This document shows positions 1 to 64,000 of a stretch of DNA of 64,000 nucleotides, in pieces. This DNA comes from an uncultured Microbulbifer sp. (GTDB lineage: Bacteria; Pseudomonadota; Gammaproteobacteria; Pseudomonadales; Cellvibrionaceae), in the NCBI RefSeq assembly GCF_947498635.1, contig NZ_CANMKV010000001.1:186001-250000 (forward strand). The letters are read 5' to 3'. Each line of letters starts with the position of its first letter. Position 1 is the first letter of the stretch. Below the pieces are notes generated by a model that saw nothing but the letters and a program-made list of their open reading frames with translations, did not search any database and had not been told where the DNA came from. The position numbers were made by a program, and so were the translations under genes.

Positions 1-104
1 TCGCTATAAATGGTAGCCTATCTGCATATCATTATTTGACGAACACACTTACCCAACAGTCCATGAATCAGCCCCCCAACTAAACCCTCTACAAACCAGT
101 ACCA

Positions 105-428
105 TTAAGGACTCACTTGACTTATTTGTATAATACGGCTATTGCGCAATGTCGCAAAAACATAACTCGCACCGTCACAGCCCACAAGATACCACTTCTC
201 TTTAGAGAATTTTTTGCCGTTCTTAGCAACCCTTTCCTCAATTATTTTTGAATATATTCTTTCAACATTAGAGCATATCTTCCACCCACCGGGGAGCTCA
301 TCTTTCAACATATCAACCGCAGAGGATATCATCTCCTCATCAAAGTTCGATCGACCAAGTAGCATTTTATGCTCCGCATAAGAAAAGCATGGCAACAAGA
401 AAAATATAGAAAAGCAATAAAACCTCAA
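105..428 (-). CDS. small secreted protein of unknown function
   Basis: I do not recognise the family. The reading frame is open back to a GTG at 476, but a TTG at 428 is preceded by AAGAGG at good spacing. That start gives a typical signal peptide (MRFYCFSIFFLL then PCFSYA before a likely cut at AEH). The mature part is about 85 residues, mixed charged, with two Cys residues (ICSN and VGCDG) that could form a disulfide in the periplasm. It stands alone, about 195 bp downstream of the glycosyltransferase gene on the same strand. The start is inferred from the ribosome site. Function is unknown. Confidence 0.55.
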   Translation of the reverse strand: MRFYCFSIFFLLPCFSYAEHKMLLGRSNFDEEMISSAVDMLKDELPGGWKICSNVERIYSKIIEERVAKNGKKFSKEKWYLVGCDGASYVFATLRNSRIIQISQVSP

Positions 429-623
429 ACCTAAACCTCTTAACCCACAGCCATTTATGGAAAGTATTGCTGGCACGCTAAAAATTGAAAAAATACAAAC
501 GTTTCGCTAACCTAAAAAAACTATTCCATACAGATTCGCCGCCAACATATACTGAGCATCCATGCTTTATTCAGAAGAGGTTTGCATCCTTTAAGGCCCA
601 CTAGGTCGGCACTAAGAATCTCA

Positions 624-1535
624 CTAAAGCAACTCTAACAATTTATACTCAGAAAAAACCCGGCGAATTTTATAGTCATTACCATACTTACTTTTGAGAT
701 TCTCTCTCTTTAGACTTTGGGCTCTTGCACTCGGAATTGTGAGAAACCGATCTCGCCAATGCCGCGAATCTGGCACACGAGCTGCCCGGGTACCCTGGCG
801 AACACTCATCGCCTTGAGCCAAATATCATCGGCCTTGGGGCAAAGCGCTAAAAATTTTTCACTATCAAATGCATCTTTATGCAGTGAACCGGGATGATAA
901 AGTACACCGCCAACCCCTGTGGGAAAAACTCTGTGGCAAGGTTGCGTGTTTGATTTTCCGCACCAATTCTCTCTTCCGCTACGCCATTTCTGGTAGGGAA
1001 GAATTTCTCCTTTCTTATCGACCTCTATACGGTGGGCACGATGACAATAAATATTGGATGGGTCACGCAGGTAAGCCTGATAAAGAATATCAATCATATC
1101 CAGCGGATAGAGCACATCATCGTCAACCGTAATTATCAGGCTATCGGGAAACTGATCGAAAGCATATACATATTTTTTATAAGGGCCAAAATCTTCCTCT
1201 ACAAAACAAATTTTCAAACCTCGACTCTGCTGTTTTTTTAACAGCTCGGGAATATCCCCATCCGGAAAATCCTGCAAAGATAACCACAAAACAACCACGT
1301 CAGCTTTTAATGATTGCTGAAATAAGCTCTCTATACACAAATAAATATCGTGAATACGCTGATCAAAAGAGGTTAAGGAGACGATGATTTTATGCCTCTT
1401 CGTATTGCCAACACCTGGTTCGTTACTCATCAATGCTTGCTGCCCAAGAAGATGAGAGCGCACCAGAGCTTCTAGCTTCATGTTATTACCTAGATCATGA
1501 CGCTTTAATTGTTTTTTTATAAGGTAATTCAACAT
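624..1535 (-). CDS. GT-A-fold glycosyltransferase-like protein
   Basis: About 303 residues. From roughly residue 50 the protein reads like a nucleotide-sugar glycosyltransferase of the GT-A type: IIVSLTSFDQRI (first beta strand), a DVVVLWLSLQDFP segment, and LIITVDDDVLYP, whose DDD is the expected metal/nucleotide-sugar motif. A later PTGVGGVLYHPGSL segment resembles the acceptor region of family 2-like enzymes. No membrane segment or signal peptide is visible, so it is probably cytoplasmic. The open frame reaches a TTG at 1559; ATG at 1535 is preferred but has only a weak GGGAT ribosome site. Donor and acceptor are unknown. No other polysaccharide genes adjoin it here. Confidence 0.75.
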   Translation of the reverse strand: MLNYLIKKQLKRHDLGNNMKLEALVRSHLLGQQALMSNEPGVGNTKRHKIIVSLTSFDQRIHDIYLCIESLFQQSLKADVVVLWLSLQDFPDGDIPELLKKQQSRGLKICFVEEDFGPYKKYVYAFDQFPDSLIITVDDDVLYPLDMIDILYQAYLRDPSNIYCHRAHRIEVDKKGEILPYQKWRSGRENWCGKSNTQPCHRVFPTGVGGVLYHPGSLHKDAFDSEKFLALCPKADDIWLKAMSVRQGTRAARVPDSRHWRDRFLTIPSARAQSLKRENLKSKYGNDYKIRRVFSEYKLLELL

Positions 1536-1812
1536 AATCCAATATCCCGACTCTCTCAATCATTTGTCAATACACAACCACCCCAAATGCACACCTAGCT
1601 GCCTATTTGAGCAACCAGTTAAAAGGGATATTTTTAATAATTGTGACGGTTACATAATCTTTTCGCTATAACAGAGTCCTCATTTGTAGAAGAAAGTCTA
1701 GAAACTAAGACTCAGGGCGTATTAACCATCCCAAAATAGGGAGTAAAAGTCTATTACTCCCGAACCAAGTTAAAAAAATTTAATAATTTTTGAAAAGCTT
1801 TACAAGAATGTA

Positions 1813-2580
1813 CTATTGACGATAACTGGAATCGGATCGATCCAGTTTTCTTAACAACCCAGGCCAGACCAGAAGCCCCCCCTGATTGCCAGTCACCATA
1901 TCTCCCTCACTAACGATTTTATCCACAATACCTTGAGGAACAGGCGTGAGGGGTGGATTTCCGGCGAGAGCACTAACCTGTATCTCACAAGCGCGCTGCA
2001 GAATAAACATGGCCAGGAAGGTATCGGCAACGGTGGGAGCACAAGTTAGCAGTCCATGATTGCGCAAAATCATATAATTCGCCGGGCCGAGGTCTGACAC
2101 CAGTCGCGCCTTTTCATCCTCGCGTACGGCAATGCCTTCATAGTCGTGGTAGGCGATGCTCGAAAGGGGGAACAGGGATTGTTGGGAAATCGGCAGCAAG
2201 CCCTCTGCATGGGCCGAGACAGCAACTCCAGCGGTGGTATGCGTATGCATCACACAGTGGGCATCCTCGCGGGCCTCATGGATAGCGCTGTGGATGGTAA
2301 ATCCCGCCGGGTTCACCATCCCTGAATTCTCATCCACTTTTTCCCCATCCCGATTGATTTTCACCAGGCTTGAAGCGGTGATTTCCTCAAAAAATAGACC
2401 AAACGGATTGATCAGAAAGTGTGCCTCGGGCCCGGGGATACGTACGGAGAGATGTGTGAAAATGGTATCGTCCCAGCCGTAATGGGCTATCAAGCGGTAA
2501 GCCGCTGCTAAATCGACACGCAACTGCCACTCCTCCTCGCTCACGCTGCCCTTCAGCGAAGGCATAGTATCCAGCTCCAT
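1813..2580 (-). CDS. class II aldolase/adducin family protein
   Basis: 255 residues when started at the ATG at 2580, which has a strong TAAGGAG ribosome site; the upstream frame to 2661 has none. The domain spans the whole protein. Metal-binding features of the family are visible: MHTHTTAG (HxH) in the middle, and RNHGLL about 60 residues later supplying the third His. Members are zinc aldolases (fuculose-phosphate type) or adducin-like proteins of unsettled function; the longer, IHSAIHEAR-containing form here resembles the adducin-like group. It is divergent from a Crp/Fnr-family regulator gene across an 81-bp spacer with a palindrome, so local control is likely. Substrate cannot be assigned. 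Confidence 0.88.
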   Translation of the reverse strand: MELDTMPSLKGSVSEEEWQLRVDLAAAYRLIAHYGWDDTIFTHLSVRIPGPEAHFLINPFGLFFEEITASSLVKINRDGEKVDENSGMVNPAGFTIHSAIHEAREDAHCVMHTHTTAGVAVSAHAEGLLPISQQSLFPLSSIAYHDYEGIAVREDEKARLVSDLGPANYMILRNHGLLTCAPTVADTFLAMFILQRACEIQVSALAGNPPLTPVPQGIVDKIVSEGDMVTGNQGGLLVWPGLLRKLDRSDSSYRQ

Positions 2581-2629
2581 AGTGTTCTCCTTAGTATGTA
2601 TGGAAATCAGATTCTGGATCAGCCCCACC

Positions 2630-2652
2630 GTAAACACTGTCAAATTGTTTAC
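2630..2652. promoter_or_regulatory. palindrome in divergent spacer, probable regulator operator
   Basis: Perfect inverted repeat GTAAACA-N9-TGTTTAC lying between the start codons of the divergent class II aldolase (2580) and Crp/Fnr-family regulator (2662) genes. It ends 9 bp before the regulator start. Position and symmetry fit an operator for the adjacent regulator, possibly autoregulatory. It is not the canonical CRP (TGTGA-N6-TCACA) or FNR (TTGAT-N4-ATCAA) site. Binding is inferred. Confidence 0.6.
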
Positions 2653-2661
2653 ACTTGGCAA

Positions 2662-3351
2662 ATGAATATTACCGCCAGTGTTCTCGATACTTGTCCACTA
2701 CTCACCGGTCTCCCTCAGAAAGCTCGGGGCCACCTCGCTAAAAAGGCGCTATACCAGCGTTTTGCCAGCGGTGACATTCTCTATCCTCCCGGATCACATT
2801 TGGAGCGCCTTTCTATTATCGCCGAGGGGCAGGTGCGAATTTGTTCCAGCAATGGTGCCGGGCGCGAAGCAACCCTGGCCATTTTAGATGCTGGCGCCTG
2901 GTTTGGTGATACCGTGTTTTGCCCAGGTAACCCTCGGGTATTTGGGGCCAGCGCGCATAGCGCTTGTGTCGTTGTCGACATACCAGGCGATCTGCTGAGG
3001 GAGCAAATGGCACAACATCCTGAAGCCTATCCGGTGGCACTGGAACAGATCAGTCGCAGACTCTGGACGGTGATGTCGATTATTCAGGACGATGTACTAC
3101 GGGGCACAGAAGCGCGGATTGCTCGGCGCCTCTTCTTTATGGCACAGATGCACAACAGCGGGAAACAGAGCAGCCCGGCGAGTTTTCGCCTCACCAGGGA
3201 GCTACTCGCCAATACTATGGGCATGACCCGACAAGGGGTTCATCGGGTGCTGAAAAATATTGAGGCAAAAGGGCTCATCGAATCCTCCTACGGGCGTATC
3301 TGCGTTCCAGATGTCGAGCGCCTTAAGACCTATATCGAGCTATTGGATTGA
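2662..3351 (+). CDS. Crp/Fnr-family transcriptional regulator
   Basis: 229 residues from the ATG at 2662; an in-frame ATG at 2596 would run through the palindrome and into the aldolase leader, so it is less likely. Residues about 15-130 form a cyclic-nucleotide-binding-type beta roll (FASGDILYPPGS, then GDTVFCPG). The C-terminal part holds a winged helix with recognition segment ELLANTMGMTRQGVHRVLKNIEAKGLI. No N-terminal Cys cluster for an Fe-S centre is present, so it is not an FNR-type oxygen sensor. It is divergent from the class II aldolase gene, its most likely target, with a shared operator-like palindrome between them. Confidence 0.88.
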   Translation: MNITASVLDTCPLLTGLPQKARGHLAKKALYQRFASGDILYPPGSHLERLSIIAEGQVRICSSNGAGREATLAILDAGAWFGDTVFCPGNPRVFGASAHSACVVVDIPGDLLREQMAQHPEAYPVALEQISRRLWTVMSIIQDDVLRGTEARIARRLFFMAQMHNSGKQSSPASFRLTRELLANTMGMTRQGVHRVLKNIEAKGLIESSYGRICVPDVERLKTYIELLD

Positions 3352-3358
3352 GTGCCTC

Positions 3359-4261
3359 TCAACCGGTCTCACCAATGTTTGCAGCCTCACCCTCGTCCGC
3401 TTCACGCACTTTTTTGCGGCCGTAATAAGCCAGCAACATCCCCGAAGGAAACATGAGAACTCCATATACCGCGGAGGGCACGGACATTTCACTGGAATGT
3501 AGAAGCGTGAGTGTCACCATAAGACCGATAGTGCCATTTTTGATCCCCAGCTCTGTGGCAACGGCCAGGCTATCGCGCCGAGAGAGACCACATATATGGC
3601 TAATAGTTAGCCCGGCCAACACCCCCAACAGATTCAGTAAGATCGACGAGGGGCCGGCCAGGAACATAAGCTCCCCTATCCGATCTCTCATTCCCCATAC
3701 CAGACCCACCACCAAAATGAGCAATACCAAGGCACCAAAAATACTCACAATGCCCTCAGCACGACTAGCCAGGCGAGGACTCCAGGCGCGTACCAACATG
3801 CCAATCACCACCGGCAATAGAACGATGACCGATAACATAGCCACTGTTCGGGCAAAGGGCAGGACAATTTCCTGCTCAGCACCAAAGTATTGCCGCAGAG
3901 CGAAGTTAGTAAAGAAAGGCAGGGTCAGAATTGTAATCAAACTGGCCGAAACCGTAAGCACTATGGATAGCGCTACATTGCCGCGAGCGAGTAATGTAAA
4001 CAGATTAGAGGTGGTCCCGCCTGGACAGGCCGCAATAATAATTAACCCCACCGCAATCGGTGCGGGTAAACTAAGAGCCCAACACAGAACAAAGGCCACA
4101 AGGGGCATAAATACTATTTGGGTGAAAGTGCCCACCAGTAAGCCAGCGGGTTTTACCGTGACTTGGTGAAAATCCCTGGCATTCAGGGTCATTCCAATTC
4201 CCACCATAATAATAAACAGCGCGATCGGTAAACCGATCGAGATCATAGGTCCTGATTCCAC
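3359..4261 (-). CDS. bile acid:sodium symporter family transporter
   Basis: About 300 residues from a GTG at 4261 preceded by GAGAGGAAACGAGT; an ATG at 4246 and an upstream start at 4309 are alternatives. The protein is almost entirely hydrophobic with 8-10 predicted membrane helices. Family-typical features are MVGIGMTLNARDF in the first hairpin, the AACPGGTTSNLFT crossover motif, and GIKNGTIGLMVTL near the C-terminus. Such proteins (SBF/ASBT fold) are sodium-coupled carriers of organic anions; the bacterial substrate is generally unknown. It is convergent with the Crp/Fnr regulator gene, with only 7 bp between the stops. Confidence 0.88.
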   Translation of the reverse strand: MESGPMISIGLPIALFIIMVGIGMTLNARDFHQVTVKPAGLLVGTFTQIVFMPLVAFVLCWALSLPAPIAVGLIIIAACPGGTTSNLFTLLARGNVALSIVLTVSASLITILTLPFFTNFALRQYFGAEQEIVLPFARTVAMLSVIVLLPVVIGMLVRAWSPRLASRAEGIVSIFGALVLLILVVGLVWGMRDRIGELMFLAGPSSILLNLLGVLAGLTISHICGLSRRDSLAVATELGIKNGTIGLMVTLTLLHSSEMSVPSAVYGVLMFPSGMLLAYYGRKKVREADEGEAANIGETG

Positions 4262-4486
4262 ACTCGTTTCCTCTCTTTTTATTATTGTCTGGTATGAACC
4301 CACCCACATTTCAACGCCGGCTGAGCTTTAACAAAAGCCTATACTCCGTGCTGAAAGAGGTACTGGGGTTACCTGTTTTTGAATTGTTATTATTCTTACG
4401 AAAGTCAACACTAGCACAGTCAACCGCCAGTTGCCGGGCCTGATAGAATCATCGAGCCTCCATAAAGAAAACCAGCGAGGGTTTCG

Positions 4487-5428
4487 ATGGCAGATAAACT
4501 TTCCAGCCCAACTGTGGATAACTGGGCTAACCTGCTCTGGTCCTTGAACAGCACCGATATCCCCGCCACCGCACTAACGACAGGTAATCTTATCCACCTG
4601 CCCTGGTTACCTGAGGCGCGGCATAGGGCGTTACACGCTTATTTTTCTGGTGCAGAAGTAAAGCAACGGCTGGCGGGTGAGCTTGACGAGTATCTGCTGG
4701 AAATAGACCAACACAAACCCACTGGACGCCTCGGTGTCTACTTCGAGCGTCTCTGGTCTTTTGCCTTCCAACACCACCCCGACTACCAGCTGCTATATCA
4801 AAACTTACCCCTGCGCAGTGCCGGCAGAACCCTCGGTGAACTGGATTTTGTTGTACACCACCGGCCCAGTAACCGCTGCGAGCACTGGGAAATAGCGGTA
4901 AAGTTCTATCTCGGCTTACCCGGCCCCTTTTGGGTCGGGCCAGGCGTCAGGGACCGTTTGGATATTAAACTGAAGCGCATGGCGGAACACCAGTTACCCC
5001 TTGTCCAGCGCCAGTCGGTGCAACCTCTCTTAACCGCGTTGGGAATCCGCATTGAGCAACAATGGGCACGGATGCCAGGCCGGCTCTTTGAGCCCCTGAA
5101 AACCCTTAACATGGAAATAAATGGTAGCCAGCCCCTTCTGCACAGTCACTGGTGGGCCGACCTGGCAACGCTCCGAAACGTTTTAGAACAGGAAAGTGAC
5201 ACGCCGCTCCTGCGTTGGCAACAACTTCCCAAGCGCACATGGCTCGCTCCGGTACCACCAAGCGGGAGCAGAGGGATCGCTTTTGAGTCACTCTATAAAA
5301 CTCTGGAAAAAGCTGACGTGGACCAACCGCTGTGTTTTGCCGTACAGGGCCTGGACGGCGAAACCAGTCGCGGCTTTATCGTTCCCACCCACTGGGCTCA
5401 GCGCGCATTGGCGAGCCTTCCCTCCTGA
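4487..5428 (+). CDS. DUF1853 family protein
   Basis: 313 residues, ATG preceded by GAGGG at 6-bp spacing. The sequence matches the DUF1853 family pattern: LPWLPEARH, then LGVYFERLWSFAF, GRTLGELDFVVHH and HWEIAVKFYLG. The GELDFVV ... EIAVKFYL pair resembles the catalytic core of PD-(D/E)XK nuclease-like folds (acidic residue, then E-x-K), an observation from the sequence rather than a proven activity. No signal peptide. It stands alone, upstream of the GbsR-cioAB cluster but separated by a regulatory spacer of about 175 bp. Function in the cell is unknown. Confidence 0.82.
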   Translation: MADKLSSPTVDNWANLLWSLNSTDIPATALTTGNLIHLPWLPEARHRALHAYFSGAEVKQRLAGELDEYLLEIDQHKPTGRLGVYFERLWSFAFQHHPDYQLLYQNLPLRSAGRTLGELDFVVHHRPSNRCEHWEIAVKFYLGLPGPFWVGPGVRDRLDIKLKRMAEHQLPLVQRQSVQPLLTALGIRIEQQWARMPGRLFEPLKTLNMEINGSQPLLHSHWWADLATLRNVLEQESDTPLLRWQQLPKRTWLAPVPPSGSRGIAFESLYKTLEKADVDQPLCFAVQGLDGETSRGFIVPTHWAQRALASLPS

Positions 5429-5547
5429 CAAGAGTCCACCTGCTACCCGTATCACTCGGCGCACTGCTCTGCCCTTGCCCTCTGGTCACGCCCTATGCGT
5501 AGCCGCCACAAACGGAAAGAGCCGTACAATTTTTTTCCAAATATTTA

Positions 5548-5561
5548 TTGACTTAGATCAA
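5548..5561 (+). promoter_or_regulatory. FNR/Anr-type box
   Basis: TTGAC-TTAG-ATCAA matches the FNR/Anr consensus TTGAT-N4-ATCAA in 9 of 10 defined positions. It lies 45 bp before the start codon of the GbsR-family gene that precedes cioAB. Cytochrome bd-type oxidase genes are commonly under Anr/FNR control in gammaproteobacteria, which makes the site plausible. Whether it activates or represses is not clear. Confidence 0.6.
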
Positions 5562-5575
5562 TTAACATTTACAAT

Positions 5576-5593
5576 TTTCAGAAATTTCTGAAA
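5576..5593. promoter_or_regulatory. 18-bp perfect palindrome, probable operator
   Basis: TTTCAGAAATTTCTGAAA is a perfect 18-bp palindrome 12 bp upstream of the GbsR/MarR gene start, just downstream of the FNR-type box. MarR/GbsR-family proteins bind palindromes of this size, so autoregulation by the encoded protein is the simplest reading. Binding is inferred. Confidence 0.6.
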
Positions 5594-5605
5594 GTTAAGA
5601 ATCTA

Positions 5606-6163
5606 ATGAAACTTTCCAGTCAAGCTCAGGCCTTTGTGTTGCATTTTGGGGAGATGGGCAGCCGGTGGGGGTTTAATCGCACCGTCGGCCAGATGTTTGC
5701 CCTGCTGACCATCCACCCGGTCCCGCTAAATGCCGAGCAGCTCGCGCAGGCCCTAAAAATTAGCCGCGGTAATGTCAGTATGGGCCTCAAGGAGCTACAA
5801 GCCTGGCGCCTTGTTGAGCTGCAGCATCAACCGGGAGACCGCAAAGACTACTTCACCGCTGCAGGCTCTATTTGGGAGCTTGCCCGCACCGTATTCGAGG
5901 AGCGACGTAAACGCGAGTTGGACCCAACCCTGAGTCTCTTGCGCCAGCTATTGCTCAATGAGCCCCAGGATGAGCAGGATGCCCAGGCTCAGGAAAAAAT
6001 TCAGGAGGTCTACAGCCTGCTGGAATTACTGGAGGAATTCGCCAACACCCTGAGCAAGCTGGAGCACGATGATCTCCTCAAGTTAATGAAGCTCGGATCC
6101 GGCATCATCAAGCTGCTGGAGCTGAAAAATAAAATGAGTGGAGGCAAGACCGCTCCCGATTAA
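5606..6163 (+). CDS. GbsR/MarR-family transcriptional regulator
   Basis: 185 residues. The N-terminal 110 residues carry a winged helix of the GbsR type: GSRWGFNRTVGQMFALLTIHP, ALKISRGNVSMGLKELQAW (recognition helix) and QHQPGDRKDYFTA (wing). The C-terminal third is a charged helical region with repeated Leu, likely a dimerisation coil. GbsR-like proteins control osmoprotectant or membrane-process genes; here the neighbour is the cytochrome bd operon starting 200 bp downstream, suggesting respiratory control. The gene is preceded by an FNR-type box and a palindrome. Between it and cioA lies a small hairpin (6202-6219), so readthrough is possible but not shown. Confidence 0.87.
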   Translation: MKLSSQAQAFVLHFGEMGSRWGFNRTVGQMFALLTIHPVPLNAEQLAQALKISRGNVSMGLKELQAWRLVELQHQPGDRKDYFTAAGSIWELARTVFEERRKRELDPTLSLLRQLLLNEPQDEQDAQAQEKIQEVYSLLELLEEFANTLSKLEHDDLLKLMKLGSGIIKLLELKNKMSGGKTAPD

Positions 6164-6201
6164 AAGCGTGCCTGAAACACGCCTCGAGTGAAAAAGATTA
6201 A

Positions 6202-6219
6202 CGGTATAGGGATATACCG
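6202..6219. repeat. inverted repeat between GbsR gene and cioA
   Basis: CGGTATA-GGGA-TATACCG, a 7-bp perfect stem with a 4-nt loop, 39 bp after the regulator stop and about 145 bp before the cioA start. No T-run follows, so it is not a convincing terminator. It may be an operator or an mRNA processing hairpin. Confidence 0.4.
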
Positions 6220-6363
6220 CCGCCGGCCTCGCGTCGGTACACGCTCAAAAAATACCGGCGGGTCCATACTCCTGCAATGGTGTTTTACGGGCACCCCCAG
6301 ACGGCTCGGGAAGAGTCGCTTGGTTATCTGGTTATAAAATTACTCCGGCCAGCAGAGGCTCCC

Positions 6364-7758
6364 ATGCTAGACACTCTGATCCTCTCCAGAATACAGTTTG
6401 CCGCTAATATTAGTTTTCATATTCTCTTTCCCACTATCACCATCGCCCTCGCCTGGATCATCGTTTTTTTTAAACTGCGCTATGACCAGACCAATAATCC
6501 TGTTTGGATGCGCGCCTACCGGTTTTGGGTAAAAGTTTTTGCACTCACTTTCGCCCTAGGGGTTGTCAGTGGCATCACCATGTCCTTCCAGTTTGGAACT
6601 AACTGGCCGGGCTATATGGCTCGGGTTGGAAATATTGCCGGGCCGTTACTGGGTTACGAAGTACTCACCGCCTTTTTTCTCGAAGCCACTTTCCTAGGCA
6701 TTATGCTGTTTGGCATTAAACGCGTGCCCAGTAAGGTCCACACTTTCTCGGCCTTTGTCGTTGCCGTTGGTACCACCCTTTCAGCCTTCTGGATCATCGC
6801 CCTCAATTCCTGGATGCAAACTCCCTCCGGGTTTGAGATGCGCGATGGAGTCGCCTTTCCAGAGAGCTGGCTGGCCATTATTTTTAATGCGTCCTTTCCC
6901 TATCGCCTGATCCATATGCTGCTGGCCTCAGGTCTCACCGCTGCGTTCTTTGTCGCGGGGATTTCCGCCTACCGAATACTCAAGGGTGACACCAAGCGTG
7001 CACCGCGACTAGCACTTAAAACCGGATTGGTCCTGGCGGCAGTATTTATCCCCATCCAGATATTTGTCGGCGACCTGCACGGTCTCAACACCTTCAAATA
7101 TCAGCCGCAAAAAGTAGCCGCAATGGAAGGGCTGTGGGAAACCGAAAAAGGGGCTCCACTCCTACTGTTCGCGATCCCCGATGGCGAGAAAAAAACTAAT
7201 CACTTTGAAATCGCTATCCCCAAAATGGCCAGCTTGATCCTCACCCATGATCTAAATGGCGAGGTGAAGGGTATCGAGGCATTCCCCGATGATCATCCCC
7301 CGGTGGCGCCGGTATTTTTCGCCTTTCGTATTATGATCGGGATGGGCCTATTAATGCTGACGGTGGCCTGGGGCGGATGCTACCTCCTGTGGCGACGCAA
7401 GGAGTTGCCACGCTGGGCGTTAAAAACTCTGGTCGCAATGACCTTTGCCGGATGGGTAGCCACCTTGGCCGGCTGGTATGTGACGGAAATTGGCCGCCAG
7501 CCCTGGTTGGTAACCGGAGTGCTAAAAACCGCAGACGCTGTGACGAAGATTCCCCCTTCGCATGTGGGCTTCTCTCTCACCCTCTACCTGACCGTCTATG
7601 TCATCCTGCTATTCGCCTATATCCACACCCTAAAGGTCATGGCATTGAAGTCAGTCAAAGTAGAGGAGTTTGAAACCGAGGAACCTCGCGCCGGGGGCAA
7701 TTTGACCAACCTGCCAAAATCCACCCAAGAGTCATCCAAGGGGGACTCCCATGAATGA
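6364..7758 (+). CDS. cioA: cytochrome bd-type quinol oxidase subunit I (CioA-like)
   Basis: 464 residues from the ATG at 6364 (AGAGG upstream); the frame opens earlier at 6277 without family homology. Subunit I of the inner-membrane quinol oxidase that reduces oxygen to water. Heme-ligand candidates are in place: His19 in SFHILFP, His184 in RLIHMLLASG, and Met near 324 in FRIMIGMG. The GWYVTEIGRQPW signature is at about 370-381. The quinol-binding loop between GDLHGLNTFKYQPQ (about 237) and residue 310 is short, lacking the insertion of the E. coli-type long Q-loop. That points to the cyanide-insensitive CIO group. It overlaps cioB by 8 bp. Confidence 0.94.
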   Translation: MLDTLILSRIQFAANISFHILFPTITIALAWIIVFFKLRYDQTNNPVWMRAYRFWVKVFALTFALGVVSGITMSFQFGTNWPGYMARVGNIAGPLLGYEVLTAFFLEATFLGIMLFGIKRVPSKVHTFSAFVVAVGTTLSAFWIIALNSWMQTPSGFEMRDGVAFPESWLAIIFNASFPYRLIHMLLASGLTAAFFVAGISAYRILKGDTKRAPRLALKTGLVLAAVFIPIQIFVGDLHGLNTFKYQPQKVAAMEGLWETEKGAPLLLFAIPDGEKKTNHFEIAIPKMASLILTHDLNGEVKGIEAFPDDHPPVAPVFFAFRIMIGMGLLMLTVAWGGCYLLWRRKELPRWALKTLVAMTFAGWVATLAGWYVTEIGRQPWLVTGVLKTADAVTKIPPSHVGFSLTLYLTVYVILLFAYIHTLKVMALKSVKVEEFETEEPRAGGNLTNLPKSTQESSKGDSHE

Positions 7759-8770
7759 GGCCGCATCTTCCGCAGCCTACTGGCTACCCATTGTTTTTAT
7801 TGGCCTCATGGGCCTCGCGGTTCTGGTATATGCCATCCTGGATGGCTACGACTTAGGGGTCGGTATTCTCCTTCCCCTGAGCGAGGAGGATGAAGCTGAG
7901 CGGGATACCATGATCGCCTCAATCGGTCCGTTTTGGGATGCCAATGAAACCTGGCTGGTACTCGCCATTGGCCTACTGCTTATCGCCTTCCCTATTGCCC
8001 ACAACCTGGTGCTGATGCACCTCTATATTCCGGCAGCCATCATGCTGGTGGGATTGATTCTGAGAGGTGTGGCTTTTGACTTTCGCGCCAAGGCAGCCGT
8101 GGGACACAAGCTCGCCTGGGACCGGACCTTTAAGGGCGGCTCACTAACCACCAGCTTGGCCCAGGGTTATATGCTCGGGCAATATGTGATGGGGTTTACG
8201 CCGGGCTGGCAGGCTCAGCTCTTCTCTGCAGTAAGTGCCCTGGGTGTCACCGCGGCCTATAGTTATATGGGCTCGGCCTGGCTGGTTTTGAAAACCGAAT
8301 CGCAACTGCAGGAGCGCGCGGTGCGCTGGGCCCGCCGAGCGGGTCGTGCAACGCTGCTCGGGGTGCTCGCTGTCTCGGCAATTAATCCGCTGGTGAACCC
8401 AACAGTCTTTGACCGCTGGTTTAGCTACCCACTGGTAATGTTCGTACTACTCATACCCACCCTGTGTTTCCTGGCATTTATCTTTAACGACATACTACTG
8501 GCCAGGCTGCCCAAGACCGGTGATCGACATTGCGCGGTGCCCTTCGCGATGGTGGTGACGATCTTCTTGATGTGCTTTACCGGCCTGGCATTCAGCTTCT
8601 TTCCCGACATAGTGCCGGGACAACTGAATATCTGGCAGGCCGCCAGTGCGACCGCTTCACTGAAATTCATCCTGGTGGGCGCCCTGATCGTAGTGCCGAT
8701 TATTCTTATCTATACGGCTTTTTCCTACCGGGTGTTTCGCGGCAAAGCTACCGAACTTCACTACCATTAG
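7751..8770 (+). CDS. cioB: cytochrome bd-type quinol oxidase subunit II (CioB-like)
   Basis: 339 residues, usual length for CydB/CioB. The start overlaps the cioA end by 8 bp, with GGGGGA upstream, indicating translational coupling. The family opening is visible: LVYAILDGYDLGVGILLP, then GPFWDANETWLVLAIG and RGVAFDFRAKA. About nine membrane helices are predicted from hydrophobic blocks. It forms the heterodimer with CioA in the inner membrane. No CydX-like small subunit is evident after it: the 200 bp downstream hold an 11-bp inverted repeat and then a TetR-type gene. It is annotated as cioB rather than cydB because of the short Q-loop in its partner. Confidence 0.94.
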   Translation: MNEAASSAAYWLPIVFIGLMGLAVLVYAILDGYDLGVGILLPLSEEDEAERDTMIASIGPFWDANETWLVLAIGLLLIAFPIAHNLVLMHLYIPAAIMLVGLILRGVAFDFRAKAAVGHKLAWDRTFKGGSLTTSLAQGYMLGQYVMGFTPGWQAQLFSAVSALGVTAAYSYMGSAWLVLKTESQLQERAVRWARRAGRATLLGVLAVSAINPLVNPTVFDRWFSYPLVMFVLLIPTLCFLAFIFNDILLARLPKTGDRHCAVPFAMVVTIFLMCFTGLAFSFFPDIVPGQLNIWQAASATASLKFILVGALIVVPIILIYTAFSYRVFRGKATELHYH

Positions 8771-8788
8771 GAAAATAAAATCCAACTG

Positions 8789-8843
8789 TGTGGGATAGTA
8801 ACACTTAGCCAAAATCAATCCCCTAATGCGGAACTATCCCACA
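8789..8843. repeat. widely spaced 11-bp inverted repeat after cioB
   Basis: TGTGGGATAGT (8789-8799) and ACTATCCCACA (8833-8843) are perfect inverted arms separated by 33 bp, in the spacer between cioB and the TetR-family gene. There is no T-run, so it is not a standard terminator. It could be an mRNA stem-loop, or paired regulator sites with DNA looping. Confidence 0.5.
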
Positions 8844-8975
8844 ATTCGAACAAAATCCCCTTGCTCCCCGAAATTGGTACGATAATAATCATCAATTCCA
8901 GAAGACAATTTTTTACAAGGAAGTAAAGCGCACTTCTGGCGCTTGCCAACTGCGCTTGTCTAAGGGGAGGTGAAT

Positions 8976-9668
8976 TTGAACCAAATCGATCGACGGGCTA
9001 TTAGCCGGCGCGACACTGCTAGTCCGCGCAAACCACAACGTAAAAACGGCCGCGAGAAGTATGAAAAGCTTCTTGATGCGCTGGAAACACTCATTTCGGA
9101 GCAGGATTCTACCGATATCAGCCTCGCCAACCTGAGTCAGGTGGCCGGGGTGCCTGCTGCATCCGTTTACCACTTTTTCCCAAGTGTAGATGCCAGTCTG
9201 ACCGCTTTGGCGGAGCGCCACTACAAGTCGTTTGGCGATGTCGTACTGGGGCACTCAGACTTCTCACCGGCAGAGAGCTGGCAGGATATGCTGTATCACC
9301 TGTGTGATTTAGTGCGCAGCTATTACGAAGATAATATATCTGCCTTAAAGGTGCATTATGGCCCACAATCCAGCTGGGCACTGCGCCAACTACAGATGGA
9401 AAATAACTGGCGCCTGGCAGATACCCTGATCAAGAACCTGTCTCGCGAGTTTGAGCTGCCTCCATCACAGGACTGGCGCGATCGCTTTATGTGCGCCATC
9501 AATATCAATGATTCATTCTGCTCCCAGGCGTATTCTCGCTTCGGCAGAATCACCGAAGAAGCTGCCGCTGAGGGCAAGCGGGCAGCCGCCGCTTACCTGA
9601 AACTGTACCTTGGAGAGCTTTTACAGCGACGTCAGTTGCGCTTTGCACCGCTGGAGGCCTCTGCCTAA
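8976..9668 (+). CDS. TetR-family transcriptional regulator
   Basis: About 230 residues. The N-terminal HTH is clear: YEKLLDALETLISEQDSTDISLANLSQVAGVPAASVYHFFPSVDA read in pieces gives the TetR helix-turn-helix with the typical VYHFF recognition segment. The C-terminal ligand domain is variable. Start choice is uncertain: a GTG at 8970 is overlapped by the GGGGAGG ribosome site, so TTG at 8976 is preferred. It follows cioAB by about 200 bp with an inverted repeat in between and ends at a strong terminator. Its target is not evident; cioAB or itself are the nearest candidates. Confidence 0.85.
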   Translation: MNQIDRRAISRRDTASPRKPQRKNGREKYEKLLDALETLISEQDSTDISLANLSQVAGVPAASVYHFFPSVDASLTALAERHYKSFGDVVLGHSDFSPAESWQDMLYHLCDLVRSYYEDNISALKVHYGPQSSWALRQLQMENNWRLADTLIKNLSREFELPPSQDWRDRFMCAININDSFCSQAYSRFGRITEEAAAEGKRAAAAYLKLYLGELLQRRQLRFAPLEASA

Positions 9669-9717
9669 AAGCCCAATAATTACTGGTTAAATTTTGGGTA
9701 TAACCCACCTATAAGAG

Positions 9718-9747
9718 GCCCGGCAGAAAGAAATGCCGGGCTTTTTT
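9718..9747 (+). terminator. Rho-independent terminator of TetR-family gene
   Basis: GCCCGGCA - 8-nt loop - TGCCGGGC followed by TTTTTT, 50 bp past the stop of the TetR-family gene. Stem is perfect and GC-rich. Confidence 0.9.
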
Positions 9748-10402
9748 GGTTACGCTTCTAACCTGGGGGGCAATTAACAAAATAAAATCTTCTTTTAATA
9801 GAAAGATAATGGCTTTGCTGATACCAAAAGTCGTCGATTTTTAACCAGGGATCTATTTCAGCTCGGCAAGCAGAAGAAATCTTTGCACCGCTCAACCACT
9901 CCTAGAAACATTCTTAAGAAGAACCCGGACATACCGGTATTTTCTGATGTGAAATGCCCCCTCGCAACCTAAAAGCTTTTGCTGTTAACCTCCTCCCTAC
10001 GCAAGTGGCTTCACTTCGCTACAATTCCTTATCGCAGTAGCAATAGCCTCTATGTCAGCCTCCATGTCCCGATCTGAGCAGATTGTTTAGCGAGTAATGG
10101 AATTATTTAATTATTTTCTAGATTATTTTCTTATAAAGAAGCTGCACCCCCCGCCCCCAATTCAGAACATACGCTTTGAAGGCCTAATAATTTTCCCACC
10201 CAATAAACCATTTAAAACCGCAACAGAGTGTGGACCAGCCGCAAATAAACAGATAAGTCGCCTGACTTACTGAAAACTTCTTAACTGCACCTATGGGCTA
10301 TCGCCAGGGAAAACAAATTACTCTCGAAAGCACAATGTGTGACCAGGCAGCCACCAACTAAACTTAAAGCATTGTTGTGAATGAATTGAGGGGAGATTTT
10401 CT
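9748..10402. other. 655-bp intergenic region without recognised gene
   Basis: AT-rich and broken by stops in all frames. I see no credible ORF, tRNA or repeat. A short minus-strand frame around 10010-10085 (22 codons from an ATG) has no ribosome site and is not called. The 3' end carries GAGGGGAG, the ribosome site of the YdcH-like gene. Confidence 0.5.
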
Positions 10403-10654
10403 ATGTCCATCGCCGCGCATGAACTGGAGCTGGATTTTCCCGAGCACACCGACACCATCAAACGCTTAATCAAAGACGATATGGAATTCAAACTAGAAAA
10501 TGATCAGTACCGCAAGCTGGACAAGCAGATTCGCGGACTTCAGGACAGTGGCATTGGCACTGATGACGAACATTATTCAAGCCTGAAAAAACAACGAGCC
10601 TACCTCAAGCAACACCTCTATAACCGCATTACCGACGGTACTACTCATCACTGA
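10403..10654 (+). CDS. YdcH family protein (DUF465)
   Basis: 83 residues, ATG preceded by GAGGGGAG. The protein is a short, charged, all-helical coiled-coil type: FPEHTDTIKRLIKDDMEFKL, then YRKLDKQIRGL and LKKQRAYLKQHLYN, matching DUF465/YdcH proteins. Usual family length is 70-80 residues. Cytoplasmic; function is not established. It stands alone before the GST gene. Confidence 0.85.
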   Translation: MSIAAHELELDFPEHTDTIKRLIKDDMEFKLENDQYRKLDKQIRGLQDSGIGTDDEHYSSLKKQRAYLKQHLYNRITDGTTHH

Positions 10655-10739
10655 TATTTGCGCAAAGAGTTGGCTGGATTTTGCCGGCGCCACCTCAATC
10701 CTCTAACCGTGTAAGACACTGAGTTAACCAAGTGGCCGT

Positions 10740-11342
10740 ATGCAACTCTACCTGACCTACTCCTCTCCTTTTGCCCGCACGGCAAGAATCGTGGTGGAGG
10801 AACATAAATTACACTCCTGTATTAAGGAGTACTTTTCTCACCCGTTCCACGATCTGGAGGAATTGCTTTCCAGTAACCCCCTGGGTAAGGTTCCTTGCCT
10901 AACTCTCGATAATGGCAATGCCATTATGGATAGCGAAGTGATTTGTGCCTACCTGGACAAGCAACTGGGAGACGGCCACCTCAGCGCCGCCATCCAGAGC
11001 GACTGGGAGCTGAGAACCCTCTACAGTATTTCTTCGGGTCTGATGGAAGCCCTGGTACAAAGGCAAATGGAGAAGATTCGCGGGCGAGAAGACCTCCAAT
11101 CGGACTTTTGGTGGCAGCGCTACAACCGGGCGATTAGCCGTACCCTGAACTATCTAGAAACCAGGGTATCCCTACTACCCGATCAATTCAGCCTGTTACA
11201 TATCACCTTGGGTTCTGCGCTGTCCTACCTAGATTTTCGCCACGAAGATTTCGATTGGCGAGACGCGAGGCCGCAGCTAAACGCACTGGCGAGGACCCTC
11301 GAAGCCCGCGAGAGCTTCATTGCAACCCCCCTGCACGAATAG
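10740..11342 (+). CDS. glutathione S-transferase family protein
   Basis: 200 residues. The N-terminal thioredoxin-like domain (about 1-80) contains the catalytic-type opening LTYSSPFARTARIVVEEH, the cis-Pro motif GKVPCLTL and the glutathione-gamma-Glu binding pair DSEVICAYLD. The remaining 115 residues are an alpha-helical C-terminal domain with DWRDARPQLNALARTLEAR near the end. The Ser-Pro-Phe-Ala opening is typical of bacterial GSTs in which Ser or Cys assists the thiolate. Cytosolic detoxification is likely; substrate unknown. There is no linked operon partner. Confidence 0.9.
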   Translation: MQLYLTYSSPFARTARIVVEEHKLHSCIKEYFSHPFHDLEELLSSNPLGKVPCLTLDNGNAIMDSEVICAYLDKQLGDGHLSAAIQSDWELRTLYSISSGLMEALVQRQMEKIRGREDLQSDFWWQRYNRAISRTLNYLETRVSLLPDQFSLLHITLGSALSYLDFRHEDFDWRDARPQLNALARTLEARESFIATPLHE

Positions 11343-11495
11343 ATACTTGATGTATTTTTAATCTTACAAGGCCTTCTAACCCGCCAGCCTATTTCTTTGG
11401 CATTCAATAAGTTCCAGCCACTTCTCATCGACATAAATACTTCTCTAAACTGTCATTTCTTCCCGCTAGCCTGAGCGCTTTTTTGGGGCCGAACC

Positions 11496-13085
11496 ATGCC
11501 TGACCATTCAAAAAGCTCACTGTGGATACTTCTACACAGCACACTGGTAATAGGCGTGATTTGCAGTCTTTTCAGCGGGCTGCGTATCGCCACACTGAAC
11601 AGGCCCACTGTTGCCTCTATTGAGGAGCTACTACCTCAGGGAGAAGTGCACAGTGTGCACTTCATCGGCGCAATCCTACTTTCCCTGATCGCCGTTGCGT
11701 ATTTATGCTCGAGAGTCCTGCGTCACCATCAATCTAAGCAACACAATAGTTACCACAGCAAGAGAGTGACTTATCACAAAGTGGTTACCTGGGCAGGAAT
11801 CGGTCTGATCGGGAGCGCACTGGTGAGTGGCTGGCTACTCTTCAGCGGAACTGGTGCGCTGCCGTTAGTTCGCACAGTTCACTTTTACACCGCCCTTGGG
11901 CTTGCTATTTATCTATTTCTGCATGCTGGCGTTTATCTGGCTCAGTCAGGGGTGAAAGCGCTGCAATACATCCTACGGCCCGTTGCCGCAAGACAAACTT
12001 GGTCCATTGTATTTTGCAGTCTTTTAATGACTTCTTTACTCGGTGGTTGGCTTTTCTTGAGAAAAGTCTCACTTCATCCGCTGCCCGTAGTCGCAATGTC
12101 CCCAGACACGGTGATCGATATTGATGGGTACGCCAATGAAGCCCAATGGGGAAAAGCAGAAATACTGCAAATTAGCACTGATGGCGGCGCCAATTTTTAC
12201 CAGGGCAGTACCGATGTGCGTATCAAAGCCCTGCAAAATGGTCAGGAAATTTACTTCCATATTACCTGGCAAGATCCTTCGGAAAGCCTGGCCCACCTAC
12301 CCCTGAAAAAAACCAATAGCGGTTGGAAAATTCAACAACAGGGCTTTGACTCTTTTGATGAGCGCCAATACTACGAGGATAAATTTGCCATTTTACTCTC
12401 GAACCATTGCGACTTTGCCGGCGCCGGCACCGCTCATCTGGGACGCTCGCCGCTGCCGGACAAGCCGGCCAACTGGCACGGCAAGGGCTATCACTACAGT
12501 CCTACAGGGCAACTGCATGACCTGTGGCACTGGAAGGCGGTGCGCACCAATAAAATGGTTCTGGCGGATGATAACTATATCGGTGCGGCGGATAAAGTTC
12601 GCGCGGGCCAGCGCCGCTATACCGCCGGTTATCAGCAGGATGGTAAGGAGTCTGGCGCCTACCGGATGAATTGGAAATGGTATTCCTCCGAAGCCATCAC
12701 CCCCAAACGCCTCCCCCGTGATGTGAACCGATTGGCGCCCTATCAGCAAACCAGCCAAAATCAAACGCTGGACTGGACCATTTCCTGGTTTGATTACCAA
12801 CCCTATTCGAAAGAGAGCGATCAGGTCCCTACGGGCACTCTAATGCCCTCGGTACTTTATACCTCCAACCGCTTCGAGGGCGATCGCGCAGATGTTCGCG
12901 CAAAAGGCATTTGGAAAGATGGCCATTGGTCCCTCGAATTAGTGCGTAAGCTGAATACCCAATCCCCTCAGGATATCGCCATCAAAGATGGCATCTGCAT
13001 GTGGGTCTCCGCCTTTGATCGCGCGCAAGTTGCCCACACCCGGCATACCAGAGCTATCCAATTGCACCTGGGTAAAACGCTATGA
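11496..13085 (+). CDS. cytochrome b / ethylbenzene-dehydrogenase-like heme fusion protein
   Basis: 529 residues. Residues about 8-195 hold five membrane helices of a cytochrome b561-like domain, with His residues in or beside them (LLHSTLV, VHFIGAIL, YHKVVTWAG, VHFYTALG, FLHAGVY) that could bind two hemes. Residues about 205-525 form a soluble periplasmic domain like the ethylbenzene dehydrogenase gamma/EB_dh heme-binding family: VIDIDGYANEAQWGKAE at its start, YYEDKFAILLS, GKGYHYSPTG and a C-terminal RKLNTQSPQD. This arrangement suggests electron transfer between the quinone pool and a periplasmic partner. The stop overlaps the next start (ATGA), so the DUF1566 protein is co-translated. Confidence 0.85.
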   Translation: MPDHSKSSLWILLHSTLVIGVICSLFSGLRIATLNRPTVASIEELLPQGEVHSVHFIGAILLSLIAVAYLCSRVLRHHQSKQHNSYHSKRVTYHKVVTWAGIGLIGSALVSGWLLFSGTGALPLVRTVHFYTALGLAIYLFLHAGVYLAQSGVKALQYILRPVAARQTWSIVFCSLLMTSLLGGWLFLRKVSLHPLPVVAMSPDTVIDIDGYANEAQWGKAEILQISTDGGANFYQGSTDVRIKALQNGQEIYFHITWQDPSESLAHLPLKKTNSGWKIQQQGFDSFDERQYYEDKFAILLSNHCDFAGAGTAHLGRSPLPDKPANWHGKGYHYSPTGQLHDLWHWKAVRTNKMVLADDNYIGAADKVRAGQRRYTAGYQQDGKESGAYRMNWKWYSSEAITPKRLPRDVNRLAPYQQTSQNQTLDWTISWFDYQPYSKESDQVPTGTLMPSVLYTSNRFEGDRADVRAKGIWKDGHWSLELVRKLNTQSPQDIAIKDGICMWVSAFDRAQVAHTRHTRAIQLHLGKTL

Positions 13086-13723
13086 TGACACGCTTTTTTT
13101 TGCTTTTTTTTCTACCCGCAATCCTACTCGGCGCCGCCATTATCCACACGCCCCAAGCGCCTCAACCGCCGCAATATCACCTGTTTAAAGTGAATAGCAA
13201 GGGGAAAGCGATCAATGCCTGGGATGGTCCTTGGGCTTGTGTGTGTGACAGCCGCAGCGGTTTGTTGTGGGAAGTGAAAACAGACAATGAGGATACACAC
13301 GATGGGCGCTGGACCTATTCGCGCTTTCTGCAAAACCAGGGCGTTCCCAATAACGGGGATTGTTACTTTGAAGCCGATCGCTGTGATACCGAGGATTTAA
13401 TACACCACACCAATCGGGAAAAGCTCTGCGGCACAAATCACTGGCGCCTACCCACGTCTACCGAATTGCGTTCGCTGGTGACCACAGAAGTAAAACCCGG
13501 AAGCCCGAGTATCGAAACCGGGTACTTCCCTAAAACCCAGCGCGGTGATTATTGGAGCAGCGATGGGAATCTTCCATTAAAAGGTGTGTACCGCTACTTG
13601 AAGGTTGGCGGTGCCGCAATAAATTTTATAAATGGGCAGACCATCACAATTCCCTATCGCAATGCCGCCTTTACACGCTTGGTAACCAATCGTTCAAGCG
13701 TCTGTCACATCACGCATCAATAA
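13082..13723 (+). CDS. exported DUF1566 (Lcl C-terminal domain) protein
   Basis: 213 residues with an N-terminal signal peptide (MMTRFFLLFFLPAILLGAA). The mature protein reads as one DUF1566/Lcl domain: SRSGLLWEVKTD, then WRLPTSTELRSLV and YWSSDG, the hallmark trio. Several Cys (CVCDSR, GDCYFEADRCD, KLCG, SVCH) suggest disulfides in the periplasm. It overlaps the cytochrome b/EB_dh gene by 4 bp, so it probably acts with it. DUF1566 proteins are surface or periplasmic with no settled biochemical role; a link to electron transfer is only a contextual inference. Confidence 0.85.
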   Translation: MMTRFFLLFFLPAILLGAAIIHTPQAPQPPQYHLFKVNSKGKAINAWDGPWACVCDSRSGLLWEVKTDNEDTHDGRWTYSRFLQNQGVPNNGDCYFEADRCDTEDLIHHTNREKLCGTNHWRLPTSTELRSLVTTEVKPGSPSIETGYFPKTQRGDYWSSDGNLPLKGVYRYLKVGGAAINFINGQTITIPYRNAAFTRLVTNRSSVCHITHQ

Positions 13724-13811
13724 TTCCCGCGCGCCGCCGACCTGCAACTGTCCCCTCCAGGCTGTGGCGCTCTCACAAGCACAGGTCCCCATGTTCAAAG
13801 GAAGCCCTCCC

Positions 13812-15860
13812 ATGAGACGATATTTCGGCCGCGCACTCACCGCCTCGGCGCTATTGCTGGCAATAGACGCCAGCGCCGACACTAAACACTACCGCCTCGC
13901 CTGGGATGGCGATGCCTCCAACAGTGCAGTAATCGGTTTCTCTCCCGATGGCAGCAGCACCAATCCCTATATCAGTTACGGTTACTCCACCAACGAAAAC
14001 AGCTGGAACAGCGCATTTGTCAGCAATAGCGAAACCTTCGACGGCGGAATCACCAGCCACTTTGTGCGCTTACAAAATCTGAATGCGGATTCCCCAGTCT
14101 ATTTCCGTGTATGCGACCAGAGTGGTTGCGGAGAGCGCTTTTGGTTCAAAACCGCTCCAGTAGAAAAATCGCCCTTCGTCGTGGTGGCCGGTGGCGATAC
14201 CCGTACAGGCCATACCACGCGCCGCCAAGGCAATGCGCTGCTGGCCAAGATTCGCCCCCTTGCGGTGATGCACGGCGGCGACTTTACCAATGCCAATAGC
14301 GCCTCGGAAATGCGCGAGTTCCTCGATGACTGGGCGCTGACCTACTCCAGCGATACGATCGATGGCTACAGCTATAAGCGTATCTATCCATTGATCCCCA
14401 CCCATGGCAATCACGAAGACGACAACTACTCAAGCATCTGCGAAGTCTTTGGCGTTGATTTCAATGGTGATGGCGACTGCTCACCCAGTGATACTTACGG
14501 CGCGGTACAAATATCACCACTGTTACGGGTGTACACTTTGAATAGCCAGTTCCAGAGTAGCGGCTGGTCTTCTTACGCGAGTGCCATGAACAACTGGCTG
14601 GCGGCCGATTTATCCAGTTACGGCAGCGCCACCCAATGGCGTTTCGCCCAGTATCACAAGCCCATGTTCCCCCACTATAGCGGCAAGTCCGACAACCCAA
14701 CCCTGTTTAATTGGTGGGCGCAGTCATTTTACGATTACGCCATGAACCTGGTAGTGGAATCCGACACCCACCTTACCAAGATGACCGAGGCCGTGATACC
14801 CAGTGGCAATAACTTTTCTACCACCATCAACGGCGGCACTGTTTATGTCGGGGAAGGCAGCTGGGGAGCGCCGGCCCGCTCGGCCAACGATGCCAAATCC
14901 TGGACCATTGATATGGCCAGTATTCAGCAGTTCAAAGTCATCCAGGTGAGCGAAGCGGGGCTGGTAGTTCGCACCGCACAATTCGATGACAGCGCAGAAA
15001 CCCTATCTTGGGAGGAGCGCGCAGCCGATCCAATGATCCTGCCAGATAATGTGAATTGGTGGACCGCCAACCGCTTAGGGGAAGCCATGACACTGGTGGC
15101 CAACAGTGCAGGCCGCAGTGTGATCGAAGAGGACTCAGATAACGGCGGCAGCTTTTCCCTGCCGGTGACTGATGATGTCTATATCTCTTCCCGCTACGCC
15201 TCAAGTAATTTTGACGGGGATTCTGATGGACTCCTTGTCGATGGCAGTGATTCCACCTACGGCACCCTCTACACACTGATTAAGTTTGACCTTTCCAACC
15301 TCTCCGGCTGCTCTTCCATCCGCTCTGCCACCCTGGAGCTGAATATCACCGATCGCTCAGGCAGCACCTTCGGTATTTATCAGGCAGCCAGTGACTGGAA
15401 TGAAGAGAGCACCACCTGGAATTCTGTGAGCGGCTCCTCGGTGCGCGGCAACCTAGCCGAGAGTTTTGTGCCTTTTTATAAGGGGATAGAAAGTATTGAT
15501 CTACTCTCTTCTGGGCTGATTGACAGTTGGCTGAGCGGTACAAATACCGGTCTTGTGATTGCCCCACGCATTGGCAGCAACGGAATGGATTCCACCTCCA
15601 AGGAAACCGGTATGTCACCAGCGCTAAAAATAGAGGCCAGCTGCAACAACTTGGCCACGGGAGCTCTGCCGGCAGCCCAGCCCCTAAAACAAGCAGGCCT
15701 CACATTTCGGCGACCATCGACTGATATAAAACCCACGTTATTGCTGCCAGCTTTTCCTAGCACCACCCGCTTAGGGGGTCACAAGATTGAAATTCCGGTC
15801 AAACTTGTCGAAGAGTCGGCCAAACTGGATCAGGGCCAGGGGGTTGCCGCGCACCTTTAA
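13812..15860 (+). CDS. secreted metallophosphoesterase with DNRLRE-type module
   Basis: About 682 residues from ATG 13812 (AAGGAAG upstream), giving signal peptide MRRYFGRALTASALLLAI; the frame opens at 13764. An N-terminal fibronectin-like region precedes a calcineurin-like phosphoesterase domain with metal motifs VVAGGDTR, MHGGDFTN, THGNHEDD and VESDTHLTK, as in purple-acid-phosphatase-like enzymes. Residues about 450-620 (DVYISSRYASSNFDGDSDG ... WNEESTTWNS) match DNRLRE/CBM96-like modules. The last 45 residues look atypical. The gene's final 90 bp lie antisense to the convergent alkylsulfatase gene, and a shift to another frame would stop at 15724. A frameshift near the end is possible. 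Confidence 0.85.
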   Translation: MRRYFGRALTASALLLAIDASADTKHYRLAWDGDASNSAVIGFSPDGSSTNPYISYGYSTNENSWNSAFVSNSETFDGGITSHFVRLQNLNADSPVYFRVCDQSGCGERFWFKTAPVEKSPFVVVAGGDTRTGHTTRRQGNALLAKIRPLAVMHGGDFTNANSASEMREFLDDWALTYSSDTIDGYSYKRIYPLIPTHGNHEDDNYSSICEVFGVDFNGDGDCSPSDTYGAVQISPLLRVYTLNSQFQSSGWSSYASAMNNWLAADLSSYGSATQWRFAQYHKPMFPHYSGKSDNPTLFNWWAQSFYDYAMNLVVESDTHLTKMTEAVIPSGNNFSTTINGGTVYVGEGSWGAPARSANDAKSWTIDMASIQQFKVIQVSEAGLVVRTAQFDDSAETLSWEERAADPMILPDNVNWWTANRLGEAMTLVANSAGRSVIEEDSDNGGSFSLPVTDDVYISSRYASSNFDGDSDGLLVDGSDSTYGTLYTLIKFDLSNLSGCSSIRSATLELNITDRSGSTFGIYQAASDWNEESTTWNSVSGSSVRGNLAESFVPFYKGIESIDLLSSGLIDSWLSGTNTGLVIAPRIGSNGMDSTSKETGMSPALKIEASCNNLATGALPAAQPLKQAGLTFRRPSTDIKPTLLLPAFPSTTRLGGHKIEIPVKLVEESAKLDQGQGVAAHL

Positions 15861-17750
15861 TCGGCCCTCTTTAATCATGGTGGGCGCACCGACCAAGCCA
15901 CTGAACATCATGCGTAGGTCGGTGCTGCTCAATGCCAGACTGGCGGAAGGGTCTTCACTGTGACGATTTGGATAACCGTGCAAGACCCCATTTTTGACCA
16001 CCACCAAATATTTTTCATCGATGTCCGTCATCTCTATATTTAGGCGGATATCTGCATTCGCCGCTTTTTCGCCATTGAGTCGTACGGCCATGGCATCGAA
16101 TAAAAGTTGCAGGGGCACACGCGCAACAATTTCTTCCGGGGGACGCATTTCTTCACGAAACTCGACACCATGGCGCAACTCCCTGGCACCACTTAAATAA
16201 AAATTACGCCAAATACCGGACTCCGCCTGATAACCCAGTTGCTCAAAAGTATCCGCTAATAGATAGCGAGCCGCGTGATGCTCCGGCTCGGCAAAAACCA
16301 GATGCTTTAACACCATCGCGACCCAGCGATAATCACCTCGGACAAAGTCCTTTTGCGCCCGCGCCATAATCGCATCCCGCCCCCCCATATACTCCACATA
16401 ACGAAGCGCCGCCTCTTCCTGCGGCAGCGGATAGAGGTTGGCTGGGTTACCATCGAAATAACCCAGGTAGCGGTTATAAACTGCTTTAGCGCCAACATTG
16501 ACCGTACCGTAATATCCCCGGTTGGCCCAAGTGTGAGACAGTGCCTCCGGCAGTTGCAACTGCTCGGCAATTTCCACCATATCGTGACCATGGTTAGCCA
16601 AACGCAGTGTCTGATCGTGGATATATTTATACAGATCACGCTGTTTGGCCAAATAATTCATGGCCTCCGAGTTTCCCCAGGTGGGCCAGTGGTGACTGCT
16701 AAAAACCACCTCCGTACGTTCACCAAATTTTTCCATGGCGTGCTCGATATACCGACTCCAAGCCTGGGCGTCACGAGTTTTAGCACCGCGCAGGGTGTAG
16801 AGATTATGCAGCGTATGATTCGCAATCTCACTCATGCATAGGGCATTAAACTGGGGAAAGAAAAATACCATCTCGGTCGGGGCCTCAGCCCCTGGGGTGT
16901 TGATAAATACGATATCCACACCGTCAATTTTCATCTTCGCTCCCGACTCGGGAATAACCCGGGTCGGGGTGGCAATACCATGCTCACCATCGGATACGCG
17001 ATTGCCAAGTCCAGAAGACACAAAGCCTTCCGGGCTGGAAGGCAGTAAATCCCCAAACTGGTACAGCGCGCGGCGTTGCATCACATTACCCGAGCGCACA
17101 TTTTCACTGATGGCCTCCGCAGAAAACCCTTTTGGTGCAATAATATCCACAGACCCATTTGCCAGCTGCTGCATGGAAAGGACCCCCGCCACACCGGCAA
17201 AATGGTCGGCGTGACTATGGGTAAAAATCACCGCACTTACGGGCCGCTCCCCCAGTTCCCTATTCGCCAGGGCCAATCCAGCCGCCGCGGTTTCCATTGA
17301 TGTCAGGGGATCAATAATGATCCATCCGCTCTCCCCCTGAACCAGGGTCATATTAGCCAGATCCAGCGAGCGTATCTGATAAATGCCCTCCACGACTTCG
17401 AATAAGCCATTATTCAAGGCATTTAGCTGAGCCTGCCGCCACAGGCTGGGATTCACCGTATCCTCTGCCGCCCCCTCAAGAAATTGCATCTGCGCCAGGC
17501 CATAGACTTCCCGCCCCATAGCATTTTTTATCTGCGCACCGGGAATCGTGGCGATGAACCCGCGCTTGGCCAGATGAAAGTCCAGGTCATCCGAGAAGGG
17601 CAGCTGCTCGGTCAAAGCCCGGTTATGAGCGACAGTGGCGCGACTTGCAGGTTTAACCTGATCATTTAACTCGCCCGTATTTTTTTGTAGGTCTTCACTA
17701 CAGGCCAGCAAAAGTACAGAAAGCAATCCTAGAAGTAGAAAAAAGCGCAT
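15771..17750 (-). CDS. alkylsulfatase-type MBL-fold lipoprotein (SdsA1/BDS1 family)
   Basis: 659 residues, ATG with AAGGAG upstream. N-terminus MRFFLLLGLLSVLLLACSED has a lipobox (LLAC), so it is predicted to be a lipoprotein. A metallo-beta-lactamase domain follows: IIIDPLTSMETA, FTHSHADHFAGV (HxHxDH metal motif) and FSSHHWPTWGN. A helical dimerisation domain comes next (ALRYVEYMGGRDAIM) and then a C-terminal SCP2-like domain (LRLNIEMTD ... LVVVKNGVLHGY). This is the order in linear primary alkylsulfatases that hydrolyse SDS-like esters. It could alternatively act on other sulfate esters. Its 3' end overlaps the convergent phosphatase gene by 90 bp. Confidence 0.9.
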   Translation of the reverse strand: MRFFLLLGLLSVLLLACSEDLQKNTGELNDQVKPASRATVAHNRALTEQLPFSDDLDFHLAKRGFIATIPGAQIKNAMGREVYGLAQMQFLEGAAEDTVNPSLWRQAQLNALNNGLFEVVEGIYQIRSLDLANMTLVQGESGWIIIDPLTSMETAAAGLALANRELGERPVSAVIFTHSHADHFAGVAGVLSMQQLANGSVDIIAPKGFSAEAISENVRSGNVMQRRALYQFGDLLPSSPEGFVSSGLGNRVSDGEHGIATPTRVIPESGAKMKIDGVDIVFINTPGAEAPTEMVFFFPQFNALCMSEIANHTLHNLYTLRGAKTRDAQAWSRYIEHAMEKFGERTEVVFSSHHWPTWGNSEAMNYLAKQRDLYKYIHDQTLRLANHGHDMVEIAEQLQLPEALSHTWANRGYYGTVNVGAKAVYNRYLGYFDGNPANLYPLPQEEAALRYVEYMGGRDAIMARAQKDFVRGDYRWVAMVLKHLVFAEPEHHAARYLLADTFEQLGYQAESGIWRNFYLSGARELRHGVEFREEMRPPEEIVARVPLQLLFDAMAVRLNGEKAANADIRLNIEMTDIDEKYLVVVKNGVLHGYPNRHSEDPSASLALSSTDLRMMFSGLVGAPTMIKEGRLKVRGNPLALIQFGRLFDKFDRNFNLVTP

Positions 17751-20609
<2,859 letters not shown>

Positions 20610-20640
20610 ATAGAAAACTACATTCCAATCATTTTTATCT

Positions 20641-20672
20641 GGCAAACCGGCATAAGGACCGGTTTGCCTTTG
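20641..20672 (+). terminator. probable Rho-independent terminator after katG
   Basis: GGCAAACCGG - CATAAGGA - CCGGTTTGCC, a perfect 10-bp stem followed by TTTG, 31 bp past the katG stop. The T-run is short. Confidence 0.7.
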
Positions 20673-20989
20673 CTCCCCCAGTCCATAAAAAATTCCACAT
20701 CAGTCTAGACTTGTAAAATTTTTCCCCAACAAAAAACCTAAGTGAGAGGCTTGTATACCCCTTACATTTCGATACCCAGCCGGGGATAAGTATCACTACA
20801 AAATTCAGCACAAGCCACCCTATTGAAAGACTAGCTATACAGCCCTCAGAGGATTTTTTCACCCATCAGTCACAGCTTCTCAAAAGAGAGAACCCCTGTA
20901 AAAAGCAATCAACAGGCGCACAAAATTAAACTCAAAATGAGATAGCAAAAATTAACGCTGAGACAATACGAAAGATGGCGGGAAGGATT

Positions 20990-21045
20990 AAAATAAAAAG
21001 CCGACACTAGCAGAGCAAACTGCTAACTATTTATCCAGCAGTCGG
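20990..21045 (-). terminator. probable terminator of the S9 peptidase gene
   Basis: On the minus strand an outer stem CCGAC/GTCGG (21041-21045 with 21001-21005) encloses an inner AGCAG/CTGCT hairpin and is followed by CTTTTTATTTTAA. It lies about 50 bp past the stop of the convergent peptidase gene. Confidence 0.6.
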
Positions 21046-21096
21046 GAGTATCCACTCAACGGCTGCCGGATAAATAACAGAAGGTAAAACTAACAA

Positions 21097-23304
21097 TTAG
21101 CTATCGCTGCGCAAGTGTCTATCGAAGAAATCTTTGATCATGGTGTACTGGTGAATACGGGTCTGCTTACCTCGCAGACTATGTTTTTTGCCAGGATAGG
21201 TCATTAACTCAAACTGTTGACCATTATCCTGTAACTGCTTAATTAGCCGAGTGGTATTAGTGAACAAAACATTGTCATCCGCCATACCGTGATAGATCAA
21301 CAAAGAGCCCTTGAGTCCGTCAGTATAGGGGAAAACCGAGGAGGCCTGATAAGCATCCGAATCAGTATTAGGGTTACCCATATAACGCTCAGTATAGTGG
21401 GTATCATAAAGGGCCCAGTCTGTAACCGGTGCGCCCGAAACTCCGGCCTTAAAGTAATCGCCCGCTTTAAACATACTCATAAGAGCCATATAGCCCCCAT
21501 AACTATGCCCATAAATACCGATATTTTTACTATCCACGTAAGGTAGAGAGCGTAAATATTTCACCCCGGCAACCTGATCTTCAACCTCTGGACCACCCAT
21601 GTTTTTGAATATAGGATTTTCAAAGGCCGTTCCTCTATTTGCAGAACCGCGATTATCCAAAGAAAAGACAATGTAGCCCTGCTGCGCCATAAATTGATTG
21701 AAGGCTTTATCCCAACTATTGGTGACAACCTGTGCGTGGGGACCACCATAGACATACACCATTACAGGATAACGCTTACCGGCATCAAAATGTCTCGGCT
21801 TGTACAGGCGATAATTGAGCCGATGCCCCTGAGACCCTTTGATAGAACCGAACTCCGGGGCAACCCAATCGGACTTATAAGGATATAGGGGATGCTCCTT
21901 AACAACCGCATTTTCTTCAAGCCAAGTCACCCGTTCACCATCCGTACGATGTAGGCTGACCTGCGGTGGTGTATTCACATTGGAGAACTTATCGATATAA
22001 CCCGAAGCATCTTTGGCGAATTCAATATTATGCATACCATTTGCCTTGGAGATCCGCTGTATCCCCCCCCTTTCGTTTAAAGCCATTCGATATAAATGTC
22101 GCTCTATAGACGTATCTTTGCGCCCCGTGAAATATATCAAGCCCTTTTTATCATCGACTGCCTCAAGCTCATCCACCACCCAATGACCTTGGGTTAGCTG
22201 AGTTAACAGCTTGCCGTTAAGATTGTACAAATAGAGGTGTTTGTAACCATCTCTCTCCGAAGACCAAATAAATTGATCTTTACCCTCAAGAAAGTAGAGA
22301 TCGTCACTCAAGTTTACCCAGGTATCACTGGACTCACCTAGCAGAGTCTTACTTGTATTGCTTTGCAAATCAAAAGCTCGAAGTTCCAGCTTCCGCTGAT
22401 TTCGAGATTGCCACTGAAAAGTCAGCAGGTTTTTGTGTGCCCATTGCACCCGGGGAATATAAATATCCTGGTTATCACCCAGGTTGATCCAGCGCGTTTT
22501 TCCAGACTCAACGTCCAATATGCCTAACCGAATTTTTACATTGGCCTTACCCGCAGCTGGATAGCGCTGCTGAATCATTTCAATACGATCCGCATAGATT
22601 TCACTGCGGGTCAGTTCATCCACAGGAGATTCATCCACTTGTAGAAAAGCAATATGGCGGTCATCTGGTGACCACCAATAACCGGTCATTCGGCCCATTT
22701 CCTCCTGGGCGACAAATTCAGCCATACCATTTTTAATCGGCCCCTTGCCATCCAGGGTCAATTGTCGTTCTTGTGCATTTTTTAAATCGACCAGGTGAAT
22801 ATTTTGTTCACGAATAAAAGATACATACCGACCACTGGGTGAAACTCGCACATCGGTTTCAAAGGCGTCTGTATCCGTCAGCCTCTGTGCCGTCTTTTTA
22901 TTAAGATCGTAGTAATAAATATCCCCAGCCAGCGGGAACAATAGAGCTTGCCCGTCCTCAGACCAGTTGTACTCCATAATTCCACTGCCATAGATACGCT
23001 GGCGTTCGCGCCGAGCCTTCTCCTCATCCGACAGGATTTCATGACCGCGGTGCAGACTGTCGGAATTTACCAGTATTCGGGATTCCCCATCGGCAATATT
23101 GTATTCCCACAAATCATACCGGTTGTAATCTTCCTCACGACCTTTCAGATAAGTCACTCGACTCCCATCGGGGGAGTACTCCAGGGCCCGCGGGGCAGAA
23201 CCACTCAAAGCAGGATCTGAGAATATTCTTTCAATGGTCAGTGGTTCAGCGGTACAAATACCCACGAAAGCACCACCAAGCAGGGCCAGAAGTGTTCTTT
23301 TCAT
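21097..23304 (-). CDS. S9 family dipeptidyl peptidase IV-like enzyme
   Basis: 735 residues from ATG 23304 (MKRTLLALLGGAFVGICTA, signal peptide); the frame opens at 23349. Residues about 30-490 form the N-terminal beta-propeller, with the DPP-IV-type acidic motif QEEMGR that binds the substrate amino group. The alpha/beta-hydrolase domain holds nucleophile Ser601 in GHSYGGYM, Asp near 677 in MADDNV and His near 708 in GKKHSLRG. YVYGGPHAQ forms the oxyanion region. The enzyme likely releases X-Pro dipeptides from peptides in the periplasm. Monocistronic, with a probable terminator downstream. Confidence 0.93.
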   Translation of the reverse strand: MKRTLLALLGGAFVGICTAEPLTIERIFSDPALSGSAPRALEYSPDGSRVTYLKGREEDYNRYDLWEYNIADGESRILVNSDSLHRGHEILSDEEKARRERQRIYGSGIMEYNWSEDGQALLFPLAGDIYYYDLNKKTAQRLTDTDAFETDVRVSPSGRYVSFIREQNIHLVDLKNAQERQLTLDGKGPIKNGMAEFVAQEEMGRMTGYWWSPDDRHIAFLQVDESPVDELTRSEIYADRIEMIQQRYPAAGKANVKIRLGILDVESGKTRWINLGDNQDIYIPRVQWAHKNLLTFQWQSRNQRKLELRAFDLQSNTSKTLLGESSDTWVNLSDDLYFLEGKDQFIWSSERDGYKHLYLYNLNGKLLTQLTQGHWVVDELEAVDDKKGLIYFTGRKDTSIERHLYRMALNERGGIQRISKANGMHNIEFAKDASGYIDKFSNVNTPPQVSLHRTDGERVTWLEENAVVKEHPLYPYKSDWVAPEFGSIKGSQGHRLNYRLYKPRHFDAGKRYPVMVYVYGGPHAQVVTNSWDKAFNQFMAQQGYIVFSLDNRGSANRGTAFENPIFKNMGGPEVEDQVAGVKYLRSLPYVDSKNIGIYGHSYGGYMALMSMFKAGDYFKAGVSGAPVTDWALYDTHYTERYMGNPNTDSDAYQASSVFPYTDGLKGSLLIYHGMADDNVLFTNTTRLIKQLQDNGQQFELMTYPGKKHSLRGKQTRIHQYTMIKDFFDRHLRSDS

Positions 23305-23576
23305 AGTTGCTCTTAATTTTATATTTTCACTACGGTACTCGGTTTTCAACCGAATCGCCGCTGGTGAATTGAGTAAAGTTCTAACATCAACTTATTTAAT
23401 ACTTGGCGATTTTACAATGTAATATGCACCTCAAGTAATCTGTCGAACCTCCTTTTAAAGAACTTCTAAATGATTATTCTGAAATTAGTGGACTTTACAA
23501 ATTTTTACTCTGCTTTACCGACCTTAGTTAAGTCCTAGGGTCATACTGGGGCACCCACTTTCGCAGGATAATTACA

Positions 23577-24002
23577 ATGAATTTTTACTTAATCCCCCCT
23601 ATTGCCGCAGCCCTGATGATTAGCGGCTGTAATTCAACCCCAGTGGTTCCCACAACAGAATCCTTTGTAACCCAGATCGGCGAACTGGGCCATAAACGCT
23701 TTACCTATAAAGCTACTCTGGGCCCTGATCGCCCTTCCGGCCAGAAGCCCCGGAGAGCCCCCCCTGGTGGTACCCCAGAGGGAAGTCGTAAAGGTGGGAA
23801 GCCTAGTGGAGGGAAACCCGGCGCAGAAAAACCCAGCGGTAATAAACCCAATACCGGAGAAATTAGAAAAATCGCAATGGAGAGAATGGAATTTCTGCTC
23901 CATGAAAGCAGTTTCTGTCCCAATGGGTGGTTCCTGATAGAGCAGACTATCGATCAAAACCGGGCAGAAATCCTCGGTGAATGCCGAGCAGAATCGCCCT
24001 AA
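23577..24002 (+). CDS. lipoprotein with Pro/Gly/Lys-rich linker
   Basis: 141 residues, unknown family. The N-terminus MNFYLIPPIAAALMISGCNS has a lipobox (ISGC), so it is a predicted lipoprotein. Residues about 45-95 are low complexity, built of KPSGGKPG/EKPSGNKP-like units that probably span part of the envelope as a flexible basic linker. A conserved-looking C-terminal part (MERMEFLLHESSFCPNGWFLIEQT, with later GEC) has two Cys that may form a disulfide. It has its own spacer on both sides and AGGATAATTACA before the ATG. Function unknown. Confidence 0.7.
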   Translation: MNFYLIPPIAAALMISGCNSTPVVPTTESFVTQIGELGHKRFTYKATLGPDRPSGQKPRRAPPGGTPEGSRKGGKPSGGKPGAEKPSGNKPNTGEIRKIAMERMEFLLHESSFCPNGWFLIEQTIDQNRAEILGECRAESP

Positions 24003-24215
24003 TAACAGTGCAGATCCTTAACTGCGGTTAGCATTGGCTTCATGACGAAGAATCCTCCTCTCCCTGGATAGCCGGTGATTACATTCTTCTGTATAGCTAT
24101 TCGACATCCATGTCTTATCGCACCCCGAGAGGAGGGATATCCTCTCCCCACTTCTTTGGGCCTCCCGAGAAATACCAACCGTTTCGCTTATCCGTATGGA
24201 TATTCGATGAGCGAT

Positions 24216-25079
24216 CTAGCTGTCTGAATGGTCATTTTTCAGCAAGAAATCGGCATGGAAGCGCAAGTGCTCTTCGATAAAAGAGGCAATAAAGTAATAA
24301 CTGTGGTCATAGCCCCCGTGGTGCTCAAACCGGATCGGATAGCCACAAACTTCCGCTGCCATCTGCAAGGCTTCCGGTCGCAACTGCTGTTCCAAAAACT
24401 CATCCTTATCACCCTGCGATACCAGTATGGGACGGTGATTTATGGCTCGCCCCACCAATACCGAAGCATCGTACTCTTCCCAGTGAGTGGTTTCCGCACC
24501 CAAATATGCACCCAAAGCCTTCTCTCCCCAGGGACAGGCAATCGGATTACAGATTGGACTAAAGGCAGAAATAGACGTATAGCGCTCAGGGTTTCTCAAG
24601 CCAATAACCAGTGCGCCGTGCCCACCCATGGAGTGACCGCTGATCGCACGACGCTGATTCACAGGAAAATTTCCCTCAATCAATGCCGGCAACTCCTCCA
24701 CAATGTAGTCATACATTCGATAGTGCTGCTTCCAGGGGTCCTGGGTCGCATTGACATAAAATCCCGCACCCTGCCCCAGGTCGTAGGAAGGATCATCTGC
24801 AACATCCTCGCCACGGGGACTGGTATCCGGCACCACCAATACAATACCCAACTCTGCGGCCATGCGCTGGGCGCCGGCTTTCTGGCTAAAGTTGGCATCG
24901 GTACAAGTCAGGCCCGACAACCAATAGAGCACCGGGAAATGGTGTCCCTGTTCGCTATCCGCCCCCTGAGGTAAATAAACCGAGAAATGCATGGAGCAAT
25001 TCAACGTGGAGGAGTGGTGCCGGTATTGCTGCTGCTGCCCGCTAAAAGACCGCACACTGCTAATAAGCTCAATAGACAT
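24216..25079 (-). CDS. fghA: S-formylglutathione hydrolase
   Basis: 287 residues. An esterase-D type alpha/beta hydrolase that converts S-formylglutathione to formate and glutathione, the second step of formaldehyde detoxification. Landmarks are [23 protein letters not shown], the nucleophile elbow [11 protein letters not shown], and late SQGDKDEFL (Asp) and GGYDHSYYF (His). Length matches the family. It follows the frmA-type dehydrogenase gene by only 12 bp on the same strand, so the two form an operon and a complete pathway. Confidence 0.94.
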
Positions 25080-25091
25080 AAGTTAATCCGC

Positions 25092-26249
<1,158 letters not shown>

Positions 26250-26444
26250 TTAAATTCAACAGAAGCCCAGCATAGCCCGCCAATATTGGCGAGGCAAAAT
26301 ACAGGCCTCTTGAGAGACAAACCGGCGCCAATTTTTCGCCGGAAAAAATCCGGTAGAGAAAGGAAAAGGGACCTTGAACAGTACCAAACAGATACCCGCT
26401 CACTAGAGGCACAGAGAACTGACGTAGAGGTAAACTCAGCGGTA

Positions 26445-27449
26445 CTAGCGCTGCTGTTTTCGCCACTGTAGCGGAGAGCGGCCGTGCACGGTGCGGAAGG
26501 CTTTGGAAAAAGCACTCGTGTCAGTGTATCCAAGACTTGCCGAAAGCAAACCAATTCCGATATTGGAAGCACGCAGATGCCAGCGGGCAGTCTCCATACG
26601 CGCTTCCAGCAAGAGCTGCTTAAAAGAGGTTCCGGCTGCGCGCAAATGCCGCTGTAAAGTTCGCACTGGGGTGTCCACCAGCTGCGCAACCTGGGCCAGG
26701 CTATGCTGCTGGGCGCCTAGGGTCTGCAGTATTAACGTGTGCACCTGCCCTGCGACATCCCCCCGGTGCTCCAAGAGTAGAGCCCGGGTAAACTCTTCAA
26801 AGTATTGCACAAGGCTCTCACTTGGTGCTTTGAGAGGCCGCTGTAACAGCTCTACTTCAAACACAAGGCAATCATATTCCTGAGCAAACAATACCTCAGC
26901 TTCAAAATACTCGTGGTAACGTTGCGGTGGGGAGAGAGGGGGATGACGAATGTGCACCTGGCGCGGACGAATATCTTCCCCCGCTAATTCCCGAAATAAC
27001 CGGCAGGCAGCGCCCAGGGCCAGCTCACTATATTGTTCGCTACCTTTGACCCCATCACTGTGACTGACTCGGCGGGCAATCAGGCAACCGTTCCCCTCGG
27101 CTAAGCGCCAGTGATCCGCTTGATTATGCAGCACCATATAACGATGGCTTGCCCCCAGTGCAGCATCCAGGTTTTCTTCTCCAAGCAATAATTTACCCAG
27201 CACACCGAGCATCCGCAGTCCCTGCATTTCAGCGAGCCGCAGTCCGAAGTCACTGCAATTTAATTCGCACACACACAAGTTCAGTAAATCGACGAGGGTG
27301 GCAAGAGGAATCAGGATATCGGGTCGACGCACACAATCTACAGGTAGGCCTACCGCGGCGAGCAAGCGAGCCGGAGACCCTCCCAGTTGGGGCACCAGAG
27401 TATTGAAACCCGCAAGAGTACCGCTGCGAATTTCATAAGTGGGGTTCAT
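26445..27449 (-). CDS. AraC-family transcriptional regulator (arabinose_bd type N-terminus)
   Basis: 334 residues from ATG 27449 (CAGGATCA upstream); the frame opens at 27533. Residues about 1-210 match the OruR/VirS-type N-terminal domain (LGGSPARLLAAVGLP, CSDFGLRLAEMQ, LGVLGKLLL). The C-terminal 100 residues hold the double HTH (DTPVRTLQRHLRAAGTSFKQLL, then SLGYTDTSAFSKAFRTVHGRSPLQWR). This subfamily often controls metabolism genes and is not the arabinose sensor. It sits upstream of frmA-fghA on the same strand, so formaldehyde or alcohol response is plausible but not demonstrated. Confidence 0.9.
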   Translation of the reverse strand: MNPTYEIRSGTLAGFNTLVPQLGGSPARLLAAVGLPVDCVRRPDILIPLATLVDLLNLCVCELNCSDFGLRLAEMQGLRMLGVLGKLLLGEENLDAALGASHRYMVLHNQADHWRLAEGNGCLIARRVSHSDGVKGSEQYSELALGAACRLFRELAGEDIRPRQVHIRHPPLSPPQRYHEYFEAEVLFAQEYDCLVFEVELLQRPLKAPSESLVQYFEEFTRALLLEHRGDVAGQVHTLILQTLGAQQHSLAQVAQLVDTPVRTLQRHLRAAGTSFKQLLLEARMETARWHLRASNIGIGLLSASLGYTDTSAFSKAFRTVHGRSPLQWRKQQR

Positions 27450-27688
27450 TGATCCTGCTCCGGATTCAGCCGCTACTTCAGCAGTCGCTATATTGGGATA
27501 CCGGGCCGCGCCAAACTGGGCATTTGCAGCCAATACGCGATGATAAAAGAAATTAGATAAGTTAGACGGGGCTATAGTAACAGGCCGAACCTATTCGAGT
27601 AACACATGCGACGGCGGAGACTTGCATCTCCGCCGAAGAGAAAATGCCATCTACAGTACGGTATTTACATCCGATAGGTTCTGAAATT

Positions 27689-28264
27689 TCAGCCGATTTT
27701 TTTGACAAACTTCGTCAAAATGACGATCCGCTGCCCTTCCACACGTCCCTCAATGTGCTCTGGATTATCCGTCAGGCTAATTCCCCGCACCGCGGTACCA
27801 CGCTTGGCAACCAGACTTGAACCCTTCACATCCAGGTCCTTGATAATGGTCACATTATCCCCAGCCTGCAGCTGCACACCATTGCTGTCGCGATGCACTA
27901 GAACATCGCCCGCTTCCGGTAAGGCACCAGCCTGTGCCCAGCTGAGTTGATCATCATCCAGATATAACATGTCAAACAGGTCTTGGGCCCAGGTTTCCGA
28001 GGACAATCGCTTGAGCAGGCGCCATGCCAGCACCTGCACCGCTGGCTCTTGGCTCCACATACTGTCAGAGAGACACTGCCAGTGGGCACTGTCGAGCTGA
28101 GAAGGATCGCTCAACTGGTCTCGACAGGTCTGACATAACAACACCTGAGCTTGCGCCTGTACTGAGGATTCCGGTACTTCGTAAACCTGCAGGTTACCCT
28201 GAGATTGACAAAGCTCACATTGACCACCACTGCGCTGAAGCAGCTGTTCCTGACTGACCGCCAT
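27689..28264 (-). CDS. PhnA/YjdM-family zinc-ribbon protein
   Basis: 191 residues. The N-terminus contains a zinc ribbon (CELCQSQGNLQVYEV, then LLCQTCRDQL) and the C-terminus the PhnA domain, with VHRDSNGVQLQAGDNVTIIKDLDVKGSS and RGTAVRGISLTDNPEHIEG read in segments. Despite the name, the family is not needed for phosphonate breakdown. The middle, with DSAHWQCLSDSMWSQEPAVQVLAWRLL in pieces, is usual for longer PhnA proteins. Cytoplasmic. It lies downstream of the CBS gene on the same strand, with a hairpin in between. The cellular role is not known. Confidence 0.88.
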   Translation of the reverse strand: MAVSQEQLLQRSGGQCELCQSQGNLQVYEVPESSVQAQAQVLLCQTCRDQLSDPSQLDSAHWQCLSDSMWSQEPAVQVLAWRLLKRLSSETWAQDLFDMLYLDDDQLSWAQAGALPEAGDVLVHRDSNGVQLQAGDNVTIIKDLDVKGSSLVAKRGTAVRGISLTDNPEHIEGRVEGQRIVILTKFVKKIG

Positions 28265-28462
28265 GAATTACCTCAAAAAGTGCGGAGTATACGCGCTCAC
28301 TCATGAGTTCGCGTCCCCCACACCACTTGCCCGGCTTTCAGAAAGGATCTATAGGGTATCAGCCTGCTGTGAAGCAGGCCTGGAAGAGGCTGTTAAAATT
28401 TGGGGCGCATTGGCAGATCCCCGTTATGGCAAACCTCTTTTAGGGCCCATAAAATTTGGTAT

Positions 28463-28483
28463 AAGCCCCATCAAATGGGGCTT
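28463..28483. terminator. short hairpin between CBS and PhnA-like genes
   Basis: AAGCCCCAT-CAA-ATGGGGCTT, a perfect 9-bp stem with a 3-nt loop, 8 bp past the stop of the minus-strand CBS gene. Downstream on the minus strand there is no good T-run, so termination is uncertain. Confidence 0.45.
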
Positions 28484-28490
28484 TAGACAT

Positions 28491-28907
28491 TCAATGATGC
28501 GCCGAGACTGCCGAGGCGAAGTGACCGCCCTGCTTGCTGGCGATCGCCGAGGTGATATCTCCAAGGCTCAGGATGCCCACCATGCGCTTCTCACTATTCA
28601 GAACGGGCATACGCCGAAGCAATTGCTGTTCCATTTTGTGTACGGCAGACAGCAGATCATCCTCCTCCCAGCACCACTCAATACCCTCGGTCATGACATC
28701 GCGGGCAGTCAAAGAAGAAAGATTTCCTCCCTGCACCACGCCACGACACACAATATCCCGGTCGGTGACCATACCTACCAAACGATCATTCTCACCGATG
28801 GGTACCGCACCGATATCCTCATCGCGCAGAATCTTCGCCAATTCCTGCAATGAGGTATCTGGTGTACACCAGGTTGCTCCCTGATGCATCGCCTGTTTCA
28901 CTTTCAT
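28491..28907 (-). CDS. CBS-domain protein
   Basis: 138 residues, consisting of two CBS motifs in tandem: MVTDRDIVCRGV after the first repeat, and GILSLGDITSAIA in the second. The ligand-site-type GAVPIGENDRLVGM and RMPVLNSEKRMVGI pairs are clear. Such stand-alone CBS pairs bind adenine nucleotides and act as energy sensors. No fused catalytic domain is present. It is 69 bp downstream of the Hsp20 gene on the same strand; the neighbours are stress related, but the partner is unknown. Confidence 0.92.
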   Translation of the reverse strand: MKVKQAMHQGATWCTPDTSLQELAKILRDEDIGAVPIGENDRLVGMVTDRDIVCRGVVQGGNLSSLTARDVMTEGIEWCWEEDDLLSAVHKMEQQLLRRMPVLNSEKRMVGILSLGDITSAIASKQGGHFASAVSAHH

Positions 28908-28976
28908 CGTTGACCTCTACCATTTGCGGAAAGTTGAACAGCCGATGGCGGAAAAATCCGCCATCGGCAAAATAGA

Positions 28977-29405
28977 TCAATGCACTTCGATACGCTTTCT
29001 CTGCGGGGGGTGCCCCTCGTGTCTGGGCACCGTCAAAGTCAAGATGCCATCTTTAAAATTCGCATCGATTTCATCTTCACGAACGTCCTCGCCTAAATTG
29101 AAACTGCGCAAGAACTTACCGTAGCGACGCTCCTGGCGTAACACGTGGCCATCCTTCTCTTTCTTGATTTCCCGGTGCACCTCCGCTTCAAGGGTCAATA
29201 CGCCATTCTCCAGGGTGATATTGATGTCATTTTTTCCGACACCTGGCAATTCAGCACTGATTTCATACCTATTCTTGCGCTCGCTCACATCAATGCGCGG
29301 AGAGAAAAAACCCTCTCTCTCAGTGCCAATAGCACGACCGGGCGACAACATTTGTTCAAACATGTTATCCAGATCCAGTAGGGAACCTCTGGGTATCAGA
29401 CTCAT
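28977..29405 (-). CDS. Hsp20/alpha-crystallin family small heat shock protein
   Basis: 142 residues. The alpha-crystallin domain spans about residues 40-135: SPRIDVSERKNRYEISAELPG, then NDINITLENGVLTLEAEV and, near the end, the conserved ANFKDGILTLTVPR motif. An N-terminal variable part (LLDLDNMFEQML) and a short C-terminal tail (RKRIEVH) complete the usual bacterial layout. It is an ATP-independent holdase. It is followed by the CBS gene and is divergent from the host-attachment-type gene. I could not find a convincing sigma-32 promoter or ROSE-type hairpin upstream. Confidence 0.93.
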   Translation of the reverse strand: MSLIPRGSLLDLDNMFEQMLSPGRAIGTEREGFFSPRIDVSERKNRYEISAELPGVGKNDINITLENGVLTLEAEVHREIKKEKDGHVLRQERRYGKFLRSFNLGEDVREDEIDANFKDGILTLTVPRHEGHPPQRKRIEVH

Positions 29406-29748
29406 ACTTACAACCTCCGTCTACCGCTATGTCGCAAGAGGCGCAAGCAAGACCCTAGGGCCCGGCTCACGCCTCTCACATCTTGCCTTCATTCTAGGTA
29501 ATTTCGCGTCACTCGGTAGGAATATGTGCCTAGAAAAACCATCACAAACCACATAAAAGAGCCTTCCAATATTTAAATTTTATATATGGAGGCCGGCAGA
29601 AATTAACCTAAAACGTTTTCACCTCTCCCGAATTAGCCACCTATAAAAACCAGAAAATACAATAATTCCATTCAGTATTTATCCGCTTGATCGTAGGTGG
29701 CGCCAAATTTAACTAGGATAGGAGGGAGTAATAAATGAGGATACGCTC
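29406..29748. other. 343-bp divergent spacer, hsp20 to host-attachment gene
   Basis: Holds the promoters of two divergent genes. A GGAGGGAGTAATAA ribosome region precedes the right-hand gene. No clear heat-shock promoter, ROSE element or ORF is seen. Confidence 0.4.
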
Positions 29749-30186
29749 ATGGCTTTAGCTTGGGTCCTTGTCGCCAATCAATCACAAGCCCGGATTTTCG
29801 AAGCACAAAAACGCGCGGGAAACCTCCATGAAATTCAAGCCCTTCTCCACCCGGAATCCCGCTTATCTGGGCGGGACATTGACAGTGATGCTCCCGGGCG
29901 CAGCTTTGACAGTCATGGTCAGGGCCGCCATGCGATGGGAAATTTCGCCAACATGCACCGCCGTAGTGGTGAAAACTTTGCTCGGGAAATCGCTCACACT
30001 CTGGAACGGGGACGTCAGGAGGGCCGCTTTGAGAAACTGTATATAGTGGCCGAGCCCTACATGGTAGGCAGTTTGCGCGATGCTCTTAAAACACCAACGC
30101 GGGCCACTGTAGCCGGAGAAACGGGAAAAAACCTAGTCGACAGCCAGCCAGATGAAATTCGCGCACAGCTACCAATTTGGCTCTAA
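29749..30186 (+). CDS. host attachment protein family (PF10116-like)
   Basis: 145 residues. The start MALAWVLVANQSQARIFE, then SDAPGRSFDSHGQGRHAM, FAREIAHTLERG and LYIVAEPYMVGSLRDALK match proteins named for Agrobacterium attachment to plant cells. The fold resembles eRF1 middle-domain/baeRF proteins. In most bacteria the name does not describe a proven role. It has no signal peptide and lies beside stress genes (Hsp20, CBS). A hairpin lies 31 bp after the stop. Confidence 0.88.
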   Translation: MALAWVLVANQSQARIFEAQKRAGNLHEIQALLHPESRLSGRDIDSDAPGRSFDSHGQGRHAMGNFANMHRRSGENFAREIAHTLERGRQEGRFEKLYIVAEPYMVGSLRDALKTPTRATVAGETGKNLVDSQPDEIRAQLPIWL

Positions 30187-30217
30187 TAAAAAAATACGGC
30201 TATAAAGCTGGAGAAAA

Positions 30218-30241
30218 CAGGGGCTGAGTGGTCAGCCCCTG
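30218..30241. terminator. hairpin between convergent genes
   Basis: CAGGGGCTGA-GTGG-TCAGCCCCTG, a perfect 10-bp stem with a 4-nt loop. There is no T-run in either direction, so Rho-independent termination is not certain. Confidence 0.5.
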
Positions 30242-30324
30242 CACCTTCAAGAGAAACTCACAGGGAAAACTTTCTTAGAATAGCCGTCAATTACAATGAT
30301 CAGAAATACTGAAAATTTGAGCAC

Positions 30325-31230
30325 TTACACCTTGTTAGCGTCGCTCAGTAACTTTCCAATAAGCTGGTCCTTGTCCCGCCAAAGATTGTAAACCCAGCTA
30401 TTAAATTCGGCGCGAAATACCTGGTCATTCATATAATCAGCACTGAAATATTTCTCTGGGATACGAACCTGCTCAATGCGGACAATTACCCGCTTGACTT
30501 TGCCGGCCAGGAAATCTGAAAAAGTTGGAATACCATCTGGGTAAACAATAGTGACATTCAATAAGCGGTTAAGCTGCTCCCCCATGCTCTGCATGGCAAA
30601 GGCAATACCACCAGACTTGGGCTTGAGCAAATAATTGAATGGAGAGCCTTGCTTGTCATGCTTTTCCTGAGTAAATCGTGTCCCTTCAAGAAAGTTCATA
30701 ATACTTGTAGGTATTAGTTTGAAGCGTTCACAAGCCTTTTTGGTAGCCTCCAGATCTTTGCCACGCATTTCCGGATGTTTTTTTAGGAATGCCTTGGTGT
30801 AACGCTTCATAAATGGAAAGTCTAGCGCCCACCAACAAATCCCCATAACCGGAACCCTGATCAGCTCCTGCTTGATAAAAAATTTCAGGAAGGGAATTTT
30901 CCGATTAAAAATAGATTGCAAGACAAAGATATCAACCCAACTCTGGTGATTGGACGTCACTAAGTACCAACCCTGCTTTTCAAGATCATCCCCCCCCTGA
31001 ATATCCCACTGAGTTTTCTGGGTGAGTTTCATCCAGCCTTTATTTAGGGTTATCCAGCCTTCGGCAATTGCCATGAAAATGGAGGTATATATTTTTCGCA
31101 ATACGGCAAATGGGAAAATCACTCGCAGCACCACAAAAAATAAAATTGGGATAAAACAAAGGATTGTACTGATAAACAACAGTACCGAAGCCAACATCAA
31201 CAACACAACGGAGGGAAGAAAATTTAACAT
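30325..31230 (-). CDS. 1-acyl-glycerol-phosphate acyltransferase-like protein
   Basis: 301 residues. PlsC-superfamily acyltransferase of the longer YihG-like type. The N-terminal 50 residues hold one or two membrane helices (FLPSVVLLMLASVLLFISTIL). Motif I NHQSWVDIFVL (HxxxxD variant) and the later NFLEGTRFT, the usual acceptor-binding block, are intact, followed by KSGGIAFAMQ and VTIVYPDGIPTF. Probably membrane-bound, acylating lysophosphatidate or a related lipid. It is monocistronic; the essential PlsC copy is not visible in this window, so this may be an accessory enzyme. Confidence 0.88.
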   Translation of the reverse strand: MLNFLPSVVLLMLASVLLFISTILCFIPILFFVVLRVIFPFAVLRKIYTSIFMAIAEGWITLNKGWMKLTQKTQWDIQGGDDLEKQGWYLVTSNHQSWVDIFVLQSIFNRKIPFLKFFIKQELIRVPVMGICWWALDFPFMKRYTKAFLKKHPEMRGKDLEATKKACERFKLIPTSIMNFLEGTRFTQEKHDKQGSPFNYLLKPKSGGIAFAMQSMGEQLNRLLNVTIVYPDGIPTFSDFLAGKVKRVIVRIEQVRIPEKYFSADYMNDQVFRAEFNSWVYNLWRDKDQLIGKLLSDANKV

Positions 31231-31340
31231 CTTGTGCTTCTAAATTTTGTAGTAAAAAGAGGCCTTTTACTGTGCACTTGAGCTATCAACACGAGAACAC
31301 AGTATCTTATTCTTGTTCGAAGTCTCTATTGATAGCCAAC

Positions 31341-32849
31341 CTAAAGATTGGCTATCTCAATCATCATGGCTGTATACATTTTTAAATTCAGCCGAAACTG
31401 TTCAACCGTAATAAATTCATGCTCGGAATGCCCTGTATAAGCAGCGCCAGGCATAGAGGGTCCAAAACTGACCGCATTAGGTAGCAACTTGGCATTGGTC
31501 GAGCCACCAATGGATACGGGCTCAGCTTTTTCCATACCGGTAAAGTGGCGAAAAACCTGTAATAGTGGCTGTACATGGGGTGCATCATCCACGCGGTAGG
31601 GTGTTCCCAGGGAAATAGCCGTATCAGCCAGAGCAATATCCGTGCGCTCCTGCCAGCTGGCTAGAGCCGTACGAATCTCTTTTTCCAGCTGTGGGGCCGT
31701 CTTGCCCGTAGGGCGGCGCAAGTTGAGATAACTGGTCAGACCGGAGTCTGTCTCTTTCACCATGGTAACAGCCGCCGTCATGGGGCCCATAAATTCATCG
31801 CTGTAGGCGATATCTCCAAACTGCTCGGCAAAGATACCCGTACCCACCAGGTCATTCAGGTAACGCACCGTCGCGCCCGCCGCATTGTTCGGCCACTGAT
31901 GCACACTGAGCACATCCGCCAGATAAGCGACCGCATTGACCCCATGTTCTGGTTCTGAGCTATGGGTGGCTACACCGCGGGCAGAGATCACCAGTTTGTC
32001 ATCCCGTTCAGTAAATTCAAACACGGCGGTTTTGTGTGTGGCCGATCGTGCACGAATGGCTGCGAGTAACTCTGAAGTGGCGTTGGCCAACACCGCAGAG
32101 GCCTCATCCGGTACCTGGCTGCGAAAGTAACCACCGGAGAAATTTTCAAGGTAGGGCTTATCAAAACCTTTCGGCAAGACACCCTTAGTACTGACCTGTA
32201 CCTCGCTCCAGCCCTTTTCCGCAGTCACCACCGGGTAGTTGGCGTCAATAGTGATGTTATAAGTGGGAGTGGGGTAGGTTTTCAGGAAGTCCTTGAGAGG
32301 CTCCCAATCAGACTCTTCTGCTAAATAGACCAGAAGCTCAACCCTGCGCTTCATCGGCACTCCACGGTCTTTGATCGCTTTCATTGCGTAGAGGGCTGTG
32401 GCTATTGGGCCCTTATCATCCTCACTGCCACGAGCAATCAATTTGCCCGGTTCGCTTTCTGCATCCAGGACAAAGGGGCTTTTCTGCCACTTGGCAGGGT
32501 TGGCCGGCTGGACATCACCATGGGTAACAATCCCCACTTTTTCTGAGCCCTCACCCAGGGCGATCACCACGACATGACCAAAATCTTGATACGCCAATCC
32601 CAGGGCCTGGGCCTTGCTTCGCAAGGCATTCTTAAAACCTGTAAATTCGGGATTGCTAGCCAAAGGTAGATCTTCGCGGGCCACTGTCTCGAAACGCACC
32701 AGGCTAGCCAGGGTTTCAGTCATGGCCGTTTCATATTTACTGACCGCATAGTCAGCAGCCTCCTGAGCCCGAGGAGAAACCCCCGCGGCAACAGTCGCAG
32801 ACAGGGATGCAAAAAAGAGTAGCGATAAAAGAGCCTGTCGTAGCGTCAT
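31341..32849 (-). CDS. exported M20-family metallopeptidase (dipeptidase)
   Basis: 502 residues from ATG 32849 (GGGGATCTT upstream), giving signal peptide MTLRQALLSLLFFASLSATV. A binuclear zinc peptidase: IVTHGDVQPA (HxD), RGSEDDKGPIATALYAM (metal Asp and bridging), YLAEESDWEP (catalytic Glu-Glu), and late GGSTNAKLLP and AAYTGHSEHEF (metal His). The lid/dimerisation domain lies between about residues 190 and 400. Such enzymes cleave dipeptides or tripeptides in the periplasm. It stands alone. Confidence 0.92.
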   Translation of the reverse strand: MTLRQALLSLLFFASLSATVAAGVSPRAQEAADYAVSKYETAMTETLASLVRFETVAREDLPLASNPEFTGFKNALRSKAQALGLAYQDFGHVVVIALGEGSEKVGIVTHGDVQPANPAKWQKSPFVLDAESEPGKLIARGSEDDKGPIATALYAMKAIKDRGVPMKRRVELLVYLAEESDWEPLKDFLKTYPTPTYNITIDANYPVVTAEKGWSEVQVSTKGVLPKGFDKPYLENFSGGYFRSQVPDEASAVLANATSELLAAIRARSATHKTAVFEFTERDDKLVISARGVATHSSEPEHGVNAVAYLADVLSVHQWPNNAAGATVRYLNDLVGTGIFAEQFGDIAYSDEFMGPMTAAVTMVKETDSGLTSYLNLRRPTGKTAPQLEKEIRTALASWQERTDIALADTAISLGTPYRVDDAPHVQPLLQVFRHFTGMEKAEPVSIGGSTNAKLLPNAVSFGPSMPGAAYTGHSEHEFITVEQFRLNLKMYTAMMIEIANL

Positions 32850-33195
32850 AAGATCCCCGGGCAAATAAAAGTGCCATTGTACATCCGCGGCCAGTAGCAT
32901 GACTCACCTTTTCATCCCAGTCCCCGTAGTGATTTTCGCCAGCTCTGGCGTCCTAAGCCACACGTACGCGAATATACGGCTGCTAAACTCATAATCTGGT
33001 CTTGGCTAGCGGCAGCACATACTTGCGCCGAATTACCCGTCAATACGGATATTTTCAGGCGGATAATAAACGGCAATCACAGCTTACAGACTCACGAGTG
33101 AAAAGAGCCCAGCCATGTCAGCGAGCAACTCCCAGCTGGGCGGCATCATTTCTGGATTGCTCAATATTGTGCATATCGCGAGACGGGAGTAACGC
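32850..33195. other. 346-bp spacer without recognised gene
   Basis: Divergent spacer between the M20 peptidase and the unknown plus-strand gene. An overlapping open frame (33002-33241) has no ribosome site and is judged to be spurious. It must hold both promoters, but I see no confident elements. Confidence 0.4.
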
Positions 33196-33861
33196 ATGGG
33201 GACCACCAACGGCAAACATTTCCATCGCAAGCAGTGGCTGAGTGTGCAACAGGCAGTAAGCCACCTCAGCGCCCTGGCGGAAGAACCCCTAACCAGCACC
33301 CACCTCGCTGACTTGGCCGAAGAAAAGCTTCTCGACCTCTATTGGTATCGCCCGGGGCAAAAGCTGACCTTTCTTAACCGCCAGGGGCAGAGGGAACTGG
33401 TTGAACCCTTGCGCTTGTGCACAGATAACCGCAGTGACTGGCGCGCAGTGGTCGGGATACTCCGCCACAGCCCCGCCCTACCCGCCTATGAGCAGGATAC
33501 TCCTTTACTTGAAGATACCGAGGGAAACCGCCTGCGTATTAGTTTTGACTATCATCAGCGCCCAGAACCATTCAGCGGCCGCTGGTATCCCAGCTTGGCA
33601 GAGTTGGTATTGAAACGCAGCGACCTGGAGCGACTGGAACCTCGACTGTTTTCCAGCCCAGAAAGCGATGACAAACTCGAGCGCCAGTTATTGCTCAATG
33701 TTATCTGGCAGCTTGAACAGCTAGCCCTGGATGGAGAACATCATTCCACCAGCTGGCTGGCCGAGCAATTGGCACAGCGTTCTTCAGCACTGGATCGGGG
33801 TGCCTGCGAGCGAATACTCCAGGCCGCAGAGCGCGAGGGGAGCCAAAACCGCGCGCACTAA
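33196..33861 (+). CDS. uncharacterised 221-residue protein
   Basis: I do not recognise this protein. It starts MGTTNGKHFHRKQWLSVQQAV with a GGGAG ribosome site 8 bp upstream. The first 60 residues (HLADLAEEKLLDLYWY) look like a winged-helix or phage-regulator-type segment. A central segment with RISFDYHQRPEPFSGRWYPSLAELVL and a C-terminal helical region with VIWQLEQLALDGE and LAQRSSALDRGACERILQ follow. The C-terminus has the feel of a Mor/adaptor or DNA-binding helical bundle, which is speculation. No signal peptide or membrane segment. Monocistronic. Confidence 0.65.
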   Translation: MGTTNGKHFHRKQWLSVQQAVSHLSALAEEPLTSTHLADLAEEKLLDLYWYRPGQKLTFLNRQGQRELVEPLRLCTDNRSDWRAVVGILRHSPALPAYEQDTPLLEDTEGNRLRISFDYHQRPEPFSGRWYPSLAELVLKRSDLERLEPRLFSSPESDDKLERQLLLNVIWQLEQLALDGEHHSTSWLAEQLAQRSSALDRGACERILQAAEREGSQNRAH

Positions 33862-34140
33862 TAAAAAAGGACTTACTCTATGAGCGGCGCTCACTTCAGC
33901 CTTTTTTGAACCCCCTTCCAAAGATTCCCTCCAGCCATTGGTCATAGGCTGTAAAAACGATACCCTAGCGCCAATGAATACTGTGCTAACCGGCCGGATA
34001 TAGAAAGGGGCCCTTTCGGGCTTCCCTGTTCTCTTCAGGATTCCAGGTCCATTGTGGACACTGAGGCTTTTTGATGGCCTCTGGGGAAGATTTCTCTCAC
34101 CGGGCCGGTGTGTAAAGAGCTTCTGGAGGTGAGGTACAGC

Positions 34141-34752
34141 GTGAAGGCCCGCAATAATCAAACCCATTACGGCTGGGTCGCCATTATCCTGCACTGGCTG
34201 ATGGCACCGGCAATTATCGGTCTTTTTGTACTCGGATGGTGGATGCGCCAGCTGTCCTATTATGACCCCTGGTATCAGCAGGCTCCCAATATCCACAAAG
34301 GCATCGGTATCTTGTTGCTAGTCGCCTTGGTGCTGCGCCTGCTGTGGCGGACGATAAATACAATTCCAAGAGACGAACCGAATATCCCACGCTGGCAGGC
34401 ACTAGCTGCCAGCGCCACTCACGCCCTGATCTACCTACTGCTTTTCGCCATAACGCTGTCGGGATACCTGATCTCTACTGCCGATGGGCGCGCCATTGAT
34501 GTTTTTGGTTGGTTTAGCGTGGCGGCCACCATCCAGGGGATTCCCAACCAGGAAGACCTTGCCGGCAGCCTACATGAAATCCTGGCCTGGTCACTTATCG
34601 TCCTTGTGAGCCTCCATACCCTGGCAGCCCTCAAGCACCACTTTATTGACCGGGATGCCACCCTGCGCAAAATGCTAGGTCTACCCATTAGCCCCTTTCG
34701 CTCCGAAGAGCAAAACATTAACACAACCACAAAAAAGGAAACCTCCACATGA
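34141..34752 (+). CDS. cytochrome b561 family membrane protein
   Basis: 203 residues from a GTG at 34141 with a very strong GGAGGTGA ribosome site. Four membrane helices carry the heme-ligand His residues (ILHWLMAPAI, PNIHKGIGILLL, SATHALIYLLLF, EILAWSLIVLVSLHTLAALKHHF in pieces), typical of the YodB/YceJ-type b561. It probably transfers electrons from quinol at the inner membrane. The stop overlaps the next start by 4 bp (ATGA), so it is co-translated with the YceI-family gene, an arrangement common in proteobacteria. Confidence 0.9.
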   Translation: MKARNNQTHYGWVAIILHWLMAPAIIGLFVLGWWMRQLSYYDPWYQQAPNIHKGIGILLLVALVLRLLWRTINTIPRDEPNIPRWQALAASATHALIYLLLFAITLSGYLISTADGRAIDVFGWFSVAATIQGIPNQEDLAGSLHEILAWSLIVLVSLHTLAALKHHFIDRDATLRKMLGLPISPFRSEEQNINTTTKKETST

Positions 34753-35315
34753 AGAAGCTCACCGCTTTTCTGTTCGCCATCCTGATGGGCACAACTGCCC
34801 ATGCTGCAGAATACAAAATTGACACCAAAGGCGCTCATGCGTTTGTGCAGTTTCGCATTAAGCACCTGGGCTACAGCTGGCTGTATGGCCGCTTTGATGA
34901 TTTCAACGGTTCATTTTTCTATGATGACAAAACGCCAGAAAAATCTACCGTCAACGTTAATATCGATGTAACCAGCCTCAACAGTAACCACGCCGAGCGT
35001 GACAAACACCTGCGCGGCACCGACTTTCTTTATACAGAAAAATTTCCTACCGCAACGTTCAAGAGCACCAGCTTTGAACCCCAGGAAGGTGGTAAAGCCC
35101 TACTAAAAGGTGAGCTGACCCTACGCGGAGTCACCAAGCCTGTAACCATTGATGTCACCAACATTGGCGGTGGTAAGGACCCTTGGGGCGGTTATCGCCA
35201 AGGCTTTAGTGGTACCACGGAATTTGACCTAAAGGATTTCGGTATTGATTACAATCTGGGCCCGGCCTCCCAAAAAGTTGAAATGATTCTGGATATTGAA
35301 GGTGTTCGTATTTGA
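34749..35315 (+). CDS. YceI-family exported lipocalin-like protein
   Basis: 188 residues with signal peptide MKKLTAFLFAILMGTTAHA cut before AEYKID. The mature protein is a YceI beta-barrel: YKIDTKGAHAFVQFRIKHLG, ITSLNSNHAERDKHLR-type motif (seen as VTSLNSNHAERDKHLRGTDF in part), FPTATFKSTSF, and late GKDPWGGYRQGFSGTTEFDL. Members bind polyisoprenoids such as quinones in a hydrophobic tunnel. Coupling to cytochrome b561 supports a quinone-related role in the periplasm. A GC-rich hairpin follows the stop. Confidence 0.92.
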   Translation: MKKLTAFLFAILMGTTAHAAEYKIDTKGAHAFVQFRIKHLGYSWLYGRFDDFNGSFFYDDKTPEKSTVNVNIDVTSLNSNHAERDKHLRGTDFLYTEKFPTATFKSTSFEPQEGGKALLKGELTLRGVTKPVTIDVTNIGGGKDPWGGYRQGFSGTTEFDLKDFGIDYNLGPASQKVEMILDIEGVRI

Positions 35316-35341
35316 GCCGCCTAAAATAAGATAATTTCATT

Positions 35342-35370
35342 GGGGCTCGACTCCATAAAGATCGGGCCCC
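35342..35370 (+). terminator. possible terminator after the yceI-type gene
   Basis: GGGGCTCGA and TCGGGCCCC pair through nine positions with one G-U. The T-run is absent, so it may only be an mRNA 3' hairpin. It lies 26 bp past the stop. Confidence 0.5.
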
Positions 35371-36097
35371 TACTTACGCTGATCGTAAAAGTATGTGCAT
35401 AGCACCGTAAATACCCAAGTTACAGGCTATCGCAACTCCGCCAGCGAAGCTGACAACAAACGCTCATTGACCAGCAGGGTAAAAACTGTACAACAGGAAC
35501 TCCACCTGGCAGAAAATGTCGCTAATTTGGCATTTTTCAGCGCCTACAAATCCATTAAATTAGTACCAAGTAAACGATCTTGCCGATTTCCACTCGGAGC
35601 CACTAAATACCGCCCCATTCAGCTGCAAAAAATGACTCCATTAAGAAATCGCAGCTGCCAATCTCACAGATGAGGAAGAGACCACTCTTGACTATCGTTT
35701 CAGGGCCCAAAAAGACCGATTAGCAGACACAAAGTTATAACTAGCTCACACTAAGTAAGCACGAACTATTACAGTACTTTTGACGACAGTTGAGTTTTTC
35801 AGTGAAAATAGCAACTATGGGCAATAGTGATTGCATTCGCTCCAAGGTTAAGTATCAAACAGCCTCCAATTTGCGATACCTGCAGGTAAGCACTTGCTTT
35901 CCCAATAAGGCTAACGACACGGCTTGACTGTCAGCGACATAGAAATATAGCCGGGACGAGTTTTGGCTAAGAGTATGTTGGGATTAGTGTATTGTCGCCC
36001 AGATCAATAAGCCCATCGGTGAACAGTGAATCAGCGCCGAAATGGCGAGAAGCTCCAGCACAGCGCCCGGAGTCATCCGGAGTAAAAGGACAAAATA
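35371..36097. other. 727-bp intergenic region, no gene recognised
   Basis: An open frame at 35395-35673 encodes a peptide without a recognisable domain, ribosome site or typical codon choice and is not called. The region precedes the FHA/kinase cluster; AAAGGACAAAATA before 36098 is its ribosome site. Otherwise I see nothing. Confidence 0.45.
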
Positions 36098-37075
36098 ATG
36101 GCTTGCTTACAGCATCCAGATAGGGACCAACCCGTATACCTGATGGCACACCACACCATAGGCCGTCGCCAGGGTGCCGTGGATACCCGTATTACCAGCG
36201 CGGAGATTTCCGGCATCCACTCAGCTATCCAGTGGACCGGCACCCATTGGAATATTCGCGATCTCAGCCGCAATGGGACCTGGCTGAACGGACAGCAACT
36301 CGTCCCCGCCAAAAGCTACCCATTACAAACGGGTGACACAATCTGCTTCGGCCGAGTCAATAACCCAGCTTGGATTGTTGAGAATCTCGATGCCCCAGAG
36401 AACCTGCTGATCGACCTGCAGACCGGCGAAGCCCAACCCCTCGAACAATACCACCTGCTGCCGGATGAAAGTGAACCCCTCGCCAGCTTGCATTTCAGCC
36501 CCGTCACCGCCCAGTGGCAGTACGAGTTCACCAGTAATTCCGCCGAGGGCGAAAAGAAGCTGGTCAACCACGGAGACCGCATCGACTGCGGCCTGCACAG
36601 CTGGCAACTGTTCCTCGCTGACAACCAGGGCGCCACCAAAGAGCTCTCCTTGCAGCAGCTTTCAATTACGGATTTCGGCCTGCGCTTTTCAGTAAGCTCC
36701 CATGAAGAGCATGTGCAGCTGCAACTACAACGAGAAGGCATGAAACAGACCCTGCCGGCTCGCATCCACAACTACTTGCTGCTTTATCTCGCGCGGGCTC
36801 GCTTCCGCGATATGCAAAGCGGCATGGATACTGATTCGCAAGGCTGGGTTTCCATCCAGGTTGCCACCCATGAACTGGGCATCACCGTCAACCACCTGAA
36901 TACACAGATCTTCCGGGCGCGCAAGCAGATCTCAGAGTCACTGCCGGATGCCGTCGATACGTCAAATTTGGTGGAAAGACGCTCCTGGGAGATTCGCCTG
37001 GGGTGCCCCCAGTTTGAAATCTATAAAGGCACTCAGCTGGAGGCAAAAACTGAGAGTCTCGAGGTAGAGCCTTAG
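36098..37075 (+). CDS. FHA-domain protein with C-terminal winged-helix-like region
   Basis: 325 residues, no signal peptide. An FHA domain occupies about residues 10-100: YLMAHHTIGRRQGAVDTRI, then ISGIHSAIQWTG and LSRNGTWLNGQQL, the usual Gly-Arg, Ser-xx-His and Asn-Gly-Thr contacts for phosphothreonine. A central region of unknown fold follows. Near residues 215-300 a helical segment (RIHNYLLLYLARARF, then GWVSIQVATHELGITVNHLNTQIFRARKQI in pieces) resembles a winged helix of the trans_reg_C type. The pairing suggests a phospho-controlled DNA-binding protein. It lies 440 bp upstream of a Ser/Thr kinase gene on the same strand, its likely partner. Confidence 0.85.
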   Translation: MACLQHPDRDQPVYLMAHHTIGRRQGAVDTRITSAEISGIHSAIQWTGTHWNIRDLSRNGTWLNGQQLVPAKSYPLQTGDTICFGRVNNPAWIVENLDAPENLLIDLQTGEAQPLEQYHLLPDESEPLASLHFSPVTAQWQYEFTSNSAEGEKKLVNHGDRIDCGLHSWQLFLADNQGATKELSLQQLSITDFGLRFSVSSHEEHVQLQLQREGMKQTLPARIHNYLLLYLARARFRDMQSGMDTDSQGWVSIQVATHELGITVNHLNTQIFRARKQISESLPDAVDTSNLVERRSWEIRLGCPQFEIYKGTQLEAKTESLEVEP

Positions 37076-37516
37076 GGCATCTACGTAAAGCTTTAGTGGC
37101 TGCTAGCCATAATGGGGTGGATCTGTGCCTATTGCTCAAGATGTGGTAGGTGTAGGCCACCTGTAAAACCCAAGCCACTTCCAGGGAAATCTCAATAGAC
37201 TCAGAATTTTATGCCCTAAATGACTAACTCGTAGATCAAGCCTCTATTATTGAATACTCAAGCACGATTGGAATATCTGAAATAGGCCCCTCTCAGATAA
37301 ATACTGCTGCAGATAGTAATTCATAAAGTCTACTCCCGCTGAGTCAGCGACTAAGCGATGGGTAGCAGGCTCACTGAATTGCGGGTTTATGCAACCGATA
37401 GCAATCCAAAAGATATGGAATAACGTGAACCATTTCCTCTGAGGGGGGGACAGATGGGTTCATGAAAATGTACTATCAGGTAGAATCCCCTATCCATCCG
37501 AAAAGAACGAAATACA
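37076..37516. other. 441-bp spacer before the kinase gene
   Basis: No ORF, hairpin or repeat is convincing. GCCCCTCTCAG-like and poly-G segments occur near 37290 and 37445 without clear meaning. It probably carries the kinase promoter. Confidence 0.4.
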
Positions 37517-40066
37517 ATGGACGTAGTTGCGCTGGAGAAAACTGAGGTATACCAAGGTCGCTATCGGGTAGAGCGCACCCTGGGCGCCGGGGGTATGGGT
37601 GTTGTTTACCTGGCTGAAGACGTAAAGCTGGGGCGAAAGGTCGCCATCAAGCAGTTGCGCTCCGATATGACCGGTAACTCCGCCGAAGCCCGCTTTCGCA
37701 GTGAAGCACAATTATTAGCCAGACTGAACCACCCGAACATTGTACGTTTGTACGATGTCTTGGAGAAAGAGCATAATATAGCCCTGGTTATGGAACTGGT
37801 TGAAGGTGTTACTCTTAAAGAGTGGATGCGCGAACGCACTACTACTTTATCAGAGAAACTTGACCTGCTAATGCAGATCTGCCAGGGGCTCAGCAAAGCT
37901 CACGGCTTGGGGATTATCCACCGGGATTTAAAACCCGAGAATATCCTGGTCACCAATGATGGCGTAGCCAAAATCACGGATTTCGGAATCGCCAAAGACC
38001 TCGACTGCGACCAGCAACTAACAAGAGAAGACCATATTGCTGGTAGCGTGCAGGCTATGTCTCCTGAACAATTGCAGGGAAATACCCTCGATCCGCGCAG
38101 CGACCTATTCAGCCTTGGCAGTATTGCTTATGAACTGCTTTGCGATAGCAAGCCATTTGAGCGCGGTGACAAGAGTCCCCTGGCCTTTGCCCAGCAAATA
38201 ACCAGTAAACCTCATATTCCACCACAACAAGCCTGGCCCGAGATCCCCAAGCCTCTCACAGCTCTATTGGATAGGTTGCTATCTAAACGCCCTGAGCTTC
38301 GCCCTGAATCCGCCTCTGCTGTTTTTGAGGCCCTGGAACTTGTCCGAAAACATGGTATTGATGCCAGCACACAGCAATATTCTGAGACAGTGACCCAGCT
38401 ACTGATTAAGCCTCGTAAAAAACGCAGGCAAATTATTTCGGTTTTCATGGGGCTCGCGCTAATAGGAATTTTCACTTTTTGGGGGTGGCGAACTTTTTTA
38501 CAGCTGCCCCCTCAATATATAGCTGTTCTCCCAGTGGAAATAAACGGGGCGGTAAGGGGTGAAGAAAATGCTGAGATGCTAGTCAAAGCCATGGTTCGCC
38601 AGGCCCTTTTAGGTGCCCCAACTCAGCTTAAGTCAAGTGCCTTGGTGAGCTATTCAGCACTAAAAAATGCCAGCCATGAGGAACAGCTAAAGAATTTGCA
38701 AAATAAAGGCGTTACGGATGCCTTATTAGCACGCCTTGACTGTATGCAGCTACGTTGCAATATTGAGCTCCAAAGAATAAACCCTTCGGACAACCAAATT
38801 CAATATCAAACTAGTTTTGTGTTCCTTAGCGATAAAAGACAAGAAGCCCAATACACTATCGGCAATAGCGTGGTAGAGCTTTTCTCTAAAAATTACCGAA
38901 AAAAACCCAACCAAGAAGTCAGAATGGATAATGGAGATTACAATCGCTACTTGACTGTTCTTTATAAAATTGATGGTGATGAAGCCGTCAGCTCCTCTGA
39001 CTTAGAAGTACTGAAAGAGTTAATTGGTACATACCCCCAAAATACAAATCTATATTCAGCTTATGCAAAAGCATCAGCAGCCTTATTTACTGTAACTAAT
39101 GACAATAGGCTTCTTTCTGGGGCTCTAGGGGTTCTTGTTAGCGCTGAGGGCTTCGCAAGCAATCAAACAGCCATCCTAGAGGCCAAACTGTTAATAAAAT
39201 CTTTAGGTACAGACCGAAAAGGCTTTGAGTCCATATTGAAAAAGCTCCAAACTCAAGGACATCCTTCAGCACACCTCCTAATTCAATTTTCCCGTTTTCA
39301 ATATTTACATGGCCGCCACGAAGAAAGCTTGATTTATGCACAAGAAGCAGCCGCACTAAACCCCTCATTCAACAATTTTTATTACATCGCAATTAATGAG
39401 ATAGCCTTAGGTAACTATGATTCAGCAAGGATCACCCTAAACAAGATGATAAAAACCTACCCTGAAAGATGGAAGGCGTACAATCTCCTGGGGGTTATTG
39501 AGCTTGAAACAGGAAACCTAAATGAAGCTGAAAGAGCAATAACCTCAATTCCTGAAAAGCTGCGTGACTGGCCCACAAAATCCAACTTGGGAACTATTTA
39601 TTTCCTTAAGGGTAATTACAAAGAAGCACTCAATTCACACAAATCACTTTATAAAGATTCGCCAAATAACCTAACGGCGATTTACCACCTTGCTGAAACA
39701 TACTTAGTATTACAGAATAAAGCTAAAGCCTCTGAATATTTCAGCAAAATAATAGACCTCACAACTGAAAGCCAAGATATTTTAGCTCGAAGATATCGAG
39801 CCGAAGCCCTTGCGTATACAGGGAAAACTTCAGCTTCAATCTCCTTAATAAAAGAATTACTAAGAGATGCTCCAGACAGTACCAATATAATGCGTTCAGC
39901 AGCTCTGGTTTATACACTTGCTGAAGAATGGCAATCTGCAAGTTATCACTTGGAACAGCTCATAGAACAAGGGCTGAGTCCAGAGTGGTTTTCCCTACCC
40001 GTTTTTAAACGTCTCTGTACTCAACCACAAACCGCAGAAGCAGTAGTAGAAACTATCTGCTCTTAG
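37517..40066 (+). CDS. membrane Ser/Thr protein kinase with TPR-like sensor half
   Basis: 849 residues. An intact Hanks-type kinase domain covers about residues 16-280: glycine loop LGAGGMGVVYLAE, VAIK Lys45, HRDLKPEN (His135-Asp137, Asn142), DFG at 155-157, activation-loop SPEQ in place of APE, and DPRSDLFSLG. A basic stretch (KPRKKRRQ) precedes one membrane helix at about 305-324. The C-terminal 500 residues are exported by topology and hold TPR-like helical pairs from about 480 on (for example LLGVIELETGNLNEAERAI, NLGTIYFLKGNYKEALNSH). This distal half is much AT-richer than the kinase half. Probable partner of the two FHA proteins nearby. Confidence 0.92.
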   Translation: MDVVALEKTEVYQGRYRVERTLGAGGMGVVYLAEDVKLGRKVAIKQLRSDMTGNSAEARFRSEAQLLARLNHPNIVRLYDVLEKEHNIALVMELVEGVTLKEWMRERTTTLSEKLDLLMQICQGLSKAHGLGIIHRDLKPENILVTNDGVAKITDFGIAKDLDCDQQLTREDHIAGSVQAMSPEQLQGNTLDPRSDLFSLGSIAYELLCDSKPFERGDKSPLAFAQQITSKPHIPPQQAWPEIPKPLTALLDRLLSKRPELRPESASAVFEALELVRKHGIDASTQQYSETVTQLLIKPRKKRRQIISVFMGLALIGIFTFWGWRTFLQLPPQYIAVLPVEINGAVRGEENAEMLVKAMVRQALLGAPTQLKSSALVSYSALKNASHEEQLKNLQNKGVTDALLARLDCMQLRCNIELQRINPSDNQIQYQTSFVFLSDKRQEAQYTIGNSVVELFSKNYRKKPNQEVRMDNGDYNRYLTVLYKIDGDEAVSSSDLEVLKELIGTYPQNTNLYSAYAKASAALFTVTNDNRLLSGALGVLVSAEGFASNQTAILEAKLLIKSLGTDRKGFESILKKLQTQGHPSAHLLIQFSRFQYLHGRHEESLIYAQEAAALNPSFNNFYYIAINEIALGNYDSARITLNKMIKTYPERWKAYNLLGVIELETGNLNEAERAITSIPEKLRDWPTKSNLGTIYFLKGNYKEALNSHKSLYKDSPNNLTAIYHLAETYLVLQNKAKASEYFSKIIDLTTESQDILARRYRAEALAYTGKTSASISLIKELLRDAPDSTNIMRSAALVYTLAEEWQSASYHLEQLIEQGLSPEWFSLPVFKRLCTQPQTAEAVVETICS

Positions 40067-40545
40067 GGAAGAGGGCTAACGACAGCATATGGATCACCAG
40101 AAACAAAGTGCATTCCCGTTTCAGCATCTACACACATCCATAAAAATGAAAAATTATCAGGAATAAGTTCTTTATCTGCAATCTTAATAACTAGCTTTGT
40201 AAAGTCCCCATCTACTTCTTTGGCACGGGCACGAAACTGGTGACGAAAGTCTGGGCTTAGAGCAATGATGCCATCCAGCTTGTGATTTTGGCGATAGCGC
40301 ACAAATTCTAGGTCGCGACCAGAAACTTCTGACAGATCCAGGGTTATTTTCAGCGTCGCCACCCCACCCTTGCGAATATTGAAACGCATATTGCCAAAAT
40401 GTTCTTCCGGGTTATCGGCATTAAATAGCGGCCAGTACTGCGGCTCACCATCTTTTTGCTCTCTCGGTCTTAAAACCAGATCCAGTTTCAACCCTTCTTT
40501 AGGAACCTCGCACTCCAGTACGGGTAAGTCGGCACAATCGCTCAT
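40063..40545 (-). CDS. uncharacterised 160-residue protein
   Basis: I do not recognise the family. ATG at 40545 has AAGGGG upstream. No signal peptide or membrane helix. The sequence suggests a mixed beta domain: LDLVLRPREQ, FNADNPEEHFGNMRFNIRKGG, VATLKITLDL, EVDGDFTKLVIKIAD, and a final NFSFLWMCVDAETG in pieces. Its stop overlaps the end of the convergent kinase gene by 4 bp, and its leader lies just past a minus-strand terminator (40649-40679). It may belong functionally to the kinase cluster, on position alone. Confidence 0.65.
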   Translation of the reverse strand: MSDCADLPVLECEVPKEGLKLDLVLRPREQKDGEPQYWPLFNADNPEEHFGNMRFNIRKGGVATLKITLDLSEVSGRDLEFVRYRQNHKLDGIIALSPDFRHQFRARAKEVDGDFTKLVIKIADKELIPDNFSFLWMCVDAETGMHFVSGDPYAVVSPLP

Positions 40546-40645
40546 CGTTCATCCCCTTGTAAGCATTTGTTATTTGGCGTCACCAAAAGACGTTTTATCT
40601 TGTGTAGAATACGTCTGTGACTGTGTCATCATAACCAGTTCGGCT

Positions 40646-40964
40646 TTTAAAAAAAGCCGGCAGTATACATACTACCGGCCCGAAATGATGGTCCCAACCA
40701 TCGACGGTTACAACAACACTATCAAGAGCAAAATTTGGCATCCGTGCCCCGGGCAAGCTCATCCAAAAGTTCCGACTAAGACTCTGCACCGGTCGGTTCC
40801 AGCTTGTCCGCTCAGCTTACGCTGATTCTTTCCATCCCCCGCACCTCCGACAGCGCGAGAAAATTAAATCCATCCAAAATATGTTGTGGGGGCTGCCCAT
40901 CCATGGCAGGGAAACTGCTTTCACAAACTCCCGTACCCCCTCAACTGGATGCTACTTTACGGAT
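40646..40964 (-). ncRNA. candidate minus-strand non-coding RNA or leader RNA
   Basis: On the minus strand a promoter-like pair (TTGTAA, 16-bp spacer, TGTAAT at 40976-40971) precedes about 320 nt that end at a strong intrinsic terminator near 40649-40679. No credible ORF fills the interval. The sequence is rich in local stems: TCAGC-GTAA-GCTGA with a GNRA loop, CTGCC-ATGGATG-GGCAG, CCGAC...GTCGG, and GATGGT-TGGG-ACCATC. About 13 GGA triplets occur. It does not show RNase P, tmRNA or SRP signatures. Alternatives are a regulatory leader of the 40545 gene or a degraded gene. Confidence 0.42.
40649..40679 (-). terminator. Rho-independent terminator on minus strand
   Basis: Minus strand reads GCCGGTAGT - 6 nt - ACTGCCGGC followed by TTTTTTT. 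Nine pairs with one G-U. It lies about 100 bp upstream of the 40545 start codon, so it ends a separate transcript or a leader. Confidence 0.8.
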
Positions 40965-41082
40965 TTGAGAATTACAGATCTATCACGGCCAATTACAAGG
41001 AATTACACGCCAACCGTTTCATCCCTCAATTTAGGCTGCTAGAGTCACCAAATAACAAAAAATATGATCTAGTGAGGATACG

Positions 41083-42864
41083 ATGGAAGCGAAACTCGAA
41101 GATGTAAAAATTCTCTCACCCCGCCGCAACAGTACTGAGGCCACTAACATTGAGGAGCTTGCACGGGAGCAACTACAGCATTTTTGTATTGATTCGGAGT
41201 CAGAGCACGGACGCTTGCTAGAGCAAACGGCCGCACTTCTGTATCGGGCCCAGGGCAATTTGAGCCAATTGTGGGGACAGGTCACTGAAACCCTAAAGCA
41301 CTTAGATAAATCCGATAAAATCGCCTACTTTAATGCCAAACGATTTATGAGCTTCCAGCTAGCGAAGTTGTTAGATACATTACAAAACCCATTGCGGGCC
41401 AGCTTTCAAAGCCTGCAGGGAGACGATTTCAATATCACCACCCGCGGTGGCTATCCACTGTTCGATAATATCCCGGCAATTTTTTCTGCAACACCAGTAA
41501 TTGCGCGTACCGCCACCTATATCTATGCCTGCACCGAGTGGGTCGACGACGCCTTCCGCGGCCGCGAGCCCAGCCACGATATCTACTCACGCCTGCTCAA
41601 CCCCACGTCCATCTCCCTGGCCAATGCCATTGTAGACCTGGAGTGCGGACCGGCAGCCAATGAATATATGGCCTGGAACTTTAATTCAGGCATGGCTGCG
41701 ATTGACGCACTACTTTCCAATCAGCTGCGCCGCGACGATATTTTGATCGTTTCACGAAATATCTACGGCGGTGTACACCAGCTATTACAAGACTTTTATG
41801 CACGCACCGATAAACTGGCCATCCAACTGGTGTGGTTTGATGGCACTAGCGGCGAGGACTTCAAGAAATTATTAAACGAAACTCAACGCGACTTCACCAG
41901 TGCTCTTGCGGCGGGCGTCAAGATTCATACCTATATCGAATCCCCCTGTAATCCCCACGGTATCATGCTAGATGTGCCGGCCATCTGTAAGGCCGCCCAT
42001 CAGGAAAATATTCTAGTCAGCCTGGATGCCACCCTGGCCACACCCTTCCTCTATCAACCCTTACGCCGCGAAGACCGCGAGGAACGACCAGATTTTGTGG
42101 TGCACTCCTACACCAAAGATATCGGCGGCACCGGCGCCGCAACCGCGGGTGTGGTAATTGGGGAAAATTATCGTATGTTTATCCCCAAAGGAGACAGCGC
42201 CAAGGGCCTCAATTGGGACCAGTGCATGTTCTGGGATGTGTATTATATCAAAGGTGCTTTTTTGGATGCGGATAAGGCCTGGGAGGTGCACTGCGGTATG
42301 CGTACCCTGGAAATGCGTATGCTCACCAAATGCGTTAATACGTTGAGCCTCAGCCATTTCTTCGCCAGCCACCACAAAATCCGTGTAAATAGCCACGCGG
42401 TGCAAAGTCACCCAAACGCCAAGATGCGCGAATCCCTGTTGCGCTACCAATTCCCCACGCCTCTATTCAGTATCGACATGGAGGCAGCACAGATCCCAAC
42501 TCAAGCTTTCAAGCGTTTCTTTGATGCGCTGGAGCCTGCCTTTGGCCAGATGGTCAGTCTGGGACAGACCAATACCATGGTGCTCTGCCCCGCGCTCACC
42601 TCTCACTCCGAGCTCTCGCCCCAAGCTATGGAGGCGGCGGGAATCTTCCCAACCACTATTCGCATCTCTGTAGGCGATGAAAATATGGCCCAATTGGCAG
42701 CCCATGTGATCAATTGCGCACGCCTGCACCTGGACCCGGTCAGTCCCGGATTTAGTGAGGGCTTTATATCCCCACAAGAAGCGGATGACTTATTCACCAA
42801 TTTCTACCTAGAGTCACACCGGAAAGTGATAGAGGCACAGCCAAAAATTACCGACTACCTTTAA
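41083..42864 (+). CDS. large PLP-dependent enzyme, Cys/Met metabolism family
   Basis: 593 residues. Residues about 120-550 are a fold-type I PLP domain like cystathionine gamma-synthase or O-acetylhomoserine sulfhydrylase: Tyr168-Ser-Arg, NFNSGMAAIDALL, RNIYGGVHQLL, YIESPCNPHG, SLDATLATP (Asp315) and the Schiff-base Lys345 in HSYTKDIGGTGAATAG. The N-terminal 120 residues, helical with SESEHGRLLEQTAALLYRA in pieces, are an extension not found in the short transsulfuration enzymes. Substrate is unknown. It sits between the kinase and the protease/FHA genes on the same strand with its own leader, so membership of the signalling cluster is uncertain. Confidence 0.85.
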   Translation: MEAKLEDVKILSPRRNSTEATNIEELAREQLQHFCIDSESEHGRLLEQTAALLYRAQGNLSQLWGQVTETLKHLDKSDKIAYFNAKRFMSFQLAKLLDTLQNPLRASFQSLQGDDFNITTRGGYPLFDNIPAIFSATPVIARTATYIYACTEWVDDAFRGREPSHDIYSRLLNPTSISLANAIVDLECGPAANEYMAWNFNSGMAAIDALLSNQLRRDDILIVSRNIYGGVHQLLQDFYARTDKLAIQLVWFDGTSGEDFKKLLNETQRDFTSALAAGVKIHTYIESPCNPHGIMLDVPAICKAAHQENILVSLDATLATPFLYQPLRREDREERPDFVVHSYTKDIGGTGAATAGVVIGENYRMFIPKGDSAKGLNWDQCMFWDVYYIKGAFLDADKAWEVHCGMRTLEMRMLTKCVNTLSLSHFFASHHKIRVNSHAVQSHPNAKMRESLLRYQFPTPLFSIDMEAAQIPTQAFKRFFDALEPAFGQMVSLGQTNTMVLCPALTSHSELSPQAMEAAGIFPTTIRISVGDENMAQLAAHVINCARLHLDPVSPGFSEGFISPQEADDLFTNFYLESHRKVIEAQPKITDYL

Positions 42865-42977
42865 GAGACCCACTTACAAGTTGGGGCGCAGCGGTTATCC
42901 TTCACCGCGCCCCGCTTGTTGCACTACCCTATATCCCGTAGTATCACCGTTTCTGTCCATAATTTAATCAAACAAAA

Positions 42978-44276
42978 ATGCCGAATTTTTCCGCCCGACT
43001 TCTGGCCTGGGTGCTCTGCTGTTTCTCCACACTGGCACTGGCCCAGGGCTACGAGAAGCTCTACAGCGATTACCGTGGCAGCTTGTATCAAATACGCCTC
43101 ATCGAAAAATCCTCCAACTCGAAAGCCGGTCTCGGCTCGGGATTCCAGATTTCTGCCGATGGCCTGCTCGCCACCAACTACCACGTTGTCGCCCAGGCGG
43201 TCAGTGACCCCGATAAATATATACTGGAATATCTCTCTACCGACGGCACCAAGGGCACACTCGAGCTCTTAGATATCGACGTCGTCAATGACCTGGCCCT
43301 GTTGCGCCAGGACAAACCGGGGAAAGAATATCTACAACTCGCTACAGAGACTCCGAAAAAGGGCGAAACTATTGTGTCTCTCGGCAATCCTCTGGACCTG
43401 GGGATGACCCTGATTCCCGGCACATATAATGGTATTGCCGGCGGCAGCTTTTATGATCGCATTCATTTCGCCGGTTCCATCAACCCCGGGATGAGCGGGG
43501 GCCCAGCCATCAATACCCGCGGCCAGGTGGTGGGTATTAACGTCGCCACTGCAGGGAATCAGGTAAGCTTTCTGGTGCCAGTGGATAAACTCACTACCCT
43601 GGTAAAACATTTCCAACAGCGCAATGTGGCACTGGATCTCCAGGAAGTAACCTACCAGCAGTTACGCGAAAACCAGCAGCGTATTATCGATTCCATACTC
43701 GAGGCGGATTGGCAACGCCGCTCTCTAGGCGAAGCCAAAGTCGTCGGAGAAATTGTGCCTGCCATCAAGTGCTGGGGTAACAGCGAGGAAAATAGCGATA
43801 ACCCGATCAAGCGCATCGATAAAGGTTGTACGGGGCAGGATGTGATTTTTCTCTCCGATGAGTTCAATACCGGCCGGGTGGAATACGAATTTTTTTGGCT
43901 TGAAGCCAAAGACTTGTTACCCGCGCGTTTCTACGCGGAATACGAGCATCAGATGAGTACCTTTTATCCCGGCAATAGTGCTGGAGAAGAAGACGTCACT
44001 AATTTCCGCTGCCGCCAAAATTTCACCTCCCAACCCCGCAATGGCAACGGCCCCCTATCAAAACCAGAACGCAGTAAAAAGCCCCTGATCAGTCGCACCA
44101 GTTACTGTGTAAGGCGCTATAAAAACTTTCCCGATCTTTACGATATCTTTTTCCTAAGCCTCAGCGTGGACCAGAAAAATCGCGCGCTGGTCAGCCACTT
44201 CACCCTATCCGGCTTCACCCGGGAGTCCGCCGACGCCTTTGCCGAGAAGTTCACGAGTGAGATCCAATGGCACTAA
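42978..44276 (+). CDS. exported trypsin-like serine protease (S1C/DegP-like)
   Basis: 432 residues. Signal peptide MPNFSARLLAWVLCCFSTLALA before QGYE. The protease domain (about 35-210) has a full triad: His69 in ATNYHVV, Asp105 in VVNDLALLR, and Ser173 in NPGMSGGPAIN. No PDZ domain is evident. Residues about 215-432 form an unknown C-terminal domain with paired Cys (AIKCWGN ... KGCTGQD, FRCRQNF, TSYCVRRYKN) likely to make disulfides. Its 3' end overlaps the next FHA gene by 10 bp, so the two are translated together. A periplasmic effector of the kinase/FHA module is plausible. Confidence 0.88.
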   Translation: MPNFSARLLAWVLCCFSTLALAQGYEKLYSDYRGSLYQIRLIEKSSNSKAGLGSGFQISADGLLATNYHVVAQAVSDPDKYILEYLSTDGTKGTLELLDIDVVNDLALLRQDKPGKEYLQLATETPKKGETIVSLGNPLDLGMTLIPGTYNGIAGGSFYDRIHFAGSINPGMSGGPAINTRGQVVGINVATAGNQVSFLVPVDKLTTLVKHFQQRNVALDLQEVTYQQLRENQQRIIDSILEADWQRRSLGEAKVVGEIVPAIKCWGNSEENSDNPIKRIDKGCTGQDVIFLSDEFNTGRVEYEFFWLEAKDLLPARFYAEYEHQMSTFYPGNSAGEEDVTNFRCRQNFTSQPRNGNGPLSKPERSKKPLISRTSYCVRRYKNFPDLYDIFFLSLSVDQKNRALVSHFTLSGFTRESADAFAEKFTSEIQWH

Positions 44277-45307
44277 TAATTGAAGAACTCAACCGTGCTC
44301 ACCGGGTACAGATGCGCTACCGCATGGATGGCGACAAATTCACCCTGGGGCGCGCCTACAACAATGATGCCATTCTTGAGGATATACACGCGGATGGTCG
44401 GCACGCGGAGATTCGCCGGGATGACAGCGGCAATTACACACTGCACGATTTGAATTCCGTGAATGGCAGCCAGCTGCTGGGTAACCTCAAAGATCGATCG
44501 GTGAAACCTGGAGAAATATCCTCCCACCAGATTGCCTCCGGAGATCTTATTCAATGTGGCAAATCGCGGTTACGGGTATTCAATTGTGATGACCACGTAG
44601 CCGAAGCTACCCCCCTGCACTCACTGGAAAACCTCTTTTCCAGTATGTCTCGGCCTTTATATGCCGCTCTTCTGGTACTCGCCGTAGCACTCTCCACCGT
44701 ACTACTCAGTTATCTGGGGTATGCGCGCACTTACCAGTGGACTATTGCGCTCAATATTTTGGCAAGTGCAATTATTGGCTTGGTCATTTATGCGGGGATC
44801 TGGGCCTTTATAGGCCGAGTGGTACGCCATGAAACGCACTTTTTTGCCCACCTCTCTATCGCTGCGATTGGCGCACTCAGTTACGCCGTGTGGGAGTGGT
44901 TCGGCAGCGTACTGAATTACAATTTCGCCATCGGCGATACCATGGAGATCCTGGATTTTCTCGTGCTCGCCATCATATTGCCGGCCATGCTCTGGTGCGC
45001 CTGCTACTTGGCCACTAACCTAGGCCGTGCCTGGCGCTGGGCTGTCGCTCTGGTGTTGCCGATCGGATTCCTGGGGCTCAGTTTGGTTGAAACCATTGGT
45101 GGGATCGATGATTTCAGTGAGACCCCAGAGATCTCCACCGAACTCAAGTACGATAATATGCTGTTGCGTAAGCCTGTGCCCATGCAGGAATTTATTGCCG
45201 GCTCAGCGACAGTATTTGATATTCCTATTGAAAAAGACGATTCAGAAGAAACAGAGAGCAGGGACGGCTCTTCCGCAGAAGACGACAGTCCAGAGGTAGA
45301 ACAGTGA
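44267..45307 (+). CDS. membrane FHA-domain protein
   Basis: 346 residues. FHA domain at about residues 15-105: FTLGRAYNNDAIL, DGRHAEIRRDD and LNSVNGSQLLG. Roughly five membrane helices follow between residues 125 and 275 (ALLVLAVALSTVLLSYLG, LASAIIGLVIYAGIWAF, HLSIAAIGALSYAVWEW, FLVLAIILPAMLWCACYLA, AVALVLPIGFLGLSLV). The acidic tail is rich in Glu, Ser and Asp (EKDDSEETESRDGSSAEDD). The start overlaps the protease gene and the stop overlaps hisC by 4 bp. A cytoplasmic phosphothreonine reader anchored in the inner membrane, probably coupled to the nearby kinase. Confidence 0.88.
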   Translation: MALIIEELNRAHRVQMRYRMDGDKFTLGRAYNNDAILEDIHADGRHAEIRRDDSGNYTLHDLNSVNGSQLLGNLKDRSVKPGEISSHQIASGDLIQCGKSRLRVFNCDDHVAEATPLHSLENLFSSMSRPLYAALLVLAVALSTVLLSYLGYARTYQWTIALNILASAIIGLVIYAGIWAFIGRVVRHETHFFAHLSIAAIGALSYAVWEWFGSVLNYNFAIGDTMEILDFLVLAIILPAMLWCACYLATNLGRAWRWAVALVLPIGFLGLSLVETIGGIDDFSETPEISTELKYDNMLLRKPVPMQEFIAGSATVFDIPIEKDDSEETESRDGSSAEDDSPEVEQ

Positions 45308-46377
45308 ACACATCGTTTTGGAGCCCGGGTCTGGAACAACTGGAACCCTATACTCCCGGTGAACAGCCCAGTGGCAAAACCCTAATCAAGCTCAACACCA
45401 ATGAAAACCCCTATCCCGCCTCACCCCAGGCGTTGACGCTCTTGGCACAAAGGGACTTTGCCGATGCCCTGCGTCGCTACCCCGATCCTGAATCCTGTGC
45501 ACTGCGTACGGCAATTGCCGAGCGCTACGACCTCAGCGACACACAGGTTTTTGTCGGTAATGGTTCAGATGAAGTCCTGGCGTTGAGCTTCTACAGTTTT
45601 TTCCGCCGCGCAGAGCCCCTGCTGTTTCCCGATATCACCTACAGTTTCTACCCCGTGTACTGCCAGCTGTTCGAAATAAAATCCCGCTGCATACCACTCT
45701 TGGAAGACTTCAGTCTCGATATAGAAGAGTTCTCAGGGGCTGCTGGGGGGATTATCATCCCCAACCCCAACGCGCCCACCGGGCGCTATCTATCCCTCGA
45801 TAGAGTGGAAGCATTGCTGCAGTTGCAACCTGAGCGGGTAGTGATAATCGATGAGGCCTACATCGATTTCGGTGGAGAAAGTGCCACCCAGCTAATCGAC
45901 CGCTACCCCAACTTACTGGTCATTCATACCCTGTCGAAATCCTATGCCCTGGCTGGCCTACGCCTGGGCTTCGCCATGGGACAGGAACATTTGATTGAAG
46001 GGCTGCTGCGCGCCAAGAACTCTTTTAACTCCTACCCCATTGACGCAATCGCCCAAGAAGTGGCAACGGCAGCCATTCGCGACCGCACTTGGCACGCGGA
46101 CAATTGTGGCAAAGTGGCCGCCACACGCCGCCGCACTGAAAAAGCCCTACTGGAGCTAGGCTTCGACACAATTCCCTCCACGGCGAATTTTATCCTGGCA
46201 AAACCACCGGCCCCTGGTGCAGAGGCCCTCTATCACGCCCTGCGTGAACGGGGCATTCTTGTGCGGTATTTCAACAAGCCTCGTATCAGTGACTATCTGC
46301 GAATCTCCATCGGCACCGATGACGACATGGACCAGTTGATACGGAACTGCAAAGAGATACTTGCGTCACAGAGCTAG
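45304..46377 (+). CDS. hisC: histidinol-phosphate aminotransferase
   Basis: 357 residues, GTG start overlapping the FHA stop by 4 bp. A fold-type I PLP aminotransferase: LIKLNTNENPYPASP (substrate loop), GNGSDEVLALSF, NPNAPTGRYLS, DEAYIDFGGES, PLP-Lys in HTLSKSYALAGLRLGF, and the late DYLRISIGT. It converts histidinol phosphate and 2-oxoglutarate in histidine synthesis; homologous aminotransferases act on other imidazole or aromatic substrates. It sits far from a his operon, coupled to the protease/FHA genes, which is unusual. Confidence 0.9.
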   Translation: MNTSFWSPGLEQLEPYTPGEQPSGKTLIKLNTNENPYPASPQALTLLAQRDFADALRRYPDPESCALRTAIAERYDLSDTQVFVGNGSDEVLALSFYSFFRRAEPLLFPDITYSFYPVYCQLFEIKSRCIPLLEDFSLDIEEFSGAAGGIIIPNPNAPTGRYLSLDRVEALLQLQPERVVIIDEAYIDFGGESATQLIDRYPNLLVIHTLSKSYALAGLRLGFAMGQEHLIEGLLRAKNSFNSYPIDAIAQEVATAAIRDRTWHADNCGKVAATRRRTEKALLELGFDTIPSTANFILAKPPAPGAEALYHALRERGILVRYFNKPRISDYLRISIGTDDDMDQLIRNCKEILASQS

Positions 46378-46454
46378 TACACTGTCTGTCTATACTCGTC
46401 GGGTCCACGCATTGCGTGACCTGACCACCAAGACTTACCGGTAACTAGAGATTT

Positions 46455-47363
46455 ATGCCTCTCTTTTATAAACGCCCCGAACGGCTCACTGGCCCCAGGA
46501 TATTCACCCGCGCACTGGTTTTCGCCACTGCTGCCCTGAGCGCTTTCGCCCAGGCCAATCCCTGGGAGAAGAGTGACAGCCCCAGCGCCCAAGACTCTGC
46601 CAGTATCGGCACCTACACCAACGGCTGCCTTGCCGGGGGGGAAACGCTGCCCCTGCGTGGAGATGGCTACCAACTCGTGCGCACTGGCCGCGATCGACAC
46701 TTCGCGCATGCAAATACCATCGCCTTCCTGAAGGACTTCTCCCAAAATGTCGCGCAAAGTGATCTCGGTAGGATACAGATCGGCGATATGTCCATGGCGC
46801 GCGGTGGTCCCTTTGGCAGCGGAGGGCACAGCAGCCATCAGACCGGACTGGATATAGATATCTGGTACTCGCAGGACCAACGCGCCGCAGAGCGTCCTCT
46901 CACAGAGTGGGAGCGCGATAATATCTCCGCCATCCCCCTGGCAGATGCGCGCCAACACCGCCTGATCAAAGAGAATTGGGACAACCGGGTCCCAAAGATT
47001 CTGCGTATGGCTGCCGAAGACCAGCGTGTCGAACGCATTTTCGTACACCCCACCATCAAACAGCACCTGTGTGCGATCTCTGGTACTGATAATGCGTGGT
47101 TGCGCAAAGTACGCCCCTGGTGGGGGCACAATTATCACTTCCATGTGCGCCTCACCTGCCCGGAAGGTAGTCGCCACTGCAAACCACAGGCCCCGGTGCG
47201 TACCGCTCCCTGCGGCAACGATCTGGACTGGTGGTTTAGCGACGAATTCTACGCAATACTGAACGGCACAAAGACCAAGCCGACAAAACCCAAACCCAAG
47301 ACGATGCCGCAACAGTGCCAGCAGGTATTACTGGCACCTCCAGCCGGTACCACGACGGAATAA
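46455..47363 (+). CDS. mepA: penicillin-insensitive murein endopeptidase
   Basis: 302 residues with an N-terminal signal region (RIFTRALVFATAALSAFAQA). LAS-type zinc peptidase that cuts D-Ala-mDAP crosslinks. Zinc ligands are visible: His128 and Asp135 in GGHSSHQTGLDIDIW, and a His in GHNYHFHVRL (225-230). DMSMARGGPFGSGG and HPTIKQHLCA are also family blocks, with several Cys matching the disulfide pattern. The C-terminus adds a Lys/Pro/Thr-rich tail (KTKPTKPKPK). It lies 77 bp after hisC and 4 bp before the ligase gene, so a common transcript with wall enzymes is likely. Confidence 0.92.
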   Translation: MPLFYKRPERLTGPRIFTRALVFATAALSAFAQANPWEKSDSPSAQDSASIGTYTNGCLAGGETLPLRGDGYQLVRTGRDRHFAHANTIAFLKDFSQNVAQSDLGRIQIGDMSMARGGPFGSGGHSSHQTGLDIDIWYSQDQRAAERPLTEWERDNISAIPLADARQHRLIKENWDNRVPKILRMAAEDQRVERIFVHPTIKQHLCAISGTDNAWLRKVRPWWGHNYHFHVRLTCPEGSRHCKPQAPVRTAPCGNDLDWWFSDEFYAILNGTKTKPTKPKPKTMPQQCQQVLLAPPAGTTTE

Positions 47364-47367
47364 CTCT

Positions 47368-48363
47368 ATGATCAACACCTTGCTTATCTGCGGCGGTGGC
47401 GGCAGCGAGCACGAAGTATCCTTGCGCACCGCAGATTTTATCGAAGAGCAGTTGGCCGAATCCGAGGATATTGACCTGATGCGGGTTGAGATGGACGCTA
47501 GCGGCTGTCTCACCGATAAGGACGGTCGCGTTTACCATATCTTTTATGATGGTAAGATCCGCGATGAAGCCGGCAGTGCCTGGGATGTGGACTATGTCAT
47601 CCCCGCAATACACGGATACCCCGGTGAGACCGGTGATCTGCAATCCCAGCTGGAAATGTTCGGCATTCCCTACTTCGGCTCAGCCCCGGAAGCCAGTAAA
47701 ATCTGTTTTAACAAAATTAAAACAAAAATGTGGCTAAGCGCTCTGGGGATCGATAACACTCCCTACCTATTTCTGCACAGCCTTGAAGCTGAGGAGCTGG
47801 ATAAGGCCCATGCGGCACTGGAGACGTGGGAAGCAGTGTTTATCAAGGCTTCTAATCAGGGTTCCTCGGTGGGCTGCTTTAAAGTCACTCGTAGAGAGGA
47901 TCTACACGGTGCTATTGAGGAGGCCTTTACCCTCTCACCCTACGTACTCATTGAGAAAGCCCTGAACGCCCGCGAACTGGAGGTGGCTGTTTACACTTTT
48001 GGGGAAGAACTCATAGCCACCCTCCCCGGTGAAGTACGTGCCCCGTCGGATACCTTCTATACTTACAAGGAAAAATATGCCACCGGCAGTCGTGCTGAGA
48101 CTTTTATTGAGGCCGAAGGTCTGAATAAAGAACAGCAGGCATGGATTCGTGACGTATCGATACGCACATTTAAAGCCCTGAAGCTTAAAGATCTCTCCCG
48201 TATCGATTTCTTTCTGACCAATGAAGGAGAGCTCTACTTAAATGAAGTCAACACCTTCCCCGGCATGACGCCTAAATCCATGTTCCCCAAAATGATGGAA
48301 AACCATGGCCACAACTTTACCGAATACCTAACCGGCCTTATCCGCTCATCCCAGTCCGATTGA
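47368..48363 (+). CDS. ddl: D-alanine--D-alanine ligase family ATP-grasp protein
   Basis: 331 residues. N-terminal domain begins LLICGGGGSEHEVSL, then VIPAIHGYPGETGDLQSQLEMFGIPYFGS, followed by ATP-grasp blocks VFIKASNQGSSVGCFKV, EKALNARELEVAV, and the metal site RIDFFLTNEGELYLNEVNTFPGMT in pieces. Layout and length are those of Ddl, the cytoplasmic enzyme making the D-Ala-D-Ala dipeptide of peptidoglycan. It is 4 bp after mepA, which supports a cell-wall role. The division cluster that usually holds ddlB is absent here, so this may be a ddlA-type copy. A bidirectional terminator follows. Confidence 0.9.
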   Translation: MINTLLICGGGGSEHEVSLRTADFIEEQLAESEDIDLMRVEMDASGCLTDKDGRVYHIFYDGKIRDEAGSAWDVDYVIPAIHGYPGETGDLQSQLEMFGIPYFGSAPEASKICFNKIKTKMWLSALGIDNTPYLFLHSLEAEELDKAHAALETWEAVFIKASNQGSSVGCFKVTRREDLHGAIEEAFTLSPYVLIEKALNARELEVAVYTFGEELIATLPGEVRAPSDTFYTYKEKYATGSRAETFIEAEGLNKEQQAWIRDVSIRTFKALKLKDLSRIDFFLTNEGELYLNEVNTFPGMTPKSMFPKMMENHGHNFTEYLTGLIRSSQSD

Positions 48364-48406
48364 CAGCCACGTCTTGATATTTAGTCTTGCCGCTCAATCA
48401 GAAAAA

Positions 48407-48434
48407 ATAAAAAGGGGCTTCAGTCCCTTTTTAT
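48407..48434. terminator. bidirectional Rho-independent terminator
   Basis: ATAAAAAGGG - 8 nt - CCCTTTTTAT, between the convergent ddl and HNH genes. T-runs are present in both directions. Confidence 0.85.
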
Positions 48435-48456
48435 TATCTTCTTAAAATCGCGAGAT

Positions 48457-49026
48457 TTAATGTAATAACCAATCTTGTTGGCGCCTACGCGAGAATTGAC
48501 TGCGCAGAAATTCCATCTGGTCCCCGCGAATCCGCTCACTATTGATCAAAGCCAGATACTCCGCCGCATTGGGACAGAAGGGCAGTGCCAATAATTCCAT
48601 GTCGATCTCCTCAAGGAGATGGTTCCCCTTATGCTGATTGCAGCGCCGACAAGCGGTCACCACATTTTCCCAAGAGTCCATCCCTCCTTTGGATACAGGG
48701 ATAACATGATCTCGTGTCAGCTCGATCGACTTAAAAATATTGCCGCAATACAGACAGCTATGTATATCCCGAAAAAAAAGCGCCCGGTTTGTCAGCGGAG
48801 GCCGGCGACGCGGGCGAGCCATTCGCGAACCACCACAGGCAATGATCGACGCCAGATCCAGGGTGGAGCGCTCACCATATCGGTTAAATCCACCTCGTAC
48901 CCGCTGTACTATACCGCCCAGAGACCATGTAACCAGATCCCGAACATATAAACAGGAAGCCTCTTGCCAAGTAAGCCAATCTAATGGCTGCCCTGCCAAA
49001 TTCAGACGTAAGATTCGCGCTTGCAT
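48457..49026 (-). CDS. HNH endonuclease family protein
   Basis: 189 residues from ATG 49026 with GGGGAGGTAAGG upstream; the frame opens at 49044. The C-terminal half holds an HNH domain: CLYCGNIFKS (Cys pair), TRDHVIPVSKGGMDSWENVV (His and Asn) and ACRRCNQHKGN (second Cys pair for the structural zinc). The N-terminal half (LRLNLAGQPLDWLTWQEA) is typical of the conserved proteobacterial stand-alone HNH proteins. It is not linked to restriction or phage genes, and its substrate is unknown. Confidence 0.9.
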   Translation of the reverse strand: MQARILRLNLAGQPLDWLTWQEASCLYVRDLVTWSLGGIVQRVRGGFNRYGERSTLDLASIIACGGSRMARPRRRPPLTNRALFFRDIHSCLYCGNIFKSIELTRDHVIPVSKGGMDSWENVVTACRRCNQHKGNHLLEEIDMELLALPFCPNAAEYLALINSERIRGDQMEFLRSQFSRRRQQDWLLH

Positions 49027-49505
49027 GACCTTACCTCCCCGCAATCAAACAGAAAACCCGGCCCGATGCCATCAAAATTAGAAAAGTGAATGAGAGTAGC
49101 GATCGATCAGTGATAATCAGCCCGCCAGGAAAAAGCGAATAGGAAAAAGGGAAATAAAATTGTGTTTGAACCAGAGGATTTGGTGTCAATAAGCCATTAG
49201 CGGGAGAAGTGTGGCAACCCGTAAATGATTTGACTAATGAGGAAACAGCAGCGCAGCGACAAGATATTGCCAGGGAATAAACAGGTACTGCTGATGATAG
49301 ATTGCTGAATGCATCACCCTCCACCGGCCCGAGCAATAGTGGCCGACCTCTTATTATTAAAGCGGATAAATATTACAAATTCCAGATTGTGACACTCTGG
49401 CAGCAAGCTTACCGCCAAAAGATAACAGGAATTTCAAAAGGTTAACGGCACACCCTGCGATCACAGCAATGGAAACAGGTGGTAGGAGTATGAGTGGCGG
49501 GATTA
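49027..49505. other. 479-bp intergenic stretch upstream of the HNH gene
   Basis: No ORF or repeat stands out. It lies downstream of the minus-strand RNA terminator and contains the HNH promoter. AT-rich around 49360-49460. Confidence 0.4.
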
Positions 49506-49541
49506 TTAAAACACCGCCCGGGCAATCCGGCCCGGGCGGTG
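49506..49541 (-). terminator. Rho-independent terminator of the small RNA
   Basis: Minus strand: CACCGCCCGGG - 8 nt (with a GGA) - CCCGGGCGGTG then TTTTAATAA. Eleven perfect GC-rich pairs. No minus-strand protein gene precedes it, which first pointed to an RNA gene. Confidence 0.88.
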
Positions 49542-49632
49542 CGTCTCACAGGATGGTGCCCATATCCTTAGGGCGAGCGGCGCAATCCATTTATCCTTTG
49601 CCGCAGAGTTGCAGTCCCTTGTGCGTCCCTGC
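49506..49632 (-). ncRNA. candidate RsmY/RsmZ-type CsrA-sequestering small RNA
   Basis: About 127 nt from a predicted start near 49632 (-10 CATAAT at 49644-49639, weak -35) to the T-run after a strong hairpin. Six GGA triplets occur (plus-strand positions 49626, 49615, 49594, 49586, 49565, 49526); five fit the CsrA-preferred A-N-GGA form. Several lie in predicted loops: GCAG...CTGC enclosing two, GCGGC...GCCGC enclosing two, and CCC-TAAGGATAT-GGG. A GacA-type site lies about 65 bp upstream. Size, motif count and promoter layout match RsmY/RsmZ of pseudomonads. No ORF fits. Identification is by architecture, not by sequence match. Confidence 0.72.
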
Positions 49633-49687
49633 CAGTTAATTATGGACATCAGGCGAGAAAAAAGTAGGGGCAATCTGCTGAATTTTA

Positions 49688-49705
49688 TGTAGGACATATC
49701 TCACA
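49688..49705 (-). promoter_or_regulatory. GacA/UvrY-type upstream activating sequence
   Basis: Minus strand TGTGAG-ATATGT-CCTACA against the consensus TGTAAG-N6-CTTACA: 10 of 12 defined positions match. Centred about 65 bp before the predicted RNA start, the distance seen at RsmY/RsmZ promoters. Confidence 0.65.
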
Positions 49706-49835
49706 AAGTGAAATATTTCTTTAACAATTGAGGGGGAGACCCAATAGGTAGCCTGTGGTACAACAAGGCTCAGTGCAGTGCGCGGCCACTATAAACACCT
49801 CTATTTCAAGTTCAATCCAAACAGGGAAAAAGACG

Positions 49836-51350
49836 TTGAAATATACGCTAATATTTTTGCTTATCTTCAGCGCCGTGGTTTCAGGCGCTTTCGCTGCCGT
49901 CGCATCGGGTATCAGCGTACCCTGGCGCCAAATTGTTGGCGGAGCGAAAACCGACGAACAGAAAGTAACCCAGGGCCTAACACCGGCCTCTGGCTACCAG
50001 CTGCAACTGTTTGCCGACAACGTGCCCAATGCTCGCTGGCTCGCAATAACCCGCAAGGGGGATCTCCTGGTTTCCCAGCCCAAAGAGGGCCGTATATCCC
50101 TGCTGTCCCCCGACCTTAACGGCGATGGGCGCGCCGACAGCCAACGCATGCTCATTGATGATCTGAACCGCCCTCACGGGCTTGCTTTCCACGAGAACTG
50201 GCTATATATAGCGGAAAGCGACGCCATTGGAAGGGTGCCCTTCGATCACTCCGATGGCCGTTTGGCTGGGCGTTACGAGCGAATTCTGGAAGACTTGGAG
50301 GATAGCGGACACTGGACCAAGACCATCGAAATGGGCCCCGATGGTTGGCTGTACCTAAGTAGTGGCTCCAGTTGTAACGTCTGCATTGAAAAGGATCGCC
50401 GCCGCGCCACCATTATGCGCCTGCGCCCCGATGGTAGTGATCTAGAAATACTCGCCACCGGCTTGCGCAACAGCGTCGGGTTTGACTGGTCGCCAAAAGA
50501 CGGCGGTCTCTACGCCACTGACAATGGTCGCGACTGGTTGGGTGATAACTTGCCACCCGATGAACTCAATTTAATTCAGCCCGAGAAATTCTACGGTTGG
50601 CCTTACGCTTATGGCGACCGAATTCCAGATCCGGACTTCATCAATGACGAGAGTCCGACCATCAAAGAGATGATCGCCTCCTCCCTGCCCCCGGTGCATG
50701 AGTTCGCCGCCCACAATGCCCCGCTCGGTATCCGCTTTTTGCGCAGCCCGGAGCAGCAAACAGACTATCGCGGCGCCGCTCTGGTAGCGCTGCACGGCTC
50801 ATGGAACCGAAGCGTCAAGGATGGCTATAAGGTGGTTTCCCTACACTGGGATGAAGGCGGAAATATTACCCAGAGGGATTTCCTATGGGGCTTTCTCAGC
50901 CAAGACCGCAAGGAGGTTTCCGGCAGGCCCGTGGCCATTGCCGAGGACGGCCAAGGCATCATTTATATTTCTGATGATTACGCAGGCGCAATCTACCGCT
51001 TATCCCCCAGTGATCCACAAAAAACGGTAGCCCCCCGCAAAACCAAGGCCCCGGCCCCGGCCCCGGCCCCGGCCCCGGCCCCGGCCCCGGCCCCAGGCAG
51101 GGTACCGAAAAAACCTCCACCTGCGAACGCCGCTGCAGCACAGGAGGGCAGAGCCCTTTACCTAAGCCACAATTGCGCTCAATGTCACCAACAACAAGTA
51201 CCCTTAAAAGAACTCAATAAGAAATACACACTGCAGACCCTCTCAGACTTTTTTGACACTCCAACACCACCCATGCCCAGGTACGACTTTACTGACGAGC
51301 AAAAAAAGGCCCTGGCTCATTACCTACTCGCGCGCGAAGCCTTGCAATAG
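49836..51350 (+). CDS. PQQ-type soluble sugar/aldose dehydrogenase fused to cytochrome c
   Basis: About 504 residues from TTG 49836 (CAGGG upstream), giving the export signal MKYTLIFLLIFSAVVSGAFA; the frame opens at GTG 49755. Residues about 40-400 form a sorbosone/glucose dehydrogenase-type six-blade propeller: VPNARWLAITRKGDLLVSQ, DDLNRPHGLAFHENWLYIA, LRNSVGFDW, NGRDWLGDNLPPDELN and APLGIRFL. A (Ala-Pro)8 linker encoded by eight GGCCCC repeats follows. The C-terminus is a cytochrome c domain (HNCAQCHQQ heme site). It probably oxidises a sugar in the periplasm and passes electrons to the bound heme. The cofactor is inferred. Confidence 0.88.
   Translation: MKYTLIFLLIFSAVVSGAFAAVASGISVPWRQIVGGAKTDEQKVTQGLTPASGYQLQLFADNVPNARWLAITRKGDLLVSQPKEGRISLLSPDLNGDGRADSQRMLIDDLNRPHGLAFHENWLYIAESDAIGRVPFDHSDGRLAGRYERILEDLEDSGHWTKTIEMGPDGWLYLSSGSSCNVCIEKDRRRATIMRLRPDGSDLEILATGLRNSVGFDWSPKDGGLYATDNGRDWLGDNLPPDELNLIQPEKFYGWPYAYGDRIPDPDFINDESPTIKEMIASSLPPVHEFAAHNAPLGIRFLRSPEQQTDYRGAALVALHGSWNRSVKDGYKVVSLHWDEGGNITQRDFLWGFLSQDRKEVSGRPVAIAEDGQGIIYISDDYAGAIYRLSPSDPQKTVAPRKTKAPAPAPAPAPAPAPAPGRVPKKPPPANAAAAQEGRALYLSHNCAQCHQQQVPLKELNKKYTLQTLSDFFDTPTPPMPRYDFTDEQKKALAHYLLAREALQ
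51047..51094 (+). repeat. hexanucleotide tandem repeat (GGCCCC)8
   Basis: Eight perfect copies of GGCCCC inside the dehydrogenase-cytochrome gene, encoding an Ala-Pro linker between the propeller and the heme domain. Copy-number change would alter linker length but keep the frame. Confidence 0.9.
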
Positions 51351-51421
51351 GCCCTGTCGCGTGCCAATTGACCCTCGCCGCGCCAGCGGCTAAGGTTGCC
51401 CCGCAATTACGAGGCAATGCT

Positions 51422-51673
51422 ATGGCGGCGAAGAAAAAATCGGCAACCTTTGAACAGAGCCTGGAGGCCCTGGAAGAATTAGTAGAGCGCCTGGAGGCCG
51501 GGGACCTCCCCCTGGAAGAGGCTCTGGCCGACTTTGAGCGCGGAGTTAAACTCACCCGCGAGTGCCAGAAGAAATTGGCCAGTGCCGAGCAAAAAGTCAA
51601 ACTTCTAATGGAGGAGAACGGCAGTATTCGCGAGCTGCCATTCGATACCGACGACTCCCAGGGCGACGCCTAA
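51422..51673 (+). CDS. xseB: exodeoxyribonuclease VII small subunit
   Basis: 83 residues from ATG 51422 (GAGG upstream); the frame opens at 51368. The family core is complete: FEQSLEALEELVERLEAGDLPLEEALADFERGVKL in pieces, then ECQKKLASAEQKVKLL, a two-helix hairpin that binds XseA. Usual length is about 80. The stop is directly followed by the GTG of ispA, and dxs comes next, the standard xseB-ispA-dxs order of gammaproteobacteria. Confidence 0.95.
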   Translation: MAAKKKSATFEQSLEALEELVERLEAGDLPLEEALADFERGVKLTRECQKKLASAEQKVKLLMEENGSIRELPFDTDDSQGDA

Positions 51674-52582
51674 GTGAGTACTTTGCCACAGGCCCCCAAA
51701 CTCCAGAGCTTCCTCAAAGAATCTTCACAGCGTGTAGAAACTCGGCTGCATGAGGCTCTCAGCGAACCCGGCAGCGATGCGGACAAGCTCTTTGAGGCAA
51801 TGCATTACGCGGCGCTCGGGCCGGGTAAACGCCTGCGCCCAGCGCTCGTTTATGCCTGTGCCGAGATTTTCCATGGGGTCGATTTTAATGCGGCAAGATG
51901 CGACTCCAGCGCCGCCGCCGTGGAATGCATCCACGCCTATTCGCTGATACACGACGACCTCCCGGCCATGGATGACGATGACCTGCGCCGGGGCCGGCCC
52001 ACTTGTCATATCGCCTTCGACGAGGCCTGCGCAATTCTCGCCGGGGATGCTCTGCAAACCCAAGCATTTGAACTGCTGCTGACAGACAGTTCCGAACCCA
52101 GCCTAAAGCTACAGCTTCTACAGGAACTCGCCAGCGCCTCCGGCGGCCGGGGGATGGTCGCAGGCCAGGCGATTGATTTAGATTCTGTGGACAAAACACT
52201 GTCCCTGGAACAACTGGAGACCATGCACCGCTTGAAGACAGGTGCACTCATACGCGCCAGTGCGCGCATGGGCGCCCTGCTCGGCGGCGCCGATAACGCA
52301 CAACTGGAAGCTCTTACCCGCTATGCCGAGGCTATTGGTCTGGCCTTCCAAGTTCAGGACGATATTCTCGACATCACCGTAGACACCGCTGTACTGGGCA
52401 AGCCACAAGGGGCGGATGCCCTGCTCAACAAGCCCACCTATGTCTCCCTATTGGGCCTCGATGCTGCGAGGGAAAAGTTACGAGGCCTGCATAGCGAGGC
52501 CCTAAACGCTCTCGAAACCCTTCCCGGCGATACACGGTTGCTGAAGCAGCTGGCGGATTACATCGTCCAACGCAGCCATTGA
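51674..52582 (+). CDS. ispA: farnesyl diphosphate synthase
   Basis: 302 residues, GTG start adjoining the xseB stop. Condenses IPP with DMAPP and GPP. The first Asp-rich motif is DDLPAMDDDDLRRGRPTCH, the second is QVQDDILDI; GKRLRPALVY and RMGALLGGA are also family blocks. The two residues before the first motif and the length fit short-chain bacterial FPP synthases. Operon with xseB and dxs, supplying isoprenoid precursors for quinones and undecaprenyl phosphate. Confidence 0.95.
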   Translation: MSTLPQAPKLQSFLKESSQRVETRLHEALSEPGSDADKLFEAMHYAALGPGKRLRPALVYACAEIFHGVDFNAARCDSSAAAVECIHAYSLIHDDLPAMDDDDLRRGRPTCHIAFDEACAILAGDALQTQAFELLLTDSSEPSLKLQLLQELASASGGRGMVAGQAIDLDSVDKTLSLEQLETMHRLKTGALIRASARMGALLGGADNAQLEALTRYAEAIGLAFQVQDDILDITVDTAVLGKPQGADALLNKPTYVSLLGLDAAREKLRGLHSEALNALETLPGDTRLLKQLADYIVQRSH

Positions 52583-52675
52583 TTCGAGGCATTCGCCCCG
52601 CCATTGGGATGCAATATGCCCCTCACAGGCATACAATCCCCTCACTATTACCATTTGTAGCAATTGAACCGTTTG

Positions 52676-54592
52676 ATGCTCGAAGAAATTCCACGCACAC
52701 GCCCGCATACGCCACTGCTCGACGCCATCGACGAGCCCGCCCAACTGCGCGCACTCGATGAACGCCAACTGCCCGAACTCGCCAGTCAACTGCGCGAGTA
52801 CCTGTTGTTCTGCGTCGGCCAAACCGGCGGACACTTTGGCGCCGGCCTCGGTGTAGTGGAGCTGACCATCGCCCTGCACTATATCTACAACACTCCAGAA
52901 GACCGCTTGGTCTGGGATGTGGGTCACCAGACCTACCCCCACAAGATCCTCACTGGCCGCCGCGAGCAGATGCTCAGTATGCGTCAGCAGGGCGGCCTGT
53001 CCGGTTTCCCCAAGCGCAGTGAGAGCCCCTACGACACCTTCGGTGTGGGCCACTCCAGCACTTCGATTGGCGCCGCTCTGGGTATGGCCCTGGGCTCTCC
53101 CGAGGAGCGCAAAGTAGTGGCGGTGATCGGCGACGGCGCCATGACCGCTGGTATGGCCTTTGAGGCCCTCAACCACGCGGCTCACACCGGCCGGGATATG
53201 CTGGTTGTGCTCAATGACAACAGTATGTCGATATCAAAGAATGTCGGCGGCCTGGCCACCTATTTCGCCAAAATCCTGGCCAGTAAAACCTACCTCAATA
53301 TGCGCGAGGGCAGCCGTAAAATACTTTCGGCCATCCCCAAGGCTTGGCAATTGGCGCGGCGCACAGAGGAACACGTCAAGGGCATGATCACCCCGGGCAC
53401 TTTATTTGAGGAGCTGGGCTTCAATTACGTGGGTCCGCTGGACGGGCATAATATGCACGACCTGGTGCAGACCCTGCGCAACTTGCGCAGCCAACCGGGC
53501 CCGCAGCTGCTGCATATAGCCACCACCAAGGGCAAGGGCTTCGGCCCCGCAGAAGCGGACCCCGTGGGCTATCACGCACTGAACAAGCTGGAGCCCAAGA
53601 GCAAGGTCCAGGTCGCAGTGCCGGGCAAGAAAAAACTGCCCAAATACCAGGATATCTTCGGCCAGTGGCTGTGCGATACCGCGGCACAGGACGAGCGCTT
53701 AATCGGCATTACCCCCGCCATGTGCGAGGGCTCGGGTATGGTAGATTTCTCCCAACGCTTCCCAGAGCGTTTCCACGATGTCGCCATTGCCGAGCAGCAC
53801 GCCGTCACGCTCGCCGCCGGCCTCGCCTGCGAAGGGCAAAAACCGGTAGTGGCTATTTACTCCACCTTCCTGCAGCGCGGCTACGACCAAATGGTGCACG
53901 ATGTAGCCATCCAGAACCTGGATGTCACCTTTGCCATCGACCGCGCCGGTCTGGTAGGCGAGGACGGCCCAACCCATGCAGGCAGCTTCGATCTGACCTT
54001 TATGCGCTGCCTGCCCTTTCTCGCTATCGCCGCGCCCAGCGATGAGAACGAGTGCCGCCAGCTACTGTATACCGCTTACTGCCACGATGGCCCCGCTGCA
54101 GTGCGCTACCCTCGTGGCACGGGTATGGGCACCGCGCTCGAGGAGGAAATGCGCGAATTACCTGTCGGCAAGGGCCGCTTGTTACGCGAGGGCAGCAATG
54201 TAGCAATTTTGAATTTTGGCACCATGCTCTCCCCAGCGATGGCCGCAGCTGAGCGCCTCGGTGCCACCGTAGCGGATATGCGCTGGGTAAAGCCACTGGA
54301 TGAAGCCTTGATTGATGAACTGGCCGATCGCCACCAATTGCTGGTGACGATTGAGGAGAATACTATTGCCGGTGGTGCCGGCAGTGCCGTACTCGAGTAT
54401 CTCAACGCTTCGGCCAGGACCATGCCCGTACTGCAGTTGGGACTGCCCGACCAGATTATCGAGCACGGTAAACACCAGGATCTGCTCGCCGAAATTGGCC
54501 TCGATGCCACAGGTATTGAGGAACAGATCCGCCGACGCCAACAGCTGCTGGGCGGGCACAATTTTATCGACCGCGCCGCCGCAGCCAACTGA
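52676..54592 (+). CDS. dxs: 1-deoxy-D-xylulose-5-phosphate synthase
   Basis: 638 residues from ATG 52676 ([16 protein letters not shown] matches the family start); a TTG at 52664 is also in frame. A thiamine-diphosphate enzyme joining pyruvate and glyceraldehyde 3-phosphate, the first MEP-pathway step. ThDP motif [17 protein letters not shown] with the later [10 protein letters not shown], catalytic [15 protein letters not shown], pyrimidine-domain [21 protein letters not shown] in pieces, and [14 protein letters not shown]. Third gene of the xseB-ispA-dxs operon, 81 bp after ispA plus the leader. Confidence 0.96.
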
Positions 54593-54739
54593 GTCAGCGG
54601 GCCCGATAACCTCTGGTTAACGGGCTCGCTCAAACATTGAGTTCTGCCAACGAGTACCTGCCACGTACTTTGCATTCGGCAGGTACCACCGGGCTTGCCG
54701 CCCACCTATCCATTGGCTTCCGCTTGCTTTGGGGGAAAG

Positions 54740-56590
54740 ATGTCACTACTCAAGAAAGCCCTTATTACTTCGATCAGCCTGATCGCCAGCCTCAACGCTG
54801 CCGCCATGGAGCAAAGGGATTTCAAGAGGGCTTTCAGAGCCCTGCCTTCAGAAAATGCCTCAGAACAACTGGTGGCCCTGCAAGACCTGCGCTACCGCTG
54901 GATCATGGAGAGCTTCCCCAGCCAAGCCACTTACGAGGGGTATCCCGGCCATAACGATCGCTGGGCGGACAATTCCAGCAAAGGTATACAGCAACGCCAA
55001 GAGCAGACACGTCAACTGTTGGGCGCCGCCCGCAATCTCAACGTTGACACATTGCCCAAACAACAACAGCTCGACTACCAGTTGCTGTACCAGGATCTGC
55101 TCGGCGAAGTAAAGGGCTTCCAATTCCCCGATCACTTGCAGCCCGTCACCCATATGAGTGGCATCCAGCGCAGTGTGCCTGCCGTTATTAACAGCATGCC
55201 CAGACGCACCGTGGCCGATTACGAAGATATTCTGGCACGCCTCGCCAAGCTCCCCGCGCTGGTCACGCAAACACAGGCACTCATGCAACAGGGCATGAGA
55301 AAAGGTGTTACCCCGCCGCAGATCACTCTGCGTGACCTGCCCCGACAGATCCGTGCCCTGATCCCCCTAAACCCAGAGCAGAGCCCTCTACTGAAAACCT
55401 TTGCGGATATGCCCAAAACTATCCCCAAAGCAAAACAAAAAAGCCTGCGCCAGCGTGCCCTCGGTATCTACCGCGGGCAACTGTTGCCTGCCTGGCGGGG
55501 CATGGCCGAATTTGTCGAGAGAGAATATATCCCAGGAGCGCAGAAGAGCATCGCTCTCAGCAGTCGCCCAGATGGCCTGCGCTGGTATGCCCATGCGGTA
55601 CTGACGAACACCACCACCGACCTGAGCCCGGAGGAAATCCACCGCATCGGTCTCGCCGAGGTGCGGCGTATCCGTGGAGAAATGGATAAAATTATTCAAA
55701 AGGCAGGTTTCCAAGGGGACTTTAAAGCCTTTACCGAATTCCTGCGCACAGATGCGCGTTTTTATCACACCAGTCGCGAAGACTTACTGAGGGATTACAG
55801 GGATATCGCCAAACGCATCGATGGCGAGTTACCGGCGTTATTCGGCACCCTGCCTAGATTGCCCTATGGCGTGAAGCCCATCCCCAGGTACTCGGAGCAG
55901 TCGCAAACAACCGCCTATTACCAACCCGGCTCTAAAGAAGCCGGACGCGCCGGTATTTTCTTTGCCAATACTTACAACCTCCCCAGCAGACCCAAGTGGG
56001 AAATGGAAGCCCTGACTGTGCATGAGGCGATGCCTGGCCACCACTTACAGATTGCCCTGGCTCAAGAGCAAGCTGATATTCACCCACTGCGACGCATGAC
56101 CCTGTATACCGCATTTGTAGAGGGCTGGGGCCTCTATTCCGAGAGCCTCGGGTATGACTTGGGTTTATACAAAGACCCCTACAGCGAGTTTGGTGCACTG
56201 ACCTACGATATGTGGCGCGCGGTGCGCTTGGTGGTGGACACTGGAATGCATCAACTGGGCTGGAGTCGCGAACAGGCCATTGAGTACTTTATGGATAACA
56301 GCGCCAAGCCATTGCACGATGTCACTGTGGAAATTGACCGCTACCTGGTCTGGCCCGGACAAGCTCTGGCCTATAAGCTGGGCCAACTCAAGATTAAAGA
56401 GTTGCGGGCGAAAGCCGAGGAAAACCTCGATAGCAATTTTGATATCCGCGGCTTCCACGACGCCCTTCTCGGCGCCGGCGCCCTGCCCCTGAATATTCTT
56501 GAAGCTCGCATGGATCGCTGGATTGAAAGTCAGGGCTCTACATCGGCCCGGTCAACCTCGTCTGCAACCCAGCAAGCCTCAGCAGGCTAG
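54740..56590 (+). CDS. exported DUF885 family protein (predicted metallopeptidase-like)
   Basis: 616 residues from ATG 54740 (GGGGGAAAG upstream), signal MSLLKKALITSISLIASLNAAA. The DUF885 landmarks are LQDLRYRWIMESFPSQATYEGYPGHNDRW in pieces, LTVHEAMPGHHLQIALAQEQ and VEGWGLYSESLGYDLGLYKDPYSEFG in pieces, and YLVWPGQALAYKLGQL. HEAMPGHHLQ resembles a zinc-binding HExxxxH-type peptidase motif, and family members have been linked to peptidase activity, but no substrate can be given. Monocistronic, ending in a perfect bidirectional terminator. Confidence 0.88.
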   Translation: MSLLKKALITSISLIASLNAAAMEQRDFKRAFRALPSENASEQLVALQDLRYRWIMESFPSQATYEGYPGHNDRWADNSSKGIQQRQEQTRQLLGAARNLNVDTLPKQQQLDYQLLYQDLLGEVKGFQFPDHLQPVTHMSGIQRSVPAVINSMPRRTVADYEDILARLAKLPALVTQTQALMQQGMRKGVTPPQITLRDLPRQIRALIPLNPEQSPLLKTFADMPKTIPKAKQKSLRQRALGIYRGQLLPAWRGMAEFVEREYIPGAQKSIALSSRPDGLRWYAHAVLTNTTTDLSPEEIHRIGLAEVRRIRGEMDKIIQKAGFQGDFKAFTEFLRTDARFYHTSREDLLRDYRDIAKRIDGELPALFGTLPRLPYGVKPIPRYSEQSQTTAYYQPGSKEAGRAGIFFANTYNLPSRPKWEMEALTVHEAMPGHHLQIALAQEQADIHPLRRMTLYTAFVEGWGLYSESLGYDLGLYKDPYSEFGALTYDMWRAVRLVVDTGMHQLGWSREQAIEYFMDNSAKPLHDVTVEIDRYLVWPGQALAYKLGQLKIKELRAKAEENLDSNFDIRGFHDALLGAGALPLNILEARMDRWIESQGSTSARSTSSATQQASAG

Positions 56591-56591
56591 G

Positions 56592-56620
56592 AAAAAAGGC
56601 AGGTATTTCCTGCCTTTTTT
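56592..56620. terminator. bidirectional Rho-independent terminator
   Basis: AAAAAAGGCAGG-TATTT-CCTGCCTTTTTT, a perfect 12-bp stem with T-runs on both strands, between the convergent DUF885 and TonB-receptor genes. Confidence 0.93.
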
Positions 56621-56658
56621 ATTACCGAGCCACTTTCGTTGAAATTCATATAATCCTC

Positions 56659-58734
56659 TTACCACTCGGAAGATACAGACAGATAAATCGAGCGGGGCTC
56701 ACCAGGAAAATACCTTTCTCCCACAAAACTGCTGTAGTCCGCTCGTTCTGCATAGGACTTATTCGTAAGGTTCAACAATCTTGCCGAAAGGGCCCAGCGA
56801 TCAAATTCCCACCGAGTTCGCAAGCTCCATAAATTGTGTCCGGAATATTCATGCTGATTCTGGGGGTCAGTGTAGTAACGCCCCTGTTGCAACCACTCCA
56901 GCTCAGCCGTCATCTCCTGCCTCGGTTGCCACTGCAGACGATAGCTACCGAAAACCCTGGGGGCTGAGTCCACCTGATGGCCATCCAATAACACACCCTG
57001 CAGCGCTCGCTGATCACGATAACGATGCTCCGCATAACTGGAAGCAATCTCTACTCGCCAATCCTGGGCGAGTGCATAGCCAAGCGCCAATTCCACACCG
57101 CGATGTGCGGTTTCTCCGTTGGACTGGTTAAAATATTCCGTATCCCGAAAAATCACATTGCGCTTGCGCATTCCATAAGCCACCAGCTCATAGGAAAAGC
57201 GCTCTTTAAAGCCTCGCACCCCCAATTCAATACTACTGATTTGCTCAGAATCCAATTCAGCAACCGTCTGCTCTCTCTGTAAACGGTAAAGCTCTGTCGC
57301 TTGGGGAATACGATACCCCCAAGCTATATTTGAAAAAAGCTGTATGTTGGCACTGAGTTGAAAAGTAGCCCCCAATTTTGGCGACCAATTATGGAAACGG
57401 TCTTTACGGTCTTCCGGTCGGCTAAACCTGCAACCGTCAAAGCCGCAGGGAGTACCATCCTCAGCAGTACGGCCCGACAACATTTTATTGTTGTAGTCAT
57501 ATTGCACCGACTCAAAACGTATTCCGCCGTAAAGTGTCAAAATATCGCTAACACGCCAAGTCATTAAGGTGAAAGGAGAGACGCTGTAAGTATCAACTTG
57601 ATAGTCGTAGTGTTTTCCGACTGGAATAGTCGCCTGTAAAAAGTCTGACCCCTCTGTAAGCCTCTGCTGAATTTCCCGTAAATAACCATGGGTAAACTCC
57701 GCGTCGAGCCCCATTACCACCTCCAAGTCGTCTCCCCCGACAAAAAGGTAACGGCTCAGCAGACCGGCACTCTCCTGGCCATTTTCTTCCAGCGCCTGCC
57801 CCGGTAGATAGTGCTGTAAAAAACGCATATCTGTTTTTCTTAGATAAGGCGTCAATAACAGCTGTCGCCCATTGCCCAGTTCGATATCAAACTTGGAGTA
57901 AAGTCGTATCGCAGAGGCATCGCGAAATGCTTCGGGGTTTGGGTTTTCCCTGCTGAGTTGCTGGTCCCGATATGAATACGAGCCTTCGATATACCCTGCG
58001 GTTTCCTGGTTTAAATTGGTGACTGCCAGGCGAGTGCGAATGTCTGCTCGCCCCATTGTCACCAGATGCTGGAGACTGAGCTTTTGCTGATCGTATCCAG
58101 ATTGGTGCCGGTAACCACCATCCGATGCCAGGGAAAGATCTGCACGGACATCCCCCCTTTCAGAAATCGCAGTTCCTACTGAAATATTGGTTCGGTAGTA
58201 ATCGTGTGGGCCGGTTTCAAAACCTAAAGTGCCGCTGAGGCCTGAAGTATTTCTGCCAATTTCTGGGCTAATAATATTTACTACACCGTGAATAGCGTTG
58301 GAACCATGCAGGGTACCTGCCGGCCCCCGAATAACTTCCACTCGCTGGGCCATTTCACTGTGGGATTCAAACAATTCATTAATGTTACAGAAGCCATTTG
58401 CCCGCAGGGGGATGCCATCCTCCATGGTCAGCACACTGCCACAGGCTCCGGCGCCCGACAGCACTGGCGAGCGCAATGCAGGCAAATATTCCTGGCCATT
58501 GCCCCTTGCCACATTGGCACCAGGAATCCTGACCAGACTCTGCTGGATATGGTTGTGATTAACCAGCTGCAGTACCTGCTCATCAATCAATGAGAGACTA
58601 TCCGGATAGCGCTGTATTTGCCTCTCAAAATGGCTGGCCGTTACTACTAACGTTTCAACATGCTCTGGACCAGCCAGAATAGTCTGGCTTATTGCCAACA
58701 AAATTAGTCCCAGGCTCTTAGGTTTTTTAAACAT
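56659..58734 (-). CDS. TonB-dependent outer-membrane receptor
   Basis: 691 residues with signal MFKKPKSLGLILLAISQTILA. The TonB-box-like ETLVVTAS lies at about residues 27-34. The plug domain follows to about 150: ALRSPVLSGAGACGSVLTMEDGIPL in pieces, RVEVIRGPAGTLHGSNAIHGVVNIIS. Two Cys (GACG and NGFCN) in the plug may bond. The remaining 540 residues are a 22-strand-type barrel ending in IYLSVSSEW. The substrate cannot be told from the sequence; no Fur box or linked uptake genes are visible. Convergent with the DUF885 gene. Confidence 0.93.
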   Translation of the reverse strand: MFKKPKSLGLILLAISQTILAGPEHVETLVVTASHFERQIQRYPDSLSLIDEQVLQLVNHNHIQQSLVRIPGANVARGNGQEYLPALRSPVLSGAGACGSVLTMEDGIPLRANGFCNINELFESHSEMAQRVEVIRGPAGTLHGSNAIHGVVNIISPEIGRNTSGLSGTLGFETGPHDYYRTNISVGTAISERGDVRADLSLASDGGYRHQSGYDQQKLSLQHLVTMGRADIRTRLAVTNLNQETAGYIEGSYSYRDQQLSRENPNPEAFRDASAIRLYSKFDIELGNGRQLLLTPYLRKTDMRFLQHYLPGQALEENGQESAGLLSRYLFVGGDDLEVVMGLDAEFTHGYLREIQQRLTEGSDFLQATIPVGKHYDYQVDTYSVSPFTLMTWRVSDILTLYGGIRFESVQYDYNNKMLSGRTAEDGTPCGFDGCRFSRPEDRKDRFHNWSPKLGATFQLSANIQLFSNIAWGYRIPQATELYRLQREQTVAELDSEQISSIELGVRGFKERFSYELVAYGMRKRNVIFRDTEYFNQSNGETAHRGVELALGYALAQDWRVEIASSYAEHRYRDQRALQGVLLDGHQVDSAPRVFGSYRLQWQPRQEMTAELEWLQQGRYYTDPQNQHEYSGHNLWSLRTRWEFDRWALSARLLNLTNKSYAERADYSSFVGERYFPGEPRSIYLSVSSEW

Positions 58735-58941
58735 GCTTCCAGCTTATTCTTCCTTTTACATTAACCAACAATACAGGACCGTGAGTTTGTTTTCTCGCGC
58801 TGACCTAAATCCGCTCAAGCCTCCAAGTTAATCCTAGATTGCCAACATAAGTGGCAGACTGCTATTCCCCGACCTAACCTCCTGAAGGACAGTGCAGTAA
58901 GCACTTCTTCAATAAAAAATTACGCCTTAAAGAGGAAAAAA

Positions 58942-59259
58942 ATGGCCTGGTTCTACCTGTTAATAGCTGGTATCTGTGAAATTGGTTGGGTAGTTGGCCT
59001 GAAAATATCCCAGGAAGCACCCACCCGCGTATTAGGTGTTGTGTTGGCGGCTGTATTTATTAGCCTTAGCGGCTATCTACTATGGCTCGCACAGCGGGAA
59101 ATTCCTATTGGCGTCTCTTATGCTGTCTGGACCAGTATCGGTGCCGCCGGTGCCTTTCTGGTGGGGCTTATTTTCTTCGGTGAGACCGCCAGTCTCGGCC
59201 GGTATCTCGGCGTATTGTTAATTATTGCCGGTGTTGTCACATTAAAACTTGCCGGCTAG
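58942..59259 (+). CDS. gdx: Gdx/SugE-type small multidrug-resistance transporter
   Basis: 105 residues and four membrane helices. The opening AWFYLLIAGICEIGWVVGLKIS has the essential Glu13 and the Trp-Val-Val-Gly-Leu-Lys pattern of guanidinium exporters rather than the EmrE type. SYAVWTSIGAAGAFLVGLIFFGE is the conserved third-helix block. Family members exchange guanidinium for protons. A guanidine riboswitch was looked for in the 207-bp leader and no ACGR-loop hairpin pair was found. Ribosome site AAAGAGG. Two hairpins follow. Confidence 0.9.
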   Translation: MAWFYLLIAGICEIGWVVGLKISQEAPTRVLGVVLAAVFISLSGYLLWLAQREIPIGVSYAVWTSIGAAGAFLVGLIFFGETASLGRYLGVLLIIAGVVTLKLAG

Positions 59260-59273
59260 CCTTCTGTCCTTCG

Positions 59274-59340
59274 TTGAGGGCAGCTGTGGCTGCCCTCAAT
59301 ACGTAGAGTCATAACACTTACAGGCCTAAAAGGCCTGTAA
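59274..59340. terminator. two hairpins between gdx and rsgA
   Basis: TTGAGGGCAGC-TGTG-GCTGCCCTCAA (59274-59299, 11-bp stem) and TTACAGGCCT-AAA-AGGCCTGTAA (59318-59340, 10-bp stem), both perfect. Neither has a good T-run. They separate convergent genes. Confidence 0.55.
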
Positions 59341-59357
59341 CCTGGATCGCCACAATA

Positions 59358-60485
59358 TCAATTTTCCCCAGGATATTTACGAAGACGCGCTTGGTTTTGA
59401 ACAGAGCGATACAATTGTGAAAGCGCTCGATCACCAGCACGTTTCTGCGCCAATGTATGGCTATTTCGGCAGAGCTCTCGTTGCAGCTTTTGCCAATTTT
59501 GTAAGCGTCGCTCTTCCATAGAGCCATTTGCTATTGCCTTTTGGACGGCACAGCCCGGCTCTGACTGATGCTGACAGTCGGAAAAACGGCACTCCCTGGC
59601 AAGCTCATCCAGATCTGCAAACGTCTGCGCCAGACCACCTTCAACATGTACCAATCCGAATTCCCGCATACCAGGGCTATCGAGTAGCAACGCCCCCCAA
59701 CTGAGAGGGTGGAGAGAGCGCTTCCGTGTCGTGTGGCGGCCCTTACTATCGGCTTCGCGAATTTCCCCGGTCTCGGCCAGGGGCTCTCCAGACAGCGTAT
59801 TGAGCAACGTGGACTTGCCCACTCCCGACGAGCCCAACAGCGCGATGGTCTCCCCCGGCAGACACCACAGGCGCAGCTGCACCACGCTGTCTTTATCGAG
59901 ACTATTCACTACCGCGACCGGTAATTCGCCGAACGGGCGCAATGCTTGGAGGAAGAGACTGTGATCTTCACACAAGTCAGCCTTACTCAATATCAAGTGG
60001 GGACGACAACCGGACTCCTTTGCCAGGGCCAGGTAGCGCTCAATGCGAGACAGGTTAAAGTCCTCATTCATGGAGGAAACAATAAAAACGCTATCCACAT
60101 TGGCGGCAATCATTTGCACCTGCTGACCTCCGGGGGCCATTCGTTCAAACTGGCTGCTGCGATTCAGCATACGCACAAAGTGAGCGGTTTCCCGCTGCAA
60201 CAACAGCCAGTCGCCCACCGTAGGCATGTTCAAGGCCACGTTAGCGGTTAATGGCAGGGACACTATTCCTTGCTCACCCGCCAATTCCAACCGGTTGCGG
60301 TGCACCGCCATGACCCTCAGTGGAAGCGTTTGCTCCAGCTCTTCGAACGACAACTGCTGTAAAAAGAATGGCTTCCAGCCGAGTTTTTCTAGTGGAGAGA
60401 CCTCGCGCGTGCGCTCATTAGAGAGGCCTGCAGATTGGATGCCGTGCCTGCTGACAGAACGACGGAAAAAGTGTGATTTACTCAC
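59358..60485 (-). CDS. rsgA: ribosome small-subunit-dependent GTPase A
   Basis: 375 residues from a GTG at 60485 with AGAGGG 8 bp upstream; the frame opens at 60515. Circularly permuted GTPase that assists 30S maturation. Order: OB-fold region (RVMAVHRNRLELAGEQG), G4-like LSKADL (Ser in place of the usual Asn or Thr-Lys form), G1 GSSGVGKST, RHTTRKRSL switch, G3 DSPGMREFG, and a zinc knuckle CRFSDCQHQSEPGC. Longer at the N-terminus than the canonical RsgA, with the YloQ-like alternative copy in mind. The Ser-Lys-x-Asp variant could change nucleotide specificity or be tolerated. Confidence 0.92.
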   Translation of the reverse strand: MSKSHFFRRSVSRHGIQSAGLSNERTREVSPLEKLGWKPFFLQQLSFEELEQTLPLRVMAVHRNRLELAGEQGIVSLPLTANVALNMPTVGDWLLLQRETAHFVRMLNRSSQFERMAPGGQQVQMIAANVDSVFIVSSMNEDFNLSRIERYLALAKESGCRPHLILSKADLCEDHSLFLQALRPFGELPVAVVNSLDKDSVVQLRLWCLPGETIALLGSSGVGKSTLLNTLSGEPLAETGEIREADSKGRHTTRKRSLHPLSWGALLLDSPGMREFGLVHVEGGLAQTFADLDELARECRFSDCQHQSEPGCAVQKAIANGSMEERRLQNWQKLQRELCRNSHTLAQKRAGDRALSQLYRSVQNQARLRKYPGEN

Positions 60486-61091
60486 GATTGAAACCCTCTG
60501 GGCGCAAGAATGCACCTAGCGACCACCAATATGCGGTCAACAGAGCTTTCTTCAGGGAAAGCCCGACGTTTTGGAGTCTATCGCCGGGCGAAGCAGCTCG
60601 AGGCTACTACGGGACCCGGCGGAGGGTTGTAACAATCATCAATCATCCTCCGCGGTAAAATGAAATTCTGGACCCGGCCAAAAGCGCTGGCGGGTTAAGG
60701 GCAAATTAGCACTGCTTGGGTATCGGGGCAAGTCGATGGCTTCAGAAGAGTTCCCCCGCCACAAAAAGTAAAGCCGGCAAAAGCCGGCCTTCGAATCCGA
60801 TTACAGCGAGTGCATCACCTTTCTCGACCCACAGTAACCTGATCAGTTGAGTATAGATCCGGCTTTTCCTTTCGCCATCTCCCTTACTCGTGAAATATCT
60901 TCTCCCGCAGGTATTTCCACCAAATGACGCTTTTATAACGGTTTTATGACAACCCTAATCTCTCGACCCGCGGCCTCAACCTCCATGGGGTGGGAGGTCA
61001 CCACTGCATGACTGCGCTTCAATGCTTGCTGAGAGAAACGCAAAAGCCATTTCCAAGCTTACAAAGCACATAACAACAAACGGAAAAAACC
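60486..61091. other. 606-bp divergent spacer, rsgA to pullulanase
   Basis: Contains a minus-strand terminator-like hairpin at 60766-60788 with no obvious gene before it. A 61022-61222 open frame overlaps the pullulanase in another frame and is spurious. No MalT-type box is clear. Confidence 0.45.
60766..60788 (-). terminator. terminator-like hairpin on minus strand
   Basis: Minus strand GCCGGC-TTTT-GCCGGC then TTTACTTTTT. Only six pairs but GC-rich with a T-rich tail. It would end a minus-strand transcript from 60790-61090, where I see only a 26-codon frame near 60850-60930. Confidence 0.55.
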
Positions 61092-64000
61092 ATGCCAATC
61101 GCAAAATTCACAGAACCCGGTACAAGGATGGGGCTGATTCTGGGTACGTTTTTCTGCTCCATTCATTTACCCGCCTGGGCCTCAGACACGCCAGATCCCA
61201 CAGCGGTCAATATTCCCGGTAACCTACAAAGCCAACTGGGTTGCGATGGGGACTGGCAGCCGGACTGCGCGGCCACCATGCTCCGTTATGACAGTGACGA
61301 CGACAAGTGGCAGGGCCGCTTTTTAATGCCCGCTGGCAATTGGGAATATAAAGCGGCCCTCAACCGTCGCTGGGACGAAAACTACGGTCAGGGCGGGCAC
61401 AGCAACGGTGCCAATATTCCACTCAATCTAGACGAGGCCCGCGAGGTCAAGTTTATCTACGACCACGAAAGCCACTGGATCACCGATAACACCAACAGTG
61501 TGATTGCAACCCTAGCTGGCAATTTCCAATCTCTGCTGGGTTGTCCGGAAAACTGGCAGCCGAATTGCCTGCGCACTTGGATGCAGGACGCCGACGGTGA
61601 TGGCACCTACACCTTTGTCACCTCCGCGCTACCCGCTGGCAACTACGAGTTCAAAGTGGCCCTGCACGAGGGTTGGGACGAGAGCTATGGCAATGATGGG
61701 GACAATGTCAGCTTTTCCGTGGCGGCAGACCATGACGAAATCTACTTTGCTTTTGACTCCACCAGTAAAGCGATAACCGTCAGCAGCGACGGCTTTGCCA
61801 AAGGTGATCTCAGCCGCGATAAAGCCCACTGGGTAGATGCCACCAGCTTCGCCTGGGATATTCAGCTTGAGGAGGGCGGCACTGTCAAATTGCACTACAG
61901 CCCGAGTGCCGAATTAAAGTTGGAAGATGGCGATGTCCTCTCAGAGGGCGCCATCGATCTCATTGCTCTCACCGCCCTACCCGACAGCACCCAGCAAAAA
62001 TTCCCACACCTGGCCGCCTTCAGTGCCTGGCAACTGCCCGAGCAGGCTTCCCTGAATGATCTGGTAATCCAGCAGCTTGCCCTCGCCGCTTACGATACCG
62101 ATGGCAAGTTACTCGACGCCTCCGGTGTCCAAATGGCCGGTGCCCTGGACGATCGCTTTTACTACGACGGTGATCTGGGTGCCCGTGTTGGCGAAGACCA
62201 TATCCAGCTCGATCTCTGGGCCCCCACCGCGCGCTCGGTAAAACTGCATCTCTTCACCGACCCATCAAGCGAAACCGCCGATCGGGTTGTCTCCATGCAG
62301 CGCGACGAATCTAGCGGCGTTTGGACTGCCGATATCAACAAGCATTGGGACCGGGGCTTTTACCTCTATGAGGTAGAGGTTTACTCCTATTTCAGCCGCC
62401 AGATTGAAGCCAACCTGGTAACCGACCCCTATTCCCTCAGCCTCTCGATCAACAGCGGCAAGAGCCAGATCGTCAACCTGGACGACCGCGACCTGAAACC
62501 GCGTGGCTGGGATCGCCTGCGCAAACCCAAGCTGGCCCAACCGGAAGATATCAGCATCTACGAACTGCATGTGCGCGACTTCAGTATTGCGGACAGCACT
62601 GTGCCCGAAGCAGAGCGCGGTACCTTTAAGGCCTTCACACGATACTACAGCGACGGCATGCGCCATCTGCGTAAACTGTCCCGTGCGGGCCTCACCCATA
62701 TCCATCTCTTGCCGGCCTTCGACTTTGCCACCGTGAATGAAGACCGGGCGCAACAACAGCAAACCCCAGATCTTTCCATCTACGCCCCAGATAGCAGCGA
62801 GCAACAGGCCCAAGTGGACGCGGTGCGCGATACTGACGGCTTTAACTGGGGTTACGACCCGTTGCACTACACCGTTCCCGAAGGCAGTTACAGCACGGCC
62901 CCCGATGGCATTGCGCGCATTCACGAGTTCCGCCAGATGGTACAGGGGCTCTCCCACTCCGGCCTGCGCCTGGTAATGGACGTGGTGTATAACCACACCA
63001 GTGCCTACGGCCAGTACGACAACTCCGTACTCGACAAGATTGTCCCTGGCTATTACCACCGCCGGAGTGTGAATGGCGATGTGGAAATGAGCAGCTGTTG
63101 TGCCAACACCGCCAGCGAACACGGGATGATGGAAAAGCTGATGATCGACTCCCTTGTCACCTGGGCCCGGGCCTACAAGGTGGACAGCTTCCGCTTCGAT
63201 CTGATGGGGCACCACAGCCTCGCGAATATTCTCAAGGCCCAGGCGGCACTGCAGTCGCTTACCCCTGAAGCCGATGGTATCGATGGCAACGCCATTTATC
63301 TTTATGGCGAGGGCTGGAACTTCGGCGAAGTGGCCGATGATGCCCGTTTTGTGCAGGCCCGCCAAACCAATATGGCCGGCAGTGGTGTGGGTACCTTTAA
63401 CGATCGCCTGCGGGACTCAGTGCGCGGTGGCAATCCCTTCGGCGGCTTTGAGGAGCAGGGTTTTGCTACCGGCTTGTTCACCGACAGCAACGGCAAGTTC
63501 GAGGGTAATGACGAGCGCGCCACCCTGCTGACCCTGGCAGATAAAGTCCGAGTTTCCCTGGCCGGTAACCTGGCGGATTACCCTTTTGAAGATGCCAGCG
63601 GCAATATCATCACAGGCAGCGAGCTGATCTACAACGGCCAGCCCACCGGCTATACCGCCGACCCGCAGGAGTCCATCAACTATATCGCCGCCCACGATAA
63701 TGAGACGCTATTCGACGGCATCCAAATTAAGGCCAGCGATAACGCCAGCTTACGCGAACGAGTGCGTATACAAGCCTTCAGTAACGCTCTAGTGCTCTTC
63801 GCCCAGGGAGTGCCTTTTATCCACGCCGGCCAGGATTTCTTGCGTTCCAAGTCGATGGATCGCGACAGCTACAACTCCGGTGACTGGTTTAACGCCCTGG
63901 ATTTCAACCTCGCTACCGATAACTGGGGCGCGGGCCTGCCGATCGCGGATAAAAACGAGGACGCCTGGCCCCTGATGCAGCCTCTACTGGCAAACCCGGA
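61092..64000 (+). CDS. pullulanase-type GH13 enzyme with X25 modules, truncated by window end
   Basis: 969 codons are present with no stop; the gene continues past the window. Export signal MGLILGTFFCSIHLPAWASD lies after a short N-terminal stretch. Two X25-like starch-related modules follow at about residues 40-125 and 140-220 (NIPGNLQSQLGC ... PAGNWEYKAAL and LAGNFQSLLGC ... PAGNYEFKVAL). The N2/CBM48-like region precedes the GH13 catalytic domain: FNWGYDPLHYTVPEGSYST, VMDVVYNHTSAYG, FRFDLMGHH (nucleophile Asp), IYLYGEGWNFGE (acid Glu) and AAHDNETLFD. It hydrolyses alpha-1,6 links of pullulan-like glucans outside the cytoplasm. Divergent from rsgA. Confidence 0.93.
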   Translation, partial: MPIAKFTEPGTRMGLILGTFFCSIHLPAWASDTPDPTAVNIPGNLQSQLGCDGDWQPDCAATMLRYDSDDDKWQGRFLMPAGNWEYKAALNRRWDENYGQGGHSNGANIPLNLDEAREVKFIYDHESHWITDNTNSVIATLAGNFQSLLGCPENWQPNCLRTWMQDADGDGTYTFVTSALPAGNYEFKVALHEGWDESYGNDGDNVSFSVAADHDEIYFAFDSTSKAITVSSDGFAKGDLSRDKAHWVDATSFAWDIQLEEGGTVKLHYSPSAELKLEDGDVLSEGAIDLIALTALPDSTQQKFPHLAAFSAWQLPEQASLNDLVIQQLALAAYDTDGKLLDASGVQMAGALDDRFYYDGDLGARVGEDHIQLDLWAPTARSVKLHLFTDPSSETADRVVSMQRDESSGVWTADINKHWDRGFYLYEVEVYSYFSRQIEANLVTDPYSLSLSINSGKSQIVNLDDRDLKPRGWDRLRKPKLAQPEDISIYELHVRDFSIADSTVPEAERGTFKAFTRYYSDGMRHLRKLSRAGLTHIHLLPAFDFATVNEDRAQQQQTPDLSIYAPDSSEQQAQVDAVRDTDGFNWGYDPLHYTVPEGSYSTAPDGIARIHEFRQMVQGLSHSGLRLVMDVVYNHTSAYGQYDNSVLDKIVPGYYHRRSVNGDVEMSSCCANTASEHGMMEKLMIDSLVTWARAYKVDSFRFDLMGHHSLANILKAQAALQSLTPEADGIDGNAIYLYGEGWNFGEVADDARFVQARQTNMAGSGVGTFNDRLRDSVRGGNPFGGFEEQGFATGLFTDSNGKFEGNDERATLLTLADKVRVSLAGNLADYPFEDASGNIITGSELIYNGQPTGYTADPQESINYIAAHDNETLFDGIQIKASDNASLRERVRIQAFSNALVLFAQGVPFIHAGQDFLRSKSMDRDSYNSGDWFNALDFNLATDNWGAGLPIADKNEDAWPLMQPLLANP

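Follow-up and report, generated by a model that had tools for sequence, protein, structure and literature searches.

The closest described relatives of the locus considered here are the CsrA-sequestering RNAs of the Gac/Rsm (Csr) pathway. In Pseudomonas, the gene of one of these, rsmZ, adjoins rpoS and fdxA. According to part of a report on P. brassicacearum (PMC7911923), RsmX, RsmY, and RsmZ of this bacterium carry 6, 7, and 10 GGA motifs, respectively, and rsmX-1 and rsmX-2 form a tandem duplication (copies of 111 and 110 nt, both with 6 GGA). For E. coli, the UvrY site at csrB is given as TGTGAGAGATCTCTTACA in a portion of PMC4682653, whose authors used TGTAAGNNNNNNCTTACA in their scan for UvrY sites. 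The consensus applied below, TGTAAG-N6-CTTACA, is found in the same portion of PMC4682653.

Within the window, the 64,000-nt stretch of Microbulbifer DNA that was analyzed, one locus is very probably the gene of a GacA-activated Gac/Rsm small RNA that titrates CsrA. The putative sponge RNA gene occupies 49508-49632 on the minus strand, which bears out the minus-strand unit of about 127 nt proposed in an earlier note. The RNA of ~125 nt is matched by a covariance model (R1, built from 37 RNA rows with the promoter left out), and its 5' end is deduced from the -10 element and the upstream box. It is flanked by an HNH endonuclease gene (48457-49044, minus strand) and, on the plus strand, by a gene of sugar-dehydrogenase type (49755-51350) whose product has a cytochrome domain. 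Counting confirms that the RNA holds six GGA, five of them in ANGGA form, and in the 64 kb, on both strands, no other locus has at least five ANGGA within 91 nt. When the 124-nt RNA is shuffled with its dinucleotides preserved, six GGA alone turn up in 146 of 5000 cases, and five ANGGA in none. Of the 29 named stretches that contain an 18-mer of the RNA, ATCCTGTGAGACGCACCG, Microbulbifer accounts for 26, and the other 3 are scattered and chance-like.

All of the RNA's elements lie on the minus strand. Hairpin H2 (GCGGC...GCCGC, 49577-49604) encloses the third and fourth GGA, and hairpin H3 (GCCC-TAAGGATAT-GGGC, 49558-49574) presents the fifth in its loop. There follows a near-invariant 3' block, CCATCCTGTGAGACGCACCG (49537-49556), which contains no GGA and offers a UCC for possible pairing with the GGA nearest the 5' end. 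The terminator (49508-49542) comprises a 13-pair stem, a CGGATT loop with the sixth GGA, and four U. Its GC-rich stem, GCACCGCCCGGGC-CGGATT-GCCCGGGCGGTGT at 49511-49542, has a G-U as the outermost pair, and the four U at 49508-49511 include the paired one. Thus, the strength that had been ascribed to this terminator holds for the stem, but the U tract is short, and the terminator is absent from the output of the consensus terminator scan.

Upstream of the RNA lies a GacA/UvrY-type box, TGTGAGATATGTCCTACA (TGTGAG-N6-CCTACA; 49688-49705, minus strand), which fits the consensus at 10 of 12 positions, just as had been claimed. The -10 element CATAAT (49639-49644, minus strand) precedes the RNA in all 36 extracted primary copies. 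From the box center to the first base after CATAAT is 59 nt, and the center is therefore ~65 bp before a start lying 6-7 nt further on, again in agreement with the earlier note. Relative to that base, the center is at -59 in 35 of the 36 loci and at -62 in the remaining one. Among these 36 Microbulbifer loci, the fit to TGTAAG-N6-CTTACA is perfect in 11, with one mismatch in 8, two in 2, and three in 15. Just two sites in the window have at most two mismatches, the one at the sponge locus and one at 11351. Between box and -10 element (49645-49687, minus strand), a promoter stretch TTCAGC, and then CC and CTA, is kept in most of the 36 aligned loci. In addition, most of the loci L024-L036 have, ~20 bp further upstream than the GacA box, a second palindrome resembling TGTGACG-NN-CGTCAC, which we take to be CRP-like; in several further loci, this place is taken by a second GacA-like box.

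A derived box pattern, TGTRVGNNATNTCBYACA, was written after several of these boxes had been seen. It occurs once in the window's own genome, at the sponge locus, and it is found upstream of the RNA in 48 of 48 Microbulbifer genomes; the reversed pattern has 1 forward and 3 reverse matches over the same 48 genomes. The distance from box to RNA is equal in 46 of the 48, being 3 nt longer in G024 and different in G007. Since the box is not part of R1, its presence upstream is independent of the model, and it precedes all 16 R1 matches in other genera (14 with at most two mismatches to the consensus, 2 with three). Because the derived pattern was shaped by the observed boxes, the control was scored with TGTAAG-N6-CTTACA instead: among 20,000 box-free segments (those fitting the derived pattern having been excluded), none has two mismatches or fewer, and 3.9% have three or fewer.

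The window's own genome contains 113 sites with up to two mismatches to the box, of which 14 besides the sponge locus were examined. A single one of these, L043, is followed by five ANGGA; it has a one-mismatch box and 7 GGA in the next 300 nt, and is likely a chance case. A second Rsm RNA may exist elsewhere in this genome. Elsewhere in Microbulbifer, none of the 12 stretches at other box-pattern sites resembles an Rsm RNA. Ten of them (L175-L184) are one conserved site with 0-3 ANGGA, and the other two (L185 and L186) have 1 and 0. At this conserved site, seen in 10 of the 48 genomes, a palindrome like the GacA box lies upstream of a conserved block, approximately TTTAGACACTTTTTCCATAAATG, and of an apparent MKRR start. 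Given the few ANGGA there, it is perhaps a gene that GacA would target directly.

A DNA search of 58 genomes matched all 36 other Microbulbifer genomes, although G007, a genome that is 80% complete, matched in part only and was excluded from the 36-locus alignment, which includes the window's own locus. Each of the 36 primary Microbulbifer RNAs has 6-8 GGA and 5-7 ANGGA. With R1, the RNA is detected in every one of the 48 Microbulbifer genomes and, among the 96 remaining genomes of the family, in 16 that represent 8 of 31 other genera; under strict filters, with which weak matches are lost, the other 80 of the family's 144 genomes give no match. The more general model R2, built from 25 rows and run against 390 genomes of the order, likewise under strict filters, matched 18, of which 15 are in the family and 3 outside. 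Both new loci in the family (L193 and L194) have the box, with two and three mismatches. The candidate sponge RNA, as judged by these matches, extends over part of the family, and R2 gave no link to Rsm RNAs of other families among the 390 genomes at the strict filters used. The HNH gene adjoins the RNA in all 36 Microbulbifer loci, in L063 and L064, and in 11 of 18 loci of other genera.

Several weak matches deserve separate mention. L068 is an R1 match with an E value of 0.074. Two second R1 matches in Microbulbifer, L144 and L145, are judged false: the first is inside an ORF of 789 codons and the second inside one of 501 codons, and the best site of each departs from the derived box pattern at 5 and 6 positions, respectively. 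The three R2 matches outside the family (L195, L196, and L197) have no box site with fewer than five mismatches. The end of a 398-codon ORF reaches into L195, and L196 looks by eye like the end of a tRNA, yet ARAGORN reports none there.

The predicted structure agrees in part with what had been expected of it. The window's RNA folds with a z score of -2.95, and two of four orthologues reach -3.4 and -4.0, but the other two just -1.4 and -1.5. The claim that GGA motifs sit in hairpin loops holds in the predicted fold for the fifth (H3 loop) and sixth (terminator loop), which are clearly unpaired, but not for the first, which is partly paired in the closing helix, nor fully for the second to fourth, which are intermediate. 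In the alignment A1, 99.2% of cells are paired and double changes occur in 8 of 28 pairs; no measure is matched in any of 500 shuffles. In A3, 97.1% of cells are paired, with double changes in 20 of 26 pairs and again 0 of 500 shuffles, counts that lean towards the structure of the model because A3 was fitted to it. A3 consists of 23 of the 28 match sources plus L019, leaving out L018, L037, L066, L131, and L143; plus-strand matches in L011 and L001, which are read as the antisense of the terminator, were kept out of it by a cut-off of 0.0008.

The individual helices differ in what they contribute. By eye, H3 gives the clearest covariation: its stem is GCCC/GGGC, GCCA/TGGC, or GCTC/GAGC within Microbulbifer and of ACCT/AGGT type in other genera, and 95.7% of its cells are paired, with three rows misaligned there. 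H2 has 99.4% of cells paired and a double change in one of five pairs, and the terminator stem has changes on both sides in five of its 13 pairs. The aligned loci do not share hairpin H1, which encloses the second GGA. In the closing helix, the UCC of the 3' block would be paired with the first GGA, and these three pairs are unchanged in 25 of 25 A3 rows; such constancy fits a closing helix, yet with so little variation covariation does not prove it. Directly before the 3' block, all 36 Microbulbifer loci have an ANGGA. In the other genera, the 30 nt that precede the block contain a GGA in 14 of 18 loci and none in four; in L143, the GGA near the block is outside the loop. Thus, alignment with relatives, which had been put forward as a check, finds the box, the GGA motifs, and the stems to be conserved.

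Three Microbulbifer genomes, G011, G021, and G035, contain, outside the window, a second gene in tandem, whose 3' block lies 436, 449, and 505 bp further on, respectively (loci L020/L041, L018/L039, and L019/L040). The boxes of these second copies, TGCGCGATATTTCGCACA, TGTGTGACATATCGCACA, and TGCGAGATATTTCTCACA, have 5, 4, and 3 mismatches to the consensus and are weaker than the first; the spacing is the same as in the first copy, before GATAAT, and the 5' start and the 3' end are kept. What differs is the interior. The predicted second RNAs, of 295, 311, and 363 nt, exceed twice the length of the first and have 18, 18, and 24 GGA, of which 15, 16, and 20 are ANGGA. With the terminator counted in, they have 6, 10, and 8 simple hairpins whose loop holds a GGA, versus shuffle means of 1.7-2.2, and none of 300 shuffles reaches the observed counts. 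Their overall predicted folding is not exceptional, a 227-nt part of the G011 copy having a z score of -1.96. Tandem Repeats Finder reports arrays inside both long genes that were analyzed, that of G021 not being among them. Two inner units have probably been multiplied: one of ~16 nt, resembling GCARGGAYGC, and the H3 hairpin, which is repeated with a period of ~22 nt and with differing stems while the GGA of the loop is kept. The short form, 131 nt as modeled with 6 GGA, is RsmZ-sized. In G034, the tandem second gene is simply a duplicate: its RNA has 130 nt and 6 GGA, and its box has four mismatches. From these copies, it appears likely that an Rsm-type RNA has become a CsrB-type sponge by growth of internal repeats within one genus.

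Could such an RNA act in another way? It has to be considered that it is a GacA-activated small RNA that works mainly by pairing with mRNAs through the 3' block, with the GGA motifs being secondary. This block is the most conserved part of the RNA, with every base but the first invariant in 37 rows, it holds no GGA, and its ATCCTG is kept in 18 of 18 loci of other genera. However, its conservation is also explained by pairing with the 5'-most GGA together with the terminator stem. Furthermore, the GGA motifs are retained while the surrounding sequence and the length of the RNA change, and it is these motifs that have been multiplied in the long copies. A main role in mRNA pairing is consequently very unlikely. 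A small protein has even less to recommend it. The earlier note had stated that there is no ORF, which is incorrect, as an ATG ORF of 63 codons (49506-49697, minus strand) crosses the RNA gene. Nevertheless, the start and frame are intact in just 5 of 36 orthologues, the ATG sits within the GacA box, and the lengths of orthologous RNAs differ by numbers that are not multiples of three (1, 2, and 11 nt, for example); a coding function is rejected, its probability being minute. Finally, an untranscribed chance cluster of GGA next to a chance palindrome is scarcely credible given that none of 5000 shuffles has five ANGGA, that R1 matches every one of the Microbulbifer genomes, that A1 and A3 show covariation, that the box precedes independent matches, and that L043, the likely chance case, matches 0 of 33 other genomes.

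Taken together, the results favor a sponge RNA controlled by GacA. From features present in the DNA itself (box, promoter spacing, GGA motifs, pairing, conservation, and pathway genes), we infer that the gene is transcribed, that GacA binds upstream of it, and that the RNA binds and titrates CsrA. In this model, GacS/BarA would phosphorylate GacA, and GacA-P would bind the palindrome at 49688-49705 and activate the promoter with CATAAT. An untranslated RNA of ~125 nt would be made, ending at the 49511-49542 stem, and its ANGGA sites would bind CsrA/RsmA dimers, so that CsrA/RsmA would be removed from target mRNAs.

The window's own genome encodes the proteins that this model calls for. A gacA gene lies at L076:789-1442, directly before uvrC and pgsA, and the best NCBIfam model for its product is UvrY/SirA/GacA (276.2 bits versus a cut-off of 280). 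A BarA/GacS homologue aligns with residues 5-894 of the 918 of E. coli BarA (33% identity, E = 4e-122); a search with PF09984, a model of the BarA/GacS sensor domain, found no match. Seven CsrA loci (L069-L075) are present, one of which is downstream of an aspartate kinase gene, a usual position of csrA. Among the 48 Microbulbifer genomes, 11 have 5-27 CsrA matches, of which a few are interrupted by a stop, a single genome has 2, 30 have 1, and in 6 (G262, G026, G388, G017, G027, and G018, all of which carry the RNA) this search found none. The 11 CsrA-rich genomes range up to G389 with 27 and include the window's own as well as those whose RNA is nearest to the window's in the DNA search; in each of them, R1 detects the RNA once. 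G011, G021, and G035, which have the long RNA, have one CsrA match each; thus, sponge size does not track the number of CsrA genes. In G389, a 20-kb region (L188, G389:C1:636500-656400) contains several csrA ORFs among ORFs that look Rhs-type, one of which has a pre-toxin domain match, with RHS repeat below its cut-off; some neighboring ORFs are transposase-like by eye. According to part of a review (PMC7366521), the genera in which CsrA is present in two or more copies are Pseudomonas and Legionella, with Legionella having the highest average.

These findings add a candidate Gac/Rsm output RNA, outside the coverage of Rfam, for Microbulbifer and some related genera. In a literature search on Microbulbifer and Saccharophagus, none of the titles among the best matches concerns such an RNA. 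A candidate sponge-RNA locus is now also proposed for genome G320, presumably that of Teredinibacter turnerae. GacS, GacA, and two CsrA homologues are reported in part of the T. turnerae genome paper (PMC2699552), in which part no RNA gene is located. With the long tandem copies, a route from an RsmZ-type to a CsrB-type sponge becomes testable, and they are an unusually clear case of growth in size among relatives. With up to 27 CsrA matches per genome, it may also be asked how one short RNA could control all of them.

How does the RNA compare with the families already described? Over the whole window, none of the four Rfam models in question matches at gathering scores, nor does any of them in 20 related loci, and the long copies L018, L019, and L020, which are among these loci, are not recognized by Rfam. 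The search for RsmY, RsmZ, CsrB, and CsrC that had been suggested fails even at a permissive threshold, as RsmY, PrrB_RsmZ, CsrB, and CsrC are absent among the 12 Rfam matches up to E = 10 on 49300-49860; the lowest E value there, 0.15, belongs to SorX, far below its gathering score. Because of this lack of an Rfam match, the earlier description of the RNA as RsmY/RsmZ-like is right for its presumed action, as indicated by box, GGA motifs, and pathway genes, but not for its sequence family. The evidence supports a place for it as an uncatalogued member of a known functional class, the CsrA-sequestering RNAs of the Gac/Rsm (Csr) pathway. Like RsmX, RsmY, and RsmZ of Pseudomonas, it would be a GacA-preceded RNA of similar size with several GGA and no protein product. 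Unlike them, it has a near-invariant 3' block able to pair with the 5'-most GGA; we know of no such module in RsmX, RsmY, or RsmZ. Its gene neighbor is the HNH gene, unlike that of rsmZ. The UvrY site of csrB is close in sequence to the Microbulbifer boxes, but its center is at -183/-182 (from the same portion of PMC4682653) rather than at about -65. E. coli CsrB (369 nt, 22 GGA) is three times as large as the RNA of the window itself, whereas the long second copies are comparable to CsrB in both size and number of GGA and have 15-20 ANGGA versus just 7. The arrangement in G034 resembles rsmX-1/rsmX-2, being a tandem, putatively GacA-driven Rsm gene with nearly equal copies; in G011, G021, and G035, unlike in that near-equal pair, it is the second copy that has outgrown the first.
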